Position numbers and translations under genes: made by a program. DNA of 42,364 nt from a virus: positions 1 to 42,364 of IMG/VR virus record IMGVR_UViG_3300032291_001319. One strand, 5' to 3'. A model generated the notes under the pieces. That model made no database searches. It saw only the letters and a list, made by a program, of their open reading frames with translations, and was not told where the DNA came from. Shown piece after piece: positions 1-42,364 of this stretch (its first letter is position 1; each line of letters opens with the position of its first letter).

Positions 1-962
1 CCTTTGTAACCAACCAATACTGGTTGTGTATCTGATGCGTAGCTGTTTACGAATACACGCATTGCGCCATTCAATGTACCAACGAACTTAGTGTTTGTTG
101 GAGCTTCAAATGTACCTTCTGTACTACGAGCAAAAGCTGAAGTAGTTGCAGATTGTAACACTGTTAATGCTTCTGGACTTACAACAGCCCAGTTACCAGC
201 ACCACGACGTGTACGTTGAGCGATCAAGTTAGCTGCACGGTTAATTAAAACAGCAAGAGCAGCATGCTCGTCACCTACGAACGTAGCTGTACCTGATACA
301 GTAGCTTGGTTGTAGTTAAATGTATTACCAGAAAGACTAGCTAAACTAGCTAAAATTTCTTGGTCAATTTCAACTGTAATTTCTTGAGCTAAAGCTGCCA
401 TGATTTCTGCTTCAACATCTAAACCGTGCATAGATTGTGCATCTTGCGCAGCTTCAAAAGTCCAACGTGCAGACAATTTACGTGTTTTAGCTTCAACAAC
501 TTGTTTCAAGATTTGAACGTTGATTCTGTTACCTGGTGTGCCTTCAAGTGTTGATGTTGAAGCAGCTTTACCAGCTGTTGTACCAGAGTAAGCAGTTGCA
601 ATTTTGAATGGACTTAGAGCTTCATCACCACCTACTGTGCTGTCGCCTGAAGTTGCTGTAACAGCATCTGCATAACGTACACGTAGTGTGTGGATTTGTG
701 CTACTGGACCAGTCATTGGTTGTACGCCAACGATTTCGTTAGCGATAACTGTTGGCATTACTCGACGAATTACTGGAAGGATCACGCGATTTAATGTAGC
801 TACGTTACCTACTGCTGTAGCGCCACTAGTTGCAGTTTCCATCAAGTGCTTCTTCGTATTTTCTAAGATTACAGCCATTGTAGTTCTTTTCGAACCTTGT
901 AGACCTTCTAACAGGGCGTCTTTGGTCTCGTTCCAACGGCCTTCTAATAGTTGGGTTGTCAT
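1..962 (-). CDS. 23: Major capsid protein gp23, 3' end outside window
   Basis: Main shell protein of the T4-type prohead. The frame is open from an ATG at 962 to the left edge, giving 320 residues, so the C-terminal part is missing (T4 gp23 has 521). The product starts MTTQLLEGRW and contains the gp23-typical stretch VEAKTRKLSARWTFEAAQD followed by MHGLDVEAEI. AAAGGA lies about 8 bases before the ATG. It is the last gene of the minus-strand head module, directly after scaffold gp22, as in T4. By analogy with T4 the N-terminal segment is probably removed by gp21. A Glu in LMETATSGATA near residue 42 is a possible cleavage point, but this is inference. Identification of the family is firm. Confidence 0.95.
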   Translation of the reverse strand, partial: MTTQLLEGRWNETKDALLEGLQGSKRTTMAVILENTKKHLMETATSGATAVGNVATLNRVILPVIRRVMPTVIANEIVGVQPMTGPVAQIHTLRVRYADAVTATSGDSTVGGDEALSPFKIATAYSGTTAGKAASTSTLEGTPGNRINVQILKQVVEAKTRKLSARWTFEAAQDAQSMHGLDVEAEIMAALAQEITVEIDQEILASLASLSGNTFNYNQATVSGTATFVGDEHAALAVLINRAANLIAQRTRRGAGNWAVVSPEALTVLQSATTSAFARSTEGTFEAPTNTKFVGTLNGAMRVFVNSYASDTQPVLVGYK

Positions 963-990
963 TTCTTATTTTCCTTTAAAAAAATTACTA

Positions 991-2085
991 CTATTTTAGC
1001 CCTGCTAAACGACGAATTTCCACAACATTGTTGAGAGATTCTTCGTTGGTTTTAGCAGATTTATCACCTGTCACTTCTACACGACTCTCAGCTAATACAG
1101 CTTTTTCAGCTTTGACAGCTGGAGTGTTGTTTAGAACTGCTGGTAGATACTTGTCATATGCAGTTTGTAGTCTTTCAGTCTGCACACTCTCGAGTAGGCT
1201 GTTCATTACTTCAGCTTTCTCTTTGTTTAATGTCTTAAGTAATCCATCAAGTTTTTCCTTGCGGTTAATACCTTCTGTGATTACGCGAACTTCACGGTTC
1301 TTAGATTCAACTAGTGCTTCTTTTTCTGTAATTGCTTTTTGACTTTCAGCAATGATAGCATCTTTCTCTGCTAACGCTGCTTGAAGTTTTGCGAATTCTT
1401 TGTTCTCACTAAGATGAGTTCCAGCGAATTCTGTAGCAAATGCTTCAAATAAGCGACGTCCAAACATGTTCTCGCGAGCAGCTTGAATATCTTCTTTAAG
1501 TTGAGCCAATTCTGAGCCTAGATTGTTTGCTACTGCTTCCTTAACAAGTTTAGCACTGCGTTTAACAAAAGCCGTTTGTAGTTCAGCTAGTTTTGATTTA
1601 GCTTCTGCAACAAGTTTAACTTTAGTTTCAACAACAGCTTGCTTGTCTTGGTCAAACTCTTTGATCTCTTCAGCTAGTGCATGGATAACAAATTGTTCTA
1701 ACTTAGCAACTGCTTCAGTTTGAACTTTCTTATCTTCACGTAGTTCTTTGATCTCTTCAGCTAATTTAGTAACCATAAAGTCATTAAATTTGCCTGCTGA
1801 TTCTACCATGTGACGTTTAAATTTCACGCGGTCTTCAGTAAGAGCCTGTTTCTCTTCGGCGAACTCTTTGAGTTCAGCGGTGAGACTTTCAGTAACCATC
1901 TTGTCTAGAGCTTCAACCATTACATTTTTGTCGTGCTCATAGCGGCCAGCGAATTCTTCACGCAATTCTGCGCGAATAACATCACGTGCTTCATTTAACT
2001 TTGATTCCCAAGCTTCATTTAAAGCTGATTGGGTTTCTTCGTTAATGATACCACTATCTAACAATGGTTTGATAGCATCTAACAT
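991..2085 (-). CDS. 22: Prohead core scaffold protein gp22
   Basis: Internal scaffold around which the gp23 shell assembles; in T4 it is degraded by gp21 during maturation. The 364-residue product is almost wholly charged and helical, with long Glu/Lys/Ala heptad-like stretches (roughly residues 20-280) predicting coiled coil. Repeated segments of the form LAEEIKEL and LVAEAKSKLAEL occur. It is longer than T4 gp22 (269), as is common in aquatic T4-like phages. The start at 2085 has a clear GGAG five bases upstream and lies 9 bases after the gp21 stop, so the genes are probably cotranscribed. The function rests on position between gp21 and gp23 and on composition as much as on motifs. Confidence 0.88.
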   Translation of the reverse strand: MLDAIKPLLDSGIINEETQSALNEAWESKLNEARDVIRAELREEFAGRYEHDKNVMVEALDKMVTESLTAELKEFAEEKQALTEDRVKFKRHMVESAGKFNDFMVTKLAEEIKELREDKKVQTEAVAKLEQFVIHALAEEIKEFDQDKQAVVETKVKLVAEAKSKLAELQTAFVKRSAKLVKEAVANNLGSELAQLKEDIQAARENMFGRRLFEAFATEFAGTHLSENKEFAKLQAALAEKDAIIAESQKAITEKEALVESKNREVRVITEGINRKEKLDGLLKTLNKEKAEVMNSLLESVQTERLQTAYDKYLPAVLNNTPAVKAEKAVLAESRVEVTGDKSAKTNEESLNNVVEIRRLAGLK

Positions 2086-2094
2086 TACGATCTC

Positions 2095-2736
2095 CTATTT
2101 AATTTTCAAATCTTTGATAATGCCTTTTACAGCTTCTCTTAGATATTTTTGTACCTTTTGATCTGCGCTGGCTTCTTTTGCCAATTCGAATACCTTACTG
2201 CCACCCTTCATATTCATCAGTCCTTCGTAAATCGCTGTTGGATATGCATTTGGTGCGCTTGGTTGCGCAACTACATCTACTGTGACTATTTCAAAGTCAC
2301 TTACTCGGCCGTCTCCCTCGCCTACGTTACCACTACCACGAGATGAAACACCTAATTTTACTCCTGATTCCAACATTGTTGTTACTAACAAACCCATTGG
2401 AGTAGGAAGAATCTTTAATTTACCAAAACCATTAGGACCATCCATCCACATATCTGTAATCATATGTGAAACACGATCTAAATTAATTTTCAAATCATCA
2501 GGGTGATCTACTTCGCCTAAGACGCTGTAACCACCCTTGATTTGTTCATTTAGTGTGCTAACGGCTTTTTCAATCTCATTTACTGGATATACACGTTCAT
2601 TGTGATTTTTAACGCCACCTTGAATGAAAATACCTTTCATGTAAAGATTCTTACCTTTGCCGTCAGCTGTGCCTTCAGTGATAACTTCCATGCGGGCTGC
2701 GTCAAATGTTAAGTTCTCTTTAAGATAAAATGCCAT
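2095..2736 (-). CDS. 21: Prohead core protease gp21
   Basis: Serine protease of the T4 prohead (herpesvirus-assemblin/HK97-protease-like fold) that cleaves scaffold, core proteins and the capsid N-terminus before DNA packaging. The 213-residue product matches T4 gp21 in size. The family core is visible: GEVDHPDD at residues 74-81 holds the likely catalytic His78, and LGVSSRGSG at 129-136 holds the nucleophile Ser (131 or 132). VTVDVVAQPS follows at 151-160. The N-terminal MKGIFIQGGVKNHNERVYP is also typical. An AGGAAA sequence precedes the ATG. The gene lies between the acidic core protein and gp22, the T4 order. Confidence is high. Confidence 0.93.
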   Translation of the reverse strand: MAFYLKENLTFDAARMEVITEGTADGKGKNLYMKGIFIQGGVKNHNERVYPVNEIEKAVSTLNEQIKGGYSVLGEVDHPDDLKINLDRVSHMITDMWMDGPNGFGKLKILPTPMGLLVTTMLESGVKLGVSSRGSGNVGEGDGRVSDFEIVTVDVVAQPSAPNAYPTAIYEGLMNMKGGSKVFELAKEASADQKVQKYLREAVKGIIKDLKIK

Positions 2737-2749
2737 TATAGTTTCCTAA

Positions 2750-3625
2750 TTATCTTGCTAGTGGGCTAGTTTTGTTAATAGCAACGCTACCATTATTACC
2801 AGCTAACTTACCTTCTTGTCCACCTTGTTGTGTTTCTTTTGTTTTAAATGCTGTTTTACCTGCATTAGCACCTGGTTTGTTTTGTGGGTTAGATACTAGT
2901 GTACCTTTTGGTTTTTCGCCAGCTTGTGGACGATTACCGTCTTGATCTGCATTACCACCTTTAGATAATACTGCTGTGCCACCCATGTCATTCTTACCAG
3001 CTACTGTTGATTTTTTGTTAACTGCTACACTTTTACCTGTACCAACTGCTGCACCTTCTGTATTAGCTGGTGTAGCTACTTTTTCAACGTATTCACGTAC
3101 GATAGATTCATCAACATCTTTGTCTTCTTCTTCGTCGTCTTCTTCTTTGTCTTCAGCTTCGTAGAATTCTTCTTGGCCTAGCTCTTCGCCGTCCATTTCT
3201 TCAGAACCTTCGTCATCACCGTGGATACCTGGCATCATTTCTTCTTCAGATTCTTCACCAGCCATTAGTGCGTCAAATTCAGCTTTAAGTTCGTCTAATG
3301 CTGATTCTAAGTCGTCAACACGTGCTTCAACGCCTTCTTCTTCGCCGTTTTCTTCTGAACCAAATTCTTCAGCATCCATAGAATCCATAGCACCTTCTTC
3401 GCCATTTTCTTCTTCTTCTTCAGAAATACCTTCTTCGTCTAGGCTAATTTCGTCTACTAGATCTTCAACTTCATTACCACCAACTTCATCAAGGTCTTCT
3501 TCAGCTACTAGATTTTCATAGATATCGCGTGATTTTTGCACAACGATTTCGTGGAATAGTTCACGAGCTTTGTCTGTCTCATCGTTGATGATGAATTCGA
3601 CTAATTGTTCGTATTTGTTGTTCAT
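2750..3625 (-). CDS. Acidic prohead core protein, gp67/gp68 position
   Basis: A 291-residue protein between gp20 and gp21, where T4 has the small core proteins gp67 and gp68. The first 40 residues (KARELFHEIVVQKSRDIYENL) form a conserved-looking amphipathic helix. Residues about 40-180 are extremely acidic, with runs such as SEEEEENGEE and EEDDEEEDKD, broken by a short predicted coiled coil (VDDLESALDELKAEFDALM). The last 110 residues are low-complexity Gly/Asn/Lys/Thr. Acidic composition recalls T4 gp67, but no alignment is claimed. A strong AAGGAG lies 6 bases before the ATG. Probable role: part of the prohead core, cleaved and possibly retained as peptides. The exact T4 equivalent is uncertain. 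Confidence 0.75.
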   Translation of the reverse strand: MNNKYEQLVEFIINDETDKARELFHEIVVQKSRDIYENLVAEEDLDEVGGNEVEDLVDEISLDEEGISEEEEENGEEGAMDSMDAEEFGSEENGEEEGVEARVDDLESALDELKAEFDALMAGEESEEEMMPGIHGDDEGSEEMDGEELGQEEFYEAEDKEEDDEEEDKDVDESIVREYVEKVATPANTEGAAVGTGKSVAVNKKSTVAGKNDMGGTAVLSKGGNADQDGNRPQAGEKPKGTLVSNPQNKPGANAGKTAFKTKETQQGGQEGKLAGNNGSVAINKTSPLAR

Positions 3626-3683
3626 TATGAACTCCTTAAAAATTAATATTAAATCCGGACTAATACTTCATTGAAATGTATTA

Positions 3684-3691
3684 TGTTTATA
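3684..3691 (-). promoter_or_regulatory. Possible late promoter before the acidic core gene
   Basis: The minus strand reads TATAAACA, one base away from the T4 late consensus TATAAATA. It lies in the only sizeable gap of the head module (3626-3755) and about 60 bases before the acidic core gene. No -35 element is seen, as expected for a late promoter. The match is imperfect and the region is AT-rich, so this is tentative. Confidence 0.3.
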
Positions 3692-3755
3692 TATTTAACA
3701 GAATTGTTACAAAAGGGGGTTAAATGCTATGTTTTTGAATCGTTTTGGCGGATAA

Positions 3756-3977
3756 CTACATCATTGGAGCAGCGGCTGGAGCTTTATACTGCGTTTGCAC
3801 AGTTTCAATCTTTTTTTCATGCTCTAGTTTACGTATATCATTCATGATACGCAGACGGTTTAGTTGTTTTAATGTCAACTTGGTTTTGCGTAGGTCGCTG
3901 AGCTTTAGAGCCGTATTATCTTCTCTCTCATTTCCGTAGCCTTTAGGCAAGTCTTCAAATACTTCTAGTAGGTTCAT
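3756..3977 (-). CDS. Small conserved head-module protein of unknown function
   Basis: A 73-residue protein directly after portal gp20. The frame can be extended to a TTG at 3992, but the ATG at 3977 is preferred; neither has a clear Shine-Dalgarno sequence. The product is highly basic and helical (LSDLRKTKLTLKQLNRLRIM), with a short Ala/Pro tail (KAPAAAPMM). Small ORFs of this kind between gp20 and gp21 are familiar from aquatic T4-like phages, and by place it corresponds to T4 gp67/gp68. No enzymatic motif is visible. A structural or core-associated role is inferred only from position. Confidence 0.7.
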   Translation of the reverse strand: MNLLEVFEDLPKGYGNEREDNTALKLSDLRKTKLTLKQLNRLRIMNDIRKLEHEKKIETVQTQYKAPAAAPMM

Positions 3978-3995
3978 AACTTTATTTACCAAATA

Positions 3996-5708
3996 TTACA
4001 AACCTAAGCCACCACCAGCACCAGTTTCTGGTCCAGCGCCTGCCATATTAGGTTGTCCTTGAGGAGGAACACCTTCTGCACCTGGCAATGGAGCCTGAGG
4101 AGTTAGTGCGTCCATGTCTTGTTGTATACCAGCATTGGTAACTCCAACACTGCGCAATCCAGCAGCTGGTATATCTGTAGTTTCAACTGTGCCATTTTCC
4201 TGTGCCCATAGTTCATCATTGCGTGTCATTTCTTCTTCGCTGAGATCTAAATATCGTTCTAGCAAGAATCGTTTGCTTAGATAAGGTATAGGTTCTAACT
4301 GTGTAAACGTAGCGATGCGCACCGCATCAACTTCTGCTTGACGATATTTGGCAAAGTTTTGTGGTTCGTTAAATCGTAAATCAAACAGACTATTGTCAAT
4401 GTTAATGCCTCTCCAGCGCATGAACATCTTAAATTCTGTGTCTAATTTTTCTGCAATCATAGTCTGTAGACGCATACAGTATTGATTAAATCGCCATTCT
4501 TGTATCAATGCTGTGGTAGTCTTACCATCACTGTAAGTACGCTCACTTTCGTCTGTGCCTGTTGGCAAATAACTGCTGGGAATACGTAAACCGCGGAACA
4601 TCTTGTTAGTAAAGTAGCGTAAATCAGTGATTTCGCCTAGATTTTGTCCACCTGGAAATGTTTCAACAGTCGAGCCACGACCGTCGGCTGTAGTTGGAAA
4701 GAAGTAGTCTTCGTTAGTGCTTAATGGATTGTATGTGGCATCCATCATGTTTTGCCCACCACCAGTTTGTGTAGGGATACGACGTTGATGAATTTCGTTT
4801 TTGATACGATCAACATAGGCCATGGCCAAGTGTGTGGGCATGTTGCCCACGTCAATCTTAAAGATTCTGCGTTCTGGAGCACGTTGTATACGATAGATGA
4901 TGATAGCATCTTCTAGCAGTTCTTTTTGTTTGAATATCTTAAAGATACTTTCTAATACACTGTTACCAAACGGCCAGTTTAGATCTAGACCTTCTGTTAG
5001 GCTGATATGGACCACGTGTTCTGCATCAATAACTGCTTCGTTCTGTGCATGGCTAAACCGGCTACCACCACTGTAAGGTGTTTGTGGTTGTATATATGCA
5101 CCGCTTGGGCCACCTACCTGTGGGTGATTAATAAATGTGTCACTTGAGCTTAAGGCTGTGGCTGTCAAATTTTGAAAATTGATATTTAGATCTTTGATAA
5201 CGTATTGCTCTGGCTTTTTGCCTTCTGATTCATTTACGATAACCTTAGTAACTTTGAACATCTCTGTCCAAAATAACTTAAATGTTTCTGGATCACGTAA
5301 GAATACCTGATCACCATATTTGATAGTATTACGTACTATTTTAAATAGGCGTTTGTTAAGATCGTTTAAGCTGACCCATTGTTGTAGTTGCTCACGGATA
5401 ATCTTAACTTCGTTGTCTGTTGGATTTTCTTTGAAAAATAGATCAAAGCCTGTGCCATTTTCAACGTTTGGCTGTGTCATAAATTCAGCAAGAATATCTA
5501 ATGCCGCATTGACTTCGCTGTCCATGTCCATTTGCTCATATTGATTGTAGCGTTCTGTACGATTTGGGTGACCAATGTAGACTTCTGGTAATTGACTAGC
5601 AAAATTACGATAACCAGGATCTGGTAAATTACTGCTGCTATTACCAATTGGGCTCATCAAGCCACTGGTGTTAGGATTTGCTGTTTTGAAGTATTTTTTC
5701 CAAGCCAT
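3996..5708 (-). CDS. 20: Portal vertex protein gp20
   Basis: Forms the dodecameric portal at the unique capsid vertex through which DNA is packaged and to which the neck attaches. It has 570 residues, near T4 gp20 (524). Family-typical stretches include NRTERYNQYEQMDMDSEVNA near the N-terminus, RIKNEIHQRRIPTQTGG in the middle and GEITDLRYFTNKMFRGLRIP followed by SSYLP. These are the conserved regions used in gp20 phylogenies. The C-terminal 45 residues are a Pro/Gly/Ala-rich tail. The start at 5708 (MAWKKYFKTANP) follows GAGAG about 8 bases upstream and a late promoter motif at 5730-5737. It is the first gene of the minus-strand head operon. Confidence 0.95.
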   Translation of the reverse strand: MAWKKYFKTANPNTSGLMSPIGNSSSNLPDPGYRNFASQLPEVYIGHPNRTERYNQYEQMDMDSEVNAALDILAEFMTQPNVENGTGFDLFFKENPTDNEVKIIREQLQQWVSLNDLNKRLFKIVRNTIKYGDQVFLRDPETFKLFWTEMFKVTKVIVNESEGKKPEQYVIKDLNINFQNLTATALSSSDTFINHPQVGGPSGAYIQPQTPYSGGSRFSHAQNEAVIDAEHVVHISLTEGLDLNWPFGNSVLESIFKIFKQKELLEDAIIIYRIQRAPERRIFKIDVGNMPTHLAMAYVDRIKNEIHQRRIPTQTGGGQNMMDATYNPLSTNEDYFFPTTADGRGSTVETFPGGQNLGEITDLRYFTNKMFRGLRIPSSYLPTGTDESERTYSDGKTTTALIQEWRFNQYCMRLQTMIAEKLDTEFKMFMRWRGINIDNSLFDLRFNEPQNFAKYRQAEVDAVRIATFTQLEPIPYLSKRFLLERYLDLSEEEMTRNDELWAQENGTVETTDIPAAGLRSVGVTNAGIQQDMDALTPQAPLPGAEGVPPQGQPNMAGAGPETGAGGGLGL

Positions 5709-5729
5709 AGTAATCTCTCAAGTTTGTAG

Positions 5730-5737
5730 TATTTATC
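5730..5737 (-). promoter_or_regulatory. T4-type late promoter for the gp20 head operon
   Basis: The minus strand reads GATAAATA, matching seven of eight positions of the T4 late consensus TATAAATA. Transcription would start about 6 bases downstream, leaving a leader of roughly 15 bases before the gp20 ATG. It sits in the 32-base gap between the tape-measure stop and gp20, with no -35 element, as expected for a gp55-dependent promoter. Confidence 0.6.
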
Positions 5738-5740
5738 ACT

Positions 5741-7933
5741 CTACATGCTGGCCTGCAAAATTCCTGATGTAAGTGTATTATTTTTCTGCATGCTACTCAA
5801 AATTTGAGTTAGTACACCAGTTTGTTGATGCACTGCGGCGGTTAAACTTGAACTATCTAAACTTACCGGAATTGAACGATTATCTGGCAATGGCACTACA
5901 GCTTCTGTGCCATGCAGTGTTGCCGCAAACCCACTAACCGATCCTGACAAGACACCACCACCTGCGGCACTAGGTGGGCTATATGTTCCTTCCAGTGTCC
6001 CGCCTTTGCCTTGGTAAGGTGCTTGTTTTGATGAAGCTTGAGCTCCAGCCAATGCTTCACCTGCGCCTGATCCTGTGTCTGTTGATGAAAATACCTTGCC
6101 ATCAACACCTGATAACAGACCACCTAATCCTGGTAATATAGCATTTGCTTTACCAGCACTGGCTCCGCCACCGCCACCTAATCCAGTTAATTGTTGAATT
6201 GCTTGAACAATACCAACTTTGCCAGTGATGATGTCTAACCCTGTGTTTACTACTTTGAATGTCATTTCTGTTGCAGACATCATAGCTGCCGTATAGGCCG
6301 GCAGTGCAGATCCTGCAATACCTTCCATACGATTTTGGAATGATGTCATCACTTCAACTAGACCAACATAAGTTCCGGTTAGCCCATCGCTGATACTAGC
6401 CTGTTGTTCTGCAGCTGCCATGCTGGCTTCAGCCGCACTGGGATCATACCGGTATTGTCTTAAGGCATTACCAAATTGGCTCATACCTTGTGCTACCGCC
6501 GATGTACCACTAGGGTTCATTAATGTAGCAAAGTCTGTAGCACTATCTCCTGCAATTCTATAAGCAGTAGCCGCTTCTGCTAGATTACGCTGTGTAGCAG
6601 TAACCATGTTGGTGTTGCCCATTGTGACCTGCTGAGCGGTTTTATTCAACATGGCCATGATCTGCTGATTACCAGCAATTACCGGATCAGTGATGGTACC
6701 ACCAGCTAATAATTGTGCTAGTGCAGACTGTAGTTTTGGACCTTGTTGCCCTGGTAGCGCAGCCATGGCAGCATACGCATCTTGAAATGCTACCGATTGG
6801 CTGGCAGTTAATTTAGTCATTAGTGCGCCGCGCTGTGCTTCTGCACGTGCCTGATCTAGTAATTTTTGTGCGTCTTGACCAGTGAGATCACTAAGGACTT
6901 TTAGATTTTTTGCATAGGCATTAGTATAGGTAGCAATATCACCCTCAGTTATGTTAGTCAGATCCATGCCCAATGATCGCATCTGCGCCATGGCCGCTGA
7001 CATAACCTTGCCTTGTTGTTGGAAGGTATACCCTAATGCCAACAGAGAATCACGCACACTTACACCACTTTTAGTAGTAGTATTTGCTAGTCCGCTAAAT
7101 CCTTTAGCTAGTAATCTTGTAGCATCGCCTGCGGTGAAGCCCATGGCAGTAATTTCTTCTCTGCTGGCCACAACAGATTTGGTAAAGTTTACTATACCCA
7201 CACCCGATTGATTGGCGTACATGGCCATTTCTGTCATGCCGCCTGCAAAGCTGGCCGCGATAGTGCTGAAATCTGCTAGTTGGTCTGCACGTTTTTGAAA
7301 TTCTTTGGCCAGTACTTCGTTGGCTGCTGTGGCTATTTGATTGGCAAAATCAACAACCTGATGTGCTAGGTCACCAAATGCACCTACGATAGCAGCTAGA
7401 CCATCGCCAATAAATGGTACCCACCCCACTGCGGCTTTACCTAAGGCCGTGATAACGTCTACACTAATTTTGGCTATGCTGGTAGTAAGATTAATAGTCG
7501 TTTGCAGTATACCTTTACCAGCTGCAATAGGATCTCTGGCCATCTCATCATAGGTAGAGATCATGCTGGCGAACACACTGGCTGTGGTCACTGCCAGTGT
7601 TGCTGAAATTCCTTTAACACCTTCACGTAGAGATTTACCTGCATCGCTAGCATCACGTTTGAACTGCTTAAACATTTCACTGGATTCTTTAGACTGTTTT
7701 TTAGCAGCCTCAATTTCTTTGTCCAGCTGACTGGTAGCTTCTTTGACAGATTTGGTATTTTTCTTTCTAGCCTCTTCTTCTTTGCGTATAGCTTCAAGTT
7801 TGGCTTTTTCTTCAGCTTGTTTGGTTCGATCACTCTTGCTAACAGCCTTGAGGATTTCCTGCATGGTGCTTTCTTGCGCCGCACCTTCTACAGTAACTTC
7901 ACCTACTCCGGGTATATCAATTTTAATTGCCAT
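5741..7933 (-). CDS. Tail tape-measure-like protein (gp29 equivalent)
   Basis: A 730-residue protein with features of a tail-length ruler. There is a highly charged predicted coiled coil at about residues 25-110 and hydrophobic segments near 110-210 (ISATLAVTTASVFASMIS; VGWVPFIGDGLAAIVGAFGD). A long Ala/Gln/Ser-rich helical middle follows, then a Gly-rich C-terminal region with GFAATLHGTEAVVPLPD, a sequence common near the end of tape-measure proteins. The ATG at 7933 is chosen over the upstream one because AGGAAA lies 6 bases before it and the product starts cleanly MAIKIDIPGVGEV. The gene diverges from the gp26-like gene, whose family acts in tail-hub assembly, which supports the call. Direct homology to T4 gp29 cannot be shown here. 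Confidence 0.75.
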   Translation of the reverse strand: MAIKIDIPGVGEVTVEGAAQESTMQEILKAVSKSDRTKQAEEKAKLEAIRKEEEARKKNTKSVKEATSQLDKEIEAAKKQSKESSEMFKQFKRDASDAGKSLREGVKGISATLAVTTASVFASMISTYDEMARDPIAAGKGILQTTINLTTSIAKISVDVITALGKAAVGWVPFIGDGLAAIVGAFGDLAHQVVDFANQIATAANEVLAKEFQKRADQLADFSTIAASFAGGMTEMAMYANQSGVGIVNFTKSVVASREEITAMGFTAGDATRLLAKGFSGLANTTTKSGVSVRDSLLALGYTFQQQGKVMSAAMAQMRSLGMDLTNITEGDIATYTNAYAKNLKVLSDLTGQDAQKLLDQARAEAQRGALMTKLTASQSVAFQDAYAAMAALPGQQGPKLQSALAQLLAGGTITDPVIAGNQQIMAMLNKTAQQVTMGNTNMVTATQRNLAEAATAYRIAGDSATDFATLMNPSGTSAVAQGMSQFGNALRQYRYDPSAAEASMAAAEQQASISDGLTGTYVGLVEVMTSFQNRMEGIAGSALPAYTAAMMSATEMTFKVVNTGLDIITGKVGIVQAIQQLTGLGGGGGASAGKANAILPGLGGLLSGVDGKVFSSTDTGSGAGEALAGAQASSKQAPYQGKGGTLEGTYSPPSAAGGGVLSGSVSGFAATLHGTEAVVPLPDNRSIPVSLDSSSLTAAVHQQTGVLTQILSSMQKNNTLTSGILQASM

Positions 7934-7944
7934 GGTTTTCCTAC

Positions 7945-7952
7945 CATAAATA
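7945..7952 (+). promoter_or_regulatory. Late promoter for the gp26 cassette
   Basis: The plus strand reads CATAAATA, one base from the T4 late consensus. Predicted transcription start is near 7958, giving a leader of about 33 bases to the gp26 ATG at 7991, with GGAG at 7976-7979. It is the mirror image of the minus-strand motif at 7969-7976. Confidence 0.5.
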
Positions 7953-7968
7953 TTAAGACTACTTATAC

Positions 7969-7976
7969 TATTTATG
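7969..7976 (-). promoter_or_regulatory. Late promoter for the tape-measure gene
   Basis: The minus strand reads CATAAATA, an exact inverted copy of the plus-strand motif at 7945-7952, with 16 bases between them. Predicted start is near 7963, giving a leader of about 30 bases to the tape-measure ATG. Because the two motifs point toward each other, each transcript crosses the other promoter. Confidence 0.5.
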
Positions 7977-7990
7977 GAGTTCAAAAACCA

Positions 7991-8836
7991 ATGGAATCAT
8001 CTATCAACAATAACCCGCTGGCCAAGCATTTTAGACAGCCTGCTATCTATTTAAAACTGCCCAGTGGCGGTAGATTTTATCCCGAAGGCACATTAGACAT
8101 TGGTGCTACAGGTGAAATTCCTATATATCCCATGACAGTTAAAGATGAACTCCTACTTAAAACTCCAGATGCCTTGATGAACGGCAGCAGTATTGTAGAA
8201 ATGATCCGTAGCTGTTGTCCAAGTATTAAAGATCCTTGGAATATGCCATTGGTTGATTTAGATCCTATACTGATTGCTATTCGTTTGGCCAGCTATGGCG
8301 AGGGCATGGACATGACCAGTAATTGTACACATTGCAGTGCTGAAAACGAACATACCATCGATCTACGCAAAGTCCTAGACAGTTTAAAACCTATTGCCAA
8401 CTATGACAAACAGAATTTCTTACATGGATTGGTATTTGATATACAACCGCAGACATTCCAAGAAATCAACACTGCTGGCCAGATCTCTTTTGAGCAACAG
8501 AAAATAGTAGCAGCGGTAGAAAACAGTGAATTGACAGCAGAAGAGAAAAAAGCACAGTTTGATGCCAGCTTTAAAAAACTCACTGATCTTAATATCAGTA
8601 CATTAGTAAACTGTATCCGCAGTATCACCACTGAAGATAATCAAATAGTTAGAGAAAAATCACTGATTATAGATTTCTTAAATCAAACAGATCGCAAGAC
8701 CTACGACGAAGTTAGAGACCTAGTAACAGATATTGTCAAAGCCAATGCTCTCGAATCGATGCCAGTTGTTTGTTCGTCGTGCGAAACAGAATATAAAATT
8801 AATTTAGATTTCAATCAATCAAATTTTTTCGTATAA
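7991..8836 (+). CDS. 26: gp26 family baseplate-hub / tail-assembly protein
   Basis: A 281-residue protein of the T4 gp26 type (T4_baseplate family), needed for hub assembly in T4 and found next to the tape-measure gene. The N-terminus has the family-typical AIYLKLPSGGRFYPEG (residues 18-33), then VKDELLLKTPDALMNG. Two Cys pairs, CTHC at 112-115 and CSSC at 261-264, look like the halves of a zinc ribbon. The ATG at 7991 is chosen because the open frame upstream of it runs antisense inside the tape-measure gene. The last codons (TCA AAT TTT TTC GTA TAA) form slippery sites that probably direct a fraction of ribosomes into the -1 frame. The gene would then give a 281-residue protein and a 356-residue fusion. 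Confidence 0.82.
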   Translation: MESSINNNPLAKHFRQPAIYLKLPSGGRFYPEGTLDIGATGEIPIYPMTVKDELLLKTPDALMNGSSIVEMIRSCCPSIKDPWNMPLVDLDPILIAIRLASYGEGMDMTSNCTHCSAENEHTIDLRKVLDSLKPIANYDKQNFLHGLVFDIQPQTFQEINTAGQISFEQQKIVAAVENSELTAEEKKAQFDASFKKLTDLNISTLVNCIRSITTEDNQIVREKSLIIDFLNQTDRKTYDEVRDLVTDIVKANALESMPVVCSSCETEYKINLDFNQSNFFV

Positions 8837-8904
8837 GGCTTTTGACTCTCTCTAACGAGGAAATTGAAGACTTGTTAGAAAAAATGGAAGTTGAGTCAAA
8901 AGCC
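8821..8904 (+). promoter_or_regulatory. Programmed -1 ribosomal frameshift signal
   Basis: All parts of a -1 frameshift site are present in order. Two overlapping slippery heptamers are in the correct phase: A AAT TTT at 8821-8827 and T TTT TTC at 8824-8830. A 6-base spacer follows (8831-8836) that ends with the zero-frame stop TAA. Then comes a perfect 12-bp inverted repeat, GGCTTTTGACTC at 8837-8848 with GAGTCAAAAGCC at 8893-8904. Inside its 44-base loop a second stem of 6 bp is possible (TCTAAC 8851-8856 with GTTAGA 8874-8879). The -1 frame is open from 8803 to 9060. Shifted translation would read NQSNFF then RIRLLTLSNEEIEDLL. Confidence 0.85.
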
Positions 8905-9060
8905 ATGCGAGATAATGTGTTAAGGATATGTTGGTACATGCGTGGTAGTATCAGCTACAATGATGGCATGCTATTAAGTAATGTAGATCTTGAAATAATC
9001 AATAAGATTATCAAAGACAATTTAGAAACAACTCAAAAGAGCAAACTTCCATTCTTTTAA
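8842..9060 (+). CDS. -1 frame extension of gp26 (gp51-position tail chaperone module)
   Basis: An open frame in -1 phase to gp26, overlapping its end, that codes for a compact helical domain (SNEEIEDLLEKMEVESKAMRD; ICWYMRGSISYNDGMLLS) ending in KLPFF. No ATG exists before codon 15. The only early start is a TTG at 8842 with AAGG just 3 bases away, inside the stem of the frameshift signal. The simplest reading is that it is made mainly as a C-terminal extension of gp26: 76 residues after the slip, 356 in total. In T4 the gene after 26 is 51, also a hub-assembly factor. Equivalence is positional, not demonstrated. The arrangement beside a tape-measure gene parallels lambda G/GT chaperones. Confidence 0.75.
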   Translation: MTLSNEEIEDLLEKMEVESKAMRDNVLRICWYMRGSISYNDGMLLSNVDLEIINKIIKDNLETTQKSKLPFF

Positions 9061-9076
9061 GATGTCTACGACATCT
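9060..9076. terminator. Hairpin at the end of the gp26 cassette
   Basis: A perfect 7-bp inverted repeat (AGATGTC, loop TAC, GACATCT) overlaps the last base of the stop codon of the gp26 extension. There is no T-run on either side, so a classical intrinsic terminator is not supported. It may act as a 3' end stabiliser or weak terminator between convergent genes. Confidence 0.35.
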
Positions 9077-9174
9077 GCATTTCGCTTGCGCTCATGCATT
9101 TCTTTCAAATTTAATTACTTTAGATTTAACATAAACACTGTATGCTCTTAACTGTATCATCCAGATATCAGTCA

Positions 9175-9199
9175 CAATTTACCTATCCGAGGTAAATTG
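9175..9199. repeat. 9-bp inverted repeat hairpin
   Basis: CAATTTACC at 9175-9183 pairs perfectly with GGTAAATTG at 9191-9199 across a 7-base loop, TATCCGA. It lies in the non-coding gap and is not followed by a T-run. Confidence 0.6.
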
Positions 9200-9309
9200 C
9201 AACCGCCGCATCATCCGAGTACTGCGTCACACTAACTAAAAGAGATTGTAATCACCTACACGGAAGCGGTCAGCCTGTACTCCCTACTCTAGATTTATCT
9301 GGCGGTAGC

Positions 9310-9339
9310 ATTCATAGCCATAGTTAGCTAACTATGAAT
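9310..9339. repeat. 18-bp perfect palindrome with an alternative outer stem
   Basis: CATAGTTAG at 9319-9327 is followed directly by its reverse complement CTAACTATG to 9336. ATTCATAG at 9310-9317 can instead pair with CTATGAAT at 9332-9339. The two pairings exclude each other, so the element could act as a dyad DNA-binding site or a two-state RNA fold. Confidence 0.6.
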
Positions 9340-9388
9340 AACTCCTGGGTCGGTTTGTTTCGTTGCCCAGATCATTTGGTTTTTACAC

Positions 9389-9511
9389 CTAATTGATATT
9401 GCCGTTGCCATCCAGTGTATAGTCTTCTCTATACGTTCCAAGTGCGGCCACAACGCGAGCACCATCTCCTCTGGATACAGAACTTAATCTGCAATAAGGC
9501 TGTTTTATTCG
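9389..9511 (-). pseudogene. Possible C-terminal gene remnant
   Basis: One minus-strand frame reads SSVSRGDGARVVAALGTYRE followed by DYTLDGNGNIN and a TAG at 9391-9389. It looks like the end of a real phage protein, but it has no start codon and begins against the end of the GIY-YIG-like gene. Further short protein-like fragments in other frames occur downstream (for example ADRFRVGDYNLF near 9250-9280). The parent family was not recognised, and a chance open frame in less AT-rich DNA cannot be ruled out. Confidence 0.3.
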
Positions 9512-9939
9512 TTTATTATTAAATCTTTTACGGAGCCTTTACCAAGTTTAATTTGTATGATACCGTTGTAGTTGTTTTCTTTCAACAGCACACCTTCCTT
9601 AAATTGATAGTACGCTTCCATGTAGTTGGTTTCACCGCGGCTCTTACATAAATGTATGATCTCACGTGTAAACTTGTCTTTTCCTAGTCTAGCCATATCT
9701 TCAACTAGTCTAGCACTTGAACCCCAATAGTCTTTCCAATCAGTTTCAACTGTTTCCCTGCGCTTGTTTTTCTTGCCTTTTAGAGGTGGTCTCTTTTTGA
9801 TGGTAGTAAAATATTTGCGGCCTACGTAATCGTAGCCATTTGTTGTATTGGTTATTCGATAGATAAAGCCATAGAAGTCACCAATATCCTCAGACTCAAA
9901 AGTTTTACCGTTATAAGTCCAAGGATATTCATATGACAT
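9505..9939 (-). CDS. GIY-YIG-like endonuclease
   Basis: A 144-residue protein with the hallmarks of the GIY-YIG nuclease fold in degenerate form. FIY at residues 25-27 (GFIYRITNTTNG) replaces GIY, YVG at 38-40 replaces YIG, Arg41 follows as in active enzymes, and Glu108 (NYMEAYYQF) could be the metal-binding glutamate. A basic stretch (KKRPPLKGKKNKRR, 48-61) may contact DNA. T4 Seg proteins are homing nucleases of this superfamily, but this one is short and lacks an obvious second DNA-binding module. It is the last gene of the minus-strand gp55-gp46 block and borders the 444-bp non-coding region. A DNA-repair or homing role is inferred. Confidence 0.65.
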   Translation of the reverse strand: MSYEYPWTYNGKTFESEDIGDFYGFIYRITNTTNGYDYVGRKYFTTIKKRPPLKGKKNKRRETVETDWKDYWGSSARLVEDMARLGKDKFTREIIHLCKSRGETNYMEAYYQFKEGVLLKENNYNGIIQIKLGKGSVKDLIINE

Positions 9940-9947
9940 AGAGTTAT

Positions 9948-10133
9948 TTATTTAGAACCTAGTGCGTTTTTCTTCTCTTGAATTTCTGCACGTCTAGCTT
10001 TTGCTAACTTTGCTAAATCACCTAATGCACCACGAGCACGTGCCGCTGAAGCCTTGACGCCTTTGCCTTCAAATTTTTCTGATTCTGCTACATATAGTTC
10101 TACTGCTGCTAAAATATCGTCATGAATTGCCAT
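9948..10133 (-). CDS. Histone H1-like (Hc1-type) small protein
   Basis: A 61-residue, Ala/Lys/Arg/Glu-rich helical protein. The segment GKGVKASAARARGALGDLAK followed by LAKARRAEIQEKK resembles the N-terminal helical pattern of the chlamydial Hc1 / bacterial H1-like family, which in bacteria binds and compacts DNA. The ATG is preceded by AAGGA about 10 bases upstream. It lies between the 66-residue basic protein and the GIY-YIG-like gene, 8 bases from the latter, so all three are likely cotranscribed. Binding to phage or host DNA is an inference from family resemblance. The protein lacks the Lys/Ala-rich tail of full Hc1. Confidence 0.6.
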   Translation of the reverse strand: MAIHDDILAAVELYVAESEKFEGKGVKASAARARGALGDLAKLAKARRAEIQEKKNALGSK

Positions 10134-10154
10134 GTTTACTTTTCCTTTTTAAAA

Positions 10155-10355
10155 TTATACTGCTACTGCTTTTGCTTGTTTACGAACAATCTCTCTTGAA
10201 ATTTTTGATTTATCTTTCTTACGTTGTGTTTTGTCTACTAATGCTGTTAATTGTGCGATGTTTAATGGACGTAATCTTGGTTTACCACTTTTATATTGCA
10301 GTGGGTGATTGTGTCTTTTACTTGGGTGAATTCTTGCTGTTGCGCCGCCTGCCAT
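10155..10355 (-). CDS. Small basic protein of unknown function
   Basis: A 66-residue, strongly basic protein (MAGGATARIHPSKRHNHPLQ; RKKDKSKISREIVRKQAK). It has a consensus-like AAGGAG 5 bases before the ATG, indicating strong translation. It directly follows gp46 (21 bases) and precedes the H1-like gene. No known motif was recognised. The charge and neighbours suggest nucleic-acid binding, without further support. Confidence 0.6.
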   Translation of the reverse strand: MAGGATARIHPSKRHNHPLQYKSGKPRLRPLNIAQLTALVDKTQRKKDKSKISREIVRKQAKAVAV

Positions 10356-10376
10356 ATTATCTCCTTTTTATTATAA

Positions 10377-12149
10377 TTATGCTATATCAATATCGGTGTT
10401 ATAAGAAGTGAAACCGTTCTCTTTTACCACGGTAAGCACATTGTTAACACGACCACCTAGCTCATCTCTATGTGAAACTAGCCAAATTGATTTATGTGAA
10501 TCACGTGACATTTTCTTAAGAATAGCCATGGCATTTTCTACACCACTAGCATCCATGCCCGAATCAATTAATTCGTCAATGAATAACAAGTTAATGGGTT
10601 GATATAAACTTTCCCACACATCACGGAAGCTCCATGATAGTGAAAGTATAAGTCTATTACGTTCACCACGACTTAAATTGTCAAAGTCTAGTTCACGTCC
10701 TAGCTCAGTGATGTTGACGCTAAGGTCATTCATAAACACCACAGTATGGGGCAAGCCAATACGGTCTAAATACTGGCTTAATCGAGCGTTCAAATAGCTC
10801 AGATTTTGATCGATGATTCTCTTACGGATATAAGAATCTTTATTAGTTAATAGTTTGTATAAAAACTCTTGATGGTCTTTGATACGACTAAGTTCATTCA
10901 TCTTAGTATAATCAATCTCAGCAAGTGCAGTTGCTTTCATATCTGCGATCTGTTCAGTGTAGGGATCTTCTTCTGCTGTCTTGCTGATGACCTGTTCTTG
11001 TATGCTGGCGATACTGCTACGGTGTTGGATAGCAAGACCCTCATTGTCGTAGAATGTTTTAGGCTGTGATCCTAGTTCACCCAATTCTTGTTTGGCAGCA
11101 ATTAATGCTTCTAAATCTCCTGCATGAACCCCTTGTTGTGTTTCTGCATCACGAAGTTTGCTTTCTTTGATCGCTAATAGTTCTTCATGTTTACTATCAT
11201 GTAAATCTTGACCACAGGTATTACATTTATGTTCACGTAGAGTAGCAATATCACCTGTTAAGTTAGCAATACCTTTGACTTCACGAGATAGATCCTGCTC
11301 ACTGCGTGCTATGGCTTTGTCTAAGTCTGCTAGATCTTTACGACGTTGATTGTATGCTGATAATTCTTTATGTGCGAGAATCTCCGCATCAATATCTAAT
11401 TTAAGTAATTCATCTAAAGCTGTCTGTAATTTAGCGACATCATCCTTGCGTTTAGTCAACCAAAGCATCTGACGACGCTGTGTGGCTTCAATCTGTTCTT
11501 CAATACGCTTATTAGCATCAGTCACTGCCTTGATGTTGGCTTCTTCCTGTTGTATGGCGTCCTTTGTAGCCTTACTCTGCTCTTTGAGTGCTTCGGCTTT
11601 CTCACTCAATAAAGTAATACCCAACAGTTGCTCGATTATAGCACGTTGATCGTTTGGCTTTAATGCTAGGAATGGTTCTGTGTATGTATTTAGAGCCACC
11701 ACGTGCTTGAACATCTCATGACTCATGCCCAATAAACGTTCAATTTCTTGTTGCGTTTCTCTGCTGTCACCTTGACTGTTATCGTCTTTGGCTTCTTGTT
11801 CTTGTTCGCCTACGTAGAATTTTAATACATTAGGCTTACGTCCACGCTCGATCTTATAGTCAACGCCATTAACTTCAAAATCAATAGTGACCAACATGGC
11901 TTTGGTATTCGTTTTATTAACTAGATTATCTTTACGGATATTAGTCAGTGCTGTACCATATAAGGCATAACTTAGGGCATTAATGATAGTAGTCTTACCT
12001 GTACCATTACGTGCACCTGTATCATCACCACCTAGGTCGATGTTTTCACCTAAGACCAATGTAAGGTCCTTACGGTCAAAGTTAACAGCCTGGGTTGAAT
12101 TACCCACGCTCATAAAGTTTTTAACTGTGAGATATTTTATCTTGAACAA
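10377..12149 (-). CDS. 46: Recombination endonuclease subunit gp46 (SbcC/Rad50-like ATPase)
   Basis: ATPase partner of gp47; the pair resects DNA ends for recombination-dependent replication and host DNA breakdown. It has 590 residues (T4: 560). Visible parts in order: Walker A GARNGTGKTT (45-54), two coiled-coil arms around a zinc hook CNTCGQ (309-314), ABC signature LSRGER (492-497), Walker B LLFIDELIDSGMD (521-533) and H-loop WLVSHRDEL (556-564). The frame has no ATG before codon 13. The likely start is the TTG at 12149, one base after the gp47 stop, because FKIKYLTVKNF is the conserved N-terminal strand. This spacing implies translational coupling to gp47. Confidence 0.95.
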   Translation of the reverse strand: MFKIKYLTVKNFMSVGNSTQAVNFDRKDLTLVLGENIDLGGDDTGARNGTGKTTIINALSYALYGTALTNIRKDNLVNKTNTKAMLVTIDFEVNGVDYKIERGRKPNVLKFYVGEQEQEAKDDNSQGDSRETQQEIERLLGMSHEMFKHVVALNTYTEPFLALKPNDQRAIIEQLLGITLLSEKAEALKEQSKATKDAIQQEEANIKAVTDANKRIEEQIEATQRRQMLWLTKRKDDVAKLQTALDELLKLDIDAEILAHKELSAYNQRRKDLADLDKAIARSEQDLSREVKGIANLTGDIATLREHKCNTCGQDLHDSKHEELLAIKESKLRDAETQQGVHAGDLEALIAAKQELGELGSQPKTFYDNEGLAIQHRSSIASIQEQVISKTAEEDPYTEQIADMKATALAEIDYTKMNELSRIKDHQEFLYKLLTNKDSYIRKRIIDQNLSYLNARLSQYLDRIGLPHTVVFMNDLSVNITELGRELDFDNLSRGERNRLILSLSWSFRDVWESLYQPINLLFIDELIDSGMDASGVENAMAILKKMSRDSHKSIWLVSHRDELGGRVNNVLTVVKENGFTSYNTDIDIA

Positions 12150-12150
12150 A

Positions 12151-13167
12151 TTATAGATGCCTGTAGATGTCTAATAGTAAATTTGGATCGTAATGTTCAC
12201 TGGCGATGTTAGTCAATTGACTAGTTACGATGCTGTCGATACTTTCAAATTTGATATTGCCCAGCATGATGTCTGTGCCAATGTCTGCATTCTTAACTGG
12301 TAATAATGTCAGTTCACGTAAGTTGTAAGTACCAACAAATGTTTCTTTGATAAATGTTGCTTCTTCATAACTGATATCAATGTCTAGATTAACACGACAA
12401 TGCATGTTTGGTAGCAGTAAGTTCTCTGGAGTTCTAAGCACATCACTGAGATTATACACACGATAGCGAGGTTGTCCTGGCCACGAATGGAATACAGGCT
12501 CCTGCCCCCACTCAATGATCATCATGCCACGTGCATCATCACCAGCATCAGCATAGTTGTGCGGGAAACAGTTGCCCATATAGGTAATGTTACCACGTGT
12601 CTGACGTTTATGGAAGTGTCCAGTGAATACTTTCTCTACACCATTCAATGCACCTTCATTAATCTCACCAGTGTCTGGCATGGCAACCATGGCATTCATA
12701 TAGAAGTGCGGTAGTTCTAAATGTCCAAACATGTATTTGGCTGAGATCTTACCTAGTTTCTTATGATCATCACCTACTAGCCAAGGAACGATGCTGACAT
12801 CACCTTCTTTGTAGAAGTCGTTGATGATCTCAATATTTGGTATATGACGTGCCCACTCGGCTGATTGGATATCGCGCTTGTCGCGATAATATAAATCATG
12901 ATTACCTGGAATAAAGAACACACGATCAAAAGCCTTGCCCAATAATTCTAAAGCAGTAAGACTATAATTCAGTGTGACTATGTTGATTGCCGCTCGATTG
13001 TTATGCCAATCACCTGTCATGAAACAGGTATCACAGCCCTCAGCTCGGGCGGTTTCTATAAACCATTTGACAAAGTTAAGACAATCGTCGTTGTGTGTAG
13101 CACTGTTGCTCTTAAGGCCGAAATGCACATCAGTCAGAACAGCCGCTTTCTTAAATAGATTAGCCAT
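12151..13167 (-). CDS. 47: Recombination nuclease subunit gp47 (SbcD/Mre11-like)
   Basis: Metal-dependent nuclease that works with gp46. The 338-residue product (T4: 339) has the calcineurin-like phosphoesterase motifs in order: LTDVHFG (11-17, metal ligands Asp13 and His15), GDWHNN (52-57), GNHD (88-91) and GHFH (183-186). The last is followed by the Mre11-type C-terminal capping region. The ATG at 13167 lacks a Shine-Dalgarno sequence, and a perfect TATAAT lies only 6 bases upstream, so a transcript from that promoter would be almost leaderless. The gene sits between gp55 and gp46 in the minus-strand block. Confidence 0.95.
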   Translation of the reverse strand: MANLFKKAAVLTDVHFGLKSNSATHNDDCLNFVKWFIETARAEGCDTCFMTGDWHNNRAAINIVTLNYSLTALELLGKAFDRVFFIPGNHDLYYRDKRDIQSAEWARHIPNIEIINDFYKEGDVSIVPWLVGDDHKKLGKISAKYMFGHLELPHFYMNAMVAMPDTGEINEGALNGVEKVFTGHFHKRQTRGNITYMGNCFPHNYADAGDDARGMMIIEWGQEPVFHSWPGQPRYRVYNLSDVLRTPENLLLPNMHCRVNLDIDISYEEATFIKETFVGTYNLRELTLLPVKNADIGTDIMLGNIKFESIDSIVTSQLTNIASEHYDPNLLLDIYRHL

Positions 13168-13173
13168 AGTTAT

Positions 13174-13202
13174 ATTATACGCAAGTTAAAAGTAAAGTGC
13201 AA
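13174..13202 (-). promoter_or_regulatory. Sigma70-type promoter before gp47
   Basis: The minus strand has TTGCAC (13202-13197), a 17-base spacer and a perfect TATAAT (13179-13174). The -35 matches only three of six consensus positions. Predicted transcription start falls at or next to the gp47 ATG. Confidence 0.55.
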
Positions 13203-13217
13203 ATTTTATATTGCCAA

Positions 13218-14099
13218 TTATTCTTCGTAATGTCCGCCACCGCCACCCCAGTCTCCCTGACGTGTGTAGCTTGGAGTATAATTATTCATCTCTAAGATAT
13301 CATCGCGAATATTTTGATTACGCTTTTCAATGTTTAGAACACGAGTAAAGCTGTTGGTAATGGCTGCGGTATAATAGGCAAAAGGATTTTGGCTTTTTGA
13401 TTCGTCAAATTGTAGTCCAATTTGACTTAACTGTAATAATGCTTGGCTACGCATTTCATCGTTGTAGGTATAACCACGCCAGTTACTACGGGTAGCATAA
13501 CGTTCACATAATTTAATAAACATGTGTGCTAGTTTAGCAGTCATACTACCGTGATCTTTGCTGAACTTACCTTTTTCAACTCCGCCTTTCCAGTGACTGA
13601 TGCCTACCAGTATCGGAGTACCTGCTTCATCTACGCGATAGTGTTTAAACGGAGGAAAATTAACTTTGGTATACTTGGTGATACCTTTGACCACTATGGG
13701 TTCATCATATTCAGTTTCAAAGTTTTCTTCATCAGCATCATATTCTTCCTGTGCTTTTAAGTCGGCTTTTTTCTGTTTAACATCATCAATTGGTATATGT
13801 TCCCAGGTCATAACACGGAATACTACATCTGTTTGGGGAATATCTTTAGTAGCTGACAGATATTCGTCTAGTTTTTTCTTAACGCCGTTTAGCAAATCTG
13901 CTTCTTGTGCTTCTTTTGCTAATCGCTCTGCGCGAGCTTTACGTGCTTCTTGTATGGCTTTTTTAGTGATTTTGTCTACGCCAGCTACTATACTGTCATA
14001 ACTTTTTACACTATCATCGATGAAACTACAATACGTAAGTTTACTCTTGTGAATTTCTTTTAAAATATCTTTATTATTAAGATAATTGACCTTTCTCAT
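13218..14099 (-). CDS. 55: Late-transcription sigma factor gp55
   Basis: Phage sigma factor that directs host RNA polymerase to TATAAATA late promoters. Two parts resemble T4 gp55: the N-terminal MRKVNYLNNKDILKEI and the core at about residues 187-262 (NWRGYTYNDEMRSQALLQLS; QFDESKSQNPFAYYTAAITN), where T4 has FSGYT, EMI, FDETKYKNPHAYITQ. At 293 residues it is much longer than T4 gp55 (185). The extra is mainly a charged, acidic-and-basic stretch at about 40-180. The C-terminus is Gly-rich (GDWGGGGGHYEE) and shows no hydrophobic-acidic clamp-binding tail like T4's LDFLYE. AAAAGGA precedes the ATG. Its promoter at 14127-14155 is sigma70-like. Confidence 0.85.
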   Translation of the reverse strand: MRKVNYLNNKDILKEIHKSKLTYCSFIDDSVKSYDSIVAGVDKITKKAIQEARKARAERLAKEAQEADLLNGVKKKLDEYLSATKDIPQTDVVFRVMTWEHIPIDDVKQKKADLKAQEEYDADEENFETEYDEPIVVKGITKYTKVNFPPFKHYRVDEAGTPILVGISHWKGGVEKGKFSKDHGSMTAKLAHMFIKLCERYATRSNWRGYTYNDEMRSQALLQLSQIGLQFDESKSQNPFAYYTAAITNSFTRVLNIEKRNQNIRDDILEMNNYTPSYTRQGDWGGGGGHYEE

Positions 14100-14126
14100 G
14101 TGTAGGGGTTCCTTTTAACTACTACT

Positions 14127-14155
14127 ATTATATAGCCTATAAATACATATTACAA
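14127..14155 (-). promoter_or_regulatory. Sigma70-type promoter for gp55
   Basis: The minus strand has TTGTAA (14155-14150), a 17-base spacer and a perfect TATAAT (14132-14127). Transcription would start near 14120, giving a leader of about 20 bases containing AAAAGGA. The spacer contains the opposite-strand late promoter. Confidence 0.65.
14138..14145 (+). promoter_or_regulatory. Consensus late promoter for the baseplate operon
   Basis: The plus strand reads TATAAATA, an exact match to the T4 late consensus. Start is expected near 14151, just before AAGAGG (14154-14159) and the ATG at 14171. It lies wholly within the spacer of the divergent gp55 promoter. Confidence 0.75.
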
Positions 14156-14170
14156 GAGGTATTTGAAAAA

Positions 14171-15406
14171 ATGGCAGATTATAACGCAGACGGGTATGTA
14201 GTATCTCCTACAACCACACCACAACCAGCAAATACTCCGTATACTGCTGCACCTGCGCCTAATTTCAGCACAGCAGGCGGATATGTTCCTGGTGAAATTG
14301 GTAGTACCGGCGGTGGGTATGATCCTGATAATCCCAGTTATGGTAATCAGGCTAATTCAATTGGCGGCGATATAGCAGTTACACCTAGCTACAGCACAGC
14401 ACCAGATTTCAGTGGCCAAACCAATGGGTATGATCCCAACACTGAAGAATCAATTGGAGGAGGATATGATCCTAGTCTAGCAGGACTCAGCGATCCCAGT
14501 AACGCAAGATTGGGTGCCAGCGGTTTACTGCCTGGCGGTAATAACAGCAGTGCTCCAGTAAAACCCAGCGTGGCATTTCAAAGTGTCAATGGACCAAAAG
14601 GCACAGCATCAGCCAGTGCCAATGACTGGCGTGTGCGTGTTAGCCTAGCAGACCGTGCTACTATATTCTATAAAGACCCTTCAAACACCAACAGTCTGAT
14701 GGCTCCATTGATTACAACGAACGGTGTAATATTTCCGTATACTCCACAGATCAGTATTAATCACGTGGCAAACTACAGCCCATCGACACCTACTCACAGT
14801 AATTACCCAATACAATTCTACAACAACAGTGAAGTCAGTGATATCAGTATTTCAGGAGAGTTCACAGTACAGAGCGTGGAAGAAGGTCAGTATCTCATGG
14901 CTGCTATCTATTTTTTCCGCTCAGCAACTAAGATGTTTTTTGGCAGTGGTGCCAACACTGGGAACCCACCACCGGTGGTATTCTTGGATGGATACGGCAG
15001 TCACTATTTCCCACACGTGCCCTGTGTGGTCAGCAGCTTTCAACATGTGTTGTCAAATGAAGTAGATTATATTTCTGTACCTATTACCACTACTACTCTA
15101 GCAGATGTCAACGTACAAAATGACAATTTGAATATTGGAAGCGTACAGTTATCCGCTGAAGAACAACAGTATGTGCCAAGTTTATTAAAAAGTTCAGCGG
15201 CTAATCAAAATCCCAGCAAGCAGATCACTCGCACGCAGTTCCAAAGCATAACTGAAAATACCCGTGTACCAACATCAAGCACGATAACTATTACATTAAA
15301 ACCAGTCTACAGTCGCGCAGGTCTACATGAACGATTTAATTTAGATAAATTTGCCAGTGGCGTACTATTACAAGACAGAAATAAAGGATATGGAGGATTC
15401 ATCTAA
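14171..15406 (+). CDS. Baseplate tail-tube junction protein, gp48/gp54-like
   Basis: A 411-residue structural protein. Residues 1-135 are low-complexity Gly/Pro/Ser/Tyr with four near-copies of G-G-Y-D/V-P (for example STGGGYDPDN and ESIGGGYDPS). The folded part starts near 150: WRVRVSLADRATIFYKDP, then GVIFPYTPQISINHVANYSP and FTVQSVEEGQYLMAAIYFFR. This is the layout of the tube-cap proteins (gp48/gp54) of aquatic T4-like phages, which cap the baseplate hub and start tail-tube growth. It opens the plus-strand baseplate operon behind a consensus late promoter and overlaps gp53 by one base (TAATG). Whether it stands for gp48, gp54 or both is unclear. Confidence 0.65.
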   Translation: MADYNADGYVVSPTTTPQPANTPYTAAPAPNFSTAGGYVPGEIGSTGGGYDPDNPSYGNQANSIGGDIAVTPSYSTAPDFSGQTNGYDPNTEESIGGGYDPSLAGLSDPSNARLGASGLLPGGNNSSAPVKPSVAFQSVNGPKGTASASANDWRVRVSLADRATIFYKDPSNTNSLMAPLITTNGVIFPYTPQISINHVANYSPSTPTHSNYPIQFYNNSEVSDISISGEFTVQSVEEGQYLMAAIYFFRSATKMFFGSGANTGNPPPVVFLDGYGSHYFPHVPCVVSSFQHVLSNEVDYISVPITTTTLADVNVQNDNLNIGSVQLSAEEQQYVPSLLKSSAANQNPSKQITRTQFQSITENTRVPTSSTITITLKPVYSRAGLHERFNLDKFASGVLLQDRNKGYGGFI

Positions 15407-15714
15407 TGGCATCATCTGTGACATATAATAAAACCAGCCCGTACAGTCAAACTCAGACGTATTCATTCTTTTTAGATGTGGCTAATATCCCTGAAATTCC
15501 CTACTACCCGGGTGATGTGCAGTATCAAATTGACATAATATACACAAATCGTCCAGACTTATTGGCCTATGACTTATATGGTGATGCGGCTCTGTGGTGG
15601 GTATTTGCTGCACGTAATCCTAATATTATACAAGATCCAATATTTGATTTTACACCAAATGCTACCATTTACATTCCTAAAAAAGAAACATTAATAGCAG
15701 TATTAGGACTATAA
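15406..15714 (+). CDS. 53: Baseplate wedge protein gp53
   Basis: A 102-residue protein with the gp53 family pattern: IPYYPGDVQYQIDIIYTNRP, then DLLAYDLYGDAALWWVFAAR, NPNIIQDPI and a final IYIPKKETL. In T4 gp53 joins the wedges to the hub. It is shorter than T4 gp53 (196), as if only the conserved core were kept. Its ATG overlaps the stop of the upstream gene by one base, indicating coupled translation. Confidence 0.88.
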   Translation: MASSVTYNKTSPYSQTQTYSFFLDVANIPEIPYYPGDVQYQIDIIYTNRPDLLAYDLYGDAALWWVFAARNPNIIQDPIFDFTPNATIYIPKKETLIAVLGL

Positions 15715-15717
15715 TCA

Positions 15718-18513
15718 ATGACTCAAACGCCCGCCGCCAGCGTAAATAACAATGCCCGTAATGCTGTACAATATTTGGTTAACCAAGGGTGGTCACCTAC
15801 ACAGGCCGCAGGTATAGTTGGCAATTTCCAAGCAGAATCCGGTGTTTATCTTGACCCAAAAGCCGTGGGAGATGGCGGCTCTGCCTACGGTATTGCACAA
15901 TGGCGAGGCAGTAGACAAGAAGATTTTCGACGCCTGTATGGCAAACCCATACAGGGCAGCAGTGTCACTGAACAGTTGGCATTTGCCAATTGGGAATTAA
16001 ACAATACTGAAAAATCTGCTGGTGATAGGATTCGCGCCACAAATAATGCAGCTGACGCGGCCAGAGTAACAGATCAATACTATGAAAGATCATCGGGTAT
16101 CGCTCAACAAAAGCGTGTGCAGTATGCCAATGCACTAAACACAGATCCTGGTGCAGCTACTCCGGCTGCCGGTCTTACAGCAACAGAACAGGGATTAGTC
16201 AGCGGAAAATTAAAACCCGGGCAGACAGTAGACCCTACTTCAGGCAAAATTATCAATGAAGCATCAAAATCAGATCAACTCAAACCAGGTGTACTCAGTG
16301 GTACGCCATATGATCCCAACGCCAGTGTACTAACAGGATTTAATGCACCAGATTCAATTGATGTTAGCCAACCTTTAAGAAATATTCTGCACGATTATGC
16401 CAGCTATACCTATGGTCTGAGTCTGCATCTATTAAGTGCTGACGAATATAATAGTATAATAACAGGCACTCCATACAGACCCAATCGAGTATTGATTGCC
16501 AGCGCCGGTAGATACAACAATACTCCGGGTGCAAATCAATTTATACGCAGTCCATATTTTGCTGATGACTTTTACTTTGAAGATTTTTCAATGACCACAG
16601 TTATAGGTACCAATGCAGTATCACGCAATACCAATGCTATAGAAATGAAATTTACCTTAATTGAACCCTATGGCATGACATTAATTAATCGACTATTGGA
16701 TCAGGCCAACGATCCAGAATTAAACTGTTCAAACTATCTTGACATGGTTTACTTGATTCAAATTGATTTTTTTGGCATAGATGACACAGGTGAGATCATA
16801 GGAGTAGTTCCTGGTATTACCAAACGTATGCCTGTTAAACTTACGCAGATGGATATCACTGCTGGCATTAAAGGATCTACATACATAGTATCCGCAGTGC
16901 CGTATAATCATTCAGCGTTTGAATCTACAACTGTCAGCACACCCGCAAATTTTGAAGTGTCGGCGGGCACTGTAGGCGAAATGTTCCAATCGGGTGGTCC
17001 CAGCAATAAAAGTTTTGCTGATGCACTAAATGGATGGAATCAGGATCTAGCTAAAAATAATAAAATAGGAGTGCCCGACACCTATAGTTTTAATATTGAT
17101 CCTCGCATATCACAGTCAGCATTTAGTAGCAGTACTGAACTTACTTCGCGTGACAGCAGCATGGTCATGGTCAACGACACAGTGTCTATCAGGCAGAGTA
17201 ATGTAGGTAATGCCACCAAAGATTTTAATCTAACACAGCGTAACATGAGTCTCAATGCCGGTACCAGCATTGACAAGGTACTTGACTATGCTATACGTAA
17301 CAGTGATTACATACAAAATCAAATGGCCATACCCGATGGTATAGATCCTCAGGCATATCTACAACAAAGAGCACAGAACGAAAATCAACCATTGAATTGG
17401 TACAAGATCACTCCGCAGGTCAGCTTGGGACAGTTTGATCCTGTGCGCAAAGTCTATGCCCGTAACATTACCTACAATGTTAATCCTTATGTGATCTACA
17501 ACGTCAAGAGTGATGTAGCCCCGCAGGGCAAGGCTACGAATTTTGTTAAAGAATACAACTACATCTATACTGGACAGAATGATGATGTATTAAACTTTGA
17601 TATTAATTTTAATACCTTATACTATACAGCACAGACAGCTTATAGATCAGCATTGACTGATATTTTTAAAGCGTCAGATACTGTACAGACTCCAAACTCA
17701 AATCAAAGTCAAAATTCTGGTGCATACAAGGGATCTGCCCAGCGTGCTAACAGTGTCATGCCGATGGTTATGAAACCACAGGTCTACAATGCTAAATCGC
17801 GTGCTACCGGCGGAGGTGTTACTGCAAAAAGTGTAGCAGTGGCTGATTTGGAAGACAGTTTGATGACATTGAGTCAAGCAGACATGTTGAACGTACAGTT
17901 AACCATAGTAGGCGATCCGCAGTTTATCAAACAAGATGATATATTTTATACACCAGCACAGAGTGTTAGCGCAGGAGATCCAAGATTAACTCCAAACGGT
18001 AGTTTACGTACTGACTACAGTGAGATATATGTCAGCCTGATGTTTCGTACACCAACAGACATAGATGAAAGCACAGGCATGATGAAATTTAATGATAACT
18101 ATCGTACTAGTGTGTTTAGCGGATTATACAAAGTATTAACAGTGGCAAGCGAATTTAAAAATGGACAGTTTACTCAACAATTAAATCTAATTCGTTTACC
18201 ATATCAAGCCAATTATGATTATGTAAATCAACCACAGACCAGTACAGAACAGCGTAACAGTGATATCACTCCAGATAATGCAGCAATCATAGGAGCCACT
18301 AAAAATGCACCTCTTAATATTGGAAAATCACCTAACCTACCTTCTAACGATGCAAATCCAGCTAGACTACAACCAATCGCAGATGCAGTCCAAGTTGGTG
18401 TTAATGTTTTAACAAAAAATCAAATTGATCTAGCACAAGTAAATAACACTGCACTGACAAAGATCATCAACAGTGGTAATCAGCCAGTGCAGGTTAGTAA
18501 TTTAATCACATAA
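15718..18513 (+). CDS. Baseplate hub protein with N-terminal tail lysozyme domain
   Basis: A 931-residue virion protein. Residues about 10-145 form a phage tail lysozyme domain (Phage_lysozyme2-like): WSPTQAAGIVGNFQAESG with the likely catalytic Glu40, then GSAYGIAQWRG (54-64). From about 215 a hub domain begins (YASYTYGLSLHLLSADEYNS), followed by beta-rich segments (EPYGMTLINRLLDQAND; ITKRMPVKLTQMDITAGIKG). The C-terminal third holds IYVSLMFRTPTDID and FSGLYKVLTVASEFKNG. It lies immediately before the gp5-like spike, where a gp27-type hub subunit would bind. Probable roles: hub ring and local peptidoglycan cleavage during infection. Homology to gp27 is inferred from position only. Confidence 0.75.
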   Translation: MTQTPAASVNNNARNAVQYLVNQGWSPTQAAGIVGNFQAESGVYLDPKAVGDGGSAYGIAQWRGSRQEDFRRLYGKPIQGSSVTEQLAFANWELNNTEKSAGDRIRATNNAADAARVTDQYYERSSGIAQQKRVQYANALNTDPGAATPAAGLTATEQGLVSGKLKPGQTVDPTSGKIINEASKSDQLKPGVLSGTPYDPNASVLTGFNAPDSIDVSQPLRNILHDYASYTYGLSLHLLSADEYNSIITGTPYRPNRVLIASAGRYNNTPGANQFIRSPYFADDFYFEDFSMTTVIGTNAVSRNTNAIEMKFTLIEPYGMTLINRLLDQANDPELNCSNYLDMVYLIQIDFFGIDDTGEIIGVVPGITKRMPVKLTQMDITAGIKGSTYIVSAVPYNHSAFESTTVSTPANFEVSAGTVGEMFQSGGPSNKSFADALNGWNQDLAKNNKIGVPDTYSFNIDPRISQSAFSSSTELTSRDSSMVMVNDTVSIRQSNVGNATKDFNLTQRNMSLNAGTSIDKVLDYAIRNSDYIQNQMAIPDGIDPQAYLQQRAQNENQPLNWYKITPQVSLGQFDPVRKVYARNITYNVNPYVIYNVKSDVAPQGKATNFVKEYNYIYTGQNDDVLNFDINFNTLYYTAQTAYRSALTDIFKASDTVQTPNSNQSQNSGAYKGSAQRANSVMPMVMKPQVYNAKSRATGGGVTAKSVAVADLEDSLMTLSQADMLNVQLTIVGDPQFIKQDDIFYTPAQSVSAGDPRLTPNGSLRTDYSEIYVSLMFRTPTDIDESTGMMKFNDNYRTSVFSGLYKVLTVASEFKNGQFTQQLNLIRLPYQANYDYVNQPQTSTEQRNSDITPDNAAIIGATKNAPLNIGKSPNLPSNDANPARLQPIADAVQVGVNVLTKNQIDLAQVNNTALTKIINSGNQPVQVSNLIT
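15933..15955 (+). repeat. 9-bp intragenic hairpin in the lysozyme domain
   Basis: CCTGTATGG at 15933-15941 and CCATACAGG at 15947-15955 are perfect inverted repeats with a 5-base loop (CAAAC). It is an unusually strong hairpin for this AT-rich genome, located inside coding sequence. Confidence 0.5.
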
Positions 18514-18522
18514 GGATAGAGT

Positions 18523-19770
18523 ATGGCAATTGATTTTAGAATGGGAACCAAGATACTTAAAAATCTGCAGGCCAGTATGGCGCCTGCAACCAGTATCAAT
18601 CCTTATCCTTATGTGGGTGTAGTTAAGAATAATCTTGATCCTACACGCTGCGGTCGTGTGCAGATTTATATTCCAGAATTAGGCGGCAACCCTGACGATC
18701 AAGCCAATTGGCGTACAGTCAGCTATGCTAGTCCATTTATGGGCTATACCAGTACAGAAATAAGATCAGCTGATATTCCTGATACAAAAAATGCCTTTGC
18801 AGATGTCAGTCACACCTACGGTATGTGGATGGTGCCACCTGATATAGGTGTAGAAGTTATCTGTATATTTGTTGCAGGTGACCCTATGCGTGGTTATTGG
18901 ATAGCCTGCGTTAATAGCAATCTGAGTCGTTATATGTTACCTGGGTTAGCTGGTAGCCGAAATGTTGATGCATCTGATGCTTCAGCAAATGCCTCGGCCA
19001 GTTATACATCTGGTAACACTGTGCCTGTGGTTGAATTCAATGAAAACGTATCACAGAATATTACCAATAGTAATTTTTATAATGCACCTAAACCTATACA
19101 TGAAATACAGTACGCTGTATTAAAAAATCAAGGATTAGAACAAGATATCACACGTGGTACTATATCTAGTAGCAGCCAACGTGAGACTCCAAGTCAGGTA
19201 TTTGGTATCAGCACCCCGGGCCGTCCTACAAACGATCCTGCAGATGATCCTACATACCTATCTAGATTAAATGCTGGCACACTAACAGAAGACTACTATC
19301 GTGTTAAATCACGCAAAGGTGGACACACTTTTGTCATGGATGATGGCAGTGTGTTAGGAACAGATCAACTAGTACGATTACGTACAGCACAAGGTCATCA
19401 GATTCTCATGCATGATACAGAAGAAACTATCTATATCAGTCATGCTAAAGGCAACAGTTGGGTTGAGCTAACTGCCGACGGAAGTATCAATATCTACGGT
19501 AAAAACGGATTCAATCTACGCAGTGAAGGTAACATTAATATCCACAGTGATCAGAATATCAACATGAATGCACAGGGCAACATCAACATGCGTACACATG
19601 GTAATGCAGTGGTACTGACAACTAACGCATCTGGTAATTTATCTACAACGATAAATTCCTTGCCTGACACGTATTTTAACGCTAATACAGGCACATGGTA
19701 CAGTCAAGCTAATAGTATTTCTACAATTGCCACAGTGGCCCCAACACACGAGCCGTTTGTTAGAGGATAA
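18523..19770 (+). CDS. 5: Baseplate central spike protein gp5-like, without lysozyme
   Basis: A 415-residue protein of the gp5/VgrG spike type. Residues about 25-140 form an OB-fold region (YVGVVKNNLDPTRCGRVQIY; MVPPDIGVEVICIFVAGDP). A Ser/Thr/Asn linker follows, then a second conserved block (SRKGGHTFVMDDGS; RLRTAQGHQILMHDTEETIY). At about 310-370 there is a run of short repeats typical of a triple-stranded beta-helix (SINIYGKNGFNLRSEGNINI, then HSDQNINMNAQGNINMR). T4 gp5 has a lysozyme domain between the OB-fold and the helix; none is seen here, and a lysozyme domain instead sits on the upstream hub protein. AAGGA precedes the ATG. Confidence 0.85.
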   Translation: MAIDFRMGTKILKNLQASMAPATSINPYPYVGVVKNNLDPTRCGRVQIYIPELGGNPDDQANWRTVSYASPFMGYTSTEIRSADIPDTKNAFADVSHTYGMWMVPPDIGVEVICIFVAGDPMRGYWIACVNSNLSRYMLPGLAGSRNVDASDASANASASYTSGNTVPVVEFNENVSQNITNSNFYNAPKPIHEIQYAVLKNQGLEQDITRGTISSSSQRETPSQVFGISTPGRPTNDPADDPTYLSRLNAGTLTEDYYRVKSRKGGHTFVMDDGSVLGTDQLVRLRTAQGHQILMHDTEETIYISHAKGNSWVELTADGSINIYGKNGFNLRSEGNINIHSDQNINMNAQGNINMRTHGNAVVLTTNASGNLSTTINSLPDTYFNANTGTWYSQANSISTIATVAPTHEPFVRG

Positions 19771-19778
19771 GTATAGTT

Positions 19779-20156
19779 ATGGCCATTATATATAAAGGAT
19801 TTAGCACAGTAGGACGAACAAAGAATTATCGTCTGACTGATTTTGACCTAGTAAAACAGGATATACTCAATCATTTTTATATCCGCAAAGGTGAAAAGCT
19901 GATGAATCCTAAATTTGGTACTATCATCTGGAACGTATTACACGAACCCTTTACAGATGACTTAAAATCAGTAATACAAGAAGATATCAAAAGCATTGCC
20001 ACTTACGATCCTCGTGTGAGTTTTGACAATATTGTGGTTACAGAATATGATCAAGGCATACAGATCCTATTAGAATTGCGTTATCTACAAACTGACCAAT
20101 CAAGTTTAATGAATCTACAATTTGATAATAGCAATAAAACTCTTACCCTCAAGTAA
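19779..20156 (+). CDS. 25: Baseplate wedge protein gp25
   Basis: A 125-residue protein of the gp25/TssE family, which nucleates sheath assembly at the baseplate. Typical segments: FSTVGRTKNYRLTDFDLVKQ, GEKLMNPKFGTIIWNVLHEP, then SVIQEDIKSIATYDPRV. The conserved EPR motif of the family appears as DPR (77-79), a conservative change. It has GAGGATAA before the ATG and is followed by a gap with a late promoter before gp6. Confidence 0.92.
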   Translation: MAIIYKGFSTVGRTKNYRLTDFDLVKQDILNHFYIRKGEKLMNPKFGTIIWNVLHEPFTDDLKSVIQEDIKSIATYDPRVSFDNIVVTEYDQGIQILLELRYLQTDQSSLMNLQFDNSNKTLTLK

Positions 20157-20179
20157 TTAACTACGCACATTTTAATCCT

Positions 20180-20187
20180 GATAAATA
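20180..20187 (+). promoter_or_regulatory. Late promoter for gp6 and the giant gene
   Basis: The plus strand reads GATAAATA, seven of eight matches to the late consensus, in the 51-base gap between gp25 and gp6. Predicted start lies near 20193, directly before the Shine-Dalgarno TTAGGAAA of gp6, so the leader is very short. Confidence 0.6.
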
Positions 20188-20207
20188 CTTAATATTAGGA
20201 AACAACG

Positions 20208-23200
20208 ATGGCAACCACAACACGACAAACTAGTTTATTAGTAGCAGAAGACTGGACCAAGCTGTATCAAACGTTCCGCAATGCAGACTTCCAAAGCTAT
20301 GATTATGAAACTCTACGCAAATCGATGGTGGACTATCTTCGCTTGTACTATCCTGAAGATTTCAACGACTTCATTGAATCTAGTGAGTTCGTAGCATTAA
20401 TTGACACCATCGCTTTCCTAGGACAGAGTTTAGCTTTCCGTGCAGATCTAAATGCACGTGAAAATTTCATAGACACAGCACAGCGACGTGACAGTATTCT
20501 TAAACTAGCACGATTAATCAGCTATAATCCCAAACGTAATATCAACTCACAGGGTTTCTTAAAATTTGACAGTGTCAGTACCACAGAAACACTGTATGAC
20601 AGTGATGGTATTAATCTAAGCGGCCTGGTAATTAATTGGGCAGATGCTGGTAACGATAATTGGCAAGAACAGTTTAATGCTATATTAAATGCTGCACTGG
20701 TAACTAATACCACCATCGGTAAACCCAGTTCCAGCCAGGTTATAAACGGTGTAACCAACAACGAATATAATATCAACTTAGTTTCCAGTGTGGTTCCAAC
20801 CTATGGATTTTCTGAAACACTGGAAGGTACAAAAACCGCATTTGAAATGGTTAGCCCAACTTCTGCTGGACAAACCTACATTTATGAAGTAGCACCTAAG
20901 CCTAATCTACCATTTAACTTTTTATATAAAAGTGATGGACTAGGTAACTATAGTCCAAATACAGGATTTTTCTTATATTTTAAACAGGGCAGTTTGTCCA
21001 GCGTAGATGTTAACTTCCAAGAAAGTTTTCCTAATCGTGTCTACGGTATTAATGTTGACAACATCAATAACAGTGATGTTTGGGTCTACAGTTTAGATAA
21101 AAATAATAATCCGGATACTCTATGGACTCAGGTTCCCGCGGTAAATGCCACTAATGTCATTTATAATGCCCAGACAGTAAGAACAATTTATCAAGTAACC
21201 AGTCGCGCAGGTGATCAGATTAATTTAGTGTTTGGTGATGGTAGTTTTGCTTCGATCCCGCAAGGTAACTTCCGTATCTATTACCGTGTGTCTAATGGCA
21301 AAGATTATAAGATAACCCCAACTGAAATGCAGGGCATCAGCGTGCCTATCAATTATGTTAGTCGTACCGGACGTATCGAAACTATCACTATACGTGTCAG
21401 CTTACAGTACACTGTGGCTAATGCTGTCAGCAGAGAAACCATCGAAGATATTCGCCAAAAAGCACCACAACAATACTATACACAGAATCGTATGGTCACC
21501 GGCGAAGACTATAACATCTTGCCTTATACACTGTTCAGCGATGTATTAAAAGTCAAGGCAGTGAACAGGACCAGTTCGGGCGTTAGCCGATACTTAGATG
21601 TTATTGACACTACCGGTAAGTATAGTTCAACAAATATTTTCTGTCAGGATGGTATACTATATAGAGATGATTTTACAAAATCATTTACATTTGACTATGC
21701 TACTACCAATGACATCTACAAAGTCATTAATAATCAGGTCAAACCTATTGCCGCTGAACAAGAAACGCTACAGTTTTTCTATGCTAACTATCCTTTGATC
21801 GCACTGTCAAATATCTATTGGCATCTAAGCACAACAATTACTAATGGATCTACAGGCTATTTTTATGATGCTACTGGTAAAATCCTGCAGGTTGGCACGG
21901 TGGTCAGTAGCGCCAACAGATATATCCAACAGGGTGCTATCATTAGATTCTCAGCAGGTGCTGGTAATTATTTTGATTCACGCAATACTGTACAGGCAGG
22001 TACTCCTAAGAATCCCGGAGACAAATATTATATCTATGCAACCGTAGAATTATTGACAGGTGATGGTACCAATGGTGGGACAGGTAATCTTGAAAGTGGA
22101 TCAGGACCAATCACTTTAAATGAACAGGTGCCGTTGGGTGCTATTGCCGACAAAGTATTTGCAGTGTTCAGTGTAGATTTTTCCAACAGTCTCATACAGT
22201 CAATGATAGGATACGTGCAGGCCTTTGAAGACTTTGGCATACGCTATGACGTAGATTCTACCAGTTGGAAAATTATTACTCCGCAAGATCTTAACACAGG
22301 TGCTTTTAGTTTAACCTATGCAGGTAATACCAGTGCTACTGGATTAGACAGCAGTTGGTTGATCTATTTCCAAACTTTGGGACAGACCTATACAGTGTTT
22401 TATAGAGGTCTAAATTATGTATTTGAAAGCGTGAAAGAAACTAATTTCTATTTTGATGATACTGTCAAGGTATTTGACCCAAAGACTGGATTGACCATAC
22501 GTGATCAAATTAAAGTACTTAAGATTAATAATGCTCCAGACAGTACAGCACAGTTGGCATTAGATTACCAATGGTATATTTACAAAAGTATTGTTGAAGT
22601 AGATGGATATGAAAATCCCAACAGAATTTATGTGACTTTTCCTGACACAGACAACGATGGTGTACCTGATAATCCTGAATTGTTTGAGTTGATAGTTGCC
22701 CCTAATATCAATACCGAAAGCAAGTATGTCTACTTCCAAAACACATTCAGTTACGACAATTTTGTAGTACAGACTCCGGTGGACAGTAATACAGTGTTGA
22801 GTATCTACGATACCTTGTTATCAGCTGAGATAGCAAAAACACTTTATCAAAATGGGCAACTGTTTTATATACCTTCTATAAACACATTCTACCAACTATC
22901 AATCAGTGATGCCAGTTATACACTAAACGAAGTCACCGGATACACTGCTAAGGTTGGTCGTCAAGATATATACTTCCAATATCGACACAACACACCTAAC
23001 TATCGCCGTATTGACCCAAGTCCAAACAATATCATCGACCTGTATATCCTAACTAAACAATACGCCAATGATTATGTAGCATGGCTACAAGACACTAGTG
23101 GTGTGGTGCAGGAACCCACAGCACCTACAGGTGAAACTTTAGGTATAAGTTACAGCAGTTTAGAAAACTATAAGAGTATTTCAGACAGTATCATCTACAA

Positions 23201-23600
23201 TCCGGCCAAGTTTAAACCAATCTTTGGTGCCAAAGCACCATTGAGTCTACAAGCCAGATTCAAAGTAGTTAAAAACATCAGCGTGGTAGTCAGCGATAAT
23301 GATATTAAGACTTCATTGATCGCTGCCATCAACACTTATTTTGACATTACTAACTGGGACTTTGGTGAAACGTTTTATTTCAGTGAATTAGCCGCGTATT
23401 TACATAATACCCTAGCTCCAAATATTTCAAGTATCTTGATCGTACCTGCCAGTGAAAGCAGTGCATTTGGTAGCTTGATGCAGATCAATGCTGAATTTAA
23501 TGAAATCATACAAAGCGCAGCCACAGTAGACAATGTAGATATTATTACTGCTATCACTGCGGCACAGATCAATCAAACTGGGCAGGTTATAATTGCTTAA
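20208..23600 (+). CDS. 6: Baseplate wedge protein gp6
   Basis: Wedge protein (baseplate J-like family) that forms the inner ring of the baseplate and links to gp25 and gp53. The product has 1130 residues (T4: 660). The N-terminus is clearly of the gp6 type: WTKLYQTFRNADFQSYDYET, then IDTIAFLGQSLAFRADLNAR and ENFIDTAQRRDSILKLARLI. LVFGDGSFASIPQGNFRIYYR near residue 345 and YYTQNRMVTGEDYNILPY near 425 are baseplate-J features. The C-terminal region contains beta-rich insertions that account for the added length. The ATG is preceded by AGGAAA. It is followed by the giant gene after 27 bases. Confidence 0.9.
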   Translation: MATTTRQTSLLVAEDWTKLYQTFRNADFQSYDYETLRKSMVDYLRLYYPEDFNDFIESSEFVALIDTIAFLGQSLAFRADLNARENFIDTAQRRDSILKLARLISYNPKRNINSQGFLKFDSVSTTETLYDSDGINLSGLVINWADAGNDNWQEQFNAILNAALVTNTTIGKPSSSQVINGVTNNEYNINLVSSVVPTYGFSETLEGTKTAFEMVSPTSAGQTYIYEVAPKPNLPFNFLYKSDGLGNYSPNTGFFLYFKQGSLSSVDVNFQESFPNRVYGINVDNINNSDVWVYSLDKNNNPDTLWTQVPAVNATNVIYNAQTVRTIYQVTSRAGDQINLVFGDGSFASIPQGNFRIYYRVSNGKDYKITPTEMQGISVPINYVSRTGRIETITIRVSLQYTVANAVSRETIEDIRQKAPQQYYTQNRMVTGEDYNILPYTLFSDVLKVKAVNRTSSGVSRYLDVIDTTGKYSSTNIFCQDGILYRDDFTKSFTFDYATTNDIYKVINNQVKPIAAEQETLQFFYANYPLIALSNIYWHLSTTITNGSTGYFYDATGKILQVGTVVSSANRYIQQGAIIRFSAGAGNYFDSRNTVQAGTPKNPGDKYYIYATVELLTGDGTNGGTGNLESGSGPITLNEQVPLGAIADKVFAVFSVDFSNSLIQSMIGYVQAFEDFGIRYDVDSTSWKIITPQDLNTGAFSLTYAGNTSATGLDSSWLIYFQTLGQTYTVFYRGLNYVFESVKETNFYFDDTVKVFDPKTGLTIRDQIKVLKINNAPDSTAQLALDYQWYIYKSIVEVDGYENPNRIYVTFPDTDNDGVPDNPELFELIVAPNINTESKYVYFQNTFSYDNFVVQTPVDSNTVLSIYDTLLSAEIAKTLYQNGQLFYIPSINTFYQLSISDASYTLNEVTGYTAKVGRQDIYFQYRHNTPNYRRIDPSPNNIIDLYILTKQYANDYVAWLQDTSGVVQEPTAPTGETLGISYSSLENYKSISDSIIYNPAKFKPIFGAKAPLSLQARFKVVKNISVVVSDNDIKTSLIAAINTYFDITNWDFGETFYFSELAAYLHNTLAPNISSILIVPASESSAFGSLMQINAEFNEIIQSAATVDNVDIITAITAAQINQTGQVIIA

Positions 23601-23627
23601 ATATTATATGCATAAGAAGACAACATA

Positions 23628-26600
23628 ATGGCTGTTAGAAAAACCCGTAATTTTTTACCTACCGTATTCCAAACTGATACGAATGAGAAATTTCTATCAG
23701 CGACCATGGATCAGCTGATCAGTGAGCCAGTATTAACTACACTTTATGGTTATATTGGTCGTAAATTTGCACCTACATTTAAAACTGGTGACAGTTATAT
23801 CACAGAAAGCACACCTGGCCGTCAGGACTATCAACTTGAAGCCAGCACGGTGGTTCGAGATGATTCAAATAATGTCACATTCTTCAGTAACTATGTTGAT
23901 TATCTAAATAAACTAAACTACTACGGTGCTATCGTTGACAATCAAAATAGACTGTTTAACGCAGAATACTATACATTTGATCCTTTAATCAGCTTTGACA
24001 AGTTTGTTAACTTCAGTCAGTACTATTGGTTACCTGATGGTCCCGATGTTGTTGAAGTAGACACGACTGGAATTGAACTAGTAAGAACTTATAATGTTAA
24101 AAGAGACACAGCCACACAGCAATACATCTACTCAGCAGACGGTGTAGTAGACAACAGTATTATATTGCCTCGAGGGGGTACCTATAGATTTATCGTTGAT
24201 CAACCAGGTTATCCTTTCTGGATCCAAACAGAATTAGGCACTGACGGCACGCTAAATGCTACTCCAACTATCAGCAGTAGAGATGTGTTAGGTGTAGAAA
24301 ACAATGGTACCGACAGCGGAGTCATAACTTTTAACATTCCGCAGATTGGTGCTCAGGATAGATTTACTTCTATGCCTACTATCGCATCTGTTGACTATGC
24401 TAATCCATTGGCCTACAGTGATTTGCAAAACAATACGCTCAGCAGATTTCTGTCTAGCTATCCTCAGTATGCTGGCATCACTGGTCAGCTTGATGGCAAG
24501 CTACTAGTCTTTGTCAGTCAAGAGACTCTTAATAATCGCGGTGACGAAATATGGACTACTCCTAACGTAGTGATTGCTAACACTACGATAATTAGTGGGG
24601 GCACAGTGGGAAGTTCAAATGTTAGACTAGCATCAGGAACTAACATTTCAGCTAATCTTCTAGTATCTGGCACAGGTATTACAGCGAATACCACAGTGGT
24701 CAGTGTAAGCGGTGCAAATATTACACTAAGTTCAGCGATGACTGCTAATGCCGCAGGTATCTATACATTTACATCAACAGGCTATGATGCCGGTGCATTA
24801 GTGCCGTATGATCTACGCTATGATGTCTGGCGTGTACAGTTTATCGACATTGGTCTTGATGACCCAGTAATTAAATTAGTCCATTATCAAGATGTAGCTA
24901 TAGATCAAAAAGTCTATATCCGTTATGGCATAGGTAATGCTAATAAGGAATTCTACAAAGACTATGACGGATTCCTTAAACAAGTACCATTGTTAAGCAG
25001 TTTAGCAACTACACTGTTTGCACAAGACGGAGTAGCATCAGCTATTAACACAACAATTAAAATAGTAGAGTACAATAACTGGAACATTGATGTAGAAACA
25101 GATATCTTAGGCAAACTCAACTACACCAGTCCCAACGGCATAGAATTTACTTCAGGATTAAAAATACAGTTCAGTTCAGACGTCCTACCAGAGATCTACA
25201 GAAATCGCCAATACTATGTTGAAAGTGTGGGTGATCTTGGTGGTGGCATACAACTGGTACCAGTTGACGAATTAGTCAGACCAGAATTATACAACGATGA
25301 AAACGCATTAAATTATCCAGATCAAGTATTCCCAGAGTACATCACGATCAATCGTGTCAGTGTTGATCGCAATCCTTGGTCACGTAATAACCGTTGGTTC
25401 CATAGAGATGTAATCACAGCGGCCGCTGGATACAGAAATGAAAATGCAATTTTTGATCAGACTCAAAGGGCACAACGACCAATCGTGCAGTTTGAAGGCG
25501 ATATTTTATTATTTAATAATGGTCGCATTGGTAAATTACCTATTGATATTTTAGATACCACTACACTAGATGCTTTTAATGACTATGAGGGGCAGGTGTT
25601 AGCTAAAGCCTTTGGAGTTACACTAACAGATGGCCTAAGGGTGATCTTTGCTGCTGATCAAGATCCATTAGTACGTAATAAAATTTATGTAGTTAATCTG
25701 GTGCAGTATACAGTGAATAGCCTTGGTATACCTAATGGACCTAAATATATTAAATTGGTCAAGGCAGATGATGGCGACATAGAAACATACGATACCACAG
25801 TGGTTAAACAGGGTCAGTATAAAGGTAGCCAGTACTTCTATGATGGTACACAATGGTTAGAAAGCCAACAAAAAACTTCAGAGCAACAAGAACCTTTATT
25901 TGATGTCTACGATAGTACTTTTAATTCTGATACTGGTGCAGTTGATACTGGTCGCAGTCTTAGTCAACTTACTCGGAGTACTTTTGCTGGTACACGATTA
26001 TTTGGATATTTACGTTCTACCGCAGGAGTCAACGACAGCGTATTAGGATTTCCGTTAAGCTATAGAAATTTTACATCACAAGGTGATATTGAATTTCAAA
26101 ATTATTTTACCACCGACACATATGACTATGTGGTAAATGGGGTTATTGTAACTGAAAACATCAGCACTGGGTTCCTACAAAAAATTCGTAGTAGATATGT
26201 ATTAGCATCACGCAATACCTGGACCACAGTCGTAGAACCAACCAGACAGTATCAAATCATAGGATATATCTATGATGGTATCAGTAATTTATTTCCTGTA
26301 GATGTTACCCCAAATACACAGGGCAGTATACCTTATCTAAAAGTATTTAAAAATTATCAATTTTTAACCAGTAACCAATGGGTATTTGTCGCTAATCAAG
26401 TTAGACTAACCACCAGTGAAATATTCATTGGTGACGGAACCACTACAGAATTTAGATTGACCACAGTATCTTCTACGGAAAATGGTGTGATTGTATTAGT
26501 CAATGGTATCGCACGTATAGCAGCAGGCTATTACGGAGTAACTGGACTAGTAATTACTTTTTTCACTGCACCCACACAAGGTGATGAAATTGACATCAGA

Positions 26601-29600
26601 GTGATCGTTAATCCCACTGTGGGTGACAAGATTGATATATTAGTTTTCAGTGATCAAGTCAGTGAACTTGGTTACTATCAAGTACCATTGAATCTAGATT
26701 TAAACGCACAAAACATTGATGTTGATGTATTGACATTAGGTCAGGTGCGTAACCATTTGATTGAACTAGGACAAAATAGCACAACATTAATAGGTGATGT
26801 TATTGGTATCAGTAATTTACGTGATGTAGATATCAAACAGCAAGGTGGTACAATCCTTCAGCATAGTGCACCTATTCCTTATGGCGAACTATTTTTAATT
26901 GATAATCAGGCTAACTTCGTTGACAGTTTACGTTATGCTCAACGTGAGTATACTAGATTTAAAAATAAATTCTTTGAACTCAGCGCCAGCCTAATAGGAA
27001 TTCAACCAACAGATCCAGAGGCTAGTGTAGATTTAATTCTATCAGAGATTAATAAGTTTAAAAATGCCACATTTCCGTGGTTCTACAGTGATATGATACC
27101 CTATGGCACACTGAAAAATACCATAAATTACACAGTATTCAATCCCTTAGATAAAGATTATGAAATCACTAATATATTCAGTGATACTACTTTAAGCAAT
27201 CAGGCAGTGTTGGTGTATCTAAACAGCCAACAGTTGATTAAAGATCTAAACTACACATTTAGAACAGACAGACCTGCGGTGACTATCTTAGATGACCTAG
27301 CAGTAGATGATATCATTACATTTGTAGAATATCAAAATACTGATGGTTGTTATGTACCAGAGACACCAACTAAACTAGGTCTATGGCCAAAATTTAAACC
27401 AGAATTATTCTTTGATAATACTTACAGAACACCCATAAATGTAATACGTGGCCACGATGGCAGCATCACTCCGGCATTTGGTGATTATAGAGACGATTTC
27501 CTAATAGAATTAGAATTACGTATCTACAACAATATTAAGTTACCTGACACAGGCACCTACGCTGATATATTTCGAGTGATCCCAGGTAAATTCCGTGACA
27601 GCGAATATACCTTAGCTGAAATTACACAGTTGGTCAGCAAGAATTTTCAATCCTGGGTAGGCAACAATAAATTAGATTTCAGTACCAATGAAACATTCCA
27701 AAGTAATGATCTATTCACTTGGAACTACGGTGGCTGGAATGATAGGATAGATGGTGAAGAGTTACCAGGCAGCTGGCGTGCCTGTTACCAATATTTTTAT
27801 GACACAGTATATCCACATTTGTTCCCATGGGAAATGTTGGGATTCAGCATTGAGCCAGACTGGTGGGAAACATACTATGGCCCAGCACCATATACCAGCG
27901 GCAATCAATTGTTATGGGAAGATCTAGCAGCTGGTCGCATACGTTATGGTGCACGTGCAGGTACAGATGCTAATTATGCTCGTCCAGAATTAACTACTAT
28001 TATTCCTGTAGATGAAAATGGTAACTTATTGCCACCAGCAAGTGTAATCACAGCCAGCTATAATGCCACACTTGCAGCCAGTGCCTGGGCAGTAGGACAA
28101 TACGGGCCTGTAGAATTCGCCTGGCGAACCAGTAGTGATTTTCCATTCGCTGTTCAGCAGGCAGTAGCATTGGCTAAACCCGGTATATACTTTGGTCTTT
28201 ACATAGATACCTACAGTTATTCTCCGTATAATGCTGTTATACAACCGTTACCAAATGCGGACTACATTACCCAGTATTTGACATTTACTACCAAACGCCA
28301 TATCACCCAGGATGATGTGTACTTCAACGGACAGTCTGTTGGCGGCGGAGTGTATAGAACCGCAGGATACTTAAATTGGATCGCAGATTATCTAACCAGT
28401 CAAGGTGTTAACCCTGCAAATAAAATTCCAATGGTAATAAAGAATTATCAGGTAAATCTTGCATATAAGGCCGCTGGTTTCACAGACCAAACATATCTAA
28501 ACGTGCTGGCTGAACAGGTTAGTCCAAGCAGTACCAACGATACTATCGTAATACCAAATGAAAACTATAAGGTTTATCTAAATAAATCTACTCCTACACA
28601 GAAATTAGTTTATAGTGCAGTCATAGTTGAAAAAACTACCAATGGTTACAGCATACGCGGTTATGATTTAAATAACCCATTCTTTACTATTATCCCCAGT
28701 GTGGTTAATACCAGTGCTACCAAGATCACTGTTTTAAATAGTTCAGCTACGATATTCCGTGATTATCAAAATCTTAAATTAGTAGTGCCATACGGGTACG
28801 AATTTACCAGCCAACAACAGATAGTTGACTTTTTAATCAGTTACGAGAGATACCTAATAGCGCAGGGATTTGTCTTCCAAGACTTTGATGAAGCACTTGG
28901 CGAGATGAGAAATTGGAAACTATCAAGTCAAGAATTTTTATATTGGGCACAACAAGGGTGGCAACCAGGTAGTATCTTAGTGTTAAGTCCTGTGGCTAAT
29001 GTATTAAATTCAATCAGCATAGGTGCTATTGCAGACGGAATCAGTGACACTCAATATGGTAGTCGAGTTATTGATCAAAACTTTAAGCTGATTAAAAATA
29101 TCGACTATGAGGTACTACGTAGTCCAACTAATTTTAAAGTTACATTAACTAACAGCGCCAGTGTAATTGGTTACGTTGAAATAGATCTGGTGCAGTATGA
29201 ACATGTGTTGATTTTTGACAATACCACAGTGTTCAATGATATTATCTACAAACCAGAAACTGGTAACAGGCAGTTCCGTTTAAAATTAGTTGGACAAAAA
29301 ACTGCTGAATGGGACGGTAGCTTATACGCACCAGGATTTGTCTACAATAATGGACAAGTAGATGATTGGTTACCAGGAATAGATTATCTCTTTGGAGATT
29401 TGGTCGTATATAAAGATCAATACTATACAGCACTGCAAAATGTCATAGCCAGCACAGAATTCCAATTTGTCTATTGGGCTCAGCTCAGCAACAGTCAAAT
29501 CCAAGGACAGTCTGGACTGTTGCCAAACTTCAGTCTATTAGCCGCAGAAAGTAAAGCCTACTATGACAGCTATCCTAGTGTTGACGATAAAAAACAAATA

Positions 29601-32600
29601 GAATACAGTCACGGATTGATTGGATATCGTCCTAGATATTATTTAGATGATCTAGGTCTAACAGAAACAACACAGATAGAATTCTACAAAGGATATATCA
29701 AACAAAAAGGCAGCTTAAACTCTATCAATCAGCTGATCAAAGCACAATTCAACAATCTTACCAGCAACATCAGTCTCTACGAAGAGTGGGCATTGCGTGT
29801 AGGTACGTATGGTGCACTAGACGTTAATCCTTATATAGAAATCTCCTTAGACGAAAAAGCCTATGGAGTTAATCCAAGCCTTGCACAGTTTGTTGGCGCT
29901 GCAGATACTAATCTTGGCAATGGCGAGACTATTTTTAATAAACAACAACTGTACAAATCTACAGATCAGTTTACCGGTAATATAGCGTTAAACAGAACAG
30001 CGGACAGCGATTATGCTAACGATATTCTAACTGCGGGATATGTCAATATAGATGATATTGATGCTACTATATTTGACCTAGCAGACTATGTTGATTTAGA
30101 TGATATACTAGGTGTAATAGGTACAGGTTATACTATTTGGTGTGCTAGAGATTTTACCCAAAATTGGAATGTTTATAGAGTCACAGAAACCAATAATAGT
30201 GTTACCACTGTAGCTAAACCTACTGGACTAGATAATTACGTTACATTTACGTTCGATACCCCACACGGATTAACAGTTAATGAAGTATTTTTAATACGAG
30301 ATTTCCTTACTGCTTACGATGGATTCTATCAAGTTTATAGAGTAGATACCATCAACAAGGTCACAGTCAAATACAACGGCAACACATCAAATCTAACAAC
30401 CTTAACGGGTAATGGATTATTTTTTGTCTTAGACAGCATGCGATTTAAGTACATGGAAGACAGTCGTGTCTATGGTCAACCACCAAACGGTTGGAAAGTA
30501 GGCGATAAGATCTGGATTGACATAGACGCAGAAACAAACGCAGTCCAAGGCCAGCCATTCGGCACTCAACCTAGCGGCACATGGAAAGTATATGAAAAAA
30601 CCAAACCATGGTCCGTCAAACAATCTTTAGATAAAGGATCTTCAGAATATTCCAATAACAGCGGATACGGAACCAGTGTTAAGATGTCGGCTGATGGTCA
30701 ATTTGTAGTTACCGGAACACCCTACAGTGGTAACGGTGTAGTTAATACTTTCTTTAAAAATTTCAATGATGAGTATTTAGAAGGGTTCAGTCTACGACCA
30801 TTGTCGTCTAATACCATGTCATTTGGATCTACGGTAGATCTATCCGCAGATGAATTTAATGCAGCCAAATTAGCAGTAGGTGCTCCTGCCAGTTACGCTA
30901 ATGTTGGGTATGTTTCTATTTACAGTAAATCAGTAAACTCTACAGCATTTACGCCAACACAAATACTAGTAGGGGAAGTATCAGCAGCTAATGCAGATAT
31001 GTTTGGTTCTAGCATAGCGTTTAATCAGAACGGTAATTGGTTATATGTAGGTGCGCCCGGCAACGACAAAGTCTATATCTACGGATTAAACAAATTTGTT
31101 CCAAGTAGACAACAGACTATATCAGTTAATAATTTAAATACTATCACTGTTGCAAATGCTACAGAGGTTACAACTAGTATCGTAGTCAGCGTGGACGATG
31201 TTTTATATACACCAGGTACAGCATCAACAGTAATTGTTGAAGCCGCTTCATCTGGTAATACCATCACGGTTAACAGTTTAACTAATATTATACCGCAACC
31301 AGGTGATACAGGTATATTGGCCAATATTGGATTAGATAACAGTATCACTGCAAATTCTGGTTCCTACATAACGCAAGTAACATCAAGTGCTAACATACAG
31401 GTATATAGAAGTGCCATCAATGACAGTCGTGTATATGGACGTTATGTAGACTCTAATAGATTTGATACATCAGGAAATATTTCTGTTAATGGCACAGTGG
31501 TAGTCGTGGGTACTTTTGCTGCAAATGCATGGTCAAATGTTGGAGTAAAACCCGCACAGGTTGGATTTGCTAATATATTTAAAAATGGTGTTGATACGGG
31601 ACTGCATGCGATCAGCACTACATCTATTCCTGCAATCAGCAATATATCTATTGGATTTACTCCTAGCGTAACTAACGATACTGCTAATAGTCTGTTGGTT
31701 TACAGCGGATCAAAAGTCTACATTCCAAACATAGAGTATACAGTAGACAGTGCTAATCTTAAAATTAACTTTACCGCAAATATCGCCCAAAGTGATATCA
31801 CTGTGGTACAACAACCTTACTATGCATTACTTGGCAATGTACGAGGCAACACTGGAAGTAACTTTGGGTTTGCATTAAGTTCTAGCTTTGATGGTGCACA
31901 ATTAGCAGTTGGCGCACCACTTGATAATGTTCTTGGCTTTCCGGGTGCAGGCAGCGTGTTGGTATTTGACCGCGTGATTGAAGCATTTAACAGCACTGGT
32001 ACCAGTGATTATGTCACTCTGAATCCAATCGGCCAAGTATATCGTGTGACTATTGACAATATTGAAGTTACTGATTATCTAGTTATTGGCAATAATACCA
32101 TAAGATTTATAACTCCACCCTCAATTGGCAGAGTAATCTATATTGAAACCAATGCCTTTGATCTATTAGAAAAATTAGTTGGTATCGACAGCCTTGAAGG
32201 TGGCACTGGTGCTATCCAAGCTAACGCATTCTTTGGCACCAGCTTGACAATCTGTTCAAATAACTGCGCGATTTATATCGGCGCACCAAATTACGACAAC
32301 GGTACAGAATATAACACAGGTGCGGTATGGAAATTCCACAACAGAGGCCGCTTATACGGTACTAACAATGGCTACACATATAATCCAGTGTTTACACCCG
32401 GGGATGGTATACGACTAGACAACTTTGAAGTCACGGTATCAGCACGCATGATGCCAACAACGACTCTCATTGATGGCACAGCAGCCAATATACTGGCACT
32501 AAGCAGCAACATTCGTGCAAATACCGGACAGATCATTAGTCAAAGTTTGGGCAGCGGATATTATGCCAATGTAACAGTACTGGCCAATACCGCGGCATCA

Positions 32601-35600
32601 GGTTCACAATTTATCACAGTGACAAACTATACTACAGCCAATGTATTCCGTTATGGTTCTAGTAATGTTGCAGCCAATGCCAATGTAATATCAGTTGGGG
32701 GAACAATTACATCAGCTTATCCAATGGCCAGCTTAGACAGCCTGATCAAAGATATCAATGACGCCAACCTATTAGGCATCTCCGCAGTTAACGAAAATAA
32801 CAGGTTGAGATTGAATACCGACAGTACTGTGGCTAAAAATCTACTGCGTATCCTAGCAGGTACTACACTGCCTGGTAGTGCTGGTGTACTTGCTGCCGCT
32901 GACTTGATAGTGTTTGCATTCATGCAGATCATTATTAACCCATATGGCGCCGCCGGCGAATATTTTGGTAACAAAGTTAAATTGGCTGCAAATGCCTACA
33001 TGCTGGTAATTGGTAGTGCTCGTGGCACAACCAGACGATTTGCTACATTTGATAATTATTCTAAATTATTATATCCCGATGCATCAGCATTCAATACCGA
33101 TGGTAGTGTTAATACCCTACAATATCAATTGGATCCAGAATCAATACCAAGTGGTAACCCAACTACATTTGATAATGATTCTACAATGTGGGCTGATCAA
33201 ATTGTTGGCAGTGGTAGTGTTTACATCTACGAACTATATGATGATCCTCGTGACGAAGTTGAAGCACCAGGTAGATATGCGTTTGCACAACAACTGGACC
33301 CAGATACATTAAATGTTGGAGATCAATTTGGCTACGCATTAGACATTGAAGGTGCATATATCACAGTCTCAGCACCAGCCGACGACACAGCAACTGAGAA
33401 TGGTGGATCAGTTTACGTGTTTGAAAATCCAAAGATGACACGAGGATGGAATCTAATTAGATATCAACAGCCAACTGTTGACATCGACAGCTTGACCAGA
33501 TGCTTTCTATATAGTAGCCAGACCAATACTATTTTAGATAATCTACAGTTCATTGATCCAGCCAAAGGCCGTATATTAGGGCAAGCTGAACAAGAAATTA
33601 CCTATAAGACAGAGTTTGATCCAGCAATTTACAATAGAGGAACAAATCCAAAAGCAGATATCAACGCCAATGTCTATTGGACTGACAATCAAGTTGGACA
33701 GGTTTGGTGGAATCTAAGCAAGGTTCGATTTATTGACTATGAGCAAGACACATTAACATATCGCAGCATCAACTGGGGCGCATTATTTCCAGGATCTATA
33801 GTTGAAGTCTGCGAGTGGGTTGAAAGCAGAGTATTGCCTAACCAATATGTGGCCAATGGTGGGGTTGGCGTACCTAAATATGCTGATAACAGTGCTTATG
33901 TAGAAATTGTATTTGTGGATCCAATTACCAATATCATTGGCAGTAAATATTACTATTGGGTCAAAGATAAAACATCGGTGGATCCCAACAATGAAACTAG
34001 AAATCTTCCTATATCATCTGTAGCTGATCTTATAGCAAATCCAAAAAATCAAGGTATCAGCTATGCAGCGGTGATTAGAAGTGACGCTATCATACTTTAT
34101 AATGTGAGCCAATATCTATCTGCACAGACTACGATCTTACATTTGGATTATCAACTGCTATTGGAAACTAATACCATACACAGTGAATATGAACTAGTGC
34201 AAAAAGGTAATCCTGATAACTACATACCTAACAACATCACTGACAAACTAATTGACAGTCTGTCAGGAATAAACCGTCAAGGTGCAACAGTACCTGATCC
34301 AAGTTTAAGCGTAGCTGACAGCTATGGTATTGAAGTACGCCCAAGACAGAGTATGTTCGTTGATAGACTATCTGCCCTACTTGAAATGATAGACTATGTA
34401 AATTCTATACTAATACAGAAACCAATCGCTCGACAATATGATCTGAGTCAGATGAATTCTGCAGAACCTGAGCCAAGTTTAAAATATGGTGAATACGATC
34501 TTAGAATTGCAACAGAAGTAGAATTGGCGTATATTGATGTAACAGAATTACCTGTAGGCTATAAGATATTGGCAGCACAGGATACCACACAGGATAATCT
34601 ATGGGTGCTGTATGAACTCGACGTTGATAAAACCTGGCAGATTAAACAAGTGCAGAGTTACAAAACTGATCTTTATTGGGAGTATGTTGATTGGTATGCA
34701 CCTGGATTTGGACCTACAGAAGTTATCGAATATGTGGTTGACACTCTAGTAGATGCACTAAAACTACCTGTGGCAGTTGGTGATGAAATATTAGTTAAAG
34801 TCAGCAACGCAGTTGGTGGTGGTTTCAATATTCTAACAGTATTAGACGACGGCTCATTCCAAGTGGTGGGTATTGAAAACGGTACCATACAGCTAAAGAA
34901 TAGTCTATGGAATTTTGCCGATAACGAATTAGGATTTGGTAATCAAGGTTACTCAACTAATAGATACGATCAAAACCCAAACATTGAAATACGTTACATT
35001 GTCCAGGCCTTGCAAGATAATATCTTTATCAATGAACTACAAGGAGAATTTAATAATTTATTCTTTGTGTTAGTTAATTATCTATTCAGCGAACAAAAAT
35101 ACGTAGACTGGATTTTCAAAACTAGCTTTATAAGTGTAACACATAATCTAAGAACATTGAGCCAATTCCCCAGCTATATCAGAGATAATCAAACGTATTA
35201 TCAAAGTTATATCGAAGAAGTTAAACCTTATCGTACTAAACTTCGCGAATATCTAATAGATTATACTGGTAATGATGAATATCCCAGCACGGTTACAGAC
35301 TTTGACCTACCACCATACTACGATCAGACACTAAAAGTGTTCCGTAGTCCCAGTGGGGAATACATCAGCACTGACACAGCCATCTGGCAGACATATCCAT
35401 ATAACCAATGGTATAATAATAGAAAACTACAGGTTGATAGCATCATGATTGGAAATGCTGGATCAGGCTACAGTATACCTCCTGATGTAACTATCATCGC
35501 AGGCAGTGGAGGAGGTGCTGGCGCAACAGCTACCGCAACTATCGATGGCAATACTGGTGCAGTTACTAGCATTACTGTAACTAATACTGGCACAGGATAT

Positions 35601-38381
35601 ATCACTACACCAACAGTGATAGTAAATGGTAGTGCTACAGTGCCTGCTACTGCTTATGCGGTATTGAGAAACAATCAAGTTAGAACATTTGATACAACAT
35701 TAAAATTTGACCGTATTAGTTATACCAGCAAAGTTACCCAATGGAATGCTAACACAGCATACTATAAAACAGTATTTGATGCTAATGGTCGTGTAGTCAG
35801 TGGTAATGTTGTAACGCATGCCGATGCTGATGGTATACGTACAGCCTATTCAGTAAATGCTAATTTAGTAACTGGTAATACATTTGTCAGCACAGATTTT
35901 ACTGTGTTCAAAGCCAATGCATTTACCAATGCCAACGATAGGATCCTTGGCTACTATGAGCCAACACCATCAATGCCTGCACGCGATTTAAATCAATTGA
36001 TTTACGGTATCGAATATCCCGGTGTACAGGTGCAAGGTCCAAACTTTAATCAACAACCTGGCTTCTCAGGACCTACAACAGCAAATGTAACATTAAATTT
36101 AGCAGGTAATGTGGCTATCAGTGTTGGTAACACGATTATTCAAGCCAATGGTTCAATGACTATAACAGCAGTTTATAGTGGTATTAAATTTAAAGGTGTT
36201 ATTAACTCTTTAGGATTTGATACTAATAGTGCAAATATTAGTGTATTGGAAGGTAAAAACGGAATCTGGCAAGGTAACGTTATAGCTTCTTCTTCTAACA
36301 TAGCAGATATAACTTATTTCTATACAGGTGGGCTACCATTTGGCAGTGGCGGATTTGATAATGTAGATTATGATGAAGATGGAAATCCAATACTCAGTGA
36401 ATCTATCGTCGACTCGATGATACAGAGTAACTATCTTGATTCGGCATTAGGTACACGACCACAAGACATTGACGTAGATGGTGGTGCTTATGTAGATCGT
36501 TATTCAAGCCATGCACCAGAAGAGATGATACCAGGTATTACGTTTGACACATTAGACATGCGTGTGTATACTCAATACGATTCAGATATCTATGGATACA
36601 GAATCTTTAATAACATGTTGCGTCAGACCAGTTATCTACGCATATCAGACAATGCCACAACAGAACTAGGCAATGCGTTGTCTATATCTGATTCTACTAT
36701 ATTGGTTATGAATGCCAATGTATTACCTCGACCAGACACAACCACAGCATATCCAGGCGTAGTGTTTATAGGTGCCGAGCGTATAACCTATTGGAGAAAC
36801 TATTACAAAGATGTTACAGCTTGGACTTCAAACACAGCCTATGTAAATACATCGGTATTGCAATACGGTAATGTGATCACATTCAACGGTAATGTAAATG
36901 TAAATGTCAATGACTATGTACTACAACCAAGCAGTAATGCCAATGCACGTGTAACGGCATTGGGAGTATATGCTAACTCAATCTACGTAGCCTATACTAA
37001 TGCTAATGTGTTTATATTAGGATCAGGTAACATCTCAGTGACCGGATCAGGTTTTGCTGAACTACAAATGAGCGGCAATTTTACTGCTAATGTTGGTAAC
37101 TATATCACCCAAACAACAAGTAATGCTAATCTGAGAGTCTTGGCTAATGTAGTTACAGGCTCAAATGTGTATGTATCTTACAGTGGGGTATTTGCCGCAA
37201 ACATAGGATTTGGTAATATCAAAGTTAATGGAGCAAACGTAGCTGTTTATCCGTTTATTGCTAACTTAAACGGTATTATTCCTCAATCAGTTGCACCAAT
37301 AACCAGCAACGTGGCTTATTTTACCACTACCGATGCGATTCCAGCATCGGCAGTATTTGACACTGCTAACGTAGCAATATTACCAAATATCAATACTCTA
37401 GCACAGATACGCAGAGGTACACAAGGAACATCGATATCAAATACCTATCCGGTAGGAACCCTAGTAGTTGATGCAAGCCAACAACAGGTAGTACCGTTGG
37501 TCACAAATAAAACAGTTAGATTTATACAACTAGATTTAAATGCTAACATAAGTGTTACTATTGGTGCTAATATCACACAACCAGAAACCGGAGCGATATT
37601 TAGAGCACTGGCAACAGTTAGCAACGTATCTAGTATTGCTGTTAGCTACAGTGGTCCATCTAAGGTAGTTTTAGCATCACCAACGATATTACCTAGCACA
37701 GTTACGTTGGCTGTCAACGGAGTATTAACTTCAAATACCGCAGTTTACCCTACTCCAGTATATCCAATAGCAATTAACAGTGCTGTGACATTTACGAAAA
37801 CTGTGACAGCAGATCCTAGTTATGTAGTTCAATTCTCTAATGCAATTTCAGTTACTGTTGGTGCTAATGTGATTACTGCCAATGTTGGTGATACTATCAC
37901 GCAGGGCACTACTGGAACCAACGCGACAGTGTTGGGTTTTGAAAATGTCGCAGGTAATATTTTAATATTGGCTTATAATAGCGGTAACAGATTTGATTTC
38001 TTGTCCGGCAATGTAGTGGCAATTTCTAATGTTGCGTTAAATGGTACATATACCGGAAACGTATATCCTATCAGCTCTAATCTAGCAGGGTATGTTGGTA
38101 CAACTGATAACGGTAATGTCACAGTCAGTGCTACTGAAATAGCAACTATTAAATCAGATACGCCACTGCAACAAAGTAATATTTGGTTGAATCTAGGTGC
38201 TAACGTGGCCACAGACGGTACTGGTTTATTAGGTGCAGGAACGGTTCCTGCACTGTTTATCAAATCAGAATTGGCTATACTAAGTGCTACAAGTATCAAG
38301 CCTGACATCCTAGTAACTGAAGATGCGATAAATACACTAACTACTGAAGACGGTAACGAAATTATTGAGGAATACGAATGA
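23628..38381 (+). CDS. Giant baseplate/virion structural protein in the gp7 position
   Basis: An uninterrupted 4917-residue frame, over a third of the window. The N-terminus (KTRNFLPTVFQTDTNEKFLS; PVLTTLYGYIGRKFAPTFKT) resembles very large wedge or structural proteins of aquatic T4-like phages. By place after gp6 it corresponds to T4 gp7 (1032 residues), but homology is not shown. An extracellular-adhesin-like module lies near residues 325-385 (SGTGITANTTVVSVSGANIT). Aromatic-rich domains fill about 900-2300. A seven-blade FG-GAP propeller lies at about 2345-3270, a GSGY-type Gly-rich module at about 3937-4005, and repeated beta modules at about 4150-4810. No separate gp8-gp12 homologue is seen, so it may replace several proteins. 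The stop overlaps the next ATG (ATGA). Confidence 0.88.
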   Translation: MAVRKTRNFLPTVFQTDTNEKFLSATMDQLISEPVLTTLYGYIGRKFAPTFKTGDSYITESTPGRQDYQLEASTVVRDDSNNVTFFSNYVDYLNKLNYYGAIVDNQNRLFNAEYYTFDPLISFDKFVNFSQYYWLPDGPDVVEVDTTGIELVRTYNVKRDTATQQYIYSADGVVDNSIILPRGGTYRFIVDQPGYPFWIQTELGTDGTLNATPTISSRDVLGVENNGTDSGVITFNIPQIGAQDRFTSMPTIASVDYANPLAYSDLQNNTLSRFLSSYPQYAGITGQLDGKLLVFVSQETLNNRGDEIWTTPNVVIANTTIISGGTVGSSNVRLASGTNISANLLVSGTGITANTTVVSVSGANITLSSAMTANAAGIYTFTSTGYDAGALVPYDLRYDVWRVQFIDIGLDDPVIKLVHYQDVAIDQKVYIRYGIGNANKEFYKDYDGFLKQVPLLSSLATTLFAQDGVASAINTTIKIVEYNNWNIDVETDILGKLNYTSPNGIEFTSGLKIQFSSDVLPEIYRNRQYYVESVGDLGGGIQLVPVDELVRPELYNDENALNYPDQVFPEYITINRVSVDRNPWSRNNRWFHRDVITAAAGYRNENAIFDQTQRAQRPIVQFEGDILLFNNGRIGKLPIDILDTTTLDAFNDYEGQVLAKAFGVTLTDGLRVIFAADQDPLVRNKIYVVNLVQYTVNSLGIPNGPKYIKLVKADDGDIETYDTTVVKQGQYKGSQYFYDGTQWLESQQKTSEQQEPLFDVYDSTFNSDTGAVDTGRSLSQLTRSTFAGTRLFGYLRSTAGVNDSVLGFPLSYRNFTSQGDIEFQNYFTTDTYDYVVNGVIVTENISTGFLQKIRSRYVLASRNTWTTVVEPTRQYQIIGYIYDGISNLFPVDVTPNTQGSIPYLKVFKNYQFLTSNQWVFVANQVRLTTSEIFIGDGTTTEFRLTTVSSTENGVIVLVNGIARIAAGYYGVTGLVITFFTAPTQGDEIDIRVIVNPTVGDKIDILVFSDQVSELGYYQVPLNLDLNAQNIDVDVLTLGQVRNHLIELGQNSTTLIGDVIGISNLRDVDIKQQGGTILQHSAPIPYGELFLIDNQANFVDSLRYAQREYTRFKNKFFELSASLIGIQPTDPEASVDLILSEINKFKNATFPWFYSDMIPYGTLKNTINYTVFNPLDKDYEITNIFSDTTLSNQAVLVYLNSQQLIKDLNYTFRTDRPAVTILDDLAVDDIITFVEYQNTDGCYVPETPTKLGLWPKFKPELFFDNTYRTPINVIRGHDGSITPAFGDYRDDFLIELELRIYNNIKLPDTGTYADIFRVIPGKFRDSEYTLAEITQLVSKNFQSWVGNNKLDFSTNETFQSNDLFTWNYGGWNDRIDGEELPGSWRACYQYFYDTVYPHLFPWEMLGFSIEPDWWETYYGPAPYTSGNQLLWEDLAAGRIRYGARAGTDANYARPELTTIIPVDENGNLLPPASVITASYNATLAASAWAVGQYGPVEFAWRTSSDFPFAVQQAVALAKPGIYFGLYIDTYSYSPYNAVIQPLPNADYITQYLTFTTKRHITQDDVYFNGQSVGGGVYRTAGYLNWIADYLTSQGVNPANKIPMVIKNYQVNLAYKAAGFTDQTYLNVLAEQVSPSSTNDTIVIPNENYKVYLNKSTPTQKLVYSAVIVEKTTNGYSIRGYDLNNPFFTIIPSVVNTSATKITVLNSSATIFRDYQNLKLVVPYGYEFTSQQQIVDFLISYERYLIAQGFVFQDFDEALGEMRNWKLSSQEFLYWAQQGWQPGSILVLSPVANVLNSISIGAIADGISDTQYGSRVIDQNFKLIKNIDYEVLRSPTNFKVTLTNSASVIGYVEIDLVQYEHVLIFDNTTVFNDIIYKPETGNRQFRLKLVGQKTAEWDGSLYAPGFVYNNGQVDDWLPGIDYLFGDLVVYKDQYYTALQNVIASTEFQFVYWAQLSNSQIQGQSGLLPNFSLLAAESKAYYDSYPSVDDKKQIEYSHGLIGYRPRYYLDDLGLTETTQIEFYKGYIKQKGSLNSINQLIKAQFNNLTSNISLYEEWALRVGTYGALDVNPYIEISLDEKAYGVNPSLAQFVGAADTNLGNGETIFNKQQLYKSTDQFTGNIALNRTADSDYANDILTAGYVNIDDIDATIFDLADYVDLDDILGVIGTGYTIWCARDFTQNWNVYRVTETNNSVTTVAKPTGLDNYVTFTFDTPHGLTVNEVFLIRDFLTAYDGFYQVYRVDTINKVTVKYNGNTSNLTTLTGNGLFFVLDSMRFKYMEDSRVYGQPPNGWKVGDKIWIDIDAETNAVQGQPFGTQPSGTWKVYEKTKPWSVKQSLDKGSSEYSNNSGYGTSVKMSADGQFVVTGTPYSGNGVVNTFFKNFNDEYLEGFSLRPLSSNTMSFGSTVDLSADEFNAAKLAVGAPASYANVGYVSIYSKSVNSTAFTPTQILVGEVSAANADMFGSSIAFNQNGNWLYVGAPGNDKVYIYGLNKFVPSRQQTISVNNLNTITVANATEVTTSIVVSVDDVLYTPGTASTVIVEAASSGNTITVNSLTNIIPQPGDTGILANIGLDNSITANSGSYITQVTSSANIQVYRSAINDSRVYGRYVDSNRFDTSGNISVNGTVVVVGTFAANAWSNVGVKPAQVGFANIFKNGVDTGLHAISTTSIPAISNISIGFTPSVTNDTANSLLVYSGSKVYIPNIEYTVDSANLKINFTANIAQSDITVVQQPYYALLGNVRGNTGSNFGFALSSSFDGAQLAVGAPLDNVLGFPGAGSVLVFDRVIEAFNSTGTSDYVTLNPIGQVYRVTIDNIEVTDYLVIGNNTIRFITPPSIGRVIYIETNAFDLLEKLVGIDSLEGGTGAIQANAFFGTSLTICSNNCAIYIGAPNYDNGTEYNTGAVWKFHNRGRLYGTNNGYTYNPVFTPGDGIRLDNFEVTVSARMMPTTTLIDGTAANILALSSNIRANTGQIISQSLGSGYYANVTVLANTAASGSQFITVTNYTTANVFRYGSSNVAANANVISVGGTITSAYPMASLDSLIKDINDANLLGISAVNENNRLRLNTDSTVAKNLLRILAGTTLPGSAGVLAAADLIVFAFMQIIINPYGAAGEYFGNKVKLAANAYMLVIGSARGTTRRFATFDNYSKLLYPDASAFNTDGSVNTLQYQLDPESIPSGNPTTFDNDSTMWADQIVGSGSVYIYELYDDPRDEVEAPGRYAFAQQLDPDTLNVGDQFGYALDIEGAYITVSAPADDTATENGGSVYVFENPKMTRGWNLIRYQQPTVDIDSLTRCFLYSSQTNTILDNLQFIDPAKGRILGQAEQEITYKTEFDPAIYNRGTNPKADINANVYWTDNQVGQVWWNLSKVRFIDYEQDTLTYRSINWGALFPGSIVEVCEWVESRVLPNQYVANGGVGVPKYADNSAYVEIVFVDPITNIIGSKYYYWVKDKTSVDPNNETRNLPISSVADLIANPKNQGISYAAVIRSDAIILYNVSQYLSAQTTILHLDYQLLLETNTIHSEYELVQKGNPDNYIPNNITDKLIDSLSGINRQGATVPDPSLSVADSYGIEVRPRQSMFVDRLSALLEMIDYVNSILIQKPIARQYDLSQMNSAEPEPSLKYGEYDLRIATEVELAYIDVTELPVGYKILAAQDTTQDNLWVLYELDVDKTWQIKQVQSYKTDLYWEYVDWYAPGFGPTEVIEYVVDTLVDALKLPVAVGDEILVKVSNAVGGGFNILTVLDDGSFQVVGIENGTIQLKNSLWNFADNELGFGNQGYSTNRYDQNPNIEIRYIVQALQDNIFINELQGEFNNLFFVLVNYLFSEQKYVDWIFKTSFISVTHNLRTLSQFPSYIRDNQTYYQSYIEEVKPYRTKLREYLIDYTGNDEYPSTVTDFDLPPYYDQTLKVFRSPSGEYISTDTAIWQTYPYNQWYNNRKLQVDSIMIGNAGSGYSIPPDVTIIAGSGGGAGATATATIDGNTGAVTSITVTNTGTGYITTPTVIVNGSATVPATAYAVLRNNQVRTFDTTLKFDRISYTSKVTQWNANTAYYKTVFDANGRVVSGNVVTHADADGIRTAYSVNANLVTGNTFVSTDFTVFKANAFTNANDRILGYYEPTPSMPARDLNQLIYGIEYPGVQVQGPNFNQQPGFSGPTTANVTLNLAGNVAISVGNTIIQANGSMTITAVYSGIKFKGVINSLGFDTNSANISVLEGKNGIWQGNVIASSSNIADITYFYTGGLPFGSGGFDNVDYDEDGNPILSESIVDSMIQSNYLDSALGTRPQDIDVDGGAYVDRYSSHAPEEMIPGITFDTLDMRVYTQYDSDIYGYRIFNNMLRQTSYLRISDNATTELGNALSISDSTILVMNANVLPRPDTTTAYPGVVFIGAERITYWRNYYKDVTAWTSNTAYVNTSVLQYGNVITFNGNVNVNVNDYVLQPSSNANARVTALGVYANSIYVAYTNANVFILGSGNISVTGSGFAELQMSGNFTANVGNYITQTTSNANLRVLANVVTGSNVYVSYSGVFAANIGFGNIKVNGANVAVYPFIANLNGIIPQSVAPITSNVAYFTTTDAIPASAVFDTANVAILPNINTLAQIRRGTQGTSISNTYPVGTLVVDASQQQVVPLVTNKTVRFIQLDLNANISVTIGANITQPETGAIFRALATVSNVSSIAVSYSGPSKVVLASPTILPSTVTLAVNGVLTSNTAVYPTPVYPIAINSAVTFTKTVTADPSYVVQFSNAISVTVGANVITANVGDTITQGTTGTNATVLGFENVAGNILILAYNSGNRFDFLSGNVVAISNVALNGTYTGNVYPISSNLAGYVGTTDNGNVTVSATEIATIKSDTPLQQSNIWLNLGANVATDGTGLLGAGTVPALFIKSELAILSATSIKPDILVTEDAINTLTTEDGNEIIEEYE
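30661..33440 (+). repeat. Seven FG-GAP beta-propeller blades within the giant protein
   Basis: Seven segments share the pattern (F/Y)G-x-(S/A)-x6-12-(V/I/L)-x-(V/I)-(G/S/T)-(A/T/S)-P...GxVxxF, at about 30664 (GTSVKMSADGQFVVTGTP), 30821, 31000 (FGSSIAFNQNGNWLYVGAP), 31861, 32227, 32959 (degenerate, VIGSARG) and 33325. Seven is the canonical number for an integrin-type propeller. Large insertions separate blades 3/4 and 5/6. Confidence 0.75.
36091..38060 (+). repeat. Array of about 50-residue beta modules at the giant C-terminus
   Basis: At least five imperfect copies of a module of the form (N/A)-V-G-x-Y-I-T-Q-x-T-S-N-A-x-x-x-V-L-A...V-S-Y-S-G, near 36100, 36890, 37075 (ANVGNYITQTTSNANLRVLA), 37540 and 37840. 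Related copies occur near 31340 (ANSGSYITQVTSSANIQV) and 32510, both inside propeller insertions. They suggest internal duplication of a fibre-like domain. Confidence 0.6.
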
Positions 38382-39079
38382 CAATTAAGATAAGCCAACT
38401 TGGAAATCTAAGCAGTTTTGCAGATACTACACTATTTCCTGTGGTGGATACCAGTAATGCTTATATTACTGTAAAATCCACAGGAACTACACTGAAAAAT
38501 TATCTATCTACTGCTATAGGTAATTTAACTGTTAGTGGAAATATCACAGCAAACAGCTACGTCAATGCCGCATATTTTACTGGAAATGGTTCAGCTCTGA
38601 TAGGCATGAATCAATACAGTAATGTACAGGTTGCCACATATTTGCCAACACACTCTGGATATATCAGCGGCACGTTAAGCACTGCAACACAGGCCAATGT
38701 TACTACACTTGGCGTCTTAACTACTGTGATAACATCAGGTAATATAACCTGCGCAGGAGTTGTGTTTGCCAACAGTATTGCTACAGATTTATATAATGAA
38801 TCTATAAATTTTGTCAACGTTGCTGTTAGCAATACCTATTCGTTAAGTACTACTTCAACAAATAACATACTGCTAATTACCGCTAACAACCCAACTGCTA
38901 CAATTAACATGCCGGTAAACCCAATAGATGGTGATGTAGTAAGGATTTCGGCTAATGCTAACGTAGTTTTGGCTGTAGGCACCGGTAATGTTCAACCTAG
39001 CTTTGCTGGAGCAAACATATTAGTCAATCCACTGCAATATATCTACAGCAATACCTATGCAAGATGGTTTAGGATCTAG
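38378..39079 (+). CDS. Fibre-like tail protein
   Basis: A 233-residue beta-rich protein that overlaps the stop of the giant gene by 4 bases (ATGA), so translation is probably coupled. The N-terminal 50 residues (IKISQLGNLSSFADTTLFPV) resemble the attachment part of phage fibres. The middle (GNITANSYVNAAYFTGNGSA; YSNVQVATYLPTHSGYISG) is a fibre-shaft module common in aquatic phages. The end (PIDGDVVRISANANVVLAVG, ending YARWFRI) resembles a fibre head. It has no catalytic motif. Likely attached to the baseplate or to the giant protein. Confidence 0.6.
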   Translation: MTIKISQLGNLSSFADTTLFPVVDTSNAYITVKSTGTTLKNYLSTAIGNLTVSGNITANSYVNAAYFTGNGSALIGMNQYSNVQVATYLPTHSGYISGTLSTATQANVTTLGVLTTVITSGNITCAGVVFANSIATDLYNESINFVNVAVSNTYSLSTTSTNNILLITANNPTATINMPVNPIDGDVVRISANANVVLAVGTGNVQPSFAGANILVNPLQYIYSNTYARWFRI

Positions 39080-39088
39080 GCAAAAATT

Positions 39089-39766
39089 ATGGATAATAAC
39101 GCGATAAATAAGAATATGAACACTAAACCACAACAAAATCAACCACAAAGACGTCCCGATGAGCAGGGCAGTATCCACGTCCAGGGTCATATTAAGATAT
39201 TTGACCCAGTGTCTAAAGAAGTTTTTGTAAATAAACGCAATGCTATCCATTATGAAAATATGAGTGAAAGTATTGCTAATATGTTAGGTAATAAATCAAC
39301 AGGATTTATCTATCAGATGTGGTTTGGTAACGGTGGCACCACAGTTGACCCTACTGGAGTTATTACATACCTACCTACTAATACCAATGTACAGAATGCA
39401 GACTTGTATAATCCTACATACAGCAAGATTGTGGACAATACCAACGCTACTAACACAGATCCATTGCGTAACAAAATCACCATAAATCACACACCTGGAC
39501 AGATTTATACAGATATTTTAGTCAGTTGTTTGTTAGACTACGGTGAACCCAGTGGTCAGGCAGTATTTGACAACAGCCAAGATCTCAGCGGAGAATATGT
39601 ATTTGACGAATTGGGACTTAAAGGATATGATTTAGCAACACAAGGCACGGGTAAACTATTGACCCACGTGATTTTCAGTCCAGTGCAGAAGTCACTGAAC
39701 AGACTTATACAGATCGATTATACTGTGAGAATTCAAACACTAACTAACTTGAGCACTACAGCATAA
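39089..39766 (+). CDS. Conserved tail-associated structural protein, unknown role
   Basis: A 225-residue protein not similar by eye to T4 gp8 or gp9. The first 28 residues are Asn/Gln/Pro-rich and probably disordered. The rest is a compact domain: IHVQGHIKIFDPVSKEVFVN, RNAIHYENMSESIANMLGNK, FIYQMWFGNGGTTVDP and a C-terminal LLTHVIFSPVQKSLNRLIQI. Proteins of this general appearance lie among baseplate and fibre genes in aquatic T4-like phages. It lies between two fibre-like genes, 9 bases after the first and 13 before the next, within the same operon. A linker or wedge role is inferred from place alone. Confidence 0.6.
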   Translation: MDNNAINKNMNTKPQQNQPQRRPDEQGSIHVQGHIKIFDPVSKEVFVNKRNAIHYENMSESIANMLGNKSTGFIYQMWFGNGGTTVDPTGVITYLPTNTNVQNADLYNPTYSKIVDNTNATNTDPLRNKITINHTPGQIYTDILVSCLLDYGEPSGQAVFDNSQDLSGEYVFDELGLKGYDLATQGTGKLLTHVIFSPVQKSLNRLIQIDYTVRIQTLTNLSTTA

Positions 39767-39779
39767 CTAGGATAATAAC

Positions 39780-41186
39780 ATGAGCTATACCATAACAAGA
39801 ACAAACGGAACGACACTAGGCACAATCGCAGACGGTACCTTTAATGACACCGCTACCAGCTTGACGCTGGTTGGACGTAATTATAGTAACTATGGTCAGA
39901 TCATGACCAACACTCTAGTAAGACTGTTGGAAAATTCTAGTTACAACATTCAACCTAGTAATCCACTCAGTGGTCAACTTTGGTGGGACAGCGGTAATAA
40001 TTATCTAAAAGTTTACACGGGTACTGCATGGAAAATTGTCAGTAGTTGTACCAGTCAAGCCAGTGCTCCAGTCACAGTTACAGCTGGTGATCTATGGTGG
40101 GATAGCGATGATCAACAGTTGTATGTTTATAACGGTACAGATCCTTATAATGTCAGCGGTTGGATCGAAGTAGGCCCTGGATATCCAGTAGGGCACAAAA
40201 CAGGTGCGATTTACGAAACTATAACAGACAATGCCGCCGCAACACATTATGTATTGAGTATCTATGCTGACGGCACACGCACAGCAATTATCAGCAAAGA
40301 TGCATTATTTACACCAAGCCCGGCTCTAACCGGCTTCAGCACAATACAACCAGGCTACAATCTAGCTACTGGATTTACTTTATGGGGAACTGCGAATAGT
40401 GCAAGTTATTTAGGTGCGCAGCCTGCGGCCAACTATTTCCGTAATAATCAAAATAATTTTGGTTCTGGTAATCTAGCAATTGGTAGCGACGCTGGCGTTA
40501 CTATTGGTGCAGGCAGTGATTTAACATTGAGTGTAAACGGTACAGATGCACAGATTATTAACAATACCAATGGTGGAAATCTAGCATTATATGCCAATGG
40601 TACAGGCACACTAACACGCTACCTAACTATTACAGCCGGTGGTGCAGTTGAGGTAGTAGCTAATGCTACGACCAGTCTTGGTCTTACTACTAAAGGATAC
40701 GTTGATGCACAATTTACCAACGCTAATCTGTTAGGAATTTCAACTGCTGTTACTGCACCAGAAGGCACAAGTACCACACAGATCGCTACTACTGCATTTG
40801 TAGCATCAGGTTTGTCTGGTATATTTAAATATAAAATCTATGATGGTGCTGTTGGCACAAACCACATGTGGATTGATTCGATCAACAGTGCTGCAAATCT
40901 AGTAGTAGGCAGTTCTATGGTATTAATGGCACAGAAATCTGGTGGCACAGCAACTTTAACATTAAAAGCAGGCGCACTATCAGACGCAGCACTAATACCA
41001 ACTCAGGGTAATTTAATATCAGGTGCGGGTGACAGTAACATAACAGGTAACACTTGGATCGCAACTACTGGTTATGTAAGACAAGCAACTAAGTATTGGG
41101 ATGGCAGTTTCAAATTTGTCAGCACAGGTACACCATCTAGCAGTGACGGTAACAATGGAGATTTCTGGTTCCAAATAGCCAGCTAA
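39780..41186 (+). CDS. Tail fibre-like protein, first of a tandem pair
   Basis: A 468-residue protein with a conserved N-terminal part shared with the next gene (TLGTIADGTFNDTATSLTLV; LVRLLENSS). Two copies of a GQLWWDS...LKVYTGTAWK module follow (about residues 64-85 and 102-130), a pattern frequent in phage fibres. The centre has fibre-shaft repeats (GVTIGAGSDLTLSVNG; LALYANGTGTLTRYLTITA). There are YVDAQF and ATTAFVASG elements near 305-345. The C-terminus again shows a W-D-G-S-F-K-F...GDFWFQ motif. It is probably a baseplate-attached fibre or receptor-binding component. AGGATAA precedes the ATG. Confidence 0.65.
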   Translation: MSYTITRTNGTTLGTIADGTFNDTATSLTLVGRNYSNYGQIMTNTLVRLLENSSYNIQPSNPLSGQLWWDSGNNYLKVYTGTAWKIVSSCTSQASAPVTVTAGDLWWDSDDQQLYVYNGTDPYNVSGWIEVGPGYPVGHKTGAIYETITDNAAATHYVLSIYADGTRTAIISKDALFTPSPALTGFSTIQPGYNLATGFTLWGTANSASYLGAQPAANYFRNNQNNFGSGNLAIGSDAGVTIGAGSDLTLSVNGTDAQIINNTNGGNLALYANGTGTLTRYLTITAGGAVEVVANATTSLGLTTKGYVDAQFTNANLLGISTAVTAPEGTSTTQIATTAFVASGLSGIFKYKIYDGAVGTNHMWIDSINSAANLVVGSSMVLMAQKSGGTATLTLKAGALSDAALIPTQGNLISGAGDSNITGNTWIATTGYVRQATKYWDGSFKFVSTGTPSSSDGNNGDFWFQIAS

Positions 41187-41219
41187 TTTTAAGGTAAATA
41201 TATAAAATAGGTAAGAATA

Positions 41220-42364
41220 ATGGCATATCCAATAACAACAACAGCGGGTGCAACACTAGCAACCATAGCAGACGGTACTGTAAATAGTACTGCTACCAGT
41301 TTGACCCTAATAGGTAAAAACTATGCGGGCTACGGTAATTTCTTAAACGAAAACTACGTTAAACTGTTGGAAAATTTTTCCAACGGCACAGCACCCGCAC
41401 ATGCTATCAGAGGACAGTTATGGTACGACAGCAGTGTGCTTACACTAAAAGTCTATGATGGCACTTTATGGAAACCTATTTCTAGTTCAGCTAGCAGCAC
41501 TACAGCACCAACAAGTCCAGTAACTGGCGATCTATGGTGGGACAGTACTAATCTACAGTTAAAAGTATGGAGTGGATCAGCTTGGATCACTATTGGTCCT
41601 ACATATACAGCAACAACTGGTACATCAGGTCCTATCGTTGAAACTATATTAGATTCCAGCGGTGGTAGCCATATTGTTACTAAGTTCTATATCGCTGACA
41701 TTGTCATGGCAATATTAAGCAAAGACAATACATTTACTCCACAAACAGCTATCAACGGATTTACTACGATCGTTCCAGGATTCAATCTAATTAGTTCCAG
41801 TGCGTTAACTGGTAGTCAATTCACAGGTGACGTTAGTAATGCCCTAACACTGCAAGGAGTTAATGCCAGCCAATTCTTACGCAGTGATCAAAATACAACA
41901 ACAGCTTACAGCATTACAGCAGGTAGCGGTGTTACAATCGGTAGTGATTTAAACATAGTACCAACACCACTCACAAATGAAGTTCAGCTTAACAACATTA
42001 CGTTGAACAGAGACATTAATATATACGTAAATTCAGCTAATACAAAAACCCGCTCTATTGGCATTTACGGTGCAAACGCTTCAGTAGCTTTTTCAAATGC
42101 TATTTCTGTAGGCGGAACGATGTCAGTGCAGGGTGCAGTAACATTGGGCAATACTTTAAGTATAACTGGGCAAGGTATACTTTCAAGTTTGGTTCCAACC
42201 AGTGGTAATCTAACTGGTACTATTGGTGCAATCACGTCACAATTTAATTCTGTTTATGCTCAAACGTTTTATGGTAATGTCGTGGCTACGACTATCGCTC
42301 TTGATGTTGGTGGTGCCAATGTAGTTGCATCAACTCAGTATGTACAAAATTGGGTTAATAGAAC
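41220..42364 (+). CDS. Tail fibre-like protein, second of the tandem pair, cut by window edge
   Basis: Open from the ATG at 41220 to the right edge (381 codons), so the C-terminus is outside. The start is MAYPITTTAGATLATIADGT. The first 150 residues align with the previous gene in order and spacing (TATSLTLIGKNYAGYG; GQLWYDSSVLTLKVYDGTLW; GDLWWDSTNLQLKVWSG). After about residue 240 the two diverge, and this one has shaft repeats (AVTLGNTLSITGQ; FNSVYAQTFYGNVVAT). TAGGTAAG precedes the ATG. It is a paralogue from tandem duplication, with the divergent end probably specifying a different target. Confidence 0.7.
   Translation, partial: MAYPITTTAGATLATIADGTVNSTATSLTLIGKNYAGYGNFLNENYVKLLENFSNGTAPAHAIRGQLWYDSSVLTLKVYDGTLWKPISSSASSTTAPTSPVTGDLWWDSTNLQLKVWSGSAWITIGPTYTATTGTSGPIVETILDSSGGSHIVTKFYIADIVMAILSKDNTFTPQTAINGFTTIVPGFNLISSSALTGSQFTGDVSNALTLQGVNASQFLRSDQNTTTAYSITAGSGVTIGSDLNIVPTPLTNEVQLNNITLNRDINIYVNSANTKTRSIGIYGANASVAFSNAISVGGTMSVQGAVTLGNTLSITGQGILSSLVPTSGNLTGTIGAITSQFNSVYAQTFYGNVVATTIALDVGGANVVASTQYVQNWVNR

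Follow-up and report, generated by a model that had tools for sequence, protein, structure and literature searches.

A putative -1 frameshift signal with a covarying stem at the end of a T4-like gp26-type tail assembly chaperone gene

The locus

The DNA analysed here, called the window, is the whole 42,364-nt stretch of IMG/VR record IMGVR_UViG_3300032291_001319. It carries a gp26-type gene whose 3' end overlaps a small open reading frame in the -1 frame, and between the two lie a pair of slippery heptamers, a short spacer and a stem (Table 1). The gp26 protein matches PF12322 (T4_baseplate) over residues 22-280 with E 3.7e-18, and phrog_150 with E 2.2e-22; the curated cut-off of PF12322 is exceeded by the window protein, by T4 gp26 and by T4 gp51. 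The last 100 residues of T4 gp51 also match phrog_634. As both T4 proteins belong to PF12322 and gp51 has in addition the phrog_634 end, T4 gp26 is taken as the short form and gp51 as the long form. The AlphaFold2 model of the window gp26 is confident (pLDDT 87), and its best viral structural matches in BFVD include T4-like baseplate hub (assembly) proteins. No convincing match was found among solved structures (Foldseek best E 0.2; VIA Z <8, helical segment only), so that gp26 is assigned to the chaperone family from sequence families and from predicted structures of viral proteins. Two CxxC motifs of gp26 (residues 112-115 and 261-264), invariant in all 61 aligned relatives, suggest metal-binding sites in the chaperone.

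Table 1. Features of the gp26-type locus; positions are those of the window.
Feature	Position	Strand	Evidence or remark
Tape measure protein, presumed client, divergent neighbour	5741-7984	-	phrog_167 tail length tape measure, E 3.3e-5
gp26-type gene, tail assembly chaperone short form (TAC-N), 281 aa	7991-8836	+	PF12322, phrog_150
A AAT TTT, overlapping heptamer, probably incidental	8821-8827	+	40/69 non-redundant loci
T TTT TTC, slippery heptamer, putative working site	8824-8830	+	in phase in 95/95 loci, 69/69 non-redundant
-1 frame extension, putative TAC-C of long form, 76 residues then TAA	8830-9060	+	protein conserved in all relatives
Spacer GTATAA, 6 nt, holding zero-frame stop TAA (8834-8836)	8831-8836	+	
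Putative stimulatory stem, 5' arm GGCTTTTGACTC	8837-8848	+	perfect pairing, covariation, synonymous recoding
Predicted inner hairpin of 9 bp within the 44-nt loop (8851-8859 pairing with 8871-8879)	8851-8879	+	minimum-free-energy fold
Putative stimulatory stem, 3' arm GAGTCAAAAGCC	8893-8904	+	perfect complement of 5' arm

A preliminary description of this DNA had placed the cassette beside a tape measure gene. The two are indeed adjacent, but they are divergently transcribed, the tape measure gene lying on the minus strand with a true start that is likely the ATG near 7934. Most jumbo relatives also have a large opposite-strand gene in this position beside gp26. The T4 late promoter TATAAATA has ATAAATA as its core, a sequence that the window holds 8 times against 17 expected, i.e. 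less often than chance. Four copies, at 5730-5736 (-), 7946-7952 (+), 7969-7975 (-) and 9945-9951 (-), immediately precede the portal gene, gp26, the tape measure gene and the ORF at 9505-9939. These are probably late promoters, and the divergent pair would serve the chaperone and the tape measure. On the 3' side of the cassette, about 440 nt (9061-9500) carry no obvious gene, and the minus-strand ORF 9505-9939 resembles by eye a GIY-YIG-type protein.

Both heptamers are in phase with the gp26 frame, which opens with ATG 7991. The stem is a perfect 12-bp pairing that begins 6 nt 3' of T TTT TTC. The preliminary description had proposed the heptamers, the 6-base spacer with its stop and the 12-bp stem as one signal, and every coordinate that it gave for them is correct. 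It also gave the -1 frame as open over 8803-9060 with no ATG before codon 15, and predicted products of 281 and 356 residues. Indeed, no stop interrupts this frame between 8803 and 9058-9060, where it ends, and an ATG first appears in it at 8884 (codon 15 from TTG 8842, codon 28 from 8803); translation gives 281 aa in the zero frame and 280 + 76 = 356 aa for the fusion, with the junction residues ...N-F-F-R-I-R-L-L.... When both strands of the whole 42-kb window were scanned for a heptamer followed at a spacing of 4-9 nt by a perfect stem of at least 10 bp, this was the sole site. Simulated windows (n=30) held on average 0.13 such sites each, or 0.000 where 12 bp was demanded, no heptamer with a 12-bp stem arising in any of the 30.

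The slippery site among relatives

Relatives, i.e. isolate jumbo phages and IMG/VR contigs, were gathered by protein similarity without use of the heptamer. The set contains 95 loci including the window, and 69 once near-duplicates are removed. The two heptamers named in the preliminary description are both present and in phase, but their conservation differs (Table 1); because A AAT TTT is not conserved and T TTT TTC is universal, the latter is taken as the working site. The codon that precedes TTT TTC specifies eight different residues (Asn, Ser, His, Ala, Asp, Tyr, Arg and Thr), and its third base is always T. From the codon usage of the gp26 genes, a third-position T in all 68 loci counted has a chance of ~10^-17 if loci that share ancestry are treated as independent. 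The TTT TTC pair itself has a chance of 0.2 per sequence by codon usage, shared ancestry being uncorrected. In most loci the zero-frame stop ends either 6 nt or 15 nt past the heptamer, which indicates that the position of the stop is free and that the spacing of heptamer and stem is what is kept. A search for the exact site in genome contigs gave no match.

The downstream stem

The RNA of this site has a folding energy of -34.6 kcal/mol, with z = -6.3 relative to dinucleotide shuffles; of 200 shuffles, none was as good. At each locus the best stem with its start 3-11 nt past the heptamer was taken and set against those of 200 recodings that preserve the -1 frame protein; the 72 loci treated in this way are the 69 core loci plus P-SSM2, S-PM2 and phiM12. 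The stem goes beyond coding constraint in 58 of the 72 (<=5% of recodings reach the observed stem), and that of the window was matched by 1 of 3000 synonymous recodings. It is not universal, as some relatives, e.g. L002, L003, L007, L087, L089, L090 and HTVC008M, have no stem above the null.

In most related loci of the window's clade the core of the long-loop stem starts 6 nt past the heptamer. Among 32 long-loop sequences, alignment columns 18 and 77 pair as U-A in 26 and as C-G in 6, with mismatches in 0, and double changes are found also at columns 21-74, 22-73 and 23-72. The covariation score is 0.19, versus 0.09 for shuffles and 0.02-0.10 for slid controls. A second clade has a different hairpin, with its 5' arm in nearly the same place and its 3' partner across a 16-nt loop, and this hairpin covaries too. 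Loops measure 40-55 nt in the window's clade and 7-9 nt in the cyanophages. Both stem classes beat all 500 shuffles and all slid controls in cells changed on both sides and in covariation score; the percentages of paired cells are inflated in both, since the classes were sorted by stem presence or type, and the recoding test is unaffected by this sorting. The RNAalifold consensus does not contain the inner 9-bp hairpin of the window fold. Against Rfam the signal gave no match, the best hit (E 0.6) scoring well under the gathering cut-offs.

The preliminary description had looked to homologous gp26 loci for a decision. Their comparison gives a universal heptamer, a stem above the null in the majority of loci and compensatory changes; relatives without a slippery site, which it had named as evidence to the contrary, were absent from the set, and some relatives carry a junction ATG in addition.

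How did different stems come to follow the same heptamer? We give even odds to the idea that the T4-like chaperone signal has long included a stem under selection, and that this stem has been rebuilt from different 3' arms as the heptamer stayed fixed. If so, the ratio of short to long form would be tuned by RNA structure, a need that T4 would have escaped by giving each form a gene of its own, 26 and 51. The stem offers a directly testable handle on how the ratio is set. A covarying stem of changing topology may be a new detail; it has no mention in the literature examined, where Vladimirov et al. 2022 is represented by papers that cite it.

The C-terminal domain in the -1 frame

In all 95 loci the -1 frame is open and runs on from the heptamer, beginning with FFR or FFQ. 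The extension has 72-79 codons in the non-redundant set, and two near-duplicates end at contig ends. Its protein is conserved and predicted to be helical, the AlphaFold2 model of the window's extension being confident and all-helical (mean pLDDT 91.6).

Could the downstream ORF be a small gene in its own right, with its translation depending on reinitiation or coupling past the gp26 stop? It is annotated in this manner, as small ORFs starting with ATGA or TAATG, in Serratia BF, GAP32, Phosso, PBECO4, Vibrio 2.275.O, KVP40 and P-SSM2. An ATGA, whose ATG is the fourth -1 frame codon when counting starts at the heptamer, is present at the junction in 8 of 68 loci besides the slippery site, and there is one locus of the TAATG type. 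In 52 of the 68 loci, however, the first 15 codons of the -1 frame have no ATG or GTG, and in 22 they have no ATG, GTG or TTG. Protein conservation begins already at the FFR junction, upstream of any start, and a separate gene leaves the conservation of heptamer and stem unexplained. It is therefore an improbable account of the locus, if the strongest of the alternatives. In the ATGA loci (L004, L005, L023, L026, L029, L035, L036 and L039) the gp26 stop overlaps the ATG right after the heptamer. Because of this overlap, such phages could produce a free C domain next to the fusion; separate initiation of the domain is thus possible in the junction-ATG lineages, though not in the window.

Direct matches to the window's C domain came from Atu_ph07 and Phosso alone, apart from a weak one (E 0.6) in a Vibrio phage. 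Profiles of the window-clade C domain and of gp51-C align with hhalign probabilities of 4.3 and 0.3 over small alignments, at the same position and in a similar register. As profile similarity is weak, the equation of the window C domain with gp51-C rests mainly on position and architecture.

Proposed frameshifting and remaining alternatives

The locus combines an in-phase heptamer of the form X XXY YYZ, an open and conserved -1 frame that overlaps the zero frame, and a structure 5-9 nt downstream that is conserved beyond coding need, all of which are expected of -1 frameshift signals. It also has the TAC-N homology to T4 gp26/gp51 and the position adjoining a tape measure gene that mark T4-like chaperones. 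Judged from the sequences, a functional programmed -1 frameshift that makes short and long tail assembly chaperones, as in lambda G/GT, is very probable (about 0.93). The preliminary description had read the locus in the same way, and the universal heptamer, the conserved -1 frame and the covarying stem uphold it. The stem, 6 nt downstream, would slow ribosomes decoding T TTT TTC, and we infer that a minority of them would slip back one base by tandem slippage of two Phe tRNAs. These would read 76 more codons and produce the 356-aa long chaperone (TAC-NC) beside the 281-aa TAC-N. If they act like lambda gpG/gpGT, the N domain would coat the tape measure protein and the C domain would recruit tail tube subunits.

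Might the slip occur instead in transcription, with polymerase slippage on the T run giving mRNAs that encode the fusion? The run is homopolymeric, and it extends to T8 in HTVC008M and T7 in phiM12; in all 69 core loci, however, it is held at T6 followed by C. A polymerase would hardly slip efficiently on as few as six Ts, and the covarying stem at 6 nt is the kind of structure that ribosomal frameshifting needs, which leaves transcriptional slippage with a very small likelihood. Least credible of all is a coincidence in which the FF motif, invariant in the protein, is kept for protein reasons beside an unrelated ORF, since the T preceding TTT TTC stays the same whichever of the eight amino acids its codon specifies, the -1 frame encodes a conserved protein and the stem beats synonymous recoding.

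Relation to other phage systems

Ribosomal frameshifting, our preferred reading, can be compared with what is found in other T4-like phages. An in-phase T TTT TTC with a C domain in the -1 frame is common to the cyanophages P-SSM2 and S-PM2 and to KVP40; phiM12 has T TTT TTT (T7) and HTVC008M the T8 run. In these five the -1 extension matches phrog_634 or is annotated as gp51-type, the phrog_634 matches fall in the -1 frame at the gp26 end, and the KVP40 record notes that ORF as similar to the gp51 C-terminus. A stem follows the site in P-SSM2 and S-PM2, and a weaker one in KVP40. Unlike the window, these three have hairpins with shorter loops and an ATG close to the junction; their C domain can be recognised as similar to T4 gp51-C, and the next large gene is on the same strand.

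T4 itself differs further. The end of its gene 26 (GAGTTCTTTGAGTTACTATAA; GAGTTCTTTGAG...) has no heptamer and is followed by gene 25. Judging by these sequences, T4 has lost the slippery site, and its short (gp26) and long (gp51) forms are separate paralogous genes. Vladimirov, Gautam and Davidson (2022, Virology 566:9-15) reportedly found frameshifting conserved in several T4-like groups, with T4 using genes 26 and 51 instead. The 95 uncultured and cultured loci support the view that tail chaperones made with a frameshift are common across T4-like phages at large, the separate gp26 and gp51 of T4 being the exception.

Frameshifting of the G-T kind is widely conserved in long-tailed phages, T4 excepted (review PMC5009743). 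The lambda G/GT system resembles the window, as read here, in a -1 slip shortly before the short form ends, the small C-terminal domain and the gene beside the tape measure, and in neither case would either product be expected in virions. It differs in its unrelated sequence, its other slippery heptamer and its tape measure gene, which lies downstream in the same operon.

The preliminary description had called the gp26/gp51 position one where a frameshift is not usually annotated. The view that it is unexpected there does not stand, as the available passages of PMC10885494 and PMC12846349 already cite frameshifting in T4-like TACs. According to the former, citing Vladimirov et al. 2022, some T4-like phages do without frameshifting and have a short chaperone gene together with a long, fused one; according to the latter, citing the same study, poly-T slippery sequences occur in T4-like TAC-N genes. 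The window shares with these T4-like TACs (gp26 short, gp51 long) the PF12322/phrog_150 family, the short and long forms and the reported poly-T site. It is thus a further, well conserved case of a known mechanism. The TAC locus of phage Adele (Vandenendeviridae/Andersonviridae) is similar in its -1 frameshift, its conserved GTTTTT and its extension misannotated as a separate gene, as described in the available part of PMC12846349; it belongs to other phage families, and that part describes no stem.

Misannotation of the extension also extends to the present set. Gene callers miss or mis-start the C domain, and the long chaperone is consequently missing from annotations. In other records the domain is entered as a separate hypothetical gene; Pseudomonas phage Cassandra (L001) and RaK2 (L008) have no gene for it, and in Atu_ph07 (L004) it is given an internal start.
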